DNA from: a virus
Reading direction: 5' to 3' (one strand)
Virus record (IMG/VR): IMGVR_UViG_3300033148_007527
Span: 1 to 47,691 of that record
Length of the DNA: 47,691 bases
Part shown: positions 1-47,691 of the stretch, in pieces
Layout of the letters: each line of letters starts with the position of its first letter
Numbering within the stretch: the first letter of the stretch is position 1
Notes under the pieces: model-generated
Told to the model about the DNA's origin: nothing
What the model saw: only the letters and a program-made list of their open reading frames with translations
Databases searched by the model: none
Made by a program: the position numbers and the translations under genes

Positions 1-114
1 AGATCTAAAATACCTTTCTTAACACTCTTAAAATCTTTAATAACTTTTGAAGACCAAAAAGCCCCATGAAGTCTTGCAGATCTTCCAACCTGAAGATGAG
101 TTAATCTTGCATAT
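1..114. repeat. Terminal direct repeat (circle-closing overlap)
   Basis: These 114 bases are identical to 47578-47691 at the other end of the window. The repeat lies inside a coding gene (the GNAT-like protein), which reads through the joined ends without a frame break if the genome is a 47577-base circle. That favours an assembly overlap of a circular or circularly permuted genome over a true short packaged terminal repeat, which usually sits between genes. I cannot exclude a physical terminal repeat. Confidence 0.95.
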
Positions 115-299
115 CCATAATCTTTAACTTCTAAGAGTACATCACTTTTTTCACAAACAGCTAAAAAATATTCTAAACTATAAAGATCAAGATTCTTAAA
201 TTCATTCTTACAACCATTTAATTTCCTGTACCAAGACTCACAAAGTTCTAAATCAAAATCAATTTCTACTATCTCATCAACCTTATGAACTAACTGCAC
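1..299 (-). CDS. GNAT-family acetyltransferase-like virion-module protein (5' part; continues at 47577)
   Basis: This is the N-terminal part of a 156-residue protein whose remainder lies at 47406-47577 across the circle junction; the joined length (471 bases) is an exact number of codons. The start is GTG at 299, five bases after AGGAGGT, and it overlaps the end of the tail nozzle gene. The C-terminal half has the GNAT pattern: a helix after ARLTHLQVGRSARLHGAFW, a strand LEVVIPI, then NGLSRFLIKLGFLKEGTLRK, which matches the closing 'lGF..EG..R' motif of acetyltransferases. Short-tailed phages often carry a GNAT-fold protein between tail nozzle and internal virion protein genes, the position seen here. 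The substrate is unknown; a structural or assembly role is as likely as catalysis. Confidence 0.75.
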   Translation of the reverse strand, partial: MQLVHKVDEIVEIDFDLELCESWYRKLNGCKNEFKNLDLYSLEYFLAVCEKSDVLLEVKDYGYARLTHLQVGRSARLHGAFWSSKVIKDFKSVKKGILD

Positions 300-2085
300 C
301 ACGAACCTCCTGACCTCTAAGAATAACTTTAAGTCCAATCTCAACAATAACAAAAGAAGCTGCATTAATGGAGTTTGTAATTTTAAATCTGCAAGTACTG
401 CCAGTTATTCTAAAATCAATATAACCTTCAGACCTACTGGAAGGAACAACTAAAGTTCCCAAAGTTTTATAAGTAGTTCCTTCATCAACTGAACCAGATA
501 TTACAAAAGAAGGAAAAGAGGCTATAGGAACCTTTGAAAGTTTCAAAGACAGCCTTACAAAAGTCTTATCTGTATCAATTATTTCAAAATCTAAATCACC
601 TGTTTCAACAATAAATGCAACATCATCCGTAGAGTAATCAAGCAAATCACTGCTACTTAATCTTAAAAGGTTATTACCCCTATTAACATAAACAGAACCA
701 CCACCTGAATCCAGTTTAGTATCATCCCAACTACCATAATCATTTGTATCCCAGGTACCAACAGCCTCATCCCAAGTAATATCCTGGATAATATTAGTAA
801 AGGATAAAAAATTAGTTGAAAAAATTGAATAACTCCAAGCCTTACTCTTATAATTATAATTCCAAATCTTATAAGTTAAGCCTGAAACATTAGGAATACC
901 AAATCTAATAACTTCATTAATTGGATCTGTAATAGCCCAGGCATTCCAAAGCTCATCTCTATTTGTATATAAATCGTCTCTAACTGGACTTTGCATAGGA
1001 ATAAGTCCCTTAGACACTCCAAGATAATAAATATCATCTTGCCCTATAAAAAAATGTCCATCCAGATAAGAAGTAACAGCTTTAAGTCCTACAAGTCCTA
1101 CATTACCAGTCTCCAATTTAACAGGAGCAAGAGGAAGAAAATTTCCTGAAACATTAGTTGGCCTGAATAAATCAATCCTGTCACTATAATAAACAGCTAA
1201 AAAATCTCCTAAAGGTTTAAGAGCAATAATTTCCCCAACTTGATAAGGTCTATCAATACTTAAATCGGAAGTACTTGGAGTGAAATCACTTAAATCAACA
1301 GTAGAAGTCCAAATCATTCTAGTTCTGTAAACAACACTACTTGCAGTTATTCTTCCCATCCAAAGTCGATCTCGATGGTATGCAAGACAATCTCCAACTT
1401 CTACAATATCACTGGAAAATTCTCCAAAAGTAGTCCCATCATAACTTCTAAGTGTCCTTGTACCATCAGTGAAAACAATCTTATCAGTCAAGGTTACAAA
1501 ATCAATCTGCTTATTATTCTTAACCTTAAATGCTCTCCTAATCTCATAATCTGATCCTGCTGCAAAAGTTCCTGCAGGAGTTGAAACAAGCTCAAGTTCA
1601 GTATCATTTGTAATAGAAGCTATTTCAATTTCTTCTGGTCCATCCCCTGAACCATCTTCATCAAGAACAAAAATATCTCCAGCCTGCACATCAGACGCAG
1701 CAGTTACCCAAAGACTTCCAACACCTGTAACAGTAGTTCCAGAGCTTGAACAAGTACCAATTGCATAAGTATCGTAGACTGCTAAGAAACTTGTAGGCAA
1801 AATCCTATAAATAAACTTACTATCCCAAACAACTGAAATCTGTGTACCATCAGGTTTCCAAAATGTTGCTAATCCCATAATAGGAGGATAGGCAACTACA
1901 CTCGAGGAATTAGGAAAATAAGTAAATCCTCTTCTTTTGCGTATGCCCTTTTCATCTACAACACAATTTTGTGCATCGAGAAGTCCTCCTACTGGAAGAG
2001 AATTTTCAGAAACATTCTTAATAATCCCTTTATTCAAAGGTCTAATTGCAATAATCTTAGAATCCTCTCCCTGAAAATTACTCAT
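283..2085 (-). CDS. Tail nozzle / tail hub beta-propeller protein
   Basis: A 600-residue beta-rich protein starting at the ATG at 2085, after AAAGGTGG; an upstream in-frame GTG at 2097 is less likely. It opens with RPLNKGIIKNVSENSLPVGG, followed by a DAQNCVVDEKGIRKRRGF stretch, an N-terminal signature shared by tubular tail and packaged-DNA-stabilising proteins of podoviruses. The middle has repeated blades (RIDLFRPTN, DDIYYLGVSKGL). By family knowledge it would form the nozzle below the adaptor. It overlaps the upstream holin-like gene by 8 bases and the downstream GNAT gene by 17, so translation is probably coupled. I am confident of a tail role, less sure of the exact subunit. Confidence 0.75.
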   Translation of the reverse strand: MSNFQGEDSKIIAIRPLNKGIIKNVSENSLPVGGLLDAQNCVVDEKGIRKRRGFTYFPNSSSVVAYPPIMGLATFWKPDGTQISVVWDSKFIYRILPTSFLAVYDTYAIGTCSSSGTTVTGVGSLWVTAASDVQAGDIFVLDEDGSGDGPEEIEIASITNDTELELVSTPAGTFAAGSDYEIRRAFKVKNNKQIDFVTLTDKIVFTDGTRTLRSYDGTTFGEFSSDIVEVGDCLAYHRDRLWMGRITASSVVYRTRMIWTSTVDLSDFTPSTSDLSIDRPYQVGEIIALKPLGDFLAVYYSDRIDLFRPTNVSGNFLPLAPVKLETGNVGLVGLKAVTSYLDGHFFIGQDDIYYLGVSKGLIPMQSPVRDDLYTNRDELWNAWAITDPINEVIRFGIPNVSGLTYKIWNYNYKSKAWSYSIFSTNFLSFTNIIQDITWDEAVGTWDTNDYGSWDDTKLDSGGGSVYVNRGNNLLRLSSSDLLDYSTDDVAFIVETGDLDFEIIDTDKTFVRLSLKLSKVPIASFPSFVISGSVDEGTTYKTLGTLVVPSSRSEGYIDFRITGSTCRFKITNSINAASFVIVEIGLKVILRGQEVRGAVSS

Positions 2086-2296
2086 CTTTTTTCCCACCTT
2101 TCAAAAATAATGTAATCAAAACAACAGCCTTATTAAGAACATTCCCACCAATGTAAACAATCCAAAGTAGGAGTAATTTACTAGTAGTATCTTTAATAAC
2201 TTCAGCATCTTTAAAACCTTCCTGTAAAAAAAGTAACAACACTAATATTAAAGTTCCAATAATAACTACCCATAACTTTCTTGATTTAATCTTCAT
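2078..2296 (-). CDS. Putative holin (two transmembrane segments)
   Basis: A 72-residue protein with a basic start (MKIKSRK), a first hydrophobic helix at about residues 8-25 (LWVVIIGTLILVLLLFL), a polar turn, a second hydrophobic stretch at about 41-66, and a charged tail GGKKDE. Two membrane segments, small size and position directly downstream of a C39-like peptidase suggest a class II-type holin that opens the membrane for the lysin. It starts at ATG 2296 after GTAGGAG and overlaps the peptidase gene by 11 bases. Holins are not conserved in sequence, so this rests on topology and neighbourhood. Confidence 0.55.
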   Translation of the reverse strand: MKIKSRKLWVVIIGTLILVLLLFLQEGFKDAEVIKDTTSKLLLLWIVYIGGNVLNKAVVLITLFLKGGKKDE

Positions 2297-2927
2297 CTTT
2301 AACTCCTACAGTTATATAAAAATTCTTGAGATTATCCTTAATCTCACTCCACTTAACTCTTCTATTAAAACCAGAAATTCCTCTCAATCTTTTAGGGAAA
2401 TAATTATTCTTCCAACTATCCCTGTATTCAATTTCTTCCGTCTTGGGAAGGACTCTTCCAACTGCAAAATAATGTCCAGGCTTTTTAAAACAAAGAATAA
2501 CTCCATACTCACTACTTATAAGATCCTTAACTTTATCAAAAGTAACTCCCCATTTAAACTCACTATCTAACCCAAATAACTCTTGAAACATAACAGGATA
2601 ATATTGTGGAATTTCGTTAAAAGGAATTTTCTTAAACCCTTTATATTCCCTAATCTTATTAAACTTCTTAAAATTACCAGGATTATTAAAGTAATCCATT
2701 ATAACTTCATCAAGAGGAATATCATAAATATTTCTTCTTTTCCCCAAAGCAACAATAACTTTTAAAGCTTTAAAAATACTCTGAACTAAATTAGCAGCAG
2801 CAGTTGGACCACAACTTTCAAGATAAACTTTACCTAAAATCTTACCTAAAACAGTTTCAGTAGGATTATTTTCTTGAGTATAAAAAGTATCTTCATCTTC
2901 CCAAAAAGGTAACATAAAATTTTTCAT
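2286..2927 (-). CDS. C39-type cysteine peptidase, candidate endolysin
   Basis: A 213-residue protein with the papain-fold C39 signature: ESCGPTAAANL puts the catalytic Cys at about residue 39, PGHYFAVGRV gives the His at about 152, and RDSW gives the Asp at about 170. The order and spacing fit peptidase_C39-like domains, which in phages act as peptidoglycan peptidases or processing proteases. It has no signal peptide and is followed by the holin-like gene, so a lysis role is the best guess. A tail-associated peptidase used on entry is the alternative, since it sits between fibre and nozzle genes. The ATG at 2927 follows AGGAGGTTAA. Confidence 0.7.
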   Translation of the reverse strand: MKNFMLPFWEDEDTFYTQENNPTETVLGKILGKVYLESCGPTAAANLVQSIFKALKVIVALGKRRNIYDIPLDEVIMDYFNNPGNFKKFNKIREYKGFKKIPFNEIPQYYPVMFQELFGLDSEFKWGVTFDKVKDLISSEYGVILCFKKPGHYFAVGRVLPKTEEIEYRDSWKNNYFPKRLRGISGFNRRVKWSEIKDNLKNFYITVGVKDED

Positions 2928-2935
2928 TTAACCTC

Positions 2936-3883
2936 CTATAATAATGGTACTAATAATTTTGCATTAAATGTTGCATACGTTTCATTAGGGACTGTATATG
3001 ATGATCCTGTATCAACACCTAAACCGAAAGTTATGGTTGCTTTAGTAATTGCTTGTTCTAATCTATAAGTTTTAATTCCAGTTGTAAGTAATCTTTGACA
3101 CACTTCAGTAGAAATTCCTACATTAACAAGTCCACCATATTGAGATACTCCAGACAGTACATCTAAAGTATCTGTAATATTTACAAGTTTAAGTAATGTG
3201 CTGCTTCCTTGATATGTAGGCGCAGAAGCTTTAATATTATATAAAGCTTTAGGTAATGTAATAATATTTCCAGATCTACTAGCACCCCATAAAGGAGTAT
3301 TAACATTAAAATTTAAAGTTCTGATATTCCAACCAACAGAACTATTTCCCCCTGGAATACTGGAATTTTTTTTATCAATACAATGAAAATATCTATCAAA
3401 CTCAAATTTTAAAACAATCCAATTAGTACCATCACTAAAAAACTTAAGTAACTCTCCACTCTCATATAAAGTTGGATCAACATTACTATAACCTTTCCAT
3501 AAAAAATTCCCAGTATAACTAAAATCTAACTTAGCAGTAGAAGTACTAACCAAGATAACCTCAAGCATTCTGCCTGAATAATCTGCAGGACTTGGAAGTG
3601 TAATAGTCTTATCAACAGTAGTCAGAGTAACAGGATAATAAATATAATAATCATCCTTATCAATTGTTAAATTATCAGTAACATTTTTAAAAGGAATTCT
3701 ATTATCTTTTAAAAAAGCAGTCATAGCCCAAGGACTCTTTAAAGTCAAAACAGGACTTTCATTCCCATCAACAATAGAAGTTTCAAAAGCTTCATTAGGA
3801 AAAACTCCCTGATCAAGATTTAAAAGATCTGTAATTTGTGGTCTACCTTGGCCTCTAAAGCCTGTATTATCTTTATTACTCAT
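2936..3883 (-). CDS. Tail fibre / receptor-binding-like protein
   Basis: A 315-residue protein with an extended N-terminus (residues 1-60), a beta-rich middle (YYPVTLTTVDKTITLPSPAD, typical of fibre modules that repeat 'itLP.a') and a C-terminal domain from about residue 175 resembling C1q/TNF-like jelly-roll fibre tips: alternating strands such as WNIRTLNFNV and KTYRLEQAITKATITFGLGV, ending in YATFNAKLLVPLL. The gene follows another fibre-like gene by three bases. Its ribosome site is weak (GAGTAAG), so it may depend on coupling. A role in host recognition is inferred from fold-like patterns and position. Confidence 0.6.
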   Translation of the reverse strand: MSNKDNTGFRGQGRPQITDLLNLDQGVFPNEAFETSIVDGNESPVLTLKSPWAMTAFLKDNRIPFKNVTDNLTIDKDDYYIYYPVTLTTVDKTITLPSPADYSGRMLEVILVSTSTAKLDFSYTGNFLWKGYSNVDPTLYESGELLKFFSDGTNWIVLKFEFDRYFHCIDKKNSSIPGGNSSVGWNIRTLNFNVNTPLWGASRSGNIITLPKALYNIKASAPTYQGSSTLLKLVNITDTLDVLSGVSQYGGLVNVGISTEVCQRLLTTGIKTYRLEQAITKATITFGLGVDTGSSYTVPNETYATFNAKLLVPLL

Positions 3884-3886
3884 AAC

Positions 3887-4561
3887 TTACTCTATATACC
3901 ATATTGTCACCCAACCCCTATTGTAAGAAGTTGAATCATAATCTACATGATCAAAGTATCCACTTGGAGTCCTATACAGATAAATTTGAGTAGAGAGCAT
4001 TTGAAACCAACCACTGCTTGTAGTTGAACCATTTTGACTAGTATCTAAAGATTCAGAAATATTGTCTGCATCATTTCTAATTAAAACATTAACAGCTACA
4101 ATTTGAGTTGCACTAATACCGTGACTAAAAAGTTTAGTTCCTGCAGCATCCATATCCCAATCACCAATTTCTACAACACTACATTTAAGATTACCTGCAC
4201 CTTCTTGATCCACAACGCTATCTGCAGGACCATTCAATAAAACCCAACTTGAATGTGCATAATAATAAATATAGCCATCATCACTATCTACCCAAATCCT
4301 TCCATTATCATCTGCACTTAAAGCAGTTGTACCATCTGGTCTTGTAGTCGGAGCGGCACTCTGGTAATAACTAATTGCACTGCCAGCTAAATGCTGTCCA
4401 TGATCTGCCTGAGTACCTGTAGGATCAAACTTATGTTCCTTTTCAAGTCTTTCTCTTAATGCAGTCTTTAAAGCAAGTATTCTATTATCACCGTTACCTA
4501 AACTTTCTGAACCATTAGGACTTGCTTCAAAAGTTGCATCCCAATCAACTGTTACACTCAT
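3887..4561 (-). CDS. Tail fibre-associated structural protein
   Basis: A 224-residue protein. The N-terminal 45 residues (WDATFEASPNGSE, then ALKTALRERLEKEHKF) match a motif I know from many podovirus and siphovirus fibre or appendage proteins, probably the virion-attachment part. Next comes AAPTTRPDGTTALSADDNGR and WVDSDDGYIYYYAHSSWVLL, a short beta module seen before fibre tips, then a beta-rich C-terminus. It lies between the adaptor and the larger fibre gene, with SD AGGAG before ATG 4561. It may be a fibre base or short fibre; its function is inferred. Confidence 0.6.
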   Translation of the reverse strand: MSVTVDWDATFEASPNGSESLGNGDNRILALKTALRERLEKEHKFDPTGTQADHGQHLAGSAISYYQSAAPTTRPDGTTALSADDNGRIWVDSDDGYIYYYAHSSWVLLNGPADSVVDQEGAGNLKCSVVEIGDWDMDAAGTKLFSHGISATQIVAVNVLIRNDADNISESLDTSQNGSTTSSGWFQMLSTQIYLYRTPSGYFDHVDYDSTSYNRGWVTIWYIE

Positions 4562-4576
4562 TTTAATCTCCTATAC

Positions 4577-5536
4577 TTAATAATTTCCAGCAGGAAGTTC
4601 AACTCTTGCATCTGATCTATCATCTTCCAAATCTTGTGGAACCATCACGGTTTTCATATAATCTTGAAAATCTCTTTTTGCAGCCCAGGCAATATTAGCT
4701 TCCTGACCTTTCTTAAGTACATACCATATAGACCAAAGAACAATCCCCATGTGAAAATATGCAGGAATATTAGGTTCCTGACTTGCAGCAGTGAGAGCTT
4801 CTGGAAAAGCCAAATACTCAAGTCTAAACCAAAGTTCTTCATCCGGGCATCTATTAAAATAAATCGCATCCCCTCTGAAGTAATACTCACTTGGATCTCC
4901 AATATCTAAAATAATAGAGCTATAATCAACAGATCTTCCACCAGTTAAAAGCTCTCTTTCATTACTTAAATCAGTAAGTTTTTGCATAGTAATTATTTGA
5001 TCCCTAGGATCTAAACTTAAATTAGCCCCTACAAAATCATGATCACTTGCCATAAACTTAACAAAATTCTTACACAAAAGAACAACACTTGTATCATCCA
5101 AAGTAGTTGTAAAATCCTTAACAACAGTGGCAACTTTTGTACTTCCAACATAATCAACAATATATGCTTTTTGACTTATTCCTGCACCTGCAGTAACTTT
5201 CAAAACCCAATCATTATAGTAATCATCAACAGCACTAAAGCCACTTGGCATCACAACCTTACTAGCTGTAGAACCTGCCTGACAAGTTCCAGTCTCAACA
5301 GTATTTTTAAAATTAACTGTCTTCTTCATTGAAGGGAATTGTACAATTTCTCGACTCCCGGAATGCTCATAAGTACAAACCTTCTGATAACCAAGATTAA
5401 GATACTTTAAAATCTTCACTGATCCTGCAAGTGCAATATCAAAAGTAGAAGCATCACTAATATCAGTATATGGAAGAAGGAAACTTTTTTCTCCAGTTCC
5501 CTCATAAACATCAACAATCATTTCCTGAACATCCAT
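4577..5536 (-). CDS. Head-tail adaptor (connector) protein
   Basis: A 319-residue protein placed between membrane proteins and fibres in the neck region. The C-terminal part (residues about 235-300: FRLEYLAFPEALTAAS, then IPAYFHMGIVLWSIWYVL and a helical RDFQDYMKTVMVPQD) resembles the helical core of podovirus adaptor proteins that bind under the portal. The middle insertion (about 75-160) is beta-rich and looks like an appended sandwich domain with tandem strands. Start ATG 5536 follows GGAGGG. The assignment rests on pattern and gene order. Confidence 0.6.
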   Translation of the reverse strand: MDVQEMIVDVYEGTGEKSFLLPYTDISDASTFDIALAGSVKILKYLNLGYQKVCTYEHSGSREIVQFPSMKKTVNFKNTVETGTCQAGSTASKVVMPSGFSAVDDYYNDWVLKVTAGAGISQKAYIVDYVGSTKVATVVKDFTTTLDDTSVVLLCKNFVKFMASDHDFVGANLSLDPRDQIITMQKLTDLSNERELLTGGRSVDYSSIILDIGDPSEYYFRGDAIYFNRCPDEELWFRLEYLAFPEALTAASQEPNIPAYFHMGIVLWSIWYVLKKGQEANIAWAAKRDFQDYMKTVMVPQDLEDDRSDARVELPAGNY

Positions 5537-5538
5537 TA

Positions 5539-5802
5539 TTATTTACCCTCCAATTTATCTAATATCCTAACTTGCATTTCAGAAATATTTGCAAGCTCTG
5601 TTTTAATTTGTTCCAAAGCAATTCTATTATTTACATCTGAAGTTTCTAAAGTATCAATCTTACTATTAATACAAATTAAACTTTGTGTATTAGATGTAAT
5701 ATTATTTTTCATATTTGTAATTCTAACAGCAAAAGAAACAATTGCAATAATTCCTGAAACCAATACTGAACTTGTAAGAACCAATGAAATTTCAATTGCC
5801 AT
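5539..5802 (-). CDS. Small membrane-anchored coiled-coil protein (XhlA/holin-like topology)
   Basis: An 87-residue protein with one N-terminal transmembrane helix (about residues 5-27, LVLTSSVLVSGIIAIVSFAV) and a C-terminal coiled coil (VNNRIALEQIKTELANISEM). The ATG at 5802 follows GGAG and overlaps the upstream membrane gene by 11 bases; an in-frame start at 5835 has no ribosome site. Topology resembles haemolysin XhlA-type lysis accessories, but virion or spanin-like roles are possible. No family is recognised with certainty. Confidence 0.5.
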   Translation of the reverse strand: MAIEISLVLTSSVLVSGIIAIVSFAVRITNMKNNITSNTQSLICINSKIDTLETSDVNNRIALEQIKTELANISEMQVRILDKLEGK

Positions 5803-6277
5803 TATTTTCTCCTTTAATTGTTTTAACTCCGGCACAAATAACTACCATAAAAAGAATAGTTAGCAAAGTTCTTGTCCAAGTCTCCACAAATTTAATAACC
5901 ATAGATCCATCAATTACAAAATATCCAAAAGTAAATAAAACAAATATCATAAGTCCATAAAAGATTTCAGAATATTTTTTAGTAAGTTCATACACCTGAC
6001 TTAAAAAAACAAGTAATGCCATAATTAAAGCTACATCCCCATAATCCTTATCAATAGTAATTGCCATAAAACAAATAATATACAAAGTAATAATCTGAAT
6101 CCATTGGCCTATTTTTTCTTTACTACACGCACTTATATAAAATAAAAATCCAATACCAATAATTACAAAAATCCACCAATCAAAAATACCTGACTGTAAC
6201 ATCTTTGCTAAAGAACTTGTCAAACCTATAGTTGTTACTAAACTTAAAAAATACCCAGTAATCTTATAATAGTTCAT
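5792..6277 (-). CDS. Polytopic membrane protein
   Basis: A 161-residue protein with about five hydrophobic helices (for example WWIFVIIGIGFLFYISA, LYIICFMAITI and LMIFVLFTFGYFVI) and a short basic C-terminus. ATG and the previous stop share the ATGA overlap at 6274-6277, so translation is coupled to the upstream gene. It forms a membrane pair with the next gene. Lysis or superinfection exclusion are possibilities; I do not recognise a family. Confidence 0.55.
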   Translation of the reverse strand: MNYYKITGYFLSLVTTIGLTSSLAKMLQSGIFDWWIFVIIGIGFLFYISACSKEKIGQWIQIITLYIICFMAITIDKDYGDVALIMALLVFLSQVYELTKKYSEIFYGLMIFVLFTFGYFVIDGSMVIKFVETWTRTLLTILFMVVICAGVKTIKGENNGN

Positions 6278-6780
6278 CCTCTCCAGAATCCTCTTAAAGC
6301 CTCTTCAATTGGATAAACTTTCTCAATATCCACATGATCATTACTAAGCACTTCAGTCATTACTCTTTCTTTAAATCCTTCAACTTTACTTATAGTTTCC
6401 TTGTAAGGATTAAAACCTTCATCAATATCAACATCATGTTCCATGTCACATAAACTAGTTAAAGCAAGCAGTTTTCTTATATGCAATTCTTTCTCTTTAT
6501 CCCCATCTGGAAAATTAACCAACAACCAAAATCGTTTATCTAAATGCTCATAATCGTCATAATCGTCAGGTAAAGCTTTAAAAACCTCTTCATGACCTCC
6601 AATCCAGAACAAAACAACATTAGCTACTGCATATCTCCAGGGATCTGAACACCCACAAATAAAGGGAGACAGTCCAACTAATTTTGCAACAGGTATATTA
6701 AGTAACTCTGTACTCTGAATTAAATTTAACTTTAAAAGTTTACTAACTTTCTCAACAACAACTCTATAATTTTCTAACAT
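6274..6780 (-). CDS. Virion-module protein of unknown function
   Basis: A 168-residue, mostly helical protein with a Cys/Trp-containing centre (SPFICGCSDPWRYAVANV) and an acidic middle (DDYDDYEHLDKRFW). The start at ATG 6780 is chosen because AAAGGAG lies six bases upstream; the upstream TTG at 6804 has no site. It lies between a beta-rich virion protein and membrane proteins. A neck or chaperone role is possible, but no family is recognised. Confidence 0.5.
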   Translation of the reverse strand: MLENYRVVVEKVSKLLKLNLIQSTELLNIPVAKLVGLSPFICGCSDPWRYAVANVVLFWIGGHEEVFKALPDDYDDYEHLDKRFWLLVNFPDGDKEKELHIRKLLALTSLCDMEHDVDIDEGFNPYKETISKVEGFKERVMTEVLSNDHVDIEKVYPIEEALRGFWRG

Positions 6781-6791
6781 AATCATCTCCT

Positions 6792-7967
6792 TTAAGGATG
6801 CCAAAATGAGCCAATGGCTCTTACATTTATCATAGCAATACTACCAGTAAAAGTATCACCTGCATCATTACCAACTCGCTTAAACCCAATAGCCAAGATC
6901 TCACCTGGCAATAAGTGCTGTACATTTATTGGAATAGTAGTCTGTATCAATAAGTTATCACTATTTAAAGCAACAGTTACAGTTCCCTGGACACTCTCTA
7001 CTGTATTACCAGAGTCAATTACTTCACCAACTTTAGTCTGATAAGTATCAATTTCATAAACAACATCACCTGTAGCATTAGTTAGAGGTATCCAGATAAA
7101 TTCTAATTCTAAACTTTTAGAAGTATCCATCCCAATAGGAATTATTAAATAACCCCCTCTACCATCAATAGCATTAGCAGTAAATTCATTATCAGTATAA
7201 GCTAAAGTCAGCCCACTAGCAAAAGTAATATTTTCATTAGCAGGACTAAATCCCACTAATTGCTCAGTTAAATTCCAATGCATAACTAAATCTTTTCTAT
7301 AAATTCCATTACCAAAGTACTCACTAAAACCGTCAGCATTTATTTCAAACCTATTTGTATGTAGCTTAATCTGTTCAACAGTACCGGAAGAAGTTAAAGC
7401 ACCTGTAATTCTCAATCTTATCCAATATTTTTCAACACCATTAACAGTAGTTAAAGCTTGATCATTACAATTACCAAATCTTACCTGTTCATTTCCAACA
7501 ACTGTTCCCATATTATCTGCTCTTTGTTGGTAAGGAGTATCTGCATTTGTAGCCAAGGATGTAAAACTAACCCAGGCAGAACCATTCCAATATTCTCTTG
7601 CAACACTTCCACTTCCAGGATTAACCAAAGATGCAGTTTTTAATTTAATTCCGCAAATAGGATCATCACTACCAATATAATCAGCAGCACCAATAGTTAA
7701 AAATCCTCCAAAAGTAGGATAAGTACTTCCTGATCCACTAGCAGCTTCCTCAGTGTAGTCAACATAAGTAACATCATCCTCGGTAGAAAAGACTACCATA
7801 CCTGTTGTATGACTATCTCCTTCACCAACAACTAACTCTTTACCATTTCCAGGACTTCCGACATGAAATTCACCTAAACAATTAATACCTTCATCGCCAC
7901 TACCTGTTTCTTCTGTAAGAAATTTTGCTAACCAATCCACCAAGGACCCTGGTCTCCATCCTCCCAT
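6792..7967 (-). CDS. Large beta-rich virion protein (head or neck decoration)
   Basis: A 391-residue protein almost entirely of beta strands and Gly/Ser/Thr-rich loops, with a region of the type AREYWNGSAWVSFTSLATNA (about residues 120-145) and VEKYWIRLRITGAL (about 178-195) that matches phage and adhesin jelly-roll modules binding surfaces or capsids. A conserved-looking start MGGWRPGSLVDWLAKFL precedes it. SD AGGAGG is at good spacing. The neighbours are the capsid and small head proteins, so a head fibre or decoration function is inferred. Confidence 0.5.
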   Translation of the reverse strand: MGGWRPGSLVDWLAKFLTEETGSGDEGINCLGEFHVGSPGNGKELVVGEGDSHTTGMVVFSTEDDVTYVDYTEEAASGSGSTYPTFGGFLTIGAADYIGSDDPICGIKLKTASLVNPGSGSVAREYWNGSAWVSFTSLATNADTPYQQRADNMGTVVGNEQVRFGNCNDQALTTVNGVEKYWIRLRITGALTSSGTVEQIKLHTNRFEINADGFSEYFGNGIYRKDLVMHWNLTEQLVGFSPANENITFASGLTLAYTDNEFTANAIDGRGGYLIIPIGMDTSKSLELEFIWIPLTNATGDVVYEIDTYQTKVGEVIDSGNTVESVQGTVTVALNSDNLLIQTTIPINVQHLLPGEILAIGFKRVGNDAGDTFTGSIAMINVRAIGSFWHP

Positions 7968-7976
7968 AAAATCCTC

Positions 7977-8255
7977 CTAGCCTAAAGTATAGGCTTCCCA
8001 AGCAGAAGTAGTAGTAGTAATTGTGAACCCATTAAAAGGTTCAAAAACTTCTGAAAACTCTTCATTTGCTTTAAGAGTAAATGGCCCTAAAGTTCTAGCG
8101 CCAATAATATTAACTGTCAAAGTAATAGTTGCAGAGGCATGAGTATTCTTTACAGCTATTGCTCTAGCCTTTACTGTAAGAACCTCAGTTGCAGTTGCAG
8201 TTCCTGAAAAAAACTCTAACACAGTCAATCTTTGTGTCATTCCCATCATTCCCAT
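7977..8255 (-). CDS. Small beta-sandwich virion protein
   Basis: A 92-residue protein with a Met-rich start (MGMMGM) and alternating strands (VLTVKARAIAVKNTHAS, ITLTVNIIG, TITTTTSAWEAYTLG). The composition and size fit an Ig-like head or neck accessory protein. Its ribosome site AAAGGAAG is formed by the last codons of the upstream zinc-ribbon gene, with one base between stop and start, so the pair is translationally coupled. The precise role is unknown. Confidence 0.5.
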   Translation of the reverse strand: MGMMGMTQRLTVLEFFSGTATATEVLTVKARAIAVKNTHASATITLTVNIIGARTLGPFTLKANEEFSEVFEPFNGFTITTTTSAWEAYTLG

Positions 8256-8256
8256 C

Positions 8257-8436
8257 TTATCTTCCTTTCCGAATCTTATCGGTTATATCTTTATAACATC
8301 CATTCTTACGACAGTAGTGTGTACCTTTATACTTAACCATTTCACTTCTTGGATAAGCATGTCCACATTGCCAACATCTTTCATAAGGCCCTTTACCGCT
8401 TTTTCTAACACCGTCTTCTGTCATCGATCCACTCAT
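8257..8436 (-). CDS. Small zinc-ribbon protein downstream of the capsid gene
   Basis: A 59-residue reading frame with CWQC at about residues 21-24 and YCRKNGC at about 41-47, a CxxC...CxxxxC zinc-binding pattern, and a basic C-terminus (DKIRKGR). There is no good SD at ATG 8436, and a second ATG at 8424 also lacks one. It lies just below the capsid terminator, so expression may need read-through or a weak start. It ends one base before the next gene and supplies that gene's SD. The Cys pattern and coupling support a real gene. Confidence 0.6.
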   Translation of the reverse strand: MSGSMTEDGVRKSGKGPYERCWQCGHAYPRSEMVKYKGTHYCRKNGCYKDITDKIRKGR

Positions 8437-8439
8437 AAT

Positions 8440-8469
8440 AAAAAAGGGAACCTAACAAAATAAGTTCCC
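8440..8469 (-). terminator. Intrinsic terminator after the major capsid gene
   Basis: Read on the minus strand, GGGAAC pairs with GTTCCC around a 12-base loop and a run of six T follows. It lies 29 bases past the capsid stop codon. A terminator just after the capsid gene is common and would let the capsid message exceed downstream virion messages. Confidence 0.8.
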
Positions 8470-8497
8470 CCTCCTCCTTTCAAAATATTCATTATTC

Positions 8498-9436
8498 TTA
8501 AACTACTGATGCGTAAAAACCTCTCCACTCAATAAAATCTGCAGCGGCTCTAAATGAGGCTTTCATCTTATGATCGTCAGTTTCGAAATCGGAATAATTA
8601 CTTTCAAAAGTGTAATTACGTCTCCAATACCATTTAAGAACTTTCTGGGATTCATCCATTAAGAACCATGCACCTGCAGCAGTTAAATAAGGATTAACAA
8701 TATATTTAATATTACCATCTATCTGCAAGAGATTCTTCTGATTAACATTCTCTGAATTTGCACTAGCAGCAGCACCAAGTTCAAGAAGTGGTTTATACTC
8801 ATTGATCAATAGTTCTTTTGCCATCCATTCCAAAGCTTGTGGAATAACCAATAGAGTAGGTCTCATAGTAGCCATAACAAGACCACGTTTATCCTTCAAA
8901 CTCTTAAAATGTGTTATTGCAGCCTGTAACCCAGCATAGCTAAGTGCAGTGGTAGCAGTATTAGACTGTGTACCGGTGTAATCAATATAAGGATGAGTTG
9001 CAGAACTTAAAGCAACACCGTCAATACCAGTTCTGTAAGTTGTTACAAAAGCAGTATTCAACAAATCTGCAGCTAAAAACTCAACAGTGTAAGCACCTGC
9101 ATTACCAAGATGTCCTGCCATACTTTTAATAACACCCTGTTTATCATCTTCCTGCAAAATATGTGAATGCTGAACACCCAAAGCATACTCTGAAAAGAAA
9201 ATCTCTTTCTCCAAACCTTCTTTCAAGGAATCATAAGTTAAAGCATCCCCTTCATCACGTTTAGAAAATCCTCTTAAACCTGCAATTTCCGCTTCTTTAT
9301 AAGAATGCATTGACATATTCTTGACATCCATATAGGAAAGTCCAACCTTTCTAACTCCCATATACTCATCATTAGAAAGCTTATCAAGATCTTTAGCAAA
9401 CGCACTACTCATATTACCTGTAGTATTTATACTCAT
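8498..9436 (-). CDS. Major capsid protein (HK97-fold type)
   Basis: A 312-residue protein with the pattern of Mu gpT-like or HK97-fold capsid proteins: an N-terminal helical arm (AFAKDLDKLSNDEYMG), an E-loop-like region (RDEGDALTYDSLKEGLE), the helical spine (LSYAGLQAAITHFKSLKDKRG), the P-domain stretch MRPTLLVIPQALEWMAKELL, and the C-terminal signature VNPYLTAAGAWFLMD with FRAAADFIEWRGFYAS. The preceding small protein is decoration-like, an acidic scaffold-like gene lies upstream, and a terminator follows. ATG 9436 follows GGAGG. Gene order and motif agree. Confidence 0.85.
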   Translation of the reverse strand: MSINTTGNMSSAFAKDLDKLSNDEYMGVRKVGLSYMDVKNMSMHSYKEAEIAGLRGFSKRDEGDALTYDSLKEGLEKEIFFSEYALGVQHSHILQEDDKQGVIKSMAGHLGNAGAYTVEFLAADLLNTAFVTTYRTGIDGVALSSATHPYIDYTGTQSNTATTALSYAGLQAAITHFKSLKDKRGLVMATMRPTLLVIPQALEWMAKELLINEYKPLLELGAAASANSENVNQKNLLQIDGNIKYIVNPYLTAAGAWFLMDESQKVLKWYWRRNYTFESNYSDFETDDHKMKASFRAAADFIEWRGFYASVV

Positions 9437-9446
9437 TTAAAGCCTC

Positions 9447-9929
9447 CTACGCTTCTGCATCTTCACGACCAGTATACTGGCTACGTGCAACTGTAAACAA
9501 CATTCTGGCATTTGCACCCAAAGCATTCTCTACATCCGGATCAACTCCAACAAGTTGAATAACTTTCTCTACAACTGCATTCTCATTAATCTCCATAACT
9601 CCAGTTGCACCTTCAATATCAACAGCAGTTCCCAACATTGCCTGAGTGGGAGTTCCACTTCCCTGTCCTGAAAAAATATACCCAGGAGCAGCAGGAATAA
9701 AAGTCATTGTTGCCCCAGCAGCGGAACTTACAATACTCTCATTTGCAATGCCATAAAGTTGTCCCGAAGTAGCAACCGCAATCTGGATTAAACCAGATGC
9801 TAATATAATCGCGTCACCTTTTGCAATTGTCTGACTTGTAGCAACTATCCCTGTTAAAATTAAAGGAGTTGTTCCACCCTGTCCATTTTTTCGGAAACTA
9901 AACCCATTCGGATTATCATTATTTGCCAT
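9447..9929 (-). CDS. Capsid decoration-like protein
   Basis: A 160-residue, Gly/Ala-rich beta protein (LTGIVATSQTIAKGDAIIL, then QIAVATSGQLYGIANESI). Small beta-rich proteins with this hydrophobic/Gly pattern directly before the capsid gene are usually head decoration or capsid-stabilising proteins. The start is ATG 9929 (MANND) after GGAGG; TTG 9935 would place the SD too close. No catalytic residues are visible. Confidence 0.55.
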   Translation of the reverse strand: MANNDNPNGFSFRKNGQGGTTPLILTGIVATSQTIAKGDAIILASGLIQIAVATSGQLYGIANESIVSSAAGATMTFIPAAPGYIFSGQGSGTPTQAMLGTAVDIEGATGVMEINENAVVEKVIQLVGVDPDVENALGANARMLFTVARSQYTGREDAEA

Positions 9930-9990
9930 TAGCAATCCTCCAAAATTTTTATATAAACCAGGTAGAAGAAACTCCTCTATAACTCCTAGC

Positions 9991-10788
9991 TTAATCCTTA
10001 ACTAATTTGCCTTTCTCATAGATAGAAACATTCTTACTATAATCTCCGGCAATCTGTCCAATTTCACTTTCAGCATTCTCATTAACATTACTAAGTCTAT
10101 TCTGACTCTTAAGTGCATCACCTTCACGAATTGCATTATAAAGTCCAATATCAACAAGCATACCAACAAGTTCAGTTTTATTAACGTTCTCTCGGTTATT
10201 GGTACTCTTCAAAGTCTCACCAGTTTTTGTATACCCTGCAATAACATACTGTTCCACAAGATTAGGATCAGCCCATACATGCATCTTTCCTCTCGGAATC
10301 TTAACCGTTGGCTTTAATCTCATTGTTGCACCATCGCCTGCAATATCAACAAACTTAACTTGCCTCTTCTTATTAGGTCCCTTCTCTATATTAAAGACGT
10401 CCCAAGCAATCTTGTATGCACGTCTTTCATCAATTCTTAACAAGTTCTGTTGTTCTACATCTAAAACAACTGGATGTGTTTCATCAAACTTAAAAATAAC
10501 ATCATCCCTTTTAAGAAGCTCATTAAGTTCGGTATGACTAACTTTATTATCCAACACTATTGTTTCTTTGTCAACTTTTACAATCTTCTCTTTATTCCCC
10601 ACAGTCTCAATTGGAGAAGCCAAATTACTTCCATTAAGTTCAGGAATAGGAGAAGAAGAGGAAAAGGAAGGCTTCTCAACAACTGGATTTGCTTTCATAA
10701 CATGAGGATTAGGAGTAGGAGTATCATCTACAACTTTCTTTTTAACTCCCATAGAAGTCATTACTGGAATTATTTTTTTCTTTGCCAT
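9991..10788 (-). CDS. Head-module protein of unknown function
   Basis: A 265-residue protein with a basic N-terminus (MAKKK) and a long low-complexity linker rich in Pro/Ser (about residues 20-60), then a folded region (EQQNLLRIDERRAYKIAWDV, KIPRGKMHVWADPNLVEQYV) and an Asn-rich end. It starts on the last base of the scaffold-like gene with SD GGAGGT. Position between scaffold and decoration genes suggests a capsid or minor head component; I do not recognise a family. Confidence 0.55.
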   Translation of the reverse strand: MAKKKIIPVMTSMGVKKKVVDDTPTPNPHVMKANPVVEKPSFSSSSPIPELNGSNLASPIETVGNKEKIVKVDKETIVLDNKVSHTELNELLKRDDVIFKFDETHPVVLDVEQQNLLRIDERRAYKIAWDVFNIEKGPNKKRQVKFVDIAGDGATMRLKPTVKIPRGKMHVWADPNLVEQYVIAGYTKTGETLKSTNNRENVNKTELVGMLVDIGLYNAIREGDALKSQNRLSNVNENAESEIGQIAGDYSKNVSIYEKGKLVKD

Positions 10789-11663
10789 TATCTTTTACCT
10801 CCGGTATTTCTAACATAATGCTCAATCTTAACCCCTTGTCTTGCAGCAGCATCCAGCTGTCCTTGAGTATAGTAAGTCTTTTTCTTACCGCCTGTATTAG
10901 CAGTGTTTCTTCTGGAGGACGCAGTGTAGGTAGCTTTAGGACTCTTAGAAGGATCAGGAATCTTACCGTCTGCAATGAGTTCCTGCATAATCTCTGCCTT
11001 AAGTTTCTCTTTCAAATCTACATCACTCAAAGGATTCTCAATCAACTTTCTCTGTTTAATACCATCAATAACCTGCTTTAAAACCCTTGGATCTCTCTGA
11101 AATTTAGGATCATAAGTACCAAGAACACTAACAATTTCAGCCTCGTCATTCTCAAAAATTTCCTTATACTTATCGTCATTCTTATAAATATCAACAGCCA
11201 CATTAAAAGTTGTCTGTTCGCTTGCTGTAAGTTTTTCTTCTATAGGTTTACTTAAAAGCTTTATAAACTTTTCAGTTGCATCTGCAGGATCACCCTCAAA
11301 AAGTTCTTTAGCAAAGTTCTTTCTTGCAGCTACCATATCAACTTCAACAGGTTTCTCAACAATAGCTGCAGGTTTAAGAGTTTGACTTAAATTATTAAAT
11401 CCCTCTTTAAGAGTATCAGCCATACTTTCATTAGAATTTTTCTGATTAACCAACTGGGAATAAAGATCTTTTTTACTCTTATTTTTTACTTCCTCTGGAA
11501 GATCCTCTTCATCAGTTTCTTCAATTGGAATATCATCTTCACTGTCCACAATAATAATTTCTTCTTCGTCATCATCTTCAAAAACTCCCATAGGTCTTTC
11601 AGTAGCTTCTCCACCTGCATCATCAGGGGAAAGAAAAAAGCTATTTTCAAAATAATCTATCAT
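10788..11663 (-). CDS. Putative scaffolding protein
   Basis: A 291-residue protein with a strongly acidic N-terminus (about residues 25-60, FEDDDEEEIIIVDSEDD), a helical middle with coiled-coil tendency, and a basic Gly/Lys-rich C-terminus (about 250-291). Acidic helical proteins with a basic capsid-binding tail, located between portal and capsid genes, are typical scaffolding proteins. No protease motif is visible in it or next to it. SD GGAGG precedes ATG 11663. Confidence 0.6.
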   Translation of the reverse strand: MIDYFENSFFLSPDDAGGEATERPMGVFEDDDEEEIIIVDSEDDIPIEETDEEDLPEEVKNKSKKDLYSQLVNQKNSNESMADTLKEGFNNLSQTLKPAAIVEKPVEVDMVAARKNFAKELFEGDPADATEKFIKLLSKPIEEKLTASEQTTFNVAVDIYKNDDKYKEIFENDEAEIVSVLGTYDPKFQRDPRVLKQVIDGIKQRKLIENPLSDVDLKEKLKAEIMQELIADGKIPDPSKSPKATYTASSRRNTANTGGKKKTYYTQGQLDAAARQGVKIEHYVRNTGGKR

Positions 11664-11675
11664 TTAATCCTCCAA

Positions 11676-12026
11676 TCATTCTGGAATATTGTTTTCAAAC
11701 TCATTAACAATCTCCAGCATTTCTTCATACATCTCACTATTCTTATAATCAAGAACTTCTTTAAGTTGTTCAGTCAAACTATCAATAATATTTAAGTTCC
11801 CTTGATAAAAAACAACATGCTCTAAACTTGAAGTCCTCAAACTTAATAAACTGTTATCTTCAAGTTCCTTAAGACTATCCTGGACCACCTTCCAACCCTT
11901 GGTCTGGTATGTTTCCCGCAGGTTCTTGGCCTGGTCCGACATCTCCATTAACCACTTCTTGGCCCTGTTGTACACCATTATCGGTGATTCCGGCTTGTCC
12001 TGCATCTCGTAATCGTCCTTTCTCAT
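11676..12026 (-). CDS. Small helical protein overlapping the portal 3' end
   Basis: A 116-residue, helical, charged protein (WLMEMSDQAKNLRETYQTKG, LIDSLTEQLKEVL-like helices, acidic end). Its first 152 bases (11875-12026) are shared with the portal C-terminus in another frame. ATG 12026 has AGGAG about eight bases upstream, inside the portal gene, and no ATG with a ribosome site exists after the portal stop, so the overlap looks genuine. The shared stretch has more G and C than the surroundings. Function is unknown; it may aid head assembly. Confidence 0.6.
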   Translation of the reverse strand: MRKDDYEMQDKPESPIMVYNRAKKWLMEMSDQAKNLRETYQTKGWKVVQDSLKELEDNSLLSLRTSSLEHVVFYQGNLNIIDSLTEQLKEVLDYKNSEMYEEMLEIVNEFENNIPE

Positions 12027-13917
12027 ATTCAAACTCCTCGGCTTTCTCTTGAGCCATAATATCTTTCATAAAATCCATAACCCTCATCTGTTGTTCCTGA
12101 ACTTTAGTATTATAAACATAGCTATCTGTATCATCAATTTCATTAAGCTTAATAACTTCCTCTGTAAGCTTAGTCTTTGCAATACAAGCTTTCATTACAA
12201 TTTCCTGTATCTCAGGGTTCTGTGCAACCATTGGATCTAGCATCATCATTTTCATCTGGATAATCTTATCGTAATACCCATCCACCAATTGTGAAGTCAT
12301 AAGTAAAGTCTGTCTCTTAGCTGCAAAACTTTGTTCAGGATCAGTAGTAGTAACTGTAAAACTTAACTGTCTTGGAATGTCTTCAACTTCCATACTTAAA
12401 GCTTTTTCAAGATCTTTAATATCGGCTTCAGTCATTCTCCCTAAAGCTCTCTCATTTTCAATAACAGCAGTTTTATGACTCACTAACTGATAAAATACAG
12501 CCATACCAATCTTACCAAAAGCCATTTCCATACCTTCACTTGCAGCACTCAGCTGTCCTTCACCCATAGCAAGTCTTTGACTTTGAGCAGAAAAAGTATC
12601 TCTACTCTTCATAGTTGCATCTGCAAATCCACCCATAGCATCACTAAATCCACTAGCTTTTTGTGCATACTGAACAAGCATCTGCTCTTCTTGTAGCGTA
12701 GAAGAATATGGACTACCTCCAGGAACTCTCTGAAAGTTAGCAATATTATCCAACTTAAAAATCTTACCTGGATAAATCTGTTCTTTCTGACTAATTCCAC
12801 TTCCCCTTGTAGTTGCAAATAAAGCAGTAGTATTAATGTTAATGTTATCAAATCTCATCCTATTCAAAGTATTTATGCTTTTTCCAATAACACTTAAAGT
12901 CTCACAAACACCTCTACCCTCAATTAAGCCAGGATACAAGCCATAAATAACATTTACAAAAGGTCTCATTCCCAAACTATTGTAATCAGCCTTAAGAACA
13001 GCATCAGCTTCCCTACTATACGTAACAACTAAATCATAAGGAGCCTTAGTATCATCAATATCGTAGTAAGCCCAAATTTCAAACAATTCAAAAGTCTCAT
13101 GATTACTCTCAGAGTATCCAAGAAAATCTTCCTGATCTGAAATACTATCAGGAGCAACATTCTTACCACCCCTTCGCAAAACTTCATCAACATTCTCATA
13201 AACAGCATTCTTATTCAAATTAAGTAACTCTGTCTTTGTCACGTAGAACCTATGAGCGCACCAAGTAAGTCTATCTATCTCAATACCGCCTTCAAGCTCA
13301 TACACAAAATCCTCAAGTGGTATAGGGACTATTTCAGCACCATTCTTAACAACAGTAAACTCCTCATTCTCTTGTCCTTCAATATCTGAAGCACTCTTCC
13401 TGTAAGTCTTCTCTTCATGCTTCCAAGGAATCTTAACAAACTCAGTACCCATACTCACAGCTTCGTAAATAATCTCATGCTGGAGACTGCGAAAATTAAG
13501 ATCATCAGGATTCTTAGCAAGGATTGTCAAATACTTATTTATAATCTTTGCATTAGCTTCTGCTTCATCATCATCTTTCTTAAGACTTTTCACAGTCCAG
13601 GGAGGATCAATCATCATCGCACTTCTAATCTTACCTGCAATACCATTAACATTTATTTCCGTAATTGGGATTGTCATTTTAGCACTTACCGGATAAGGAC
13701 GTTTCTTAATTCCCTCTTCGGGAGTATTAATCCTTAACTTTCTCCAATCCTTCCATTTTTCTTCTCTCTCACTTCTATCAGAAAAAGCAGCAGAAATCCT
13801 ATTATCAATCCAATGCTTAAACTCTTTCTCCTTCTCAACTGTAGGAAAAATTCCAATACCCCTTTCTTCAATTTTAATATCTTCTTCAACAGTAACTCCA
13901 TTTTCAATATCAGACAT
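11875..13917 (-). CDS. Portal protein
   Basis: A 680-residue protein directly downstream of the large terminase. The region WRKLRINTPEEGIKKRPYPV-like followed by KMTIPITEINVNGIAGKIRS (about residues 60-100) and the later VNVIYGLYPGLIEGRGVCET / SINTLNRMRFDNININ segment match portal proteins of P22- and N4-like podoviruses, with a long helical stem and a barrel-like C-terminus. The start is ATG 13917 (MSDIEN), which has GGAGGT at proper distance; the upstream TTG is inside the SD. The last 50 residues are Gly/Gln/Pro-rich, a flexible tail encoded in the dual-frame overlap. Confidence 0.85.
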   Translation of the reverse strand: MSDIENGVTVEEDIKIEERGIGIFPTVEKEKEFKHWIDNRISAAFSDRSEREEKWKDWRKLRINTPEEGIKKRPYPVSAKMTIPITEINVNGIAGKIRSAMMIDPPWTVKSLKKDDDEAEANAKIINKYLTILAKNPDDLNFRSLQHEIIYEAVSMGTEFVKIPWKHEEKTYRKSASDIEGQENEEFTVVKNGAEIVPIPLEDFVYELEGGIEIDRLTWCAHRFYVTKTELLNLNKNAVYENVDEVLRRGGKNVAPDSISDQEDFLGYSESNHETFELFEIWAYYDIDDTKAPYDLVVTYSREADAVLKADYNSLGMRPFVNVIYGLYPGLIEGRGVCETLSVIGKSINTLNRMRFDNININTTALFATTRGSGISQKEQIYPGKIFKLDNIANFQRVPGGSPYSSTLQEEQMLVQYAQKASGFSDAMGGFADATMKSRDTFSAQSQRLAMGEGQLSAASEGMEMAFGKIGMAVFYQLVSHKTAVIENERALGRMTEADIKDLEKALSMEVEDIPRQLSFTVTTTDPEQSFAAKRQTLLMTSQLVDGYYDKIIQMKMMMLDPMVAQNPEIQEIVMKACIAKTKLTEEVIKLNEIDDTDSYVYNTKVQEQQMRVMDFMKDIMAQEKAEEFEYEKGRLRDAGQAGITDNGVQQGQEVVNGDVGPGQEPAGNIPDQGLEGGPG

Positions 13918-13934
13918 ACTTACCTCCTTCAAAA

Positions 13935-15689
13935 TTAGTAACCTGTTACTTCACATCTTTCATATTTATCTTCCTCTTCCTGTTCTTCCTGTTCAAATCT
14001 TTCAGTGGAATTTAAAGGTTTAATAAGCTTTACAAAAGCCATATCACTTGCATCAAGACAATCCTTTAAATTATCACTTTGTGGAAAAATATTCTTCTCC
14101 TCAGTAAAAGCAAGACCTTCACCTTCACAAAGCCAAACCTTCCCAAGCCTAAGTTCCTTTCCAACATTACTCCTAATCCTGGCATTCTTATCACCTTTAG
14201 CACTTATAGGTTCACTATTAACCCAAATCTTTCTTCGTAACTCTTCCTGGGGAATAAGATCCTCCAGAATCTTCTGAAAAGCATTATTCTCATAATAAGT
14301 TTTTCTCACATGACCTTTAAAAAACTCATAACTATTAAACATCTCATCAAACATCTCAGTAATACTTAATTTCTTGGTAACATTCTTAATCAAATACTTA
14401 TTCTCATCACAATCCATAGCCCACGTAACAATTGCAGATCTACAATTCTTAGCCCTAACACCTTTCTTAGTTGCTGCAGGATCAATAGCAATCACAACAT
14501 CACAATCTTTAAGAAAAATATCAACATTATCATGAAAAGCAGGATTCTCAAGTTGTCTAATAACAAACTCTCCATTTTCTTCAATTAGTGCTGCCTTCTT
14601 AGTTTCAAGATCCCTAAGTTCACTCATTCCAGTATTGTGAGGATCATTCATATACTGAGTCTGGTATTGCCACCAATCCTCTTCTGCCATCACCTCAAAC
14701 TTTTTAAGAGTAAAAGCTTCTGGAAAAATTACCTGACCATTTTCAATGGATCTTCTATAGTAAATTGTGTACTCTCCATCTTCTTTAACTTCAAAATCTG
14801 AATGCAAGAAACCAACATACTTCTTACAATTATTAAAAATATGCATTCCATAAGGATCATCAATACCATACCGAGTACCCTTAACAATTAATCTTGAAGT
14901 TTTTTGGTTCTGTAAAATAGAATTCTTCACCCCTGAGTACCAATTACTAATCTTTCCCATCTCAGCAGATGCTTCTCTCATACCGGTCAAGTGCTGTTCA
15001 CTAACAATATCATCAAGATCTGCTAAGTCAAAGTGATCACCAGCGGAACTCCCTCCAACACCTCCAACCTTAATTGTAGGTTCTGGAAAAGTCCTTGTTC
15101 TTGCCGGGACTAAAAAAGCTGCTTGATTTTTAGGAATAACAAACTCAGGAAAAAGCTCCTTAAAAAGCATATTATTCTTAAAAGTATCCATCGTAACACC
15201 AAGGAACTGATAAGCTTTATCAATAACTGCATTATAAAGACCAATCCTAATATTGGGATTCCTGATAACTTCCCAGCCTAAAGCACCATGAGTGCCAACA
15301 GTGGACTTATAATGACTACGACCAAGAAACATAGCCCCTCTGGCACCTGGTTCCATACAAGCAGAAGACTGCCGAAAGTTAGCCATATCCAGATGAAGAT
15401 GATCATTAAGCTCATTATACGGCCCTGAAAATCCTGCAACAACAGTTAAGTAAAAGTAAAGATTCACTAAGCTTGCCTGTCTGAACATATCCATAATCGT
15501 CTCGGAAGTGGAAGAATTTCCAGAAGCAATCTCCTGTATAAGCTGTTTAAGTACAAGTTGAGGATTACCGTCTGCTGAAAAAATTGGAGCATCCTTATGA
15601 GGAGTAATTGCATACCACCTGGGACTACGATAAAGAATCGTTCCCTCAGTGTGAGTAGTAATTTTAGGAGTCTCCAAAGTTTCAATCAT
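13935..15689 (-). CDS. terL: Terminase large subunit
   Basis: A 584-residue packaging motor. ATPase part: Walker A variant GRSHYKST at about residues 123-130 and Walker B-like DLADLDDIVSE at about 221-231. Nuclease part: VVIAIDPAATKKG with the first acidic residue at about 403, a second candidate acid in YYENNAFQ at about 465, and a C-terminal DASDMAFV. It cuts and translocates phage DNA into the procapsid through the portal encoded next. The start ATG 15689 overlaps the upstream stop as ATGA. Size and motif order are normal for the family. Confidence 0.9.
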   Translation of the reverse strand: MIETLETPKITTHTEGTILYRSPRWYAITPHKDAPIFSADGNPQLVLKQLIQEIASGNSSTSETIMDMFRQASLVNLYFYLTVVAGFSGPYNELNDHLHLDMANFRQSSACMEPGARGAMFLGRSHYKSTVGTHGALGWEVIRNPNIRIGLYNAVIDKAYQFLGVTMDTFKNNMLFKELFPEFVIPKNQAAFLVPARTRTFPEPTIKVGGVGGSSAGDHFDLADLDDIVSEQHLTGMREASAEMGKISNWYSGVKNSILQNQKTSRLIVKGTRYGIDDPYGMHIFNNCKKYVGFLHSDFEVKEDGEYTIYYRRSIENGQVIFPEAFTLKKFEVMAEEDWWQYQTQYMNDPHNTGMSELRDLETKKAALIEENGEFVIRQLENPAFHDNVDIFLKDCDVVIAIDPAATKKGVRAKNCRSAIVTWAMDCDENKYLIKNVTKKLSITEMFDEMFNSYEFFKGHVRKTYYENNAFQKILEDLIPQEELRRKIWVNSEPISAKGDKNARIRSNVGKELRLGKVWLCEGEGLAFTEEKNIFPQSDNLKDCLDASDMAFVKLIKPLNSTERFEQEEQEEEDKYERCEVTGY

Positions 15690-15877
15690 TTAACCTTGCC
15701 TTTAAAAATCTTTAGAAGCCACATCTTAAATAAAAACCACTTTAAAGTTTTCAATCTTTGTTGCAAAGGTACAACATAAAAAAGTTTAGGTTTTTTGGAG
15801 TTCTTATTAGATTTAAGTTTCTTAAAATGTACTATAGCTTCTTCTATTGCTGCATAAGATAATTCTTTACTTTCCAT
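15686..15877 (-). CDS. Small basic protein of unknown function
   Basis: A 63-residue Lys-rich protein (LKSNKNSKKPKLFYVV; C-terminal KMWLLKIFKGKVK) with a possible amphipathic C-terminal helix. It has a strong GGAGG site and shares ATGA with the large terminase start, which indicates translational coupling. No family is recognised. Confidence 0.5.
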   Translation of the reverse strand: MESKELSYAAIEEAIVHFKKLKSNKNSKKPKLFYVVPLQQRLKTLKWFLFKMWLLKIFKGKVK

Positions 15878-15879
15878 AC

Positions 15880-16023
15880 CTAATCCTCCGTAACAACCTT
15901 AGTTCTATCAAACTCAACATCACCTTTGAGGGTGAATTGTTTTCCATCATCTTCAATCTCAACCATAAGATCAGAAGAAAATACCTCGCTACCATCTAAA
16001 AGTTCCTCATCAGTTTTTTTCAT
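15880..16023 (-). CDS. Small acidic protein
   Basis: A 47-residue frame starting at ATG 16023 with GGAG eight bases upstream. It begins inside the 3' end of the DUF4406-like gene (14-base overlap) and ends two bases before the next start. It is acidic (MKKTDEELLDGSEVF at the start) with a few beta strands. The ribosome site and tight packing support it; function is unknown. Confidence 0.6.
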   Translation of the reverse strand: MKKTDEELLDGSEVFSSDLMVEIEDDGKQFTLKGDVEFDRTKVVTED

Positions 16024-16411
16024 TCTTTTCTCCAATATAAAATAAAACAGGAATTTCTATATATTCAGCAAGAGTTTTTTCTATCATCGCTCCACGAGAA
16101 TATTTGAAGCCTTCTAACATTAAAATCAAATCAGCATCCATCATCCCCTTTATATCTGCTCTCATATATTTTTTATATTTTTCACCGTCTGTAATATTAA
16201 GTTTTTCAATCCCTGTTCCCAACTCTACTGGATTTATTGGCTCAAAACCCAGGTCTTTAATTTCTTCAGCTACCCTATTAAATTCAAGATAATTAGAATT
16301 CTCATATCCTGTCATTGGACCTGATATATATATTCTCAAAGTAGTATTTATTTTCTCGCTAACTCTTTTTGCTTTGTCCTTCCATTTTTCTTCTTTGCTG
16401 TAGTAACTCAT
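16010..16411 (-). CDS. DUF4406-like protein (nucleoside 2-deoxyribosyltransferase fold)
   Basis: A 133-residue protein. IYISGPMTGYENSNYLEFN at about residues 28-46, the Asn-Pro motif FEPINPVELG and the helix YMRADIKGMMDADLILMLEG followed by SRGAMIEKTLAEY are diagnostic of DUF4406, a Rossmann-like fold related to nucleoside deoxyribosyltransferases that phages often carry. It may act on nucleotides or small ligands; the reaction is not known for this family. It sits between the putative small and the large terminase, starting directly after the upstream stop with SD GGAGG. Confidence 0.8.
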   Translation of the reverse strand: MSYYSKEEKWKDKAKRVSEKINTTLRIYISGPMTGYENSNYLEFNRVAEEIKDLGFEPINPVELGTGIEKLNITDGEKYKKYMRADIKGMMDADLILMLEGFKYSRGAMIEKTLAEYIEIPVLFYIGEKNEKN

Positions 16412-16840
16412 TTAATCCTCCAAAAATTCGTAGGCTTCCTGACTTAAGTTTGGAAGCTCTTTTTTTGTTTTACCAACCTTCTTAGTGTTGGTTTGGGTAA
16501 TTTTGTTAGGTTTGTCTAACTTTATTGTATCTACCTCATTTACTATTTTTTGCATATCCTCCTGGGGGATGTTTGCCATTTTACCTATTAGTCCGAAGGC
16601 AGTCTTTAAGGTTCCCTCATTCATATTGAAATTGACTGTGTTTCCAAGGTTTATATTGTTATTTTGCTTATCAAGACCACTTAAGGAGATTATTACCTTT
16701 GCTAGCCTGGAAAGATCTTCATATTTCATAGATTCCTTTAAAGCATCTTTAAGTCGTTGCAAAAGGTCAGGAACTATGTTTTTCCGTACTTCCTGTTGGA
16801 TTCTAAGTTCTGACTCATTAAGGCTTTTTTTCTTTCCCAC
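16412..16840 (-). CDS. Putative terminase small subunit
   Basis: A 142-residue protein, the first gene of the leftward module. It is helical at the start (IVPDLLQRLKDALKESM, YEDLSRLAKVIISLSGL) with a short beta stretch NLGNTVNFNM, then a basic, flexible C-terminus (KITQTNTKKVGKTKKE). That outline (helical oligomer plus short strands, basic tail) and position before the large terminase fit TerS, but no HTH is obvious. The start is GTG 16840 with AGGAG about ten bases upstream. Confidence 0.5.
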   Translation of the reverse strand: MGKKKSLNESELRIQQEVRKNIVPDLLQRLKDALKESMKYEDLSRLAKVIISLSGLDKQNNNINLGNTVNFNMNEGTLKTAFGLIGKMANIPQEDMQKIVNEVDTIKLDKPNKITQTNTKKVGKTKKELPNLSQEAYEFLED

Positions 16841-16873
16841 TTTTCAAATTCTCCTGGCTAAGTTTCTTAGGTA

Positions 16874-16902
16874 AAGGTAACATAATTTTTAAAACCTGTC
16901 AA
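16874..16902 (-). promoter_or_regulatory. Candidate promoter for the leftward virion operon
   Basis: On the minus strand, TTGACA at 16902-16897 is followed 17 bases later by TACCTT at 16879-16874. The -35 is perfect; the -10 is poor (three of six), so activation may be needed, as expected for late genes. It lies just upstream of the GTG start at 16840. Confidence 0.5.
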
Positions 16903-17002
16903 CAACGTGGGGAAGACTTTTGAAAACAGTGTGCGCAAATTTCAAGAACATACACCACTCACTCACAACCATTCTCCTAAGGGGGGGTAGGGGTCTTTGA
17001 AG

Positions 17003-17030
17003 TTGACACCTAGGTAAAAGGATGTATCAT
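17003..17030 (+). promoter_or_regulatory. Sigma70-type promoter for the first rightward genes
   Basis: TTGACA at 17003-17008 and TATCAT at 17025-17030 with a 16-base spacer. The first gene starts 32 bases after the -10 with a good SD. A run of seven G and a second GGGG lie just upstream (16981-16994). With the opposed minus-strand candidate it makes a divergent control region. Confidence 0.7.
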
Positions 17031-17061
17031 TCATAGTATACCAAGATAAAAGGAGAGTCAC

Positions 17062-17289
17062 ATGTTGACTAAAGAAGAAAAGGTTCTAAGAACCTCCCAA
17101 GAATGGAGTCAGTTAACAAAAAGTTTAATTGATACACTTAGTAAGAGACATGAGTATGTTAAAAGAGAACTTGAGAAGTTAGAGCTTAAGAGAATTATCA
17201 ATTCAAATTACTACCGCCTAGCTCAAGAAAGTTTTGTCTTAGACTTTGAAATCAAACATGAACAAGAAATCTTAAGAGGACATAACTAA
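17062..17289 (+). CDS. Small coiled-coil early protein A
   Basis: A 75-residue, highly charged, helical protein (TLSKRHEYVKRELEKLELKR forms a heptad-like stretch). SD AAAGGAG lies before ATG 17062 and it is the first gene from the promoter at 17003. Its stop overlaps the next start by one base (TAATG). It is probably an early host-directed or regulatory protein by position; no family is recognised. Confidence 0.55.
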   Translation: MLTKEEKVLRTSQEWSQLTKSLIDTLSKRHEYVKRELEKLELKRIINSNYYRLAQESFVLDFEIKHEQEILRGHN

Positions 17290-17516
17290 TGGATAAGTTT
17301 GCAAATGATTCTTTTAGAGACTTAACAAGAGCAGATGCGATTAAAGATTATAAACACCTACGGAAAGTCACAGCTAAGTTAAGTAGGAACCTCGAGGAAG
17401 CCTACCACACGTCTTTAGAGCGTATAAGCATAAAAGACTTCATCAGTAGAGAACAGAAGCGCTTACAGAAGCTTGTCGACAAGATGCTTGATCTTAAGAT
17501 GGAATTCACACTTTAA
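17289..17516 (+). CDS. Small coiled-coil early protein B
   Basis: A 75-residue, helical, basic protein (HLRKVTAKLSRNLEEAYHTS, REQKRLQKLVDKMLDLKM). Same length and style as the gene before it and coupled to it by a one-base overlap; the two could be distant duplicates or partners. An intrinsic terminator follows at 17606. Function is unknown. Confidence 0.55.
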   Translation: MDKFANDSFRDLTRADAIKDYKHLRKVTAKLSRNLEEAYHTSLERISIKDFISREQKRLQKLVDKMLDLKMEFTL

Positions 17517-17564
17517 GGAGAATAAGAAGCCATATAACCAATGGTAAAGTGTTTTATAGCCCAG

Positions 17565-17590
17565 AGTACCATGAAACACATTACTTTTCG
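17565..17590 (+). repeat. Leader direct repeat, copy A
   Basis: AGTACCATGAAACACATTAC followed by TTTTCG matches copy B at 18177-18201 with only a few changes. It is followed 15 bases later by a terminator hairpin, while copy B is followed by a CCCC/GGGG hairpin and a gene. CATGAAA in the repeat can pair with TTTCATG just downstream. Confidence 0.75.
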
Positions 17591-17605
17591 ACTTTTCATG
17601 AAATT

Positions 17606-17629
17606 ACCCTCTTAATTGAGGGTTTTTTT
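17606..17629 (+). terminator. Intrinsic terminator
   Basis: ACCCTC pairs with GAGGGT around a TTAATT loop, followed by seven T. It closes the 17062-17516 transcript and may also end a short RNA starting with leader repeat copy A. Confidence 0.85.
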
Positions 17630-17660
17630 ATGCCAAAACCCCAAAAATACTCTAAAATCC

Positions 17661-17700
17661 ATACTACAGTAGATACTCATTAGATGTTTTTCATACTACA
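17661..17700 (+). repeat. Pair of ATACTACA boxes (left set)
   Basis: ATACTACA occurs at 17661-17668 and again at 17693-17700, the first as ATACTACAGTAG. The same box recurs at 17966 and, inverted, at 17952. They are candidate iterons or operator sites. Confidence 0.6.
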
Positions 17701-17743
17701 CTTTTTTTCTCTCTTTTCTCTCTCTACTATCTCTATATTCTTT

Positions 17744-17785
17744 TATATTATATTATATTATATATTATATATATATATATATATA
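17744..17785. repeat. TA-rich simple repeat (candidate melting region)
   Basis: Nearly uninterrupted TTATATTATA and TATATATA runs, between a pyrimidine-rich tract on the left and a purine-rich tract on the right. Such a tract unwinds easily and could be a duplex-unwinding element. Confidence 0.6.
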
Positions 17786-17946
17786 AATAGTATAAATAGT
17801 AAGGAGCCTTAACAAAAGGGAAAAAGCAAAAGGAACTTAAAGAAAAGAAGAAGAAAGGGAAGGGGGTATGTCTATTAATCTATTAATGAGCAAATTCACT
17901 CATTTTCAAAAATTAACTCCTTACAACATAAAGAATTAACCCTCTA

Positions 17947-17989
17947 AAAAGTGTAGTATCAAACCATACTACAGTAGTACTACACTTTT
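17947..17989. repeat. Large palindrome with ATACTACA boxes (right set)
   Basis: AAAAGTGTAGTA at 17947-17958 is the exact inverse of TACTACACTTTT at 17978-17989. The 19-base centre contains ATACTACA (17966-17973) and the palindrome TACTACAGTAGTA (17968-17980). The boxes match those at 17661 and 17693, which suggests binding of one symmetric protein. Confidence 0.75.
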
Positions 17990-18138
17990 GCTTAAAACAC
18001 CTTCTAAGTCACTCTAAGCCAAAATTTTCCTACCCCAAAAAACACCAAAATTAAAAAATTAAGCAAAGCCAACCCTCAAAAACCTTAAAAATACCTCAAA
18101 AAAAACTTCAAAAAACCCCCAAAAGTACCATAAAACAC

Positions 18139-18167
18139 TTGACCTTTCACAAAAAATAACTTACAAT
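18139..18167 (+). promoter_or_regulatory. Strong sigma70-type promoter for the 18.2-21.4 kb operon
   Basis: TTGACC at 18139-18144, a 17-base spacer, TACAAT at 18162-18167. The predicted start falls at about 18174, at the beginning of leader repeat copy B. Confidence 0.8.
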
Positions 18168-18173
18168 AACCAT

Positions 18174-18225
18174 GAAAGTACTACGAAACACATTACTTTC
18201 GCCCCCTATTGGGGAAAAAACTTAC
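18174..18225 (+). promoter_or_regulatory. Structured leader with direct repeat copy B
   Basis: The repeat (18177-18201) folds by itself: GAAAGT pairs with ACTTTC around actacgaaacacatt. A second hairpin CCCC-TATT-GGGG with an A run follows, then the SD AAGGAGG of the first gene. The copy at 17565 has the same order, but with a T run after the second hairpin. A shared 5' stabilising or regulatory leader is likely. Confidence 0.55.
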
Positions 18226-18240
18226 CAAGGAGGCTCAAAA

Positions 18241-18579
18241 ATGAGCAAAACCAAACAAAACTACCTTACAAACTTCACTAACTACCCAAAACTAGCCAAA
18301 AAAGTCCTAAATCAAATAGGCGACTGGAAAGCAATTAAAGAATATCCCGAAAATTACTTGAACGGAGCAAGAGGAATTTCAGGCTTCATCTATTATGCAG
18401 ACACAGAAAAGTTTACAAAAAGAAATATCTTCCTAATCCTTAAAGTTCTTGGAAACTATCAAGATGAAACAGGCGAAGCATATAGAGGTGATCAAATATC
18501 CGACCTCAACTGGCTCGCATGGTTCGCCTGTGAAACTATAACCCATGAAATCTACCAATACCTAAAGGAGAGTACCTAG
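18241..18579 (+). CDS. Phage accessory protein (DUF7222-like pattern)
   Basis: A 112-residue protein. LAKKVLNQIGDWKAIKEYPE with NGARGISGFIYYADTEKFT and the following helix resemble a small phage family I know as DUF7222 ('G..GFiYY.dT..F'), whose function is unknown. ATG 18241 has AAGGAGG at ideal spacing; an in-frame upstream ATG at 18172 falls at the transcript start without a ribosome site. It is the first gene after the promoter at 18139. The plus strand here is very C-rich and G-poor. Confidence 0.65.
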   Translation: MSKTKQNYLTNFTNYPKLAKKVLNQIGDWKAIKEYPENYLNGARGISGFIYYADTEKFTKRNIFLILKVLGNYQDETGEAYRGDQISDLNWLAWFACETITHEIYQYLKEST

Positions 18580-18580
18580 A

Positions 18581-18907
18581 ATGAATAATCACTTAAGTAC
18601 AGTAAACAAAAAAATGTTAGAAAGCTTAAAATCCCTAACAATCATCGGACGTGAATGGATGGACACATACGGAAACACTTACCATTCAACATTACTAAGC
18701 ATAAACAATGAACCTTTCACCCTATTACCCATCACCTATGGAGGATCAGACCAATATATACAAACAGCCGTTAATTACCTAAAAGAAAAAAACCTATTAC
18801 CAAATCAATTCATCTCAATCTATGATTTAAAATATCATTTCCATATAAAAACTCTCTACACAGTTTCAACAGTAACCACAAAAAAACAACTCAAAAGGTG
18901 GTATTAA
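18581..18907 (+). CDS. Phage accessory protein, unknown
   Basis: A 108-residue protein beginning with a helical segment and then IIGREWMDTYGNTYHSTLLS and EPFTLLPITYGGSDQYIQTA. The 'REW.D..GNtYhs' pattern recurs in phage accessory proteins I have seen, always of unknown function. SD AAGGAG; one base separates it from the previous stop. Confidence 0.6.
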   Translation: MNNHLSTVNKKMLESLKSLTIIGREWMDTYGNTYHSTLLSINNEPFTLLPITYGGSDQYIQTAVNYLKEKNLLPNQFISIYDLKYHFHIKTLYTVSTVTTKKQLKRWY

Positions 18908-18909
18908 AA

Positions 18910-19098
18910 ATGAACAATAAAACCCCCACCTACCCACAAGAAACCTTTTACAAAACCCTTGAAACCCAACTACTAAACAACAACTTCACCTTTGTAGAAC
19001 AAAAAATTAAAACTATGACCTACAAATCAAAGCTATCTTTCATCTTCTACCTGAAAGATAATCAAACCCTAGAACTTTTAAGGAGGTTCACACAATGA
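18910..19098 (+). CDS. Small protein, unknown
   Basis: A 62-residue protein (FYKTLETQLLNNNFTFVEQK, then LSFIFYLKDNQTLELLRRFT). ATG 18910 follows AAAGGTGG. It overlaps the next gene by four bases (ATGA). No family is recognised. Confidence 0.5.
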   Translation: MNNKTPTYPQETFYKTLETQLLNNNFTFVEQKIKTMTYKSKLSFIFYLKDNQTLELLRRFTQ

Positions 19099-19406
19099 GA
19101 GTAGTAAACATGCAAAGCCCAAACGGAAACCCAGTTCCAAATCAATTAGTAATCACCGACGAAGGAAGAGGGGCATTAGGAAACTTCATAAAAAGGGAAG
19201 TTTTCCAATCCTACTCAACAATCATTGCAGAAAGAACAGTTTGGAAAGAGGAAACAAAAATTGAACTAGACCTAGAAAAATGGAATCACTCAGCAACAAC
19301 CAGCAGATACAGAAACATTTTCACCAACCTAACAACTGCAGAAACTAAAGAAGCCATCAAAAACGGTACAATCAGACTAATAAACTTAAACAAGGAGAAA
19401 AATTAA
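19095..19406 (+). CDS. Phage accessory protein (DUF8033-like pattern)
   Basis: A 103-residue protein. FQSYSTIIAERTVWK, LDLEKWNHSATTSRYRNIF and TAETKEAIKNGTIRL make up a pattern I associate with a small phage family of unknown role ('ysT.Ia....v.ld...W.yS.TTsrYr..Fl'). SD GGAGG; ATGA overlap with the gene before it. Confidence 0.6.
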   Translation: MRVVNMQSPNGNPVPNQLVITDEGRGALGNFIKREVFQSYSTIIAERTVWKEETKIELDLEKWNHSATTSRYRNIFTNLTTAETKEAIKNGTIRLINLNKEKN

Positions 19407-19952
19407 ATGAAAATACTTAACATCGAAGACCGCCAAATACAAATTGACAAAGAACTTTACACTCTCTTAAAGGCAAGTGTTTGTAAAGGTGATGAAAGAG
19501 ACTATTTGTCAAAACCTTTCTATATCAAAAGCCTTAATAAAATATGTGCAACAGACGGAAGAGTCTTAACTCTTACCGAAGAACTCCCCGAACCATTACC
19601 ACCTAAATTTTTATATTTTAATCTCTTTAAAGAAGCAAAAAACTTTTACTTAATCTCCATGCCAACTCAACTAAACGCAACACCTCCCAACGTTGCAAGT
19701 GTTCTTCCAAAAGTAGAAGACCTTCTTTTCTATAAAAATAAAGAGCATATAACTATCCCAAAAAATAAAAAAGACTTTGCAGTCTTAATTTTCAACATCT
19801 TTAATTTTCTAGGCTTCCCTGTATATTTAGAATCTTTTAAACCTCTTAGAGAAACAGACAAGTTTAAACTCTCTCGTGATGAATTTAAAGTACAACTTGA
19901 ATTTACTTCAGGAGTTCTTCACTTAATCATGGGAATAAAAATAGAAGATTAA
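19407..19952 (+). CDS. Protein of unknown function with an ATDGR motif
   Basis: A 181-residue protein. KSLNKICATDGRVLTLTEEL (about residues 47-66) resembles the 'aTDghrL' turn of beta-clamp and related clamp-like proteins, but the rest is too divergent for me to assign. AAGGAG lies before ATG 19407. A CCCTCTT/AAGAGGG hairpin follows the gene at 19963-19980. Confidence 0.5.
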   Translation: MKILNIEDRQIQIDKELYTLLKASVCKGDERDYLSKPFYIKSLNKICATDGRVLTLTEELPEPLPPKFLYFNLFKEAKNFYLISMPTQLNATPPNVASVLPKVEDLLFYKNKEHITIPKNKKDFAVLIFNIFNFLGFPVYLESFKPLRETDKFKLSRDEFKVQLEFTSGVLHLIMGIKIED

Positions 19953-19962
19953 TCCCTAAAAC

Positions 19963-19980
19963 CCCTCTTGTATAAGAGGG
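19963..19980 (+). other. Intercistronic hairpin
   Basis: CCCTCTT pairs with AAGAGGG around GTAT. No T run follows, so it is more likely an RNA-processing or stability element between the 19407 and 20008 genes than a terminator. Confidence 0.5.
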
Positions 19981-20007
19981 AAATCTTAAAACCTTAAGGA
20001 ACTTAAA

Positions 20008-20394
20008 ATGCAAGTAAAAGCCTATTCACGTTTTACAATCCCAGGAACAGAAATTGAAATTAAATACCACCATCCATCAAATACCTTTAAATACCACAAA
20101 TCTTTAGCCCAATGGAAAAAAATCCCTAAAGAAAGTATCCTCAATTACGACAACGATCTCGATTTAGCCGTAATAAAGGAAATTTTAAACTCCCCTTCTA
20201 CAATTTCAATTACATGGTCAATTGAAGATATTGAAGCAAGAGCAAAAGATAATTATGATTTAACAGACATTCCAGAATACACCTTAAAAGGAATGCTCAG
20301 TAATATTAAAAATTCTCATGATTGCACTCAAGGAATTACATGGGAAACACTCGATAGTGAAATAGAAGACTACATAAACTCGGAGGATAATTAA
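20008..20394 (+). CDS. Protein of unknown function
   Basis: A 128-residue protein with a beta-rich start (AYSRFTIPGTEIEIKYHHPS) and an acidic helical end. It has SD AAGGAA and is followed immediately by the next gene. No family recognised. Confidence 0.5.
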   Translation: MQVKAYSRFTIPGTEIEIKYHHPSNTFKYHKSLAQWKKIPKESILNYDNDLDLAVIKEILNSPSTISITWSIEDIEARAKDNYDLTDIPEYTLKGMLSNIKNSHDCTQGITWETLDSEIEDYINSEDN

Positions 20395-20583
20395 ATGCTA
20401 AACACATTCAAACAAGTAGTAGATTTAACACTCTTAATCTTAATCCTAGGCATCATAATCTTTGTCCTAAGTTTCCTAATCCAACTAACCATAGCTATCA
20501 TAATGAAAGTTAAAGACAACAGAACCCAAAAGTATCACAGAAACTACAAACAAACCAAAGGAGTTAAGCATGAAAAAGACTAA
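20395..20583 (+). CDS. Small membrane protein
   Basis: A 62-residue protein with one long hydrophobic helix (about residues 9-36, LTLLILILGIIIFVLSFLIQ) and a basic C-terminus (TKGVKHEKD), so probably N-out with a cytoplasmic tail. SD GGAGG. Its 3' end overlaps the next small gene by 14 bases. Function is unknown. Confidence 0.55.
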   Translation: MLNTFKQVVDLTLLILILGIIIFVLSFLIQLTIAIIMKVKDNRTQKYHRNYKQTKGVKHEKD

Positions 20584-20749
20584 AAAAACTTTACCGCAAA
20601 AAGTTTGTATAATTACTAACGATAATTTTTCTTACAATTTAAATGTAGATAATCAAAATATTTCTTTTATTTGTTCTTGGAATGCTGAATATTTCAAAGA
20701 CCATTATGAAAAACTTGGTTATAAAGTAATTCTTAAGAGTAGGTATTAA
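20570..20749 (+). CDS. Small basic protein
   Basis: A 59-residue frame starting at ATG 20570 with AAAGGAG seven bases upstream, inside the end of the membrane protein gene. It reads MKKTKKTLPQKVCIITNDNF and ends EKLGYKVILKSRY. Mixed alpha/beta; fills a gap that would otherwise be empty. Function is unknown. Confidence 0.6.
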   Translation: MKKTKKTLPQKVCIITNDNFSYNLNVDNQNISFICSWNAEYFKDHYEKLGYKVILKSRY

Positions 20750-20752
20750 AAA

Positions 20753-20935
20753 ATGACTCTCTCGCAAACGTACAAATTAAACACCTTACTCGACCTAATC
20801 TATCTAAGTCCCCTCTCAAATTGGGAGGAGGACTTTCTTTACAACCTAAACAGCTACACAGAGAATCAAGACTTATCCCCTAGACAAATAGAAACCTTAG
20901 AAAATCTATACACTAAGTATAGTAAGGAACAATAA
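20753..20935 (+). CDS. Small helical protein
   Basis: A 60-residue protein (SNWEEDFLYNLNSYTENQDL, SPRQIETLENLYTKYSKEQ). The second half is a short helix-turn that reads like the 'Lt..Q...l..i..ky' end of phage zinc-free regulators. SD is weak (AGAGTAGG). No sure family. Confidence 0.5.
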   Translation: MTLSQTYKLNTLLDLIYLSPLSNWEEDFLYNLNSYTENQDLSPRQIETLENLYTKYSKEQ

Positions 20936-21157
20936 ATGAAGCAAAAACAAGTAGACTTTATCTTTAAGTACAAAAACAACCTTTATCCTATGACCATTAC
21001 TGAAAACCCATCTGGACTTTTCTTTTTTAGTACATTTACAATAGTTAGAACTCCCCCCGAAAGTGTTGAGGAACTTTTACGTCCAGAAGTCATAAAAGCA
21101 ATCTACAACCAACTAAACAAATCAAATCTAACTGACGAGGACGGTAATTTAAAATGA
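20936..21157 (+). CDS. Small protein, unknown
   Basis: A 73-residue protein (MKQKQVDFIFKYKNNLYPMT; acidic end). It starts directly after the previous stop with SD AAGGAA and shares ATGA with the HTH gene that follows. No family recognised. Confidence 0.5.
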   Translation: MKQKQVDFIFKYKNNLYPMTITENPSGLFFFSTFTIVRTPPESVEELLRPEVIKAIYNQLNKSNLTDEDGNLK

Positions 21158-21426
21158 CACTACACACTGACTTAGCCGACTACTTAACAAGGCAAAAAAT
21201 CACATTAAAAATGACCTTCGCAAAACTCTCCATCGAGACAGGCTTTTCCCTAACCTACTTAAAAACAATCTTTTCGGGAAAATACATCCCAACCCACAGA
21301 GAAACCCTCAACCTCTTAGCAAAAGCCCTCAAAACTGACTACTCAACAATCGTAAACCTTTCTGTCCAGGATCGTTCAAACAGATTAAAAGCAAAACTTT
21401 TAAAAGAAAAAATAAAAAAAACTTAA
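21154..21426 (+). CDS. Helix-turn-helix DNA-binding protein (Cro/CI/XRE-like)
   Basis: A 90-residue protein. MTFAKLSIETGFSLTYLKTI with FSGKYIPTHRETLNLLAKAL is a five-helix XRE-type HTH: helix 2 'FAKLSIETG', recognition helix 'SLTYLKTIFSG'. A basic tail follows (SNRLKAKLLKEKIKKT). It would bind an operator as a dimer; the palindromes at 17947-17989 are candidate sites, but nothing proves the link. It is last in its operon, right before a strong terminator and the RNA locus. Confidence 0.75.
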   Translation: MTLHTDLADYLTRQKITLKMTFAKLSIETGFSLTYLKTIFSGKYIPTHRETLNLLAKALKTDYSTIVNLSVQDRSNRLKAKLLKEKIKKT

Positions 21427-21450
21427 AAACCTCCCTATTCCTCCTTACTT

Positions 21451-21479
21451 GGCTGCCTCTCTCAAAGGTAGCCTTTTTT
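21451..21479 (+). terminator. Strong intrinsic terminator
   Basis: GGCTGCCT pairs with AGGTAGCC (one G-U) around a seven-base loop, followed by six T. It ends the 18.2-21.4 kb operon. The next 146 bases (21480-21625) are C-rich on this strand and hold nothing I recognise. Confidence 0.9.
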
Positions 21480-21625
21480 ATTCTTCTCCCCTCTGACAAT
21501 CCCCACCAGGCAACTTTAAAACAATTCTCACCCTTCTGGACACGACTAAAAACCCTCTCCCCTTGAGCATCCTCAACCGACTTAAAAAAAGTTACAAAAA
21601 AACCTTAAAACTTTTCCCCACACTA

Positions 21626-21655
21626 TTGACAGGTTCACATCTTTATGATTATACT
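21626..21655 (+). promoter_or_regulatory. Strong sigma70-type promoter of the RNA locus
   Basis: TTGACA at 21626-21631 and TATACT at 21650-21655 (18-base spacer; TTATAC gives 17). This is the best promoter match in the window; transcription should start near 21662. Downstream there is no reading frame for about 840 bases, so its products are RNAs. Confidence 0.85.
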
Positions 21656-21661
21656 CCCCTT

Positions 21662-21870
21662 AGTTAGTTAAGAATCTTTTTTCTTAACTGGACACGACAG
21701 GGAAGGGATTTAAGCATAGGGAATTGCAGGTAGGAAAGGGTGAGCCACGAAAGGAAAACCCCATACCTGCACATCTAAACAGATGATAATTTCCCCAACT
21801 AAAGCTAAATCTCCAGAGAAGGATTTTAAAAAACAAGGCACTTAGCGATACGTCCAGAGTGCCTTTTTTT
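21662..21870 (+). ncRNA. Compact structured small RNA with own promoter and terminator
   Basis: About 209 bases with no open frame and an ordered fold: AGTTAAGAA/TTCTTAACT hairpin (21666-21689); GATTTAAGC (21707-21715) with GCTAAATC (21804-21811), one bulge; inside that GGGAA (21719-21723) with TTCCC (21791-21795), enclosing TGCAGGTA (21725-21732)/TACCTGCA (21764-21771) and CATCT-AAAC-AGATG (21772-21785). The TGCAGGTA stem tip is purine-rich (GGAAAGGG...GAGCCACGAAAGG). It ends in a terminator. The purine-rich tip resembles the 5' part of the element at 23337 (GGGAAAGAAAGCCAC). I cannot assign it to 6S, RNase P or tmRNA. Confidence 0.6.
21835..21870 (+). terminator. Intrinsic terminator of the small RNA
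   Basis: AAGGCACT pairs with AGTGCCTT over a 15-base loop and is followed by T residues to 21870. The tRNA-shaped gene begins four bases later, so the RNA after it depends on read-through or on processing. Confidence 0.8.
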
Positions 21871-21874
21871 ACAT

Positions 21875-22020
21875 ACCAAGGTGGTGAAATGGTAAACGCA
21901 CTCTCATAATTACGGTGAGTAGTACTAGTTGAAAATCGTGGCTGCTATTCCAGAAATGTTGATAAGAGGAATAGATGCCAGGGAAGTCAACACTTGCAGG
22001 TTCGAATCCCGCCCTTGGTA
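21875..22020 (+). tRNA. tRNA-shaped RNA with giant variable arm and no normal anticodon
   Basis: Acceptor ACCAAGG (21875-21881) pairs perfectly with CCTTGGT (22013-22019), with A at position 73. T8 is present; the D-arm GTG...CAC has a GG-containing loop like tRNA-Leu; the T-arm is GCAGG-TTCGAAT-CCCGC (one A-C mismatch). The anticodon stem CTCAT/GTGAG (21903-21919) closes AATTACG, which lacks U33 and a normal anticodon. The variable arm is about 76 bases: AGT/ACT, GTTGA/TCAAC, TGGC/GCCA and CTATTCC/GGAATAG nest inside each other. Real class II tRNAs have arms of about 10-20 bases. It could be a tRNA mimic, a processing signal or a decayed leucine-type tRNA. No CCA is encoded. Confidence 0.6.
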
Positions 22021-22023
22021 ATT

Positions 22024-22197
22024 TGGTGGTTGGTGTTAATAGGTAAATACAGTTTGTATAATTAGTTTGCTTTATTAATAATTATATGATTTTCATCGTT
22101 GTAGGGTGACTATACAAGTTAGATAGCCGTAGAAATACTGGTTAAGTTATAAGGGGGCTTATTAAATATCCTCTTCTTGTCAAATCCCTACCCACCA
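22024..22197 (+). ncRNA. Structured RNA element 1 (tRNA-like ends, T-loop insert)
   Basis: TGGTGG (22024-22029) pairs with CCACCA (22192-22197) as an acceptor-like stem. T8, a D-arm-like GTGT...ATAC with AGG in its loop and a TTAATA/TATTAA hairpin follow. Then comes GTAGGGTGACTATACAAG (22101-22118), a variable part, and CTTGTCAAATCCCTACC (22176-22192). Both blocks recur exactly in element 2. Joining GTAGGGT to TCAAATCCCTAC gives a perfect T-arm, so the part between (22108-22179) is placed like an insert between bases 54 and 55 of a T-loop. CAAG/CTTG closes the insert. No anticodon arm is clear. Confidence 0.6.
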
Positions 22198-22217
22198 TTT
22201 ATTTTTGATTTTTAAGG

Positions 22218-22316
22218 CTTCACAAATTAAGGCTTAGTCCCCTTAATTTTGAAGGAAACCACAATAGACTGTTGTGGGAGTGAGTAACCGAGTATTGAAA
22301 CTTTGGTTACTTCCTT
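22218..22316 (+). other. Chain of hairpins between element 1 and the Gln-like tRNA
   Basis: CTTC-ac-AAATTAAGG pairs with CCTTAATTT-t-GAAG (22218-22254, followed closely by purines). CCACAA/TTGTGG (22259-22277) and AGTAACC/GGTTACT (22283-22311) follow, enclosed by AAGGAA/TTCCTT to form a three-way junction with a T run. They could be partial terminators or processing structures in the transcript. Confidence 0.5.
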
Positions 22317-22323
22317 TTTATTT

Positions 22324-22393
22324 AGCAGGATAACTAATGGTAAGTATGCAGGTCTTGACCCTGTAAATAGGAGTTCGAGTCTCTTTCCTGCTT
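22324..22393 (+). tRNA. tRNA-Gln(UUG)-like
   Basis: Acceptor AGCAGGA/TCCTGCT is perfect; T8, a three-pair D-arm ACT/AGT with GG in the loop, anticodon stem GCAGG/CCTGT around TCTTGAC (anticodon TTG, decoding CAA), and T-arm AGGAG-TTCGAGT-CTCTT. Oddities: position 33 is C rather than U, position 73 is T and the first pair A-T, while glutamine tRNAs normally carry G73, so charging by the host enzyme is uncertain. No CCA is encoded. It could be functional or another member of the tRNA-like set around it. Confidence 0.7.
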
Positions 22394-22492
22394 TTCCCCT
22401 GCATGGGGGAAATATCTAATTTATGGCACACTCTTTATGGATTGTGCATTCTATTTCTTTGCAGGGGAGCCGTTCACTCCCTTGCATTTTTT
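22393..22492 (+). promoter_or_regulatory. Attenuator-like leader (antiterminator/terminator) before the 22505 gene
   Basis: Hairpin I is TTTCCCC-TGCATG-GGGGAAA (22393-22412), hairpin II GCACA...TGTGC follows, and the terminator TGCAGGGGAG/CTCCCTTGCA with six T lies at 22460-22492. CCCCTGCA (22396-22403) in hairpin I is the exact complement of TGCAGGGG (22460-22467) in the terminator, so pairing between them would break both and allow read-through. The gene's SD starts two bases after the T run. What would control the switch is unknown. Confidence 0.6.
22460..22492 (+). terminator. Intrinsic terminator ahead of the 22505 gene
   Basis: TGCAGGGGAG pairs over ten positions (one G-U) with CTCCCTTGCA around CCGTTCA, followed by six T. 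It ends the RNA-locus transcript unless antitermination occurs. Confidence 0.85.
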
Positions 22493-22504
22493 AAAGGAGT
22501 TTTT

Positions 22505-23176
22505 ATGGAAAAAATAATATACACAATAGAATTAATTGACAGAAAGTTTACAAAAGGGGAAATGGACATACTTAATAAAATTGAGCCAGCTCTTAAATTG
22601 AGACCAGAAACATTTGACGAGTTTAGTCTCTATTCCAACGACGAAAATTACACTAAAAAAGAAGATGATCCAGAAAATTATAAAGCAAAAAATAAAGCAC
22701 TGAAAACTACTAACCATATTAAATACATGGATAACTATAATAGAGGTAAATCGATAAGCATAGGTTATGGTAATAGAATACTAAATGGAATTGATCTTGA
22801 AGATTTTTCAAGGAAAATAAACATACCTTTTAAAGTTATTTCTATGAAGATTTTAATTTTTGAAGTTGCTCAAGCAGCAGACTTTTCAAAATCATTTAGA
22901 CAATTAGAAGAACTTTCAAAGAATCTTGGTGAAAAAATAAAAGATGTGACATTTAATCAAAAGTGTGATGTACATATTTCTGGAAATATGCTTTTAACCA
23001 TTAACGATCTAAAACTCATTGAGGATTCCTGTGCAGATGACATTCAAATTGAATTAAATAATGGCTGGAGAATAATTGCAGTATGTGTACAACCTCAAAG
23101 AAGACCGGACTATATTTTAGGGCGTTATAATCCAGATTTAAAAGTTGACGATAATAGAAACGCAAAAAGAAAATAA
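22505..23176 (+). CDS. Protein of unknown function inside the RNA locus
   Basis: A 223-residue protein starting at ATG 22505 after AAAGGAG (an in-frame upstream start at 22403 would run through the terminator and is rejected). The first part is alpha/beta with a long acidic, disordered-looking stretch (about residues 40-65). The C-terminus is distinctive: LNNGWRIIAVCVQPQRRPDY followed by ILGR, a 'GWRi.aVc.QP..RRPDYiLG' motif that looks conserved, but I cannot name the family. It is the only sizeable protein between the two related RNA elements, so it may act with them. Confidence 0.6.
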   Translation: MEKIIYTIELIDRKFTKGEMDILNKIEPALKLRPETFDEFSLYSNDENYTKKEDDPENYKAKNKALKTTNHIKYMDNYNRGKSISIGYGNRILNGIDLEDFSRKINIPFKVISMKILIFEVAQAADFSKSFRQLEELSKNLGEKIKDVTFNQKCDVHISGNMLLTINDLKLIEDSCADDIQIELNNGWRIIAVCVQPQRRPDYILGRYNPDLKVDDNRNAKRK

Positions 23177-23336
23177 CTATAAAAAACCTTTTTCAAAATC
23201 GGGCTGTTAGTTGGAGACAGCTAAAAAATGTGCCAAAGTTTATTTTTCACTTCTTTGGTAAACACAAATTTCCAACACTTTTTATACCTGGGAGGTTTAA
23301 GCTCCTTTTTCTTCCCAGGTATTCTTTAAAAATTAT
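23177..23336 (+). other. Structured spacer with terminator-like hairpin
   Basis: No gene. GCTGT/ACAGC lies just after the stop; TGTG-CCAAAG...CTTTGG-CACA follows; then ATACCTGGGA (23284-23293) pairs exactly with TCCCAGGTAT (23313-23322). Inside it GGAG/CTCC followed by five T is an alternative small terminator hairpin, so two exclusive folds are possible just before element 2. Confidence 0.55.
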
Positions 23337-23565
23337 TAGCGGCGGTGGGAAAGAAAGCCACACATGGGGCAAAGTGATAGAATAGAAGCAATTATAAGCA
23401 CTCTGCATTATTATACTATTCTAATAAATGGCGGTATGAAAATTGCTTTATTAGTAACGTGACCCTAGAGACTTTTAAGATAGAATGCAGTATATCAAGA
23501 AAAGGCGAAAATCACTTTATGTAGGGTGACTATACAAGTATTTCTTGTCAAATCCCTACCTGCTA
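23337..23565 (+). ncRNA. Structured RNA element 2, homologous to element 1
   Basis: TAGCGG (23337-23342) pairs with CTGCTA-type 3' bases CCTGCTA (23559-23565), the same place as the acceptor-like stem of element 1 but with different bases, i.e. covariation. GTAGGGTGACTATACAAG (23521-23538) and CTTGTCAAATCCCTACC (23544-23560) are identical to element 1; here only five bases separate CAAG and CTTG, so the T-loop insert is minimal. A CTAATAAA/TTTATTAG hairpin (from about 23419) matches the TTAATA/TATTAA hairpin of element 1 and shares the sequence TTGCTTTATTA with it. The 5' part GGGAAAGAAAGCCAC resembles the small RNA at 21662. ACCCTA near 23462 offers an alternative partner for TAGGGT. Confidence 0.6.
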
Positions 23566-23588
23566 TTTTTATTTTAACTGGAGGTTAT

Positions 23589-23648
23589 ATGTTAATCTTA
23601 ATTGCTTGTGAGGAAAGCCAGGCAATGGCAAATCAATGGCAAGAGTAA
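23589..23648 (+). pseudogene. 19-codon remnant of a cytosine-methyltransferase-like gene start, or leader peptide
   Basis: After a good GGAGGT site, ATG 23589 opens a 19-residue frame, MLILIACEESQAMANQWQE. Its first 11 residues match the very common start of phage C5 cytosine DNA methyltransferase-like proteins ('mkiLIACEESQ', the SAM-binding first strand). The rest is unrelated and stops at once, 10 bases before the next tRNA-shaped gene. It looks like the scar of a gene lost by recombination next to a tRNA-like sequence, though translation as a leader peptide is possible. Confidence 0.5.
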
Positions 23649-23658
23649 TTAAAATCCC

Positions 23659-23740
23659 AACCGGATAGTTTAACGAGTAAAACAGCATTAAGGAGTAAAT
23701 TCTTTTTGTAAAGTCCTTGGTTCAAGTCCAAGTCCGGTTA
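23659..23740 (+). tRNA. tRNA-shaped RNA with enlarged anticodon arm
   Basis: Acceptor AACCGGA/TCCGGTT is perfect with A73; T8; D-arm GTTT/AAAC; T-arm CTTGG-TTCAAGT-CCAAG is perfect. Between D- and T-arms there are 31 bases instead of about 22. The best fold is GCA-TT-AAGGA around GTAAAT with TCTTT-T-TGT, a two-part stem with a six-base loop, then a variable loop AAAGTC; no seven-base anticodon loop with U33 can be drawn. The decoding specificity is therefore undetermined. It may be non-decoding, like the one at 21875. Confidence 0.6.
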
Positions 23741-23788
23741 TTTTTTTGGAACAAAATAAGAAACACTTCAAAATATCCAAAAGTATTT

Positions 23789-23816
23789 TTGACACAAAGC
23801 ACTCCCGTGTTACAGA
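23789..23816 (+). promoter_or_regulatory. Possible weak promoter for the 23.9-39.4 kb operon
   Basis: TTGACA at 23789-23794 with TACAGA 16 bases later. The -35 is perfect, the -10 poor. ATCAC/GTGAT with a later T run (23825-23852) could be an attenuator after it. The first gene starts at 23899. Confidence 0.35.
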
Positions 23817-23898
23817 TTTTTACAAATCACTTTGGTAGGTGATAAAGGGTTTTTATGTTTCTTTCCCTGTTCCATCTTTTAAAATCTTGGAGGTAATT

Positions 23899-24156
23899 AT
23901 GGATATAAAAGAACTAATTGAATTCGTAGCTAGTGGAAGAATCACAAGTGTTAGAATAGACACTGATCTAAATATGGCAAAAATAACTATTGAAAAAGAT
24001 ATATATAAAGTACAAAAACACTTAAATTCACAAACAGTAAGCAACAAAGAAATAGAAATGAATATTGATCAGGCTATATGGCAACTAGAAAAGGGATATG
24101 AAAACCACAATAAAAGGTCAAACTTAAAGCTATATAACAGTGAGGAAGAATTATGA
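23899..24156 (+). CDS. Small protein, unknown (first gene of the replication operon)
   Basis: An 85-residue protein (MDIKELIEFVASGRITSVRI; helical, acidic end). ATG 23899 follows GGAGGT; an upstream GTG at 23839 lies in a hairpin and is rejected. It shares ATGA with the next gene. No family recognised. Confidence 0.55.
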   Translation: MDIKELIEFVASGRITSVRIDTDLNMAKITIEKDIYKVQKHLNSQTVSNKEIEMNIDQAIWQLEKGYENHNKRSNLKLYNSEEEL

Positions 24157-24365
24157 CTGATAAAGAAAGAGAAGAACATTTAAGAAATAAACTTTTTATG
24201 CTTGGAAGAGCTTATGGAAGAACTTCTTTCCTAAGATATTTACTTGCTGCAACGACAGAAAAAGCTGCATTTAAATTATTAGATAATGCATATTCTAAAC
24301 TTATTTTATTTGAACCAACAATCGAGTCAATCTTAAAAGACCTAAACATAAAGGAGACTAAATGA
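24153..24365 (+). CDS. Small helical protein, unknown
   Basis: A 70-residue, helical, charged protein (LFMLGRAYGRTSFLRYLLAA). ATGA overlaps at both ends couple it to its neighbours. No family recognised. Confidence 0.5.
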   Translation: MTDKEREEHLRNKLFMLGRAYGRTSFLRYLLAATTEKAAFKLLDNAYSKLILFEPTIESILKDLNIKETK

Positions 24366-24643
24366 AAATTAAACCCATGAACAAACAAATACTTGTAAAG
24401 ATCTTACACAAAGAAGCCTACCTATCTCCAAGCGGCTTTCTTTACATTCCGCAAATAGGGCCAAAAACTACCAACGAAGCAATAGTTCTCGAAGTTAATC
24501 CTACCTGCAAAAGTTTCTCTCCAGGTGATCATGTAGTCTTGGAAAACTATGGTGGAACAAATGTTAAGAATCACAATACCCCTATAGAAACTCTTGTCCT
24601 CCACAATGAGGATGATATTGCTTTTATAATTTTGGAGGAATAA
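24362..24643 (+). CDS. groES: GroES-like co-chaperonin
   Basis: A 93-residue protein with the GroES/Cpn10 layout: MKIKPMNKQILVKILHKE at the start, SGFLYIPQ in the place of the mobile loop 'sGiiiP', then AIVLEVNP, FSPGDHVVLENYGGTNVK (family 'vk.GD.Vlf.kyaGt.vk') and DDIAFIILEE at the end. It would cap the host GroEL and help fold phage proteins, perhaps the capsid, as the T4 gp31-type co-chaperonins do. No GroEL is encoded here. It overlaps the gene before it by four bases. Confidence 0.85.
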   Translation: MKIKPMNKQILVKILHKEAYLSPSGFLYIPQIGPKTTNEAIVLEVNPTCKSFSPGDHVVLENYGGTNVKNHNTPIETLVLHNEDDIAFIILEE

Positions 24644-25243
24644 ATGAAAAAAGAAAAAGAATATTTTTATCTAACACTAGGTAATCTAAAAAATGCAGAT
24701 TGTTTTGATTTGAATAAGTGGCAGTGGGAGTATATAAAAGAATCCTGGTTAGAAAAAAAGCATCATAAGTGGGAAGATATCAATATTATAGGCATAACTA
24801 AAATTATAAATGCAATTGCAATGTATCCTAAATATATACGATATTCTCTAAAACAACATCAAATAACCCACGAGACTCATGATCAAAAACAGGAGTTTAT
24901 TATGACACAATTAAATGAGATAATAAAAAATGGTGGTACATACGGCGAATATCATTCTTTAAAAGTACATCTTCAGAAATACTTTGATCTGATAAATAAA
25001 AAGAAAACTCTTAAATCAAATAAAATAACCCACGAGTTTATAATGACTAGCGGGGAGTATTGGAAACTAGATAATTTCTGGATAAAAAACTTTTTTTATT
25101 TATCTAGTGATACTAACGGAGTACCCTATTATATAAACTTAAATAATATAGAAAATACAGAAGATTTAGGAATTTATAGATTCTCTAAAGAATGGTTTCA
25201 AACGGCTAAACACTGTAAATGTCCCCCGGAGGTGATAAAGTGA
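24644..25243 (+). CDS. Protein of unknown function
   Basis: A 199-residue protein rich in aromatic and Lys residues. It contains a short repeat: QITHETHD at about residue 73 and KITHEFIM at about 127, each followed by FIMT; the DNA shares AATAACCCACGAG. This may be a small internal duplication. SD GGAGG. No family recognised. Confidence 0.5.
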   Translation: MKKEKEYFYLTLGNLKNADCFDLNKWQWEYIKESWLEKKHHKWEDINIIGITKIINAIAMYPKYIRYSLKQHQITHETHDQKQEFIMTQLNEIIKNGGTYGEYHSLKVHLQKYFDLINKKKTLKSNKITHEFIMTSGEYWKLDNFWIKNFFYLSSDTNGVPYYINLNNIENTEDLGIYRFSKEWFQTAKHCKCPPEVIK

Positions 25244-25494
25244 AAAAAACTACTTACAATAAAGGCGATGTAATTAAGATTGATGAAAAATTTAGAGACA
25301 CCTTAGCATTACTTAAAGAACAAAAAAATACAGCAAAAGTCCTTATGGTTGAAGGTGCAGTAAAAGCGAAAGAAAGCGATAGAATGCTATGGGCTCTGGT
25401 TAATGAACTATACCCCGAGTTAGAAAAGTTTCATATATCCTTAAATCATAATACTTTAAAAATATATATCCTAGGGGGTAGGATTGATGAATAA
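25240..25494 (+). CDS. Small protein, unknown
   Basis: An 84-residue protein starting at GTG 25240 after GGAGGTGATAAA (the in-frame start at 25219 precedes this SD and is rejected). A helical start is followed by a beta stretch LKIYILGGRIDE. It overlaps the gene before it by four bases and the next by eight. No family recognised. Confidence 0.5.
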   Translation: MKKTTYNKGDVIKIDEKFRDTLALLKEQKNTAKVLMVEGAVKAKESDRMLWALVNELYPELEKFHISLNHNTLKIYILGGRIDE

Positions 25495-25708
25495 ACAAGC
25501 GGAGAGCAATATAACATTGACAAATAAGGAACTTATAAAACATTGTGAATTCCTAATAGAGGATTTCTGCAAAAATGGGTTTCTCTCACACCACTGGACA
25601 ATGCGAATTCCAGCGGAGCCTAACAGAGATCCAGATTTAGTATTTGCAAAACTTATTCATAGATTTAAAGCAATTATACATGATATGGAAGGACAAAAAC
25701 ATGGTTAG
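25487..25708 (+). CDS. Small protein, unknown
   Basis: A 73-residue protein (MNKQAESNITLTNKELIKHC), with HHWTMRIPAEPNRDPDLVFA in the middle, a pattern seen in phage proteins near the replication genes that have no known role. ATG 25487 follows GGGGGTAGG. It overlaps the next gene by eight bases. Confidence 0.55.
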   Translation: MNKQAESNITLTNKELIKHCEFLIEDFCKNGFLSHHWTMRIPAEPNRDPDLVFAKLIHRFKAIIHDMEGQKHG

Positions 25709-26024
25709 AACCCTACTCACAAAACTTAATGACCTTCTGGATATGTATAATGAAGGAGTTGTTCTTGTAATTTTAATTGCTTTTGCAGTCTACCTTACAA
25801 CCAGGCTTTGCAAGGTATACTTTATAAGAACCAAATTTAAAAATAAAAATCACCTCAAAGAAATTGAAACTTTCAAGAATAGTTATGAAAGAGAAATTTC
25901 AATCCTCCAAGACCTTCACAAATCAAAAGTAATCCACATCCACAAAGACCACAAAAAAGTTCTTCGTAAACTTGCTATTCAAATTGAATGCACAATCGAA
26001 GACCACGAAAGGGAGATTTTATGA
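25701..26024 (+). CDS. Membrane-anchored coiled-coil protein
   Basis: A 107-residue protein starting at ATG 25701 after GGAAGGA. It has one transmembrane helix (about residues 18-36, VVLVILIAFAVYLTTRL) and a long basic coiled coil after it (KEIETFKNSYEREISILQDL). It shares ATGA with the next gene. A spanin or replication-membrane anchor role is possible but unsupported. Confidence 0.5.
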   Translation: MVRTLLTKLNDLLDMYNEGVVLVILIAFAVYLTTRLCKVYFIRTKFKNKNHLKEIETFKNSYEREISILQDLHKSKVIHIHKDHKKVLRKLAIQIECTIEDHEREIL

Positions 26025-26347
26025 GTTTAGATTTTTCGTTAATATGTAAATGTTGTAATAGAGAAATATTTGAAATAAATATTACTCACAACTTAGGAAA
26101 AATGGCCAGTGAAGCAAAAATATATAAACATCTTTGGAGTCCTGAAGAAGTAGGAATTAAATATGCTGGACAACTAATAAAACCCCTCAAGCGTGCTATT
26201 AGAGATCTGGAGGCAAGACCTTGTTATTATAAAAAATATAATGCTTCCAATGGATGGGGATTATATAAGCATTTTGTTCCATTTGTAAAAGATATCTTTA
26301 AAGCTTGTGTACAAGATAAAAAAGCTATTGTTGAGATAAGCAAATAA
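26021..26347 (+). CDS. Conserved phage protein with CxxC and THNLGKMA motif
   Basis: A 108-residue protein. ICKCCNREIF at the start, then NITHNLGKMASEAKIYKHLW and NASNGWGLYKHFVPFV. The 'N.THNLg.MA..aGiY..lWrPeE' and 'P.nGWG.Y..fv.fv...leaC' pattern is common in phage genomes near the replication genes; the function is unknown. ATG 26021 follows GGGAG. Confidence 0.65.
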   Translation: MSLDFSLICKCCNREIFEINITHNLGKMASEAKIYKHLWSPEEVGIKYAGQLIKPLKRAIRDLEARPCYYKKYNASNGWGLYKHFVPFVKDIFKACVQDKKAIVEISK

Positions 26348-26369
26348 TATTAGAGAGATGGAGGATTAA

Positions 26370-26564
26370 ATGATCTCAAACTTTGTTTGCAAATCCTGTT
26401 GTCCAATAGGAAGGAAATATCTTTTTCGTTTGGTAACAGAGATCCGAGAAGGACCTTGTCCAAGATGTAAAGGTCCAGGACCTGTTGTTGATCTTAGAGA
26501 TGATGATCTTTACTCTGAGGATGATAATGAAAGTGATGAAGAATTAACAATTTACAGAAGATAA
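26370..26564 (+). CDS. Small zinc-ribbon protein
   Basis: A 64-residue protein with CKSC (about residues 7-10) and CPRC (about 30-33), a two-CxxC zinc ribbon, and an acidic C-terminal half (LRDDDLYSEDDNESDEE). SD GGAGG before ATG 26370. An acidic tail with a zinc ribbon fits a nucleic-acid-protein adaptor, but no partner is known. Confidence 0.6.
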   Translation: MISNFVCKSCCPIGRKYLFRLVTEIREGPCPRCKGPGPVVDLRDDDLYSEDDNESDEELTIYRR

Positions 26565-26590
26565 AAAATTTTATTGAAAAGGAGTCTTAA

Positions 26591-26905
26591 ATGACAAAAA
26601 AAGAAACAGAAATCCGAGAACTCTTCAATACTTACATTGAAGAAACTTCAAAAACTAATGTTGCAGCTACTCTTGCTAAAGAAGCAAAAGCAAAACTTAT
26701 GCAACTCATCCCTGAGAATGAAACTCTCTTTGATGTGCATTATAAATCTAGTTTTTCAATGAGACTCAACAATAATCTTTATATTGAAAAACTTTTTGAA
26801 CTTATCCCTAAAACAAAACAAAAAGAGGCAAAAGAAATTAAGAATACTTGTCTTACCAAAACCCCCTTTACAAAAATTGCCCCTGCTAAACCTGAGAAGG
26901 AGTAA
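26591..26905 (+). CDS. Helical protein, unknown
   Basis: A 104-residue protein with N-terminal helices (IRELFNTYIEETSKTNVAAT, AKEAKAKLMQLIPENE) and a basic end. The layout (a short helical protein just before a RecB-like nuclease) is common in phage recombination operons. SD AAAGGAG. No family recognised. Confidence 0.5.
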   Translation: MTKKETEIRELFNTYIEETSKTNVAATLAKEAKAKLMQLIPENETLFDVHYKSSFSMRLNNNLYIEKLFELIPKTKQKEAKEIKNTCLTKTPFTKIAPAKPEKE

Positions 26906-26908
26906 GGA

Positions 26909-26986
26909 ATGAATTATAAATTATATGAAAAGTGTCCTCGTAGATTTGAAATAATGTATCTTAAAAGGTTACGCAATGGCAAATAA
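26909..26986 (+). CDS. 25-residue peptide carrying a nuclease-type CPRRF motif
   Basis: ATG 26909 has AAGGAG six bases upstream. The peptide includes YKLYEKCPRRFEIMYLKRL, which matches the N-terminal 'lye.CPrrf..kYl.rl' signature of RecB/Cas4-like nucleases. The following nuclease has its own copy (ELFLKCPRKFSIKYLARV). Its stop lies inside the nuclease gene (ten-base overlap). It may be a truncated duplicate or a coupling leader. Confidence 0.5.
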   Translation: MNYKLYEKCPRRFEIMYLKRLRNGK

Positions 26987-27905
26987 ACTAGTACGAAACC
27001 GAGAATCAATTAGTGGTTTTCACTTTTTTGAACTTTTCTTAAAATGTCCCCGGAAGTTTTCCATTAAATATCTTGCTCGTGTTATTCCTAACTTTACTAC
27101 AACAGCTCTTATAAGTGGCTACGCTTTCCATGATGGCAAAGCCACTTTTTACACTACTAAGAGTAAGAAACGTGCAATAAACACCGTAGAATCAATCATC
27201 AATGCTCGTAGGGATGAGTTTAAAGACTACGAGCAATTTGAGCACTCTATGGAAAGAACTCCTTATTTACTAAGGAAATGGATTGAACATTACGGCTTGA
27301 GTGACTTTAAGGATTATAAAATTATTGATGTCGAGAAGTATATTGAGATGCCAATTAAGGGTTCCCCATTCAAAGTAACTATGAGACTTGATGGAGTTGT
27401 TCAAGATCGTGACGATGGCTATCTTTGGTTAATGGAAACTAAAACATCTTCCTCCTCAATCAACATAACTAAAGACGGTTTAATGACAGGGGATCAGATA
27501 ACTACTTATTTACTTGGGATGCAGAAAGCCTATCCTAAGCATACAATTGCTGGTGCCATTGGTGATATAGCCTACCTTCATAAGAATGCAAAACACTTTG
27601 ACAATAATGTACAGTTTGTTAGAGAAGAAATCTTTAGGACAAAAAAGGATCTTAAAGAATATGAACTCTCAACAGCAACAATTCTTAATGAGCTAAATGC
27701 TAAAGTAAAAGCATTCCAAACAGGTAAGTACCACCCCCTTAGTCTTTTTCCACGAAGCACTTTCTATTGTAATGCTTTTTTTAAACGTTGTGAGTATGCA
27801 AGTATTTGTAGAGATAACATCCCTATGAAAGGTCGCTTACCTCATGGATTTAAGCGTGATAGAAATTCAAAAAAACGAATAATAACTACAGTGACGGAGG
27901 TCTGA
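26976..27905 (+). CDS. RecB-like PD-(D/E)XK nuclease
   Basis: A 309-residue nuclease. FLKCPRKFSIKYL (about residues 22-34) is the N-terminal helix with a Cys; the active site is MRLDGVVQDRDDGYLWLMETKT (Asp at about 137, ETK at about 152-154), followed by the QITTYLLGMQKAYP helix (the Q-helix). The C-terminus has Cys-rich NAFFKRCEYASICR, which with the first Cys could bind an iron-sulfur cluster as in Cas4 and AddB. It probably processes DNA ends for phage recombination with the ATPase and SSB-like proteins downstream. It has no strong SD of its own and is likely translated by coupling. Confidence 0.85.
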   Translation: MANKLVRNRESISGFHFFELFLKCPRKFSIKYLARVIPNFTTTALISGYAFHDGKATFYTTKSKKRAINTVESIINARRDEFKDYEQFEHSMERTPYLLRKWIEHYGLSDFKDYKIIDVEKYIEMPIKGSPFKVTMRLDGVVQDRDDGYLWLMETKTSSSSINITKDGLMTGDQITTYLLGMQKAYPKHTIAGAIGDIAYLHKNAKHFDNNVQFVREEIFRTKKDLKEYELSTATILNELNAKVKAFQTGKYHPLSLFPRSTFYCNAFFKRCEYASICRDNIPMKGRLPHGFKRDRNSKKRIITTVTEV

Positions 27906-27976
27906 TGAGTGCACATATACCATGTAGTTGCGAAGGTATCCGAAAAGAACGAATGAAAAATTGGGGAAGGAGTTAA
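27905..27976 (+). CDS. 23-residue peptide
   Basis: TGATG overlap with the nuclease stop and GGAGGT just upstream. The peptide reads MSAHIPCSCEGIRKERMKNW and GRS. It ends before the next gene's SD. The good site supports translation; CSC may bind metal. Function is unknown. Confidence 0.45.
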   Translation: MSAHIPCSCEGIRKERMKNWGRS

Positions 27977-27979
27977 AAG

Positions 27980-28315
27980 ATGAATAATATAATGAAAGTT
28001 AGAAAACTTGATATAAACACTTATGAGGTAACAATAACTAATGAGATGTTTCTTAAAGTAGAGTTGATTGTTCATTTACAAAGTCAAGAATTTTATTCTT
28101 TTTTACCTAAACATTGTACTATGAATTTTCCTTTAAGACTTGCTCGGTTCAGTACTTATGATATTCAACATTTTAAACGTATGTTATTTAGTGCAGAACT
28201 TTATAAAGATGCTTTTAAAATTCTTCAAAATGATTATCATTGTGGACCTTTAGCTTATTATTATTGTCTCTTAATTATGGATAATAAGGAACTAATTTAT
28301 GAAGACGAATGGTGA
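27980..28315 (+). CDS. Protein of unknown function
   Basis: A 111-residue protein (MKVRKLDINTYEVTITNEMF, beta then helices; RLARFSTYDIQHFKRMLFSA). SD AAGGAG. A 28-codon frame (28299-28385) overlaps its end but is weaker. No family recognised. Confidence 0.5.
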   Translation: MNNIMKVRKLDINTYEVTITNEMFLKVELIVHLQSQEFYSFLPKHCTMNFPLRLARFSTYDIQHFKRMLFSAELYKDAFKILQNDYHCGPLAYYYCLLIMDNKELIYEDEW

Positions 28316-28371
28316 AAGGTTATTTAAGCTTGAATATAATTTTGAAGAAACTTATAAACAGGAGGAACAAA

Positions 28372-28605
28372 GTGAAAAAAATTAAATATACTTTATGGAT
28401 AGAAGGGTTTGCGTGTACTGGAGAAAAAAGAAAAGCTAGCTATCTAGGTACATATAAAGCAGTAACTTTCCAAGAAGCTCTAAATAAACATTTAAAGAAA
28501 AATAATGCAGATAAAAAATTATATACTTATGAAAATGGAAAACATTATATATGGAAGTGCCAGGTTTTTGACAACGAAAAAGCAGCAAGGGTAGAATTTG
28601 GATGA
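28372..28605 (+). CDS. Small protein, unknown
   Basis: A 77-residue protein starting at GTG 28372 after GGAGG; the in-frame ATG at 28309 lacks a site. KIKYTLWIEGFACTGEKRKA then TYKAVTFQEALNKHLKKN and a closing WKCQVFDNEKAARVEFG: a beta-alpha-beta outline seen in phage replication operons ('..a.fqeA....'); role unknown. Confidence 0.55.
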   Translation: MKKIKYTLWIEGFACTGEKRKASYLGTYKAVTFQEALNKHLKKNNADKKLYTYENGKHYIWKCQVFDNEKAARVEFG

Positions 28606-28635
28606 AAAAGCTTATAAAAAATTGGAGGGTCTGGA

Positions 28636-28917
28636 ATGAAAAAAAAAGAAGATAAAGAATGGTATGATGATCTAAAGGATCAGAAAAAAGTAATTCTTAT
28701 ACCAGTGGAATTACTTTCAAAAGAAGCAAAAAAAGCAACCCTGCTAATGTTTGAGCAAATTATTGAGTTTGAACTTAGATATAAATCTATAAATCTTCAA
28801 AGAGCAGAAGATACCAATAAAGCAAATTTTTACATTGATGAAGTAACTAATAATTTATTCAGTATGTTTTTAAGTGGTTATTGTTTTAGAAAACATATTT
28901 GTAAAAGTGAGGAGTAG
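28636..28917 (+). CDS. Helical protein, unknown
   Basis: A 93-residue, charged, helical protein (IPVELLSKEAKKATLLMFEQ). SD GGAGG. Its C-terminus GYCFRKHICKSEE has two Cys. No family recognised. Confidence 0.5.
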   Translation: MKKKEDKEWYDDLKDQKKVILIPVELLSKEAKKATLLMFEQIIEFELRYKSINLQRAEDTNKANFYIDEVTNNLFSMFLSGYCFRKHICKSEE

Positions 28918-28921
28918 GTTA

Positions 28922-29284
28922 ATGAAAAAAATCAAAAAAATAATTCCTAATCTTTATCATGTTATTAGTGAACCGGGAAATATGACTCGGTATGATTACT
29001 TTGTTTTTCTGGCAAATAAAGATGATTTTTCTTTTATGTCAGGACAGGCTGATTTTCGCTATCCTCAAATATTAGAGAAATCTATATATTCTTTAGAAAG
29101 TATGAAAAATCTTGTTAGTCTCATTTCTATCGCAAGAATTGAAAATTGTGATGTTGATACTTTCATTGAATGTATTAAAACCATGCATGAGGAGGATATA
29201 CAGTATGAAGAAATTGTTTATGATAGTGATCTTTCTCTTTATCCTTATAATCCCGAGCATTTCGGAGGATCTGAACAGTCTTGA
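28922..29284 (+). CDS. Protein of unknown function
   Basis: A 120-residue protein starting at ATG 28922 after GAGGAG (an in-frame start at 28874 lies in the previous gene). It is mixed alpha/beta with PNLYHVISEPGNMTRYDYFV and an acidic end. The last 80 bases overlap the next gene in another frame. No family recognised. Confidence 0.5.
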   Translation: MKKIKKIIPNLYHVISEPGNMTRYDYFVFLANKDDFSFMSGQADFRYPQILEKSIYSLESMKNLVSLISIARIENCDVDTFIECIKTMHEEDIQYEEIVYDSDLSLYPYNPEHFGGSEQS

Positions 29285-29561
29285 TGGAAATCTTTGGAAT
29301 ACCTTAGAATTTAAAGTTAAATATCAACTTGTTCTAGGTTTCCAGCTGGGTTCCACCTGGATGACTTATTCTTTTCTTCTTGAATATCCGGATCTTGAGG
29401 AACTTGAAGAGAATATTGACTTTTACTATCTTGGAGATGAAGGTATTAAAGCTCTTATTGAAGATCTTGATACTTTTTATTCTAATAATAGCTACCTTGA
29501 TTGTCCTTTGTGGCAAGCAATAAACTATGCATTTTATAAAATTATTTATATAGGAGGTTAA
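29205..29561 (+). CDS. Exported or membrane-anchored small protein
   Basis: A 118-residue protein. ATG 29205 follows GAGGAGG; upstream in-frame starts have none. It begins with a signal-peptide-like MKKLFMIVIFLFILIIPSIS and continues as an acidic, helical domain (PDLEELEENIDFYYLGDEG). No cysteine follows the hydrophobic stretch, so it is not a lipoprotein. It may be secreted or anchored; superinfection exclusion is one option. Confidence 0.6.
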   Translation: MKKLFMIVIFLFILIIPSISEDLNSLDGNLWNTLEFKVKYQLVLGFQLGSTWMTYSFLLEYPDLEELEENIDFYYLGDEGIKALIEDLDTFYSNNSYLDCPLWQAINYAFYKIIYIGG

Positions 29562-29562
29562 A

Positions 29563-30411
29563 TTGGCAGAAAAAGAAAAAAGTAATTCCTACACAATTGG
29601 AACCACTTTAAAAACTAAAAGTCATTCTTCATTCTGCTTTTGCGGAAAATCTAAGAGTGGTCGAACAACAATGGCAGCTTCATTCCCGAAGCCTATCTGG
29701 CTTGACTTTGATCATGGACTTGAAACTGTAAGTGACAGAGATGATTTAAGAATTAAACTCACCCCTGGTGAAAAAACTTCAAAAATTATGCAAAAAATCC
29801 TGCTTAACTTACAAAATAAAAGCGGACCTTTCAAGGAACTTTCTGCAGATGACTACCCAAAGACTTTAATCGTAGACACTGGGAGTTCATTCAGTTGGTT
29901 CCTGGAGGAAGAAGTCAAACGATATGGGGAAGTTGGAAAATCTCCCCGTTCTGGAGATGGTGATGGTCTTTATCAAGGGGATTACTGTGTCATTCATACT
30001 AGGATTGAAAAGATTATAAGGCTTTCAAAAGAACTTGAGATGAATGTTATCTGGATTTTTAATATCGCTTTTTATGAAGATCCTGATTATGAAGGAATTT
30101 TTGAAAGTCCTACAGTAACTGGAAAAAAATTGTCACCTGGGATTCCAAGTTTTTTTAATGAAGTTTACTACTTTAAAAGTGTACCCATTAAGAATAAGGA
30201 ATCTTCTGAGAGTGCAGATGGTTTACTTGCTAAGTATATGATGATCTTTACTCCGACAAATAAGTTTCCGTATGCAGGAACTAAAACAAAAGGAACAATG
30301 GTAAAGAAGTTTCCCAAAGGAAGGGTTGTTAACCCTACTTGGGATAAAATTGAAGAATGCTTTTTAAGCAAAAAAAAGAAGTCCACCAAGAGTGGCACAA
30401 AGAAAAACTAA
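29563..30411 (+). CDS. RecA-like single-strand annealing ATPase (Sak4-type)
   Basis: A 282-residue ATPase of the phage Sak4/AAA_24 type. Walker A region GKSKSGRTT is at about residues 28-36; the usual Lys of GxxxxGK[ST] is Arg34. Walker B TLIVDT has the Asp at about 105. A long middle follows, with MNVIWIFNI (sensor strand). It starts at TTG 29563 after GGAGGT. With the RecB-like nuclease upstream and SSB-like protein directly downstream it forms a phage recombination set. The Lys-to-Arg change may reduce ATPase activity. Confidence 0.75.
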   Translation: MAEKEKSNSYTIGTTLKTKSHSSFCFCGKSKSGRTTMAASFPKPIWLDFDHGLETVSDRDDLRIKLTPGEKTSKIMQKILLNLQNKSGPFKELSADDYPKTLIVDTGSSFSWFLEEEVKRYGEVGKSPRSGDGDGLYQGDYCVIHTRIEKIIRLSKELEMNVIWIFNIAFYEDPDYEGIFESPTVTGKKLSPGIPSFFNEVYYFKSVPIKNKESSESADGLLAKYMMIFTPTNKFPYAGTKTKGTMVKKFPKGRVVNPTWDKIEECFLSKKKKSTKSGTKKN

Positions 30412-30423
30412 GGAGTTTTATTT

Positions 30424-30930
30424 ATGGCAAGAGGAAAAATTAATGTACCTGGATTTTCAGATGTAAAGGGTAAACCTTACAATGTGTTAGTTGAGAAAAA
30501 TACTTACAAAGTTAGGTGTCTTAAAATCAATGAGAAACTTGATAAAGAAAAAAACAGATTAAGTATTATGTTTCAATTTATGATTACTGGTCTTGAGAAA
30601 GGAACTTTAAATGACGAACTTCACCAAAAAAAAGTAACCTTTTTTGTTGGCTTTCCTTCTGATGACGAAGATTCAGAAAACATGAACAAATGGAGAGAAG
30701 GATCTGCTAACACAATTAAGATGCTAACTCTCGCTCTCACTGGAAGAACTAAAGTTGGTGGTTCAGGTTTTAATCCAGATGATCTTGTTGATCAGGAATG
30801 TTTCTTAAAACTTGATGTACAACCAGGTAAGAAAAATCCTGCAGGTGGAACTTTTCCAGACAGTCAGGTCATTCGAGATGCTTTTCCTTGTACTGATTCT
30901 TCAGATGATGAAGATGATGATGAGGATTAA
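30424..30930 (+). CDS. ssDNA-binding protein (DUF669/SSB-like)
   Basis: A 168-residue protein with an OB-like beta body and a very acidic C-terminal tail (SSDDEDDDED) as in SSB proteins, which use it to recruit partners. YKVRCLKINEKLDKEKNRLS and MFQFMITGLEKG resemble the DUF669 family that replaces SSB in Sak4-containing phages. It is preceded by the Sak4-like gene and followed by a terminator. Confidence 0.75.
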   Translation: MARGKINVPGFSDVKGKPYNVLVEKNTYKVRCLKINEKLDKEKNRLSIMFQFMITGLEKGTLNDELHQKKVTFFVGFPSDDEDSENMNKWREGSANTIKMLTLALTGRTKVGGSGFNPDDLVDQECFLKLDVQPGKKNPAGGTFPDSQVIRDAFPCTDSSDDEDDDED

Positions 30931-30958
30931 GAAGTAAAAGAATTTTAATTACTAATCT

Positions 30959-30991
30959 TAGGGATCAGGAATTTTCTTGATCCCTTTTTTA
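30959..30991 (+). terminator. Intrinsic terminator
   Basis: GGGATCA pairs with TGATCCC around a ten-base loop, followed by six T. It ends the recombination sub-operon after the SSB-like gene; the next gene has its own ribosome site. Confidence 0.85.
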
Positions 30992-31002
30992 AAGGAAAAA
31001 AA

Positions 31003-31575
31003 ATGAACATAAGCAAAATTTTTATACGTCCAATAAACATTGGATGCACACTTGACGGTAATATGGCACTGGAACTGAAATTTACTTCTAATGCCCTAAG
31101 TACTTCTATTAGAGAACTGGCAGAAAAACTCACAAAAGAACTTAAGCAACTTAATATTCCCTTTAATTTTGTACTTTTAGATGTTCGTTATTTAACTCTT
31201 ATTGATATTTTAAGCTTTCAAATTCTCTTGGGATATTTAACTTCACAAAACTTTAAAGTTATTCTTTACACTTCTTACAAAGTTCAATTCCCTTGGACAG
31301 AACATTTTCCTTACTACTGTGTTGTAGAAGATGATCTTAAAACTCCTGTTAAGTATACGGCAAATGAAAAATTATACAATTTCCAAGCGATTAAAGATTT
31401 TCCACGCGCCTTTGTGTTAGATAAAAAATGTCTAACTACTTTTGTTTGTAGCTATAATCATGATATAAAACTCATTTATTCTTACTTACAAAAAGTGCAA
31501 GGGCTTGTTCGGGTAATTACTTACGATACGTTAGTCACTTTTAGTAGTGAGGATACTTTGGAGATTGTCTTATGA
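31003..31575 (+). CDS. Protein of unknown function
   Basis: A 190-residue alpha/beta protein with a Rossmann-like alternation (FNFVLLDVRYLTLIDILSFQ, NFKVILYTSYKVQFPWTEHF). Two or more strand/helix units suggest a nucleotide-type fold, but no catalytic motif is certain. SD GGA only. It shares ATGA with the next gene. Confidence 0.5.
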   Translation: MNISKIFIRPINIGCTLDGNMALELKFTSNALSTSIRELAEKLTKELKQLNIPFNFVLLDVRYLTLIDILSFQILLGYLTSQNFKVILYTSYKVQFPWTEHFPYYCVVEDDLKTPVKYTANEKLYNFQAIKDFPRAFVLDKKCLTTFVCSYNHDIKLIYSYLQKVQGLVRVITYDTLVTFSSEDTLEIVL

Positions 31576-31802
31576 ATGAGTTAAGAAGTTTTGTAATTGG
31601 CTACCAGGGATATAACTGGATAACAAATGGTCCTAAAGGAATTAAAGAAAAAATTCAAGTAACTCCCTTAATAAATGTTAAGGATGAAGTTGTAAAGAAT
31701 GCGAATGATCTTGGTAAGATTTTTGACAAATGTAGATTAGAAATTAAATCTAAGCATCCTAACATTCACGATCTTGAAGTGATGTTTATACTGGAGGTAT
31801 AA
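31572..31802 (+). CDS. Small protein, unknown
   Basis: A 76-residue protein (VIGYQGYNWITNGPKGIKEK). It is coupled to the gene before it by ATGA and its last bases form the SD GGAGG of the next. No family recognised. Confidence 0.5.
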   Translation: MNELRSFVIGYQGYNWITNGPKGIKEKIQVTPLINVKDEVVKNANDLGKIFDKCRLEIKSKHPNIHDLEVMFILEV

Positions 31803-31803
31803 A

Positions 31804-32025
31804 ATGACAGAAGAAAGGTTTAACGCACTTCAAGAAAGTAATCTTAATTGTAGTGCTCCGGAAGTTAAACGCCTTACTAAAGAAGAATACAATGAAGGCT
31901 ACCATTACTGTGATGCTTGGGATTTTCTACTTATTAAACCAGGTAGTGATGAATGGGGTTGCTGCACGTGTCATCCGCTTAGGGATAAGGAGAGAAAGAA
32001 TGATAAAGAAAGTAGTAACAGTTAA
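31804..32025 (+). CDS. Small Cys-containing conserved phage protein
   Basis: A 73-residue protein with EGYHYCDAWDFLLIKPGSDE and then WGCCTCHPL. The 'Gy.fC.dWD.lLi..g..E...C.C' pattern is frequent in phage replication operons, with unknown role; three Cys at the end may bind metal. SD GGAGG. Confidence 0.6.
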   Translation: MTEERFNALQESNLNCSAPEVKRLTKEEYNEGYHYCDAWDFLLIKPGSDEWGCCTCHPLRDKERKNDKESSNS

Positions 32026-32446
32026 AGAATTGTTAGAATGGTTTGGTGGTTACATTGCAAAGGATGAAAATGGGAGTATTTATATATACCATTTACAACC
32101 AACACTTGATCTTGAAAATAAAGCATGGAATTTTAATTTAAAAGATAAGAGTTTTGAAAGGCTTTCTAATCTTTTTGAAGTTCCCGAACTTGAAGATGTT
32201 GATTGGAAAGATTCCCTTAGATGCCCGAAAGGTAGAAGAGAAATTCCTACAGAGGAAACTCCTATTGGAACTAAAGTTTGGGTACGTAATAATAGACACG
32301 AAGATTGGAGAAAATCACTTTTTTCTGAAATTGATTTATTAAATATGGAATTTGTAGTATTTAACGATTCTTGGAAAAAGTTTTCATTTAGCTTTTGTGA
32401 AATCGCCACTGAGGAGGATATTAAAAATGGCTTTAGAGAAGACTAA
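32000..32446 (+). CDS. Protein of unknown function
   Basis: A 148-residue protein starting at ATG 32000 after AAGGAG, overlapping the previous gene by 26 bases. IKKVVTVKELLEWFGGYIAK at the start and IGTKVWVRNNRHEDWRKSLF later suggest a beta-barrel-like unit: 'vg.kVwVRdn....W....f' is a short motif found in phage accessory proteins. Role unknown. Confidence 0.55.
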   Translation: MIKKVVTVKELLEWFGGYIAKDENGSIYIYHLQPTLDLENKAWNFNLKDKSFERLSNLFEVPELEDVDWKDSLRCPKGRREIPTEETPIGTKVWVRNNRHEDWRKSLFSEIDLLNMEFVVFNDSWKKFSFSFCEIATEEDIKNGFRED

Positions 32447-32696
32447 AAAGTTTTTTAAAAAAGTTGCATGGCTTTTACTAACTGTTGTTGGTGCTATCTT
32501 TGCAACTCTTGCCTGGGTTTGGTTTAAAAATGAAAATCAAATAACAATTCATGATATAGAGAAAGTTAAGAATGATCCTAATCTAAGTCCTCTTGATAAG
32601 GAAACTTATATTGAAGAGGTTAAGGAATTAAATAAAGTTCATTCTCAAAGATCTTGGAAAGAGACTTTAGAAAAAATAAGGAGTGTTGTGAAATGA
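32427..32696 (+). CDS. Small membrane protein
   Basis: An 89-residue protein starting at ATG 32427 after GAGGAGG. Basic start (MALEKTKKFFKK), one transmembrane helix (about residues 13-33, VAWLLLTVVGAIFATLAWVW), then an acidic soluble tail. It overlaps both neighbours. Function is unknown. Confidence 0.55.
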   Translation: MALEKTKKFFKKVAWLLLTVVGAIFATLAWVWFKNENQITIHDIEKVKNDPNLSPLDKETYIEEVKELNKVHSQRSWKETLEKIRSVVK

Positions 32697-32929
32697 CAAT
32701 TTATCAATGTGATTGTTGTAAGGAAGAATTTGGTGATTATTCTTCCTTAGTTTCTGTCCATGTTCAAATGAGCAGATTTGGTAGTTTAGTTGATCCCTGG
32801 GAACTAAAAATTCCTAAAATAAAAGAAGAGCTTTGTAAAGATTGTACAAAGTCTTTATTCAATACTATTTCAATTAGTTTCAATAGTCGCAAAATGGATT
32901 TTAAAAATAAAAAAGGAGGAAAAGAATGA
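32693..32929 (+). CDS. Zinc-binding small protein
   Basis: A 78-residue protein with CDCC at residues 5-8 and ELCKDC at about 54-59, a CxxC...CxxC zinc site of the type found in small phage regulators. ATG 32693 is coupled to the previous stop (ATGA), with AAGGAG upstream. Basic C-terminus. Role unknown. Confidence 0.6.
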   Translation: MTIYQCDCCKEEFGDYSSLVSVHVQMSRFGSLVDPWELKIPKIKEELCKDCTKSLFNTISISFNSRKMDFKNKKGGKE

Positions 32930-33294
32930 AAATTAAATATTTATTACTACTACTCATCTGCTTAGTACTTTTTGCTGGAGTTGGTCCTTTAGTAATTAAA
33001 CCTGTTGTTTATGATATTACTCACGAAGATGACTTAACCCTGGTAACTGTTGAGGATGAACTTACAAGGAAAGAAGTAAGAGAACTTGTATATTTTAAAG
33101 ATCAGTACTTTTTTCTTTTAGAAAAAGTTAATTCAGAAATACTGATTAATTACGATAGTATTCTTACTGAACTTGCCTATCTTAAACTTAAGTATTCTCT
33201 TCTTGAAGATCGTTATGAAAACCTCAAAACCTACTCAACAATTACTACAGTTGTTGGTGTTGTTGAGTTAGGTATTTTAATTTTTCAGAAATAA
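32926..33294 (+). CDS. Membrane protein with two end helices
   Basis: A 122-residue protein with an N-terminal hydrophobic segment MKIKYLLLLLICLVLFAGV, a coiled-coil-like middle and a second hydrophobic stretch near the C-terminus (TTVVGVVELGILIF). It overlaps the previous gene by four bases; SD GGAGG. A spanin-like outline is possible. Confidence 0.55.
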   Translation: MKIKYLLLLLICLVLFAGVGPLVIKPVVYDITHEDDLTLVTVEDELTRKEVRELVYFKDQYFFLLEKVNSEILINYDSILTELAYLKLKYSLLEDRYENLKTYSTITTVVGVVELGILIFQK

Positions 33295-33334
33295 AAAGGG
33301 GAGTACTAAATGTTTATATGTTAAGGAGTGATTG

Positions 33335-33613
33335 ATGAACCCGATTAAACATCTGATTTTAAGATCAAATAAAGTTACGTGTAATGCAAGGCATGGGAAC
33401 GAAACACCACCTACAATGGATAATTTAATTAAACTTTCTAATGTACAATACGAGATGGAGATGTATCTCGAACAAAACATAATAGAAATAGATTGCCCTG
33501 AGTGTGAGGGTAGTGGCTTTATTTGTGATAGAAGAGAAGACTCAAGATTCAGTAAGCCTTGTAAAAAATGTAACGGGGTAGGTAAAGTCAAAGTTATAAT
33601 ATTGGAGGATTAA
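33335..33613 (+). CDS. DnaJ-type zinc-finger protein
   Basis: A 92-residue protein with CPECEGSGF and CKKCNGVGK, two CxxCxGxG units as in the cysteine-rich domain of DnaJ chaperones. No J-domain is present. ATG 33335 follows AAGGAG. Phages carry similar small proteins next to DNA polymerase genes; it may bind DNA or protein partners. It precedes the polymerase by three bases. Confidence 0.75.
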   Translation: MNPIKHLILRSNKVTCNARHGNETPPTMDNLIKLSNVQYEMEMYLEQNIIEIDCPECEGSGFICDRREDSRFSKPCKKCNGVGKVKVIILED

Positions 33614-33616
33614 AGA

Positions 33617-36289
33617 ATGAGATTCAGTCGCAGAGGGATATCTAAATGTAAAGAATGTCCTTTAAATGGAGAAGTTAAAATTTTCGGTAAAGGCCCCGAT
33701 GAACCATGTAGTTATGCTCTTGTTGGTGATTATCCTTTATTTAAGGATGTTGCAGGAAAGGAACCTTTTGTAAATGAATACTCCGGTTATCTTTATTATG
33801 CTCTTGGTCAGGCAAATATTAGGAAGAGTAGGGTATGGAAAACGAATGCACTTGCTTGTAAAGTTCCACCTGGAATGTGGAGAGATGATATTGACCAGGC
33901 TGTTAAATGTTGTCGGAAAGGTTTCTTAGCGGAGCTTGAGTTCCTTAAGAAGGAAAAGGGTGTTAAAGTTTTTATTCCTCTTGGGGATTTTGCAATGAAG
34001 ATGTTAAGAATTGATGTTGCTCTTTTACAAATGAGAGGATCTGTTGTTCTTAGAGATCTTTGGAGAAGTAAGACTAATTGGAAGATCCGAGATGAAGATG
34101 AAGAACAGCCGGATAAGAAGAAGTTTAAAAAAATAATTAAAGATCTTGTAATAATTCCAACGTTTAATCCTAAATTTATTTTTAAAGGTAATCGCCACCA
34201 AGAACCTACATGGGTAAATGATTTTATTAAATGTAAAGAAATTGTTATAAACGGCTACAAAAGAATTAAAGAAAACTTTAATCTGTTTCCTGCTGTAAAG
34301 GAGATTTTAGAATTTCGAGATAAGGTTGTTAAGGATAAACTTCTTGTTAGTTGCGACATTGAAACCACTGGTCTTTCTGCAAGTACGGGTGAAGTTTACT
34401 GTCTTGGAATGTCTACGAATGAGAGTGATTGTATTGTTGTTGCAAGACTTTTAAAGGGAGGTTATCAACAATTTGTGAATGGTGAATCTAAAGTAGTTAA
34501 GAAAGCTTTAAAGGATATTTTAGCAAAGTGTCCAACAGGTTGGCAGAATGCTTTATTTGATGTTCTATTTCTACTTGAGAAAGGTTATCCAGTGAAAAAT
34601 GTTACTGAAGATACTCTTCTTGCACATCATGTAAGAAATGCAGAACTTCCTCATAATCTGGGGTATATTACTTCTGTTTATGGAAAAACTCCTTATTGGA
34701 AAAATATTTTTAAGGCAAGGGAATGTAGAATAACTGATATGGAGGAAGAGGATGCTCGTAAATATAATGCAAGAGATTGTGTTGTAATTCCACAAATTTT
34801 AAAACCTCTTCTTAAAGAACTTAAAGAAGATGGTACTTACCATATTTATAGAAATATTTCCATTCCTTTAATTAAGCCTGTTATTGCAATGATGATGAAC
34901 GGAATTAAAGTTGATCAAAAGAAACTTAGTAAGTGGCGAAAAGAATTAGTTGAAGAAGTTGAGTTTTTAAGTAGGGGTATGAGTGAGTTTACAGAGCTTC
35001 CGGAAGTTTTTAAAATTACCTCTGTTGAACATTTGAGATTTTTATTTTTTGGAGTTCCTCCAAAGAGTAGTGAGAAAGTTAAGAAAGAGTTTGCAGAATA
35101 TTTTGTTGAAGGTTGTAAGAAAAGAAAAGATACTAAGAAATTTGCAGATCTTGAAAGTAAACATACTTTAATTACTAAGCTTAAACCTTTAAGAGTTGTT
35201 GGAAGTTCTTTTGCAAAAACTGATGGTGGAGATATATCTACCAAGGAAGATGCACTTCAGGAATATTTTATAAGAGTTAAGGATCGTATTGATACTCTTG
35301 ATAATCTTAAAAGATTTGGAACAAAACAATACATGGAAAAACAAGATCTTATCCGTGTAAAAGATGCTCTTGCAATTTTAAGGAAGTTTCGAAAAGTAAA
35401 CAAACTTCTTACAACTTATACTAAGTTTGATCTTGATATTAACTCCAGAGTTCATCCCAAATATAAAATCCATGGTACCACAACTGGTAGACTTTCTTCG
35501 AATGATCCTAATGGTCAAAACATTCCTAAACCTGCAAAACATATTTTTACTGTTAATGAAGGGAATGTTTTTTTTAATGCAGATTATTCTGGACTGGAAG
35601 TTGTAATTATTGCCTATGCTTCTGATGATGATGTGATAATTGATATGATAAATGCAGGACTTAACCCTCATGATGAAAACACTAAAAGGATCTTTAAAAT
35701 TACTAAAGATGCTCCTGATTGGGAATCTAAAAGAGCTTGCATGAAAACTTATATTTTTGGTCGTAACTATGGTGGTGGTCTTAGAGGTATGTACAAAAGA
35801 ATTTTACTTAAAGATCCCACAATAACTGTTACTTATGAAGAGTTTAAAACAATGGATACTAAATATTTTAATGATCATCCTGCATATAGAAAGTGGTATG
35901 AACAGACTAAGAAAATTCTTACCCAGGAAAGATGTCTTGTGAATGGTTTTGGAAGAAAACGATATTTCTTAGGTGATGAAAGTAGTATCCTCCGAGAGGG
36001 GCTTAACTTTCCTATTCAAAGTACTGCAGGAGATCTTATGAGCTTGGCACTTATTGATGTGCAGAAAGAGCTTGAAAAGAAAAACTACGTAGCTAAGTTA
36101 ATTGGTAGTGTTCATGATTCCATGATGCTTGAAATTCCAAAGACTGAGCTTAAGCAAGTTGCTGCTATGGTTAAGAAAGTAATGACAAAGCCAAGGAAGA
36201 TCTTTGGAATTGAAAGATCGTTTAAAGTTGATTTTGAAACAGGCCCTAGTTGGGGAGAATTAAAGGAATATAAAGGAAGTGTAAAATGA
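33617..36289 (+). CDS. Uracil-DNA-glycosylase-like / family A DNA polymerase fusion
   Basis: An 890-residue replicative enzyme. Residues 1-200: family 4-type UDG domain, with two CxxC (KCKECP at 10-15 among them), VGDYPLFKDVAGKEPFV at 36-52 and PTFNPKFIF at 181-189. Residues 240-400: 3'-5' exonuclease, SCDIETTGL with Asp247 and Glu249. Residues 560-890: family A polymerase with motif A FFNADYSGLE (Asp at about 655), the O-helix-like RACMKTYIFGRNYGGG and motif C GSVHDSMM (Asp at about 834). It would copy phage DNA. The UDG motif 1 lacks the usual acidic water-activating residue (GEAPG..eD), so the domain may bind rather than excise uracil. Confidence 0.9.
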   Translation: MRFSRRGISKCKECPLNGEVKIFGKGPDEPCSYALVGDYPLFKDVAGKEPFVNEYSGYLYYALGQANIRKSRVWKTNALACKVPPGMWRDDIDQAVKCCRKGFLAELEFLKKEKGVKVFIPLGDFAMKMLRIDVALLQMRGSVVLRDLWRSKTNWKIRDEDEEQPDKKKFKKIIKDLVIIPTFNPKFIFKGNRHQEPTWVNDFIKCKEIVINGYKRIKENFNLFPAVKEILEFRDKVVKDKLLVSCDIETTGLSASTGEVYCLGMSTNESDCIVVARLLKGGYQQFVNGESKVVKKALKDILAKCPTGWQNALFDVLFLLEKGYPVKNVTEDTLLAHHVRNAELPHNLGYITSVYGKTPYWKNIFKARECRITDMEEEDARKYNARDCVVIPQILKPLLKELKEDGTYHIYRNISIPLIKPVIAMMMNGIKVDQKKLSKWRKELVEEVEFLSRGMSEFTELPEVFKITSVEHLRFLFFGVPPKSSEKVKKEFAEYFVEGCKKRKDTKKFADLESKHTLITKLKPLRVVGSSFAKTDGGDISTKEDALQEYFIRVKDRIDTLDNLKRFGTKQYMEKQDLIRVKDALAILRKFRKVNKLLTTYTKFDLDINSRVHPKYKIHGTTTGRLSSNDPNGQNIPKPAKHIFTVNEGNVFFNADYSGLEVVIIAYASDDDVIIDMINAGLNPHDENTKRIFKITKDAPDWESKRACMKTYIFGRNYGGGLRGMYKRILLKDPTITVTYEEFKTMDTKYFNDHPAYRKWYEQTKKILTQERCLVNGFGRKRYFLGDESSILREGLNFPIQSTAGDLMSLALIDVQKELEKKNYVAKLIGSVHDSMMLEIPKTELKQVAAMVKKVMTKPRKIFGIERSFKVDFETGPSWGELKEYKGSVK

Positions 36290-36471
36290 AAAAAGGTTGC
36301 GAGACATGTAAATACAAAGAATATAATGAGTGTAGAAGAGCACCACCTAAACTGGTTACAAGAACGTCATATTATTCAATGTTATCAAATTCAGATATAA
36401 CATATACAGAATTTCCTAAAGTGCATGAAGGTATGTTTTGTCATGAATGGAAACAAAAGGAGAAATTATGA
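36286..36471 (+). CDS. Small Cys-rich protein (paralogue of the 39021 gene)
   Basis: A 61-residue protein: CETCKYKEYNECRRAPP, then FPKVHEGMFCHEWKQK, a four-Cys pattern likely to bind zinc. The gene at 39021 has the same order of motifs (CTLCKYS, LQCYRFPPV, WCHEFKK). It overlaps the polymerase stop by four bases. Confidence 0.65.
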   Translation: MKKGCETCKYKEYNECRRAPPKLVTRTSYYSMLSNSDITYTEFPKVHEGMFCHEWKQKEKL

Positions 36472-36596
36472 AAATTTTTAATAAAAAATATAAATATCGT
36501 TGGATTAGTGTGGCTCTTATTTTATTAGGAATAAGTGGAAGTGTTTTAATAGTTATAAATAAATTAAATTATGAAGATTTTTTGTACTGGGGGTAA
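36468..36596 (+). CDS. 42-residue membrane peptide
   Basis: ATG 36468 follows AAGGAG and overlaps the previous stop as ATGA. MKIFNKKYKYRW precedes one hydrophobic helix (ISVALILLGISGSVLIVI). It has the topology of a single-pass phage membrane peptide; function is unknown. Confidence 0.6.
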   Translation: MKIFNKKYKYRWISVALILLGISGSVLIVINKLNYEDFLYWG

Positions 36597-36597
36597 T

Positions 36598-36654
36598 ATG
36601 ATTTTAAATATATTTTGTGGATATTTTGCAGGATACTTTTGGAGGCTTAAATGA
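36598..36654 (+). CDS. 18-residue mini-ORF
   Basis: ATG 36598 is one base after the previous stop with GGGGG upstream; MILNIFCGYFAGYFWRLK. Its stop overlaps the next mini-ORF as ATGA and its sequence supplies that ORF's SD (GGAGG). Translation is plausible; a role as coupling peptide is inferred. Confidence 0.35.
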   Translation: MILNIFCGYFAGYFWRLK

Positions 36655-36704
36655 CAGATAAGCAATTTAAGAAAATGCTTGAGTACTTAGAAAAAATTTT
36701 ATAA
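36651..36704 (+). CDS. 17-residue mini-ORF
   Basis: ATG 36651 has GGAGG five bases upstream; MTDKQFKKMLEYLEKIL, an amphipathic helix. It ends ten bases before the helicase-like gene, overlapping its SD region. Confidence 0.4.
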   Translation: MTDKQFKKMLEYLEKIL

Positions 36705-36713
36705 GGAAAAATT

Positions 36714-38099
36714 ATGAAACAAAAACCGCCTGTTCCTTTTGGAGAGATTCCGAAGGGAGAGCAATTTTGGGAACCTGAACCTTTTGATCTTTGTATTCCT
36801 AAAGAGAAAGGGTTTATTACGGATTTTATCTTGGCAACCAGAGGAACTGGTGTGCCTACAATTTTTCATCTTTGGGGATGTTTCACAATTATGAGTGCAT
36901 TGATTAAGAGAGAAGCCTGGTTTAGATGGCATGATCCTAATAAACTTTATATCAACTTGTATACTATTCTTGTTGGTGCGCCTGGTAGAGTTTTTAAGAG
37001 TACTTCTGTTAATATTACTGCAAAACTTTTGAAGAATCTTTCTGCTTTTATTACAGATCCTAATATGAAAGAGATTAAGAAAATCCATGTTATGTCAGGC
37101 AAGATTACTCCCGAAAGACTTCTTGATACGCTACAACCTAAACCTGGATCTTATCCTTTAGTTAATGAAAAAGGTAAGCCATTAAAGAAAAAGAATGGCA
37201 CTACCTTAACTTATAAGTACACTTCCGAGGTTTTAATTATTGCCAGTGAACTTGCTTCGCTTTTAAATAAGGCTTCCTACAACGAAGGAATGATAACGAA
37301 TCTTTTAAAACTCTATGACTGCGATGAAGAGTGGAGTACAGACACTTTTGCAAGAGAGAAAACAGTTCTTAAAAATATGCATACTACCCTTCTTGCAGCT
37401 TGTACTCCACAACAATTTCATGAGAGCATTCCAATTGGTGCTTCAAATGACGGCTTTTTAAGCAGGACAAATATTGTTTATTGTCCAATTAACGAAAGAC
37501 GCTACCCGAAGCCAATCGAAGTTAAGAATGGCCCAGGTAAAAAGCACTTACAGCAAGGTCTTGCCTGGATTGCAGAAAATATTAAAGGTGGGTATGATTT
37601 TAGTGCTGAAGCTGAGAAGTATTTTAATAAGTGGTATGCCAGGTATGTTAAAGAACTTGAAGATAATGTTGGTGAAGCAGGATTTAAGGCAAGGTATGAC
37701 ATTAAGCTTCGTCAGTTGGCTTTTCTTTTTTCTGCACAACGATACAACACAACTAAGGAAATTTCCTTGCAAGATCTTAAGAGTGCTGAATATCTTTTGA
37801 AGAGGACTTATAGTGTTTCTGTTAGCCTTATACATGAGTTTGTAGCTTCTGATTTTCAAAAGACTATAAACAAGATTAGCGACTACATTCAGGCAAAAGG
37901 TCTTGTCTGTAGAAGAATTGTTATGCAGAATCGTAAAGTACTGGTTAAAGAACTTGATATTGCACTTGAACAATTACGGCAAGAGGGAAAAATAATCATT
38001 TATTATCACGGAGAGTATCAAAGAAGATCCCTCGGTAAAGGTGATGAAGAGTACAAATGGCAACATAACGAAGAGAAGGAGGAATCTAAAGATGATTAG
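36714..38099 (+). CDS. DUF3987-type helicase/primase-associated ATPase
   Basis: A 461-residue protein. Walker A-like GAPGRVFKST is at about residues 88-97, with Walker B-like VLIIASELASLLN (about 164-176), typical of DUF3987 proteins that take the place of a replicative helicase in many phages. A later conserved run NMHTTLLAACTPQQFHESIP with SNDGFLSRTNIVY fits the same family. The C-terminus has a winged-helix-like stretch (IQAKGLVCRRIVMQNRKVLV) and an acidic end. No primase motif is present, so a partner would be needed for priming. SD is weak (AAGGAAAA). Confidence 0.75.
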   Translation: MKQKPPVPFGEIPKGEQFWEPEPFDLCIPKEKGFITDFILATRGTGVPTIFHLWGCFTIMSALIKREAWFRWHDPNKLYINLYTILVGAPGRVFKSTSVNITAKLLKNLSAFITDPNMKEIKKIHVMSGKITPERLLDTLQPKPGSYPLVNEKGKPLKKKNGTTLTYKYTSEVLIIASELASLLNKASYNEGMITNLLKLYDCDEEWSTDTFAREKTVLKNMHTTLLAACTPQQFHESIPIGASNDGFLSRTNIVYCPINERRYPKPIEVKNGPGKKHLQQGLAWIAENIKGGYDFSAEAEKYFNKWYARYVKELEDNVGEAGFKARYDIKLRQLAFLFSAQRYNTTKEISLQDLKSAEYLLKRTYSVSVSLIHEFVASDFQKTINKISDYIQAKGLVCRRIVMQNRKVLVKELDIALEQLRQEGKIIIYYHGEYQRRSLGKGDEEYKWQHNEEKEESKDD

Positions 38100-39024
38100 T
38101 TGGACAGAGTTTAAAAAACGTTTTCACAAGGTTGGAAAGTCTTTAAATATGATGAAAGATGTTTTAGATATTTTTCCTAAAAACACACCTGCTCCGGTTT
38201 TACTGGATGCCCAACTTAATATTAAACTTACAAGTGAGCTTCCTTATAATCTTGAGGATGCTTGGTCGGATTTATTTAATCCATTAATAAAAATTGCTAA
38301 GTGCAATTCTGGAAGATTTAGAGAAACCTTCAAAAGAACTAGCAAGGATAGGGAAGATGACGGTGGTTTTGATTATGAAAAAGAAGTTAGTGAGGATCTT
38401 TTATATAGGATCTTTCAGGAGTTCAGGCAATATATCAAGGCCGATGTTAATTACGCAATTCAGGAGTCTGTTAAAAATAGTTTGAGTATTGGTAAAATTG
38501 CTGCAGCCCATAAAAGGTTTGGTTCCTGCAGAGCTGCAGGAAAAGCACTTGGTATTGATCATAAAACTGTAAGTAAAGCTATGAAGGTTTTAGGTCGTGA
38601 AGGTGAAATGAATGCTGCACAATCCGGTGCCTTTATGAAGGGCAAAAAACTGGGACCTAGAAAAAAGTTCGGTAGAGTAGCACAATGGTTAAGAGATAAT
38701 CCAGAAATTAAACTTCCAAAAAAACAAGTTGAGATTGCAAAACTTATTGGAGTAACTCCAGGGACTGTTATGATGTATAATAAACAACTAAAAACTGAGA
38801 TGAGAGCTTACATAGAGGAACTTCCAGACTTAATAGAGCATTCAGTTATTTTAAAAAAAGGCAGGAAAAAATTTAATACTGATAATTTGGATTCTTATAC
38901 TTTTGAGACAGACGGTTTATTTGGAAGAGTGGATTTAATTGGGTTTATAAAAAACAAAAGAGTTATAATTTCAAATGTACCAGTAAGAGCTTTAATTAAA
39001 AAGTTCAAGGAGGATTTAGAATGA
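38092..39024 (+). CDS. Double helix-turn-helix DNA-binding protein
   Basis: A 310-residue protein starting at ATG 38092 after AAGGAGG. HTH 1: GSCRAAGKALGIDHKTVSKA (about residues 145-165). HTH 2: KKQVEIAKLIGVTPGTVMMY (about 216-236). The second half is helical with a beta-rich end. Last large gene before the end of the operon; it may be a late-gene activator or an origin-binding protein. The ATACTACA boxes at 17661-17989 would be sites to test. Confidence 0.65.
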   Translation: MISWTEFKKRFHKVGKSLNMMKDVLDIFPKNTPAPVLLDAQLNIKLTSELPYNLEDAWSDLFNPLIKIAKCNSGRFRETFKRTSKDREDDGGFDYEKEVSEDLLYRIFQEFRQYIKADVNYAIQESVKNSLSIGKIAAAHKRFGSCRAAGKALGIDHKTVSKAMKVLGREGEMNAAQSGAFMKGKKLGPRKKFGRVAQWLRDNPEIKLPKKQVEIAKLIGVTPGTVMMYNKQLKTEMRAYIEELPDLIEHSVILKKGRKKFNTDNLDSYTFETDGLFGRVDLIGFIKNKRVIISNVPVRALIKKFKEDLE

Positions 39025-39263
39025 AAGAAATTGAGAAGCAAAACTGTACCTTATGTAAGTATAGTAAGAAAAATCAAGGACAAAATGAATTTGATAAAGG
39101 TGTTTTACAGTGTTATAGATTCCCTCCCGTAAGAGGTACTTATATTATAGATACTGATTTATGGGGATATACAAGAGCAGGTATATTTTATCCAGAAGTT
39201 ACTGAAAAACATTGGTGTCATGAATTTAAAAAATGTAGAAAAAAATTAAAGGAGGATAGTTAA
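39021..39263 (+). CDS. Small Cys-rich protein (paralogue of the 36286 gene)
   Basis: An 80-residue protein with CTLCKYS, LQCYRFPPV and WCHEFKK, probably a zinc-binding site, in the same order as the gene at 36286 but with a longer middle. ATGA overlap with the HTH gene. Function is unknown. Confidence 0.65.
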   Translation: MKEIEKQNCTLCKYSKKNQGQNEFDKGVLQCYRFPPVRGTYIIDTDLWGYTRAGIFYPEVTEKHWCHEFKKCRKKLKEDS

Positions 39264-39445
39264 TGATATTAGCATTGTATATTTTTATTTATTTATTTGT
39301 TGGAGTTTGTTTTGCAATTATTTTTAAAAATGATTTTAAACATATCGCAAAATTGAGATTTTACTTAGGTTGTATTGGATGGTTTATAGTCATGATTTAC
39401 TGCACACTATTGACCATTTTTATTTCTAAGAAAAAACCCCATTAG
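39263..39445 (+). CDS. Two-helix membrane protein at the operon end
   Basis: A 60-residue protein with two hydrophobic stretches (ALYIFIYLFVGVCFAIIF, WFIVMIYCTLLTIFI) and basic ends (KKKPH). SD GGAGG. Its stop overlaps the stop of the converging 1698-residue gene by four bases (39442-39445). A holin or antiholin function is possible by topology. Confidence 0.55.
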   Translation: MILALYIFIYLFVGVCFAIIFKNDFKHIAKLRFYLGCIGWFIVMIYCTLLTIFISKKKPH

Positions 39446-39462
39446 TCCCAATCAGGACTAAT
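39431..39462 (-). terminator. Intrinsic terminator at the end of the leftward module
   Basis: On the minus strand ATTAGTCC pairs with GGACTAAT around a short loop, then GGGG and six T follow. It lies over the stop codon of the 1698-residue gene. Both operons meet here. Confidence 0.75.
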
Positions 39463-42400
39463 AGGTGCAGAGGTCAAACTTAACCATGCTTGGTAATGTT
39501 GATTCTTTTTAGAATAATTAAGGAAGTTTTGGATTGCTTTCACCTGGTATGAGAAAGGAGTAAAAACTCCTGTTTGTAGCTTAAGCTTTCCTTGTGAAGC
39601 ACTCTTTGGAGAAAGTAAGGGTATGTAACGATCTAGTTCTGCTCTTGCTTGTCTTCCCTTATAAGATTGAAAGTCCGTTGCTTTTATAGCTGTAACTGCT
39701 GCATCAAACATAGGACCACCTGTGAAAACAGCTGGTGCAAAAGGTAAAAAGTTCCTTCCATTTATTCCAATTAAACTTAAAGCCCCTCCAATTGCTAAAG
39801 TGTTTGCAAGATACCTACTCATGTAGGCAACTCTCTGACCTTTAGTCCCCCTGGAAATTCCTTTCCACATATTTGCTCTCCATCCGGCTGAGTAAGTTCC
39901 ATATTGACCAAAAAGTTTTCCAACAAGTCCTTTGAACATCATAGGACTTTGTGCTGAACGGTAAGCAAACATAGTATCTTCTGTGACTGTTTTTCCATAA
40001 ATATCAATTGCTGCATCATATTGTTTTGCCTGGATATGCTTCATAACTTCTGGTATTAAGTCCTCATCAATTAGATTAAGCCCGGAATAATTTATAAATT
40101 GCTCGGTAGTCTTAAGAGTTCCTCTGTCCCATTTTGAAATTGCATCAGTAAGCTGAATTCTTGCTGTCTGAAAAGATACTGCTCTTGTAATATCATCTGA
40201 TCTTTTAAACATTGTTAAAGATTTATGAGTGAGTTCCTTTACGAGAGTGTCCGCTGCTTCTCCTAAATGTGCTGTAGGTGCAGAAGATCCAATAATTCCA
40301 AGTCTCTCAATGTCTGCAATTATTTTTGCAGGATTACTTGCAACATCTCTTATTGCTTTATTTACTACTGAGTTTCCAAAACGAGGTGCAAGAGTTGTAT
40401 AAGGTTGCAGCATATTTCTTATTGCTAAGTAGGGTCTCCATCCCATTGTCGTCATATAGTTTAGAGCGTACATCTGTGAGATCATATCTTGACCTGCGGC
40501 AACAGCTTTTAAATCTCCTTTAGCTAAATTTGTCATGAGTTTTTTTCCAAACTCTTTTGCCATTAACTCTCCATTAGAGTAGTGAATTCCCATAACCTGC
40601 TCTCGATATACATTGAGTCTTGTCTGCATAGCATCAGGTATTTTTGATTTATTCGCAGTAATATAATTTTCAAGATTTTTCCAATGGGGGTCTAAGAAAA
40701 GTTTTTTATGTCCTTGAGTGTTGTATCTTGTGAGGACTGAAAGTATATCATCATCAATTGTCATTCTAATTAACTCTGAGGCTCTTTCATTATCTGCCCA
40801 AAAGCCTACTTCTTTCGGTATTCCACCATCTCCAAAAACTTCCCTAAGTAAATCTCCCTGAGTTATGGAATTTACTCTGTGGGTATTATTTGCTGTCCAT
40901 TTTTTAATTCTAGGTGCGTAGCTTTCTATCCATTTCTTTGGATCAATACCGAACTTACCAAAAAGTCCTTTATCTGAATTTCTTCCTAAAAAGTCTCTAA
41001 TTTTTTCAATAGCATCTGTATGTTCAGAGGTAAGTTTAAAATCTTTGAGAACTTTATTATATTTTCCCGGATCTTCATTAGCAAGAGCGTAATATATGTT
41101 TCTTCTGGCTTCTGCAGAAAAAAGTTTTCCATTACTGTCTGCAAGAAGAGATGAAATAATTTTATTACCCTCATTAACTGCAGCTTTTGTAACTCTTTGT
41201 CCATTTTCGATTCCTCTATATAGAGGCATTATTTCTGGAAGTCCAACTTGTTTTGCAGTTTTATAAAACCAGTCACCAAATGGTTGCCATGCCTGAGCTA
41301 TTCCTCTCCACATACTTACTGGTTCTAAAGTTCTATTACCATCTGGATCAACTAAGGTCCAGGGTTTTTTTCCTTCCATAAAATCTATATGTTTCTTTCC
41401 TTTGAGACTTGCTTGTGCTGCCAAGACTTCGTCATCGGTTGCGCCTAAAATGTCTTTAAGTCCTTGAGGATCAGGATAGGAGTCTTTAAAGAATTTTCCA
41501 AGATCTTCTTTACTGTTGAACTTAAAAGTCTTACCCGCCTCTCTGACAACGTACTGACCATTTTCGTAGTTAAAGACAAGTCCTTTTTTTAGAGAAAGTT
41601 TCTTTAGGTTTGTTGTTGAATCCCACGAGTTCATAAACTTTCTTGCTTCTTGTGCAGAGCCAAAAATTTCATCTATTCCATACCCTGGCATAGTAACTCT
41701 GAATGTTGAATCTACATCTTTGTAAAGACTACCAAGTTTAGTCTCTCCTACTTTAGTTAGTCTATCCATAATTGAATAGTCGGCATATTTATTTAGGAAT
41801 CTTCTTATTGCTCCGTTACTTCCAGTAGCTCCTTGACTTGAATAGGTCATATTTGCAGACGTTGGAGAAATTGAGACTATATCTGGAGAAAATCTTATAT
41901 CTAATTTTGGTTGTATATTTGCTTCACTTAGCAGGTTTGCTATTGAATCACTTTCTGCAATTACCTTTGAACCTTCCCTTATTTGAAATTTGTCTCCAAC
42001 TTTTATAAGTTTCTGTCCATCAAAAGAGAGAGAACTTTTTAATTGTGCAGGAGTAATGGTTTCTTTTACAAACCTATCTGTAACTTCCTGGAGAGTATCA
42101 AAAATCATTGGCTCTTTACCTGGAAGAGTCATTATGTACTCAGATCCTTTACTTGTTAAAACTCCATCACCACTTTTAACTATGTCACTTACCCATTTAA
42201 GTTGCTCACTTGCTTTTCCAAGAGGTGGTGCGTAAGTTCCAAGCTTTCCTTTAGCTTCAAGTTTATCTGCAAGTTTTGAAATTTTATTTGAGTTTCCTAC
42301 AGTTCCTGCAATTTCATCAAGATTCTTTGTAAGAGTTTTAATGAAAGTACTCTTAGCTTTTGGAGTTAAGAGTTGATTAGGAATTATAAGTTCATCACCT

Positions 42401-44538
42401 TTTCTAAAAACAAATCCATCAAGGTTATTGGAAACTTTAATTTTTAAATCTGAAGCTCCACCAAGATTCTTAATATAAGCATCTCCAAGATTCTTAATAC
42501 TTGTAGAATCTAGGTTATTTCCCAATTTTGAAAGTAACAAACTTAAAGTTTGAGGATCTTTTACAACATCCTTAAGAGGTAGTGAAGTTGAGAATGTTTC
42601 TGAAACTTGTGCAACATTCTTAACATTAGTTTTCTTTACAACAGGCCCTGTAGTATTTTTTCCGGTAACTGGGTTTATATTTTCACTAAGTATTTTTATT
42701 CTGTCTGGATAAAAAGTTTCAACTGCATTTCCAACATCATCTAAAATTGCTCCATCAAACCCTTCTGCAACCAAAATCGAGGATCTTACCTCTTGGACTG
42801 TTCCTTTAGTTCCTTTCTTTATAAGGTCGTCTGCTTTCTGTGTTGCCCTCAAGTAAGTAGTTTTATCTGCAGGATTTAAAATACTTACATAAGCTTTGTC
42901 GGTTCCAAAATCTCCAACACTTAAGCCTTTGTAGGATATATCTGAAAAAAGAGTTCCGTTATTTTGTACAACTTTTCTTCCTGCATCATCGAGAATAATT
43001 GGAAATTCTTTTGCAAATCCCCCAGAGTTTGTAACTCTCTGAATATCTTGTTGCATTTCACTAAAGGAGATTGCACTTCTTTTTGTTTGAGAAACAAATT
43101 CTTTTGGTCTTTTACCCTCTGGAAACATATTAAGAGTGTCATCAAGTTTAGTTCCAAGATTCCCATAGTTCATTATCCAACCATACTCTTGCTTAAAAGC
43201 ATCTGCTGCATCGCCTGTTAAGGACTTTGCAACTTTATTTACTTCTATTGAAACTGCATCCTGAACTTCTCTTAAACTTCCATACATCTTAGGAACATCA
43301 TTTGAGTTTTTAATCCTTGTCCTGTAAGTACCATCAGTATTTTCTAAAACATTTAAATACCCTCTATCTCCTGCTAAGACTGTTCTATGAAATGGTCCTG
43401 CCTCTAAGCCAAGTGTTGCTGCAGTTTGAGAATTCTTAATTGCTCTCAAGTGATCTTTAGTAACATCCGGTAATTGATCATATAAAGCCGTTGGCATTTT
43501 ACCAGAAGTAAAATCATCAATTGCCTTAGTTAATTGAGTTGGATCAAGTTTAAAAACTTTCTTAACTACTTTAGAATTAAAGAGAACTTGTTTTCCAAGT
43601 TTTAGAAGAGGAACTGCCTGCATAATACCGAGATTAATAAGGTAATCTATTGCAGCCCATTCACCAAAACTTTTAAGTTGAGTATTAACTGCATCTGCCT
43701 GAATTTCTGAAAGAGTTTCTCCATCAAACATACGAATTGCATTATCTCTCCAAACTCCAATAAATCCTTCAACCGTAGTTTCTAAAATCATAGGGGCAAG
43801 TTTACCCATAGCCCAGGTACCAGCTCTGGATGCAATTTTTCCTGCAAGTTTTTCACCTGTTTTTTTAAGTACAGTTCTCATAGCCCCTGTTGCTGGATTT
43901 CCATACATCAGACCTAAATCAGCTATAAATCCTGTAGTTTTTCCAAAAGCTTGCATATTATTAAAAGTTTTTACTTGTTGAGAATCTTGAGAAGAAAGTA
44001 ATTGAATGTAAGAAGTGAACTTATTAGCTTCTTTTCCAGAAAAAATCTTAGAGTCCTGAAGACTTCTTATTGAATTTGCTATTTGAGCTTGTTCTTCTGG
44101 AGTTTGAGCAGATCTTAATTGCTGTTGTCTCTGTAAAATAAGAGCATCGTGATCTTCATTACCAACTTGTTCTGTGAGTTTATTAACCCACATTCCGACT
44201 TTGCCTAAAAGGCTAGTAGTAAGCCCTCCCATTCCTGCAAAACCTTTCATACTGTCTATAAATGCAAGTTGATCATTAGGATCTCCACTATAAAATTGAC
44301 TATACATTCTTTGAGCAACTTCATTAGCAACTGGATCTTCAAACTTTGGAGGTTGAAAAATATATTTTCTCATAATTCGATCTTTGGAAGTAGTATTTAA
44401 GTTAAGAAAAGCTGCATCAGTTTTTGCAACTTGAGTAAAAGCTTTTGTTCTTAACCTAATTTGTGCATCATAAGTAAGCCCCAAAAATAGAGGATCTCTT
44501 TCCATAGCTTGTAAATCTTGTATAGTATTAACAGGCAT
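39442..44538 (-). CDS. Giant internal virion (ejection) protein
   Basis: A 1698-residue protein, last of three virion proteins after the tail nozzle, in the position of the long internal or ejection proteins of podoviruses (T7 gp16-type). Start ATG 44538 after GGAG. Around residues 545-620 there is an ART-like end: EGFDGAILDDVGNAVETFYP then DRIKIL, as in phage polyvalent-protein ADP-ribosyltransferase-type modules. Residues about 795-1020 hold four diverged units of about 50-60 residues (for example KFQIREGSKVIAESDSIANL and QYVVREAGKTFKFNSKEDLG), plus an earlier one at about 390-430. A hydrophobic segment LANTLAIGGALSLIGI lies near residue 1590. It probably enters the cell with the DNA. The enzymatic reading is tentative. 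Confidence 0.7.
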   Translation of the reverse strand: MPVNTIQDLQAMERDPLFLGLTYDAQIRLRTKAFTQVAKTDAAFLNLNTTSKDRIMRKYIFQPPKFEDPVANEVAQRMYSQFYSGDPNDQLAFIDSMKGFAGMGGLTTSLLGKVGMWVNKLTEQVGNEDHDALILQRQQQLRSAQTPEEQAQIANSIRSLQDSKIFSGKEANKFTSYIQLLSSQDSQQVKTFNNMQAFGKTTGFIADLGLMYGNPATGAMRTVLKKTGEKLAGKIASRAGTWAMGKLAPMILETTVEGFIGVWRDNAIRMFDGETLSEIQADAVNTQLKSFGEWAAIDYLINLGIMQAVPLLKLGKQVLFNSKVVKKVFKLDPTQLTKAIDDFTSGKMPTALYDQLPDVTKDHLRAIKNSQTAATLGLEAGPFHRTVLAGDRGYLNVLENTDGTYRTRIKNSNDVPKMYGSLREVQDAVSIEVNKVAKSLTGDAADAFKQEYGWIMNYGNLGTKLDDTLNMFPEGKRPKEFVSQTKRSAISFSEMQQDIQRVTNSGGFAKEFPIILDDAGRKVVQNNGTLFSDISYKGLSVGDFGTDKAYVSILNPADKTTYLRATQKADDLIKKGTKGTVQEVRSSILVAEGFDGAILDDVGNAVETFYPDRIKILSENINPVTGKNTTGPVVKKTNVKNVAQVSETFSTSLPLKDVVKDPQTLSLLLSKLGNNLDSTSIKNLGDAYIKNLGGASDLKIKVSNNLDGFVFRKGDELIIPNQLLTPKAKSTFIKTLTKNLDEIAGTVGNSNKISKLADKLEAKGKLGTYAPPLGKASEQLKWVSDIVKSGDGVLTSKGSEYIMTLPGKEPMIFDTLQEVTDRFVKETITPAQLKSSLSFDGQKLIKVGDKFQIREGSKVIAESDSIANLLSEANIQPKLDIRFSPDIVSISPTSANMTYSSQGATGSNGAIRRFLNKYADYSIMDRLTKVGETKLGSLYKDVDSTFRVTMPGYGIDEIFGSAQEARKFMNSWDSTTNLKKLSLKKGLVFNYENGQYVVREAGKTFKFNSKEDLGKFFKDSYPDPQGLKDILGATDDEVLAAQASLKGKKHIDFMEGKKPWTLVDPDGNRTLEPVSMWRGIAQAWQPFGDWFYKTAKQVGLPEIMPLYRGIENGQRVTKAAVNEGNKIISSLLADSNGKLFSAEARRNIYYALANEDPGKYNKVLKDFKLTSEHTDAIEKIRDFLGRNSDKGLFGKFGIDPKKWIESYAPRIKKWTANNTHRVNSITQGDLLREVFGDGGIPKEVGFWADNERASELIRMTIDDDILSVLTRYNTQGHKKLFLDPHWKNLENYITANKSKIPDAMQTRLNVYREQVMGIHYSNGELMAKEFGKKLMTNLAKGDLKAVAAGQDMISQMYALNYMTTMGWRPYLAIRNMLQPYTTLAPRFGNSVVNKAIRDVASNPAKIIADIERLGIIGSSAPTAHLGEAADTLVKELTHKSLTMFKRSDDITRAVSFQTARIQLTDAISKWDRGTLKTTEQFINYSGLNLIDEDLIPEVMKHIQAKQYDAAIDIYGKTVTEDTMFAYRSAQSPMMFKGLVGKLFGQYGTYSAGWRANMWKGISRGTKGQRVAYMSRYLANTLAIGGALSLIGINGRNFLPFAPAVFTGGPMFDAAVTAIKATDFQSYKGRQARAELDRYIPLLSPKSASQGKLKLQTGVFTPFSYQVKAIQNFLNYSKKNQHYQAWLSLTSAPISPDWD

Positions 44539-44548
44539 ACTTTATCTC

Positions 44549-46606
44549 CTAATTAACTCCATATTTATCTGCAACTGCAGCTTCATTGGGATCGGGTTCT
44601 TCAACAGGAACTGTTTCTGTACTAAGTCCTGGATCTGCTTCATTTGCTTCAAGTACATTAAAAGGAGTTGTATCTTTTACAAGAAGATCAAACATATCAA
44701 GGAATCCATAATTTTCTTCACTTATATATTTAAGTCCATCTGTTCCGGTAGCTTTGTTCATAATACCGTTCATGATATCAAGCCAAGCTTTAAAATCTGC
44801 CCTATTAACAACGTTGTTTCCTTCTTTTTCAATTAGAGCATCCATATTAGCTTTTGTATCTGCTAAAAGAAGTCTATCTTCATGTGAGAGCATTGGTTCT
44901 CCTCTCATTGACCAGAGAACAGCTTTTTGAAAAGTATTCTGATCCATACCTGTTAAATTAATTCCAAGTTCTACAGACTGTTTAATAAAAGCTGCCTGTG
45001 CTTTTTGAATATCAAGACCAAGTTTCTGAAATTGAAGTTGAAGTTTTGCATTCTCTAAAGCTAAGTTCTGATTAAGTGTTGAGTCCGGATTAGCAAGTTG
45101 TTTTTCCTGCCTTACTTGATCTGCGACTGTTAAAAGTGCTGCAGCAGATTCAGGCATACCAATTGCCATAGCTCTTAAGGCATTCGGATCATTAAGCATT
45201 GAGTTAAATCTGTTTAGAATTTCTTCTCTTTGTGCATTACCTTCTGGAGTATTTTCTTCTGCAAGATCATAATCTCTAAACTTTAAAATCTTATTCACTT
45301 TAACTTTAGTTTTTTGTGCAGTTTGAGCAGATACAACTCCATTAGCTGTGAGCTCTGAATTAACATCATTAACAATAGCTGAATACTCACTTGAAAGAGC
45401 ATTTGCTTTCTTCTCTGGAACCGTACTTGAATAAGTACCGGAGTCTTGTTGACCATAAACATAACCTTCTTGCCAAAAAGGAAGATCTGCTTTTTCTTTA
45501 GGAGTTGGAATATATCCTGGATCTTTACCATTTTCAAGATTCCAGATTATCTGTTGTCTAACAACTGTTGCTTGCTGTGGAGTAAGAACTGTACCATCAG
45601 GAAGAGTAACTCCTTCATCACCTCTACCAAATTCTGCACTTCTAGGAATAATTGAATTAACAAAGTCTCCAACTCTATTTCCAAAATCTACATCACTTTC
45701 TCCTTCTTCTCTAACAGGAACATTAGTTGTATCAAGAGTTTCTGCCATAATAGTAATTGGATTAGTAACTGTAGTTTCTCTAATATTAGTATCAGGAGGT
45801 TGAGAAATTCCCGGTAAATCAATTCCTTGTGACCACTTATAAGCTTGAGCTACATTTATAGAATCTCCCATATCAGTAATTACTTTTCTATCTGCATCAC
45901 TTAAATTTTCACCTTTTAAATAAGTCTGCAAGGTATTATTTATAATACTTTGAACTTTATTTTTAAGTTCGGGATTAAATTCTAAAGAGGCTAAATCTGT
46001 AATTCCTTGTAAAGCTGGATCATTTTTAATTCCATCTGCAATAGCTCTTATAAGCTGATTTCTAACTGGTTGTACTCCCTCAGTTGGCACTACACTTTGT
46101 TGTACATCACTAGGTAAATTAACCTCACTACCTACTGGAGTTCCACCAGGAGTAGCCTCAACAGGCTGAGTAGTAGTACTTTGAGCATTGTTTCTTGCTT
46201 GCTCTATAGAGTCTAAAGCTTCTTGAGCTGCAGCTTCACCGGAGCCTTCCTGAATGGATCTCATGAAAAGAGAAAGATCTCTTTCATATATTGCTTGAGG
46301 AGTGGGAGGAGCATTTAAAAAAGTTTCCTTAAATCTATCCCGGGTTGCACTACTAACTCCAAGTCCACCAAACATCTCATCAACAAAAGCACTACCATTA
46401 GGACCCTGAAGCAAAGTCATATAACCGCCTGCAGTTTGAGAGGCAAGTTTATCTAAAGTAGCCATCTTTTGCTGTACATTAAATTGTCTTTTATTTTCAA
46501 AAATTTGCGCACCTGCTGTAGCTCCTTGCTGTAACTGACTGGTTGATTGTTGCTGTATTTGCGCACCTGTGGGTCCTACTAGACCTCCTGGTATAACTGT
46601 AGCCAT
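44549..46606 (-). CDS. Internal virion protein B
   Basis: A 685-residue Gln/Ala-rich, mostly helical protein (QIQQQSTSQLQQGATAGAQI at the start). The N-terminus looks like a DNA-ejection or internal-core protein; there are disordered Pro/Thr-rich stretches (about residues 145-175) and a long helix around 500-545 (LQLQFQKLGLDIQKAQ). It lies between a Gly/Ala-rich and the giant internal protein. SD AAAGGAG. No enzymatic motif is seen. Confidence 0.55.
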   Translation of the reverse strand: MATVIPGGLVGPTGAQIQQQSTSQLQQGATAGAQIFENKRQFNVQQKMATLDKLASQTAGGYMTLLQGPNGSAFVDEMFGGLGVSSATRDRFKETFLNAPPTPQAIYERDLSLFMRSIQEGSGEAAAQEALDSIEQARNNAQSTTTQPVEATPGGTPVGSEVNLPSDVQQSVVPTEGVQPVRNQLIRAIADGIKNDPALQGITDLASLEFNPELKNKVQSIINNTLQTYLKGENLSDADRKVITDMGDSINVAQAYKWSQGIDLPGISQPPDTNIRETTVTNPITIMAETLDTTNVPVREEGESDVDFGNRVGDFVNSIIPRSAEFGRGDEGVTLPDGTVLTPQQATVVRQQIIWNLENGKDPGYIPTPKEKADLPFWQEGYVYGQQDSGTYSSTVPEKKANALSSEYSAIVNDVNSELTANGVVSAQTAQKTKVKVNKILKFRDYDLAEENTPEGNAQREEILNRFNSMLNDPNALRAMAIGMPESAAALLTVADQVRQEKQLANPDSTLNQNLALENAKLQLQFQKLGLDIQKAQAAFIKQSVELGINLTGMDQNTFQKAVLWSMRGEPMLSHEDRLLLADTKANMDALIEKEGNNVVNRADFKAWLDIMNGIMNKATGTDGLKYISEENYGFLDMFDLLVKDTTPFNVLEANEADPGLSTETVPVEEPDPNEAAVADKYGVN

Positions 46607-46620
46607 TCTAAACTCCTTCT

Positions 46621-47391
46621 TTATAATCTATCTGATGGTCTAAAACCACCTCTATATGGACTTGGTCTTGAGGGAGACACAGACCCTCTTTCAGGTCTAT
46701 GTTCTGACATATCAAAGTCTGCACCTCTTCCACCACCTCTTCTAGCGCCACTAGCAGCAGCACCAGCTGCAGCACCTGCAGGACCTCCAACAGCCGCCCC
46801 TATCAGTGGCATTGCAGATCCTAATAATTGTCCGGCAGTTTCCCAAAAAGTAGGTCTTGCACTGTATTGCTGAGCTGCATAAGCAGGAGTACCAAATTGT
46901 GCCTGTATTCCAGTATTTTGTCCAAGTAAGTTTGCAAACATATCTTGCATCCTTTGGTTATTTCCAAAAGCCTGATTATATAAATTACCCGCCATTCCAA
47001 GTTGTTGTTGCCCAAGTTGAGTAGCAGCCTGACCTGCAGCCTGTGTAGCTCTCTTTCCTGCAGCATCTCTAGCAGCACCACTATATAAAGATCCAAGTCC
47101 TGAAAAATCCTGACCAACATCCTGAACTGCCTGTTGAGTATATTGCCTTGTTTGATCCTGAAGCATTCTTCCTAAATCAGAAGAAGATCCAAGAACTAAA
47201 TCCTGTAACTGAGGTGTTTCACTTAAAAATGTAGCAAGAGGATTTGAGTTTTCACCAAGTCCAGTATTTGCAATATTATATACATCCTGAATACCTCCAC
47301 TCGCTAAAGCAGAATATCCTTCTGGATCAATTGAAGTATAATCCGATCCTGCAGTTCCAGGTATTGCATCATATTTCCTTTCATTACTCAT
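46621..47391 (-). CDS. Internal virion protein C (membrane-active, Gly/Ala-rich)
   Basis: A 256-residue Gly/Ala/Gln-rich protein. LLGSAMPLIGAAVGGPAGAA and following Gly/Ala-rich stretch (about residues 190-215) is membrane-active in style, as in podovirus ejection proteins that form the channel through the envelope. The C-terminus is basic and disordered (Arg/Pro/Ser-rich). It is the first gene after the GNAT-like one; SD AGGAGG. Confidence 0.6.
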   Translation of the reverse strand: MSNERKYDAIPGTAGSDYTSIDPEGYSALASGGIQDVYNIANTGLGENSNPLATFLSETPQLQDLVLGSSSDLGRMLQDQTRQYTQQAVQDVGQDFSGLGSLYSGAARDAAGKRATQAAGQAATQLGQQQLGMAGNLYNQAFGNNQRMQDMFANLLGQNTGIQAQFGTPAYAAQQYSARPTFWETAGQLLGSAMPLIGAAVGGPAGAAAGAAASGARRGGGRGADFDMSEHRPERGSVSPSRPSPYRGGFRPSDRL

Positions 47392-47405
47392 AAATTCCTC
47401 CTAAT

Positions 47406-47691
47406 TCATTCTCTTATAATTGAAAAAACATCCTGATCAAATAACAGTTTACTTGAAATTCCGGTTTTTCGCAATGTACCTTCCTTAAGGAAGCCTAGTT
47501 TAATTAGGAACCTACTCAGTCCATTGCAAGAAATAGGAATAACTACTTCAAGTCTCTGTAAATCATAGCTGTACATAAGATCTAAAATACCTTTCTTAAC
47601 ACTCTTAAAATCTTTAATAACTTTTGAAGACCAAAAAGCCCCATGAAGTCTTGCAGATCTTCCAACCTGAAGATGAGTTAATCTTGCATAT
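47406..47691 (-). CDS. GNAT-family acetyltransferase-like protein (3' part)
   Basis: The remaining C-terminal part of the GNAT-like protein that begins at 299 and crosses the circle junction. Bases 47578-47691 duplicate 1-114, so 47406-47577 is the unique part. It contains YSYDLQRLEVVIPI and NGLSRFLIKLGFLKEGTLRK, the strand and final helix of the acetyl-CoA-binding fold. The stop TGA is at 47406-47408, followed 14 bases later by ATG 47391 with AGGAGG between them. Confidence 0.75.
   Translation of the reverse strand, partial: YARLTHLQVGRSARLHGAFWSSKVIKDFKSVKKGILDLMYSYDLQRLEVVIPISCNGLSRFLIKLGFLKEGTLRKTGISSKLLFDQDVFSIIRE
47578..47691. repeat. Terminal direct repeat, second copy
   Basis: Identical to 1-114. 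It lies within the GNAT-like gene and marks the circle junction. Confidence 0.95.

Follow-up and report, generated by a model that had tools for sequence, protein, structure and literature searches.

tRNA-like elements in the window

The window (the whole stretch of viral DNA analysed, 47,691 nucleotides, IMG/VR record IMGVR_UViG_3300033148_007527) contains two tRNA-like elements, each with an arm emerging from the T-loop. The sequence GTAGGGTGACTATACAAG is found at positions 22101 and 23521 and, with up to 3 mismatches allowed, at no third site in the window (two matches at this threshold were obtained in 1 of 100 shuffles), and is directly followed by CTTGTCAAATCCCTAC in both elements; the two exact shared blocks noted in a preliminary description of this DNA are in place at both. 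The following features were assigned.

22024..22197, plus strand: element 1, a complete tRNA-like RNA with a T-loop arm (from the sequence and covariance model R1)
22024..22029, plus strand: element 1, acceptor-like stem, 5' strand TGGTGG, pairing with 22192-22197 (the homologous stem covaries in 63 relatives)
22033..22050, plus strand: element 1, D-arm GTGT-TAATAGGTAA-ATAC, with the AATAGG D-loop of the class
22051..22100, plus strand: element 1, variable domain at the position of the anticodon and variable arms, its last nucleotide being T48
22101..22106, plus strand: element 1, T-stem, 5' strand GTAGGG, pairing with 22186-22191
22107..22118, plus strand: element 1, T54, conserved GACTATA (22108-22114) and 5' strand of the insert helix, CAAG (22115-22118)
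22119..22175, plus strand: element 1, body of the T-loop arm, 57 nt, variable (from the sequence)
22176..22185, plus strand: element 1, 3' strand of the insert helix, CTTG, and 3' part of the T-loop, TCAAAT
22186..22197, plus strand: element 1, 3' strands of the T-stem, CCCTAC, and of the acceptor-like stem, CCACCA
23337..23565, plus strand: element 2, a tRNA-like RNA with a long knotted central domain and a short T-loop arm (from the sequence and model R1)
23337..23342, plus strand: element 2, acceptor-like 5' strand TAGCGG, pairing with 23560-23565 (tentative)
23345..23361, plus strand: element 2, D-arm-like hairpin GTGG...CCAC with a divergent loop lacking GG
23371..23518, plus strand: element 2, predicted variable-arm-like helix, AAAGTGAT (23371-23378) with ATCACTTT (23511-23518), exactly complementary
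23521..23538, plus strand: element 2, T-stem 5' strand GTAGGG, T54, GACTATA (23528-23534) and 5' strand of the insert helix, CAAG (23535-23538)
23544..23565, plus strand: element 2, 3' strand of the insert helix, CTTG, then TCAAAT, T-stem 3' strand CCCTAC and acceptor-like 3' strand CTGCTA

The acceptor-like stems pair as had been proposed (TGGTGG with CCACCA, TAGCGG with CTGCTA), except that the first C of the strand originally given for element 2, CCTGCTA, belongs to the T-stem. Given that model R1 favours a different 5' acceptor partner for element 2, near 23484, this assignment is less certain than that for element 1. Element 2 is divergent in its 5' half, with no GG pair in the D-loop, and its AAAGTGAT/ATCACTTT helix encloses predicted crossing helices of exact complementarity, namely AGAATAG/CTATTCT, AAGCAATT/AATTGCTT, CTGCATT/AATGCAG and CTAATAAA/TTTATTAG. 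The T-loop insert, located between nucleotides 54 and 55 and counted from GACTATA through the end of the helix, has a length of 72 nt in element 1 and of 20 nt in element 2, and its removal restores the T-arm, as the preliminary description had it. The TAATA/TATTA hairpin that the two elements were thought to share is not confirmed: the D-loop of element 1 (22037-22041) reads TAATA, and the similar string in element 2 lies within an unrelated helix (23421-23428 with 23447-23454). Model R1, trained without the window sequences, recovers element 1 (34.3 bits, E=2.3e-7) and matches element 2 at 23482-23568 (36.6 bits, E=4.5e-8).

Neither element is recognised by ARAGORN or Rfam 15 (at the gathering score or at E up to 10); nearby, these scans detect a tRNA-Gln (22324-22393) and a tRNA-like gene (23659-23740). 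The latter (Rfam tRNA, 42 bits) carries about 26 nt in the anticodon region and is missed by ARAGORN. A further tRNA-Leu-like RNA occupies 21876-22019, its 3' end 4 nt before element 1; this RNA has the acceptor ACCAAGG/CCTTGGT and an ordinary T-loop, TTCGAAT, with about 95 nt replacing the anticodon and variable arms.

Anatomy and distribution of the RNA class

A search with the 3' block as the query identifies one relative, L003, and the T-arm pattern identifies eight true relatives along with a few chance matches. When only the Leu-type D-arm and GTGACTATA are fixed, 79 stretches are retrieved, compared to about 11 expected by our estimate; deduplication leaves 70 distinct ones, 63 of which have a perfect T-stem as well as an acceptor stem. 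The relatives come mostly from uncultivated (metagenomic) phages, with a few contigs (L033, L100) apparently bearing IMG isolate numbers. Some phages carry more than one element, as in this window, in L094 and in the L033 phage, where a second copy is present. In the second L094 element (minus strand, near reverse-strand position 8590), the D-loop also contains an inserted hairpin.

The consensus begins with the acceptor stem, TG, the D-arm GCG GAATAGGTAGA CGC, a variable domain of 24-78 nt, AU and a 6-bp T-stem; it continues with U54, GACTATA, a helix (usually CGAG/CTCG), a variable arm and [U/G]CAAAU, followed by the 3' strands of the T-stem and acceptor stem. In each of the 63 relatives, GACTATA and the helix split the T-loop between nucleotides 54 and 55. 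In the alignment of these sequences (A3), 94.5% of the cells are paired, the covariation score is 0.670 versus 0.185 for shuffled and at most 0.161 for slid partners, and two-sided changes occur in 22 of the 25 pairs. Pairing reaches about 98-100% in each of the acceptor stem (inner 7 pairs), D-stem (3), T-stem (6) and insert helix (4), with two-sided changes in nearly all pairs; the percentage for the T-stem is partly built in because the rows were picked for T-stem pairing, a selection not applied to the acceptor stem, D-stem or insert helix. Thus, the covariation analysis of homologues suggested in the preliminary description bears out its central idea of tRNA-derived RNAs that host a helix in the T-loop, the part of its interpretation that stands once the TAATA hairpin and the affinity with large phage RNAs (see below) are set aside.

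Conservation extends beyond the search pattern. Nucleotide 48 is U in 63/63 insert-class members and in all 109 members of the insert-free parent class described below, although it lies outside the pattern, as does CAAAU, which is kept in 62/63. In tRNAs, U8-A14, A15-U48 (the Levitt pair), G18-G19 and C56 are tertiary positions and, because such positions are kept here, the frame of the insert class most likely folds as a tRNA elbow. Two features are less typical: N55 is often G, and the acceptor pairing runs outward for about 20 bp at 60-75%, unlike a canonical tRNA end. With regard to the idea that AUAG of the D-loop pairs with CUAU of GACTATA, the D-loop is changed in 3 of 6 distinct cases with a GACTTTA variant, and pairing between the central domain and the T-loop arm reaches a rank of 0.05 or below in 8/66 cases, barely above chance.

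Degenerate, functionless phage tRNA-Leu genes might be expected to show the high variability seen between the D-arm and the T-arm, but this reading is contradicted by the two-sided covariation, and by the invariant tertiary bases and motifs conserved in unrelated phages, and has next to no chance of being correct. The T-loop insert could, alternatively, be a small intron, the removal of which would leave TTCAAAT or TGCAAAT, with a ligase such as RtcB joining the halves. Such an intron would fit a 5' flank that ends in U, an insert that ends in G, a rejoined loop identical to that of the insert-free class, and the existence of group I introns, about 290 nt on average, in the tmRNA T-loop (PMC11915505). 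One relative, L003 4255-4420, lies directly upstream of a gene that reads as an RtcB RNA ligase (from about 4443), but RtcB is found beside this element only, and the terminal G is accounted for by the C-G closing pair of the insert helix: in 62/63 sequences, GACTATA is followed by a C that pairs with this G, and the lone exception (L068) is a compensatory G-C. The inserts, at 20-100 nt, are far below the size of group I introns, with a core of roughly 200 nt or more, and no Rfam intron model matches. Given the insert size and the lack of a splicing system, the intron reading is very unlikely.

The same frame with an unbroken T-loop, TGCAAAT, was first met in Listeria phage B025 and in a Latilactobacillus phage. 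The scan for this parent class gives at least 120 matches, with 109 distinct members parsed among the matches listed, so that it is commoner than the insert class. Its acceptor stem has 7 bp, the pairing being 0.89 and then, further out, 0.57 and 0.3. Inspection of the sequences shows unannotated members in SPP1, phi3T, the SBSphiJ group and several L. plantarum phages; the class is also present in LP65, and the match list adds Listeria, Enterococcus and Leuconostoc phages. The SPP1 element is located between genes 9 and 11. This parent class, along with the D-arm, the affinity to leucine tRNA and the pseudoknotted domain in place of the anticodon arm, had gone unmentioned in the preliminary description.

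Several other searches were negative within their scope. One consensus query detects no parent-class element in E. coli genomes; 42-nt consensus queries retrieve no convincing insert-class member from 50,697 phage and 72,556 plasmid records, with one weak phage match (H49); a covariance search of about 400 genomes in each of the G003 and G004 phyla, with 12 candidates per genome scored, yields none at 1e-7, a weak negative; and a first scan of the genome collection with the TTGTC pattern, which was too narrow, gave only 6 chance matches. The bacterial matches of model R1 that were checked are all ordinary tRNA-Leu genes (6/6). Taken together, these comparisons place both elements in the window, almost certainly, in a large class of noncoding phage RNAs that has gone unannotated and that uses the tRNA-Leu frame, with the anatomy described here.

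Several individual members have peculiarities of their own. Lactobacillus phage P1 (L242, about 1472-1540) appears to contain a minimal frame with almost no central domain. In L066, a minimal RNA of the insert class, the loop of the insert has 6 nt. A hairpin, GGGTTCGGGG(A/T)TAGCCCGGACGA, immediately precedes the acceptor in SPP1 (L246) and SBSphiJ2 (L248), which are unrelated Bacillus phages; in SBSphiJ2, some 1.5 kb without annotated genes (L248 2050-3570) contain several odd tRNA-like RNAs and normal tRNAs. In Lactobacillus phage Iacchus (L243 390-945), one tRNA array contains both a ROOL RNA (144 bits) and a parent-class element.

Central domain, module exchange and genomic setting

The central domain occupies the site of the anticodon and variable arms of tRNA. 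A canonical anticodon arm (5-bp stem and 7-nt loop) is not found, and the alignment contains no common anticodon; either a pseudoknot or irregular hairpins are predicted in the domain. When helices are constrained to the anticodon and variable positions, 51% of the insert class and 37% of the parent class score better than mononucleotide shuffles (5% level) for an H-type pseudoknot, in which the strand that follows the D-arm pairs with the loop of the variable arm. The expected share is 5%, and the nested arrangement of an anticodon arm and a variable arm passes the same threshold in only 15-17%. The tRNA frame is under strong selection and retains no decoding arm, the anticodon site being taken by a variable structured domain; the insert class has another such domain in the T-loop.

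Bacillus phages of two unrelated groups (phi3T; SBSphiJ/Goe) have one central domain in common that is carried by different frames. Compensatory changes are present in the variable-arm helices of this domain; its pseudoknot helix is invariant and hence uninformative with respect to covariation. L. plantarum phages of different families share the acceptor and T-stem sequence and differ in the central domain. Four insert-class phages have T-loop arms that are 79-91% identical (background mean 0.52, maximum 0.69), with central domains at background. Because each of these parts is shared independently of the others, the frame, central domain and T-loop arm are, judging by these sequence comparisons, exchanged as modules.

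The elements are located in intergenic gaps, often within operons, or in tRNA arrays. Both neighbours are encoded on the same strand in 36/60 cases, with median gaps of 64 and 100 nt. Genomic context reveals no conserved neighbour gene or protein partner: gene content around the elements varies, HNH endonucleases and terminase being the most frequent. Upstream of the insert-class elements, a boxA-like CTTTGA(A) is present in 11/66 cases (e.g., L016, L050, L074, L075 and L084) compared to about 1 expected; boxA sites precede rRNA genes. The usual location in short gaps between same-strand genes would be compatible with a punctuation signal in polycistronic phage mRNA, i.e., with a fold that is a mere cutting or stabilising site between genes. 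For such a role, however, a plain tRNA-like frame would suffice, which leaves the long pseudoknotted domains and the conserved GACTATA unexplained, and elements are also present in tRNA arrays; this possibility has a small chance of being correct.

Relation to known RNAs and possible roles

With tRNA-Leu (RF00005), the class shares the Leu-type D-arm TGGCGGAATnGGTAGACGC, the stack of the acceptor and T-stem, A14, A15-U48, G18-G19 and C56. It has the acceptor, D and T arms with their tertiary positions but differs in the missing canonical anticodon arm and in the T-loop, which is TGCAAAT or split by a helix, so that an uninterrupted 7-nt T-loop is absent from the insert class, including both window elements; these RNAs are missed by ARAGORN and the Rfam tRNA model. 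LeuRS does not need the anticodon, and A73 is a key base for this enzyme. The RNAs might, then, be tRNA-Leu mimics that are charged with leucine and subsequently used or wasted, a suggestion consistent with the retained Leu-type features and with the checked cross-matches, which are to tRNA-Leu. The discriminator A73, however, is found in only 54/86 (63%) of the parent class and 31/62 (50%) of the insert class, nucleotide 73 being U in SPP1, C in phi3T and G in SBSphiJ2. Because A73 is not kept, leucine charging is highly unlikely as a general purpose.

Like tmRNA, these RNAs have tRNA-like ends without an anticodon arm, pseudoknots and an insert-tolerant T-loop; unlike it, they contain a true D-stem and an insert of 20-100 nt, and neither Rfam nor ARAGORN scans detect a tmRNA match. 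ROOL and GOLLD (RF03087 and relatives), either of which had been considered for these elements initially, are likewise phage RNAs found in tRNA arrays but are about 570 nt or longer, compared to 130-230 nt for this class, which has a tRNA frame; no covariance model of these families in Rfam 15 matches at the gathering score or at E up to 10. The class is neither a decoding tRNA nor tmRNA, ROOL/GOLLD or a group I intron. The initial impression that no known class fits holds, in that no Rfam 15 family matches. The elements are also unannotated in the phage records inspected, and a literature search, of incomplete coverage such that an earlier description is possible, found none; the class looks like an undescribed one.

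Two systems offer partial parallels. Bacterial Y RNA (YrlA) has a tRNA-like module in which the anticodon region is replaced, and a similar mimicry may be present here; Ro60, the partner of YrlA, is absent from the neighbour families listed. In the engineered tRNA scaffold, a foreign RNA replaces the anticodon arm of a tRNA frame; the present class has its additional domain at the same site but is natural and, in the insert class, has an extra arm in the T-loop.

A natural tRNA scaffold is the best overall explanation of the class, and one with an even chance of proving correct. Under this model, the frame would fold as a tRNA elbow and be read by host tRNA enzymes; RNase P and RNase Z would cut the RNA out of phage operon transcripts, and the excised RNA would be protected and persist like a tRNA. 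The central domain and the T-loop arm would be the working parts, exchangeable payloads acting on a host target, with the second arm leaving the T-loop between nucleotides 54 and 55 via the conserved GACTATA/NCAAAT internal loop. That the frame serves processing and stability is a plausible, if slightly less secure, part of this model. The scaffold is favoured by the covariation, the invariant tertiary positions that were not selected for, the cross-matches to tRNA-Leu, the 7-bp acceptor of the parent class, the excess of pseudoknots over shuffles, the payloads that move independently of frames, the location in operons and tRNA arrays, and the lack of a conserved protein partner nearby. Against it are the outward acceptor pairing of about 20 bp, the frequent G at N55, the D-loop of element 2 without GG and the invariance of the pseudoknot helix in the best payload alignment; furthermore, RNase P and RNase Z contact the T-loop of tRNA, and the insert would disturb this very loop.

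The main rival to the scaffold, and a somewhat unlikely one, is an elbow decoy, an RNA that would titrate or mislead a host protein recognising the acceptor, T-stem and elbow, such as RNase P, a tRNA-processing or tRNA-modifying enzyme, or a tRNA-directed defence enzyme. Devoid of an anticodon arm, a decoy would be useless in translation and resistant to anticodon nucleases. The restriction of the constant features to the elbow and the acceptor/T-stem, the lack of a partner gene, and the occurrence in both temperate and virulent phages are compatible with this role, which, however, has no known target and leaves the structured, module-exchanged central domain unexplained.

From the sequence comparisons, the class probably imitates the shape of tRNA so that it is produced and kept intact in the host. 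More tentatively than the scaffold itself, it may be proposed that tRNA-disguised RNAs occur across phages of many bacteria, with the tRNA-Leu frame hijacking host maturation and knotted, interchangeable payloads acting in trans on functions of the host or of rival phages. Given that the class resides, unannotated, in laboratory model phages, both decades-old ones (SPP1, phi3T) and current test phages (SBSphiJ, Listeria B025), its function is testable at once in laboratory strains. If the scaffold model is correct, the class would show the tRNA scaffold strategy at work in nature, and its insert subclass would represent an elbow with a T-loop that is split by a helix.
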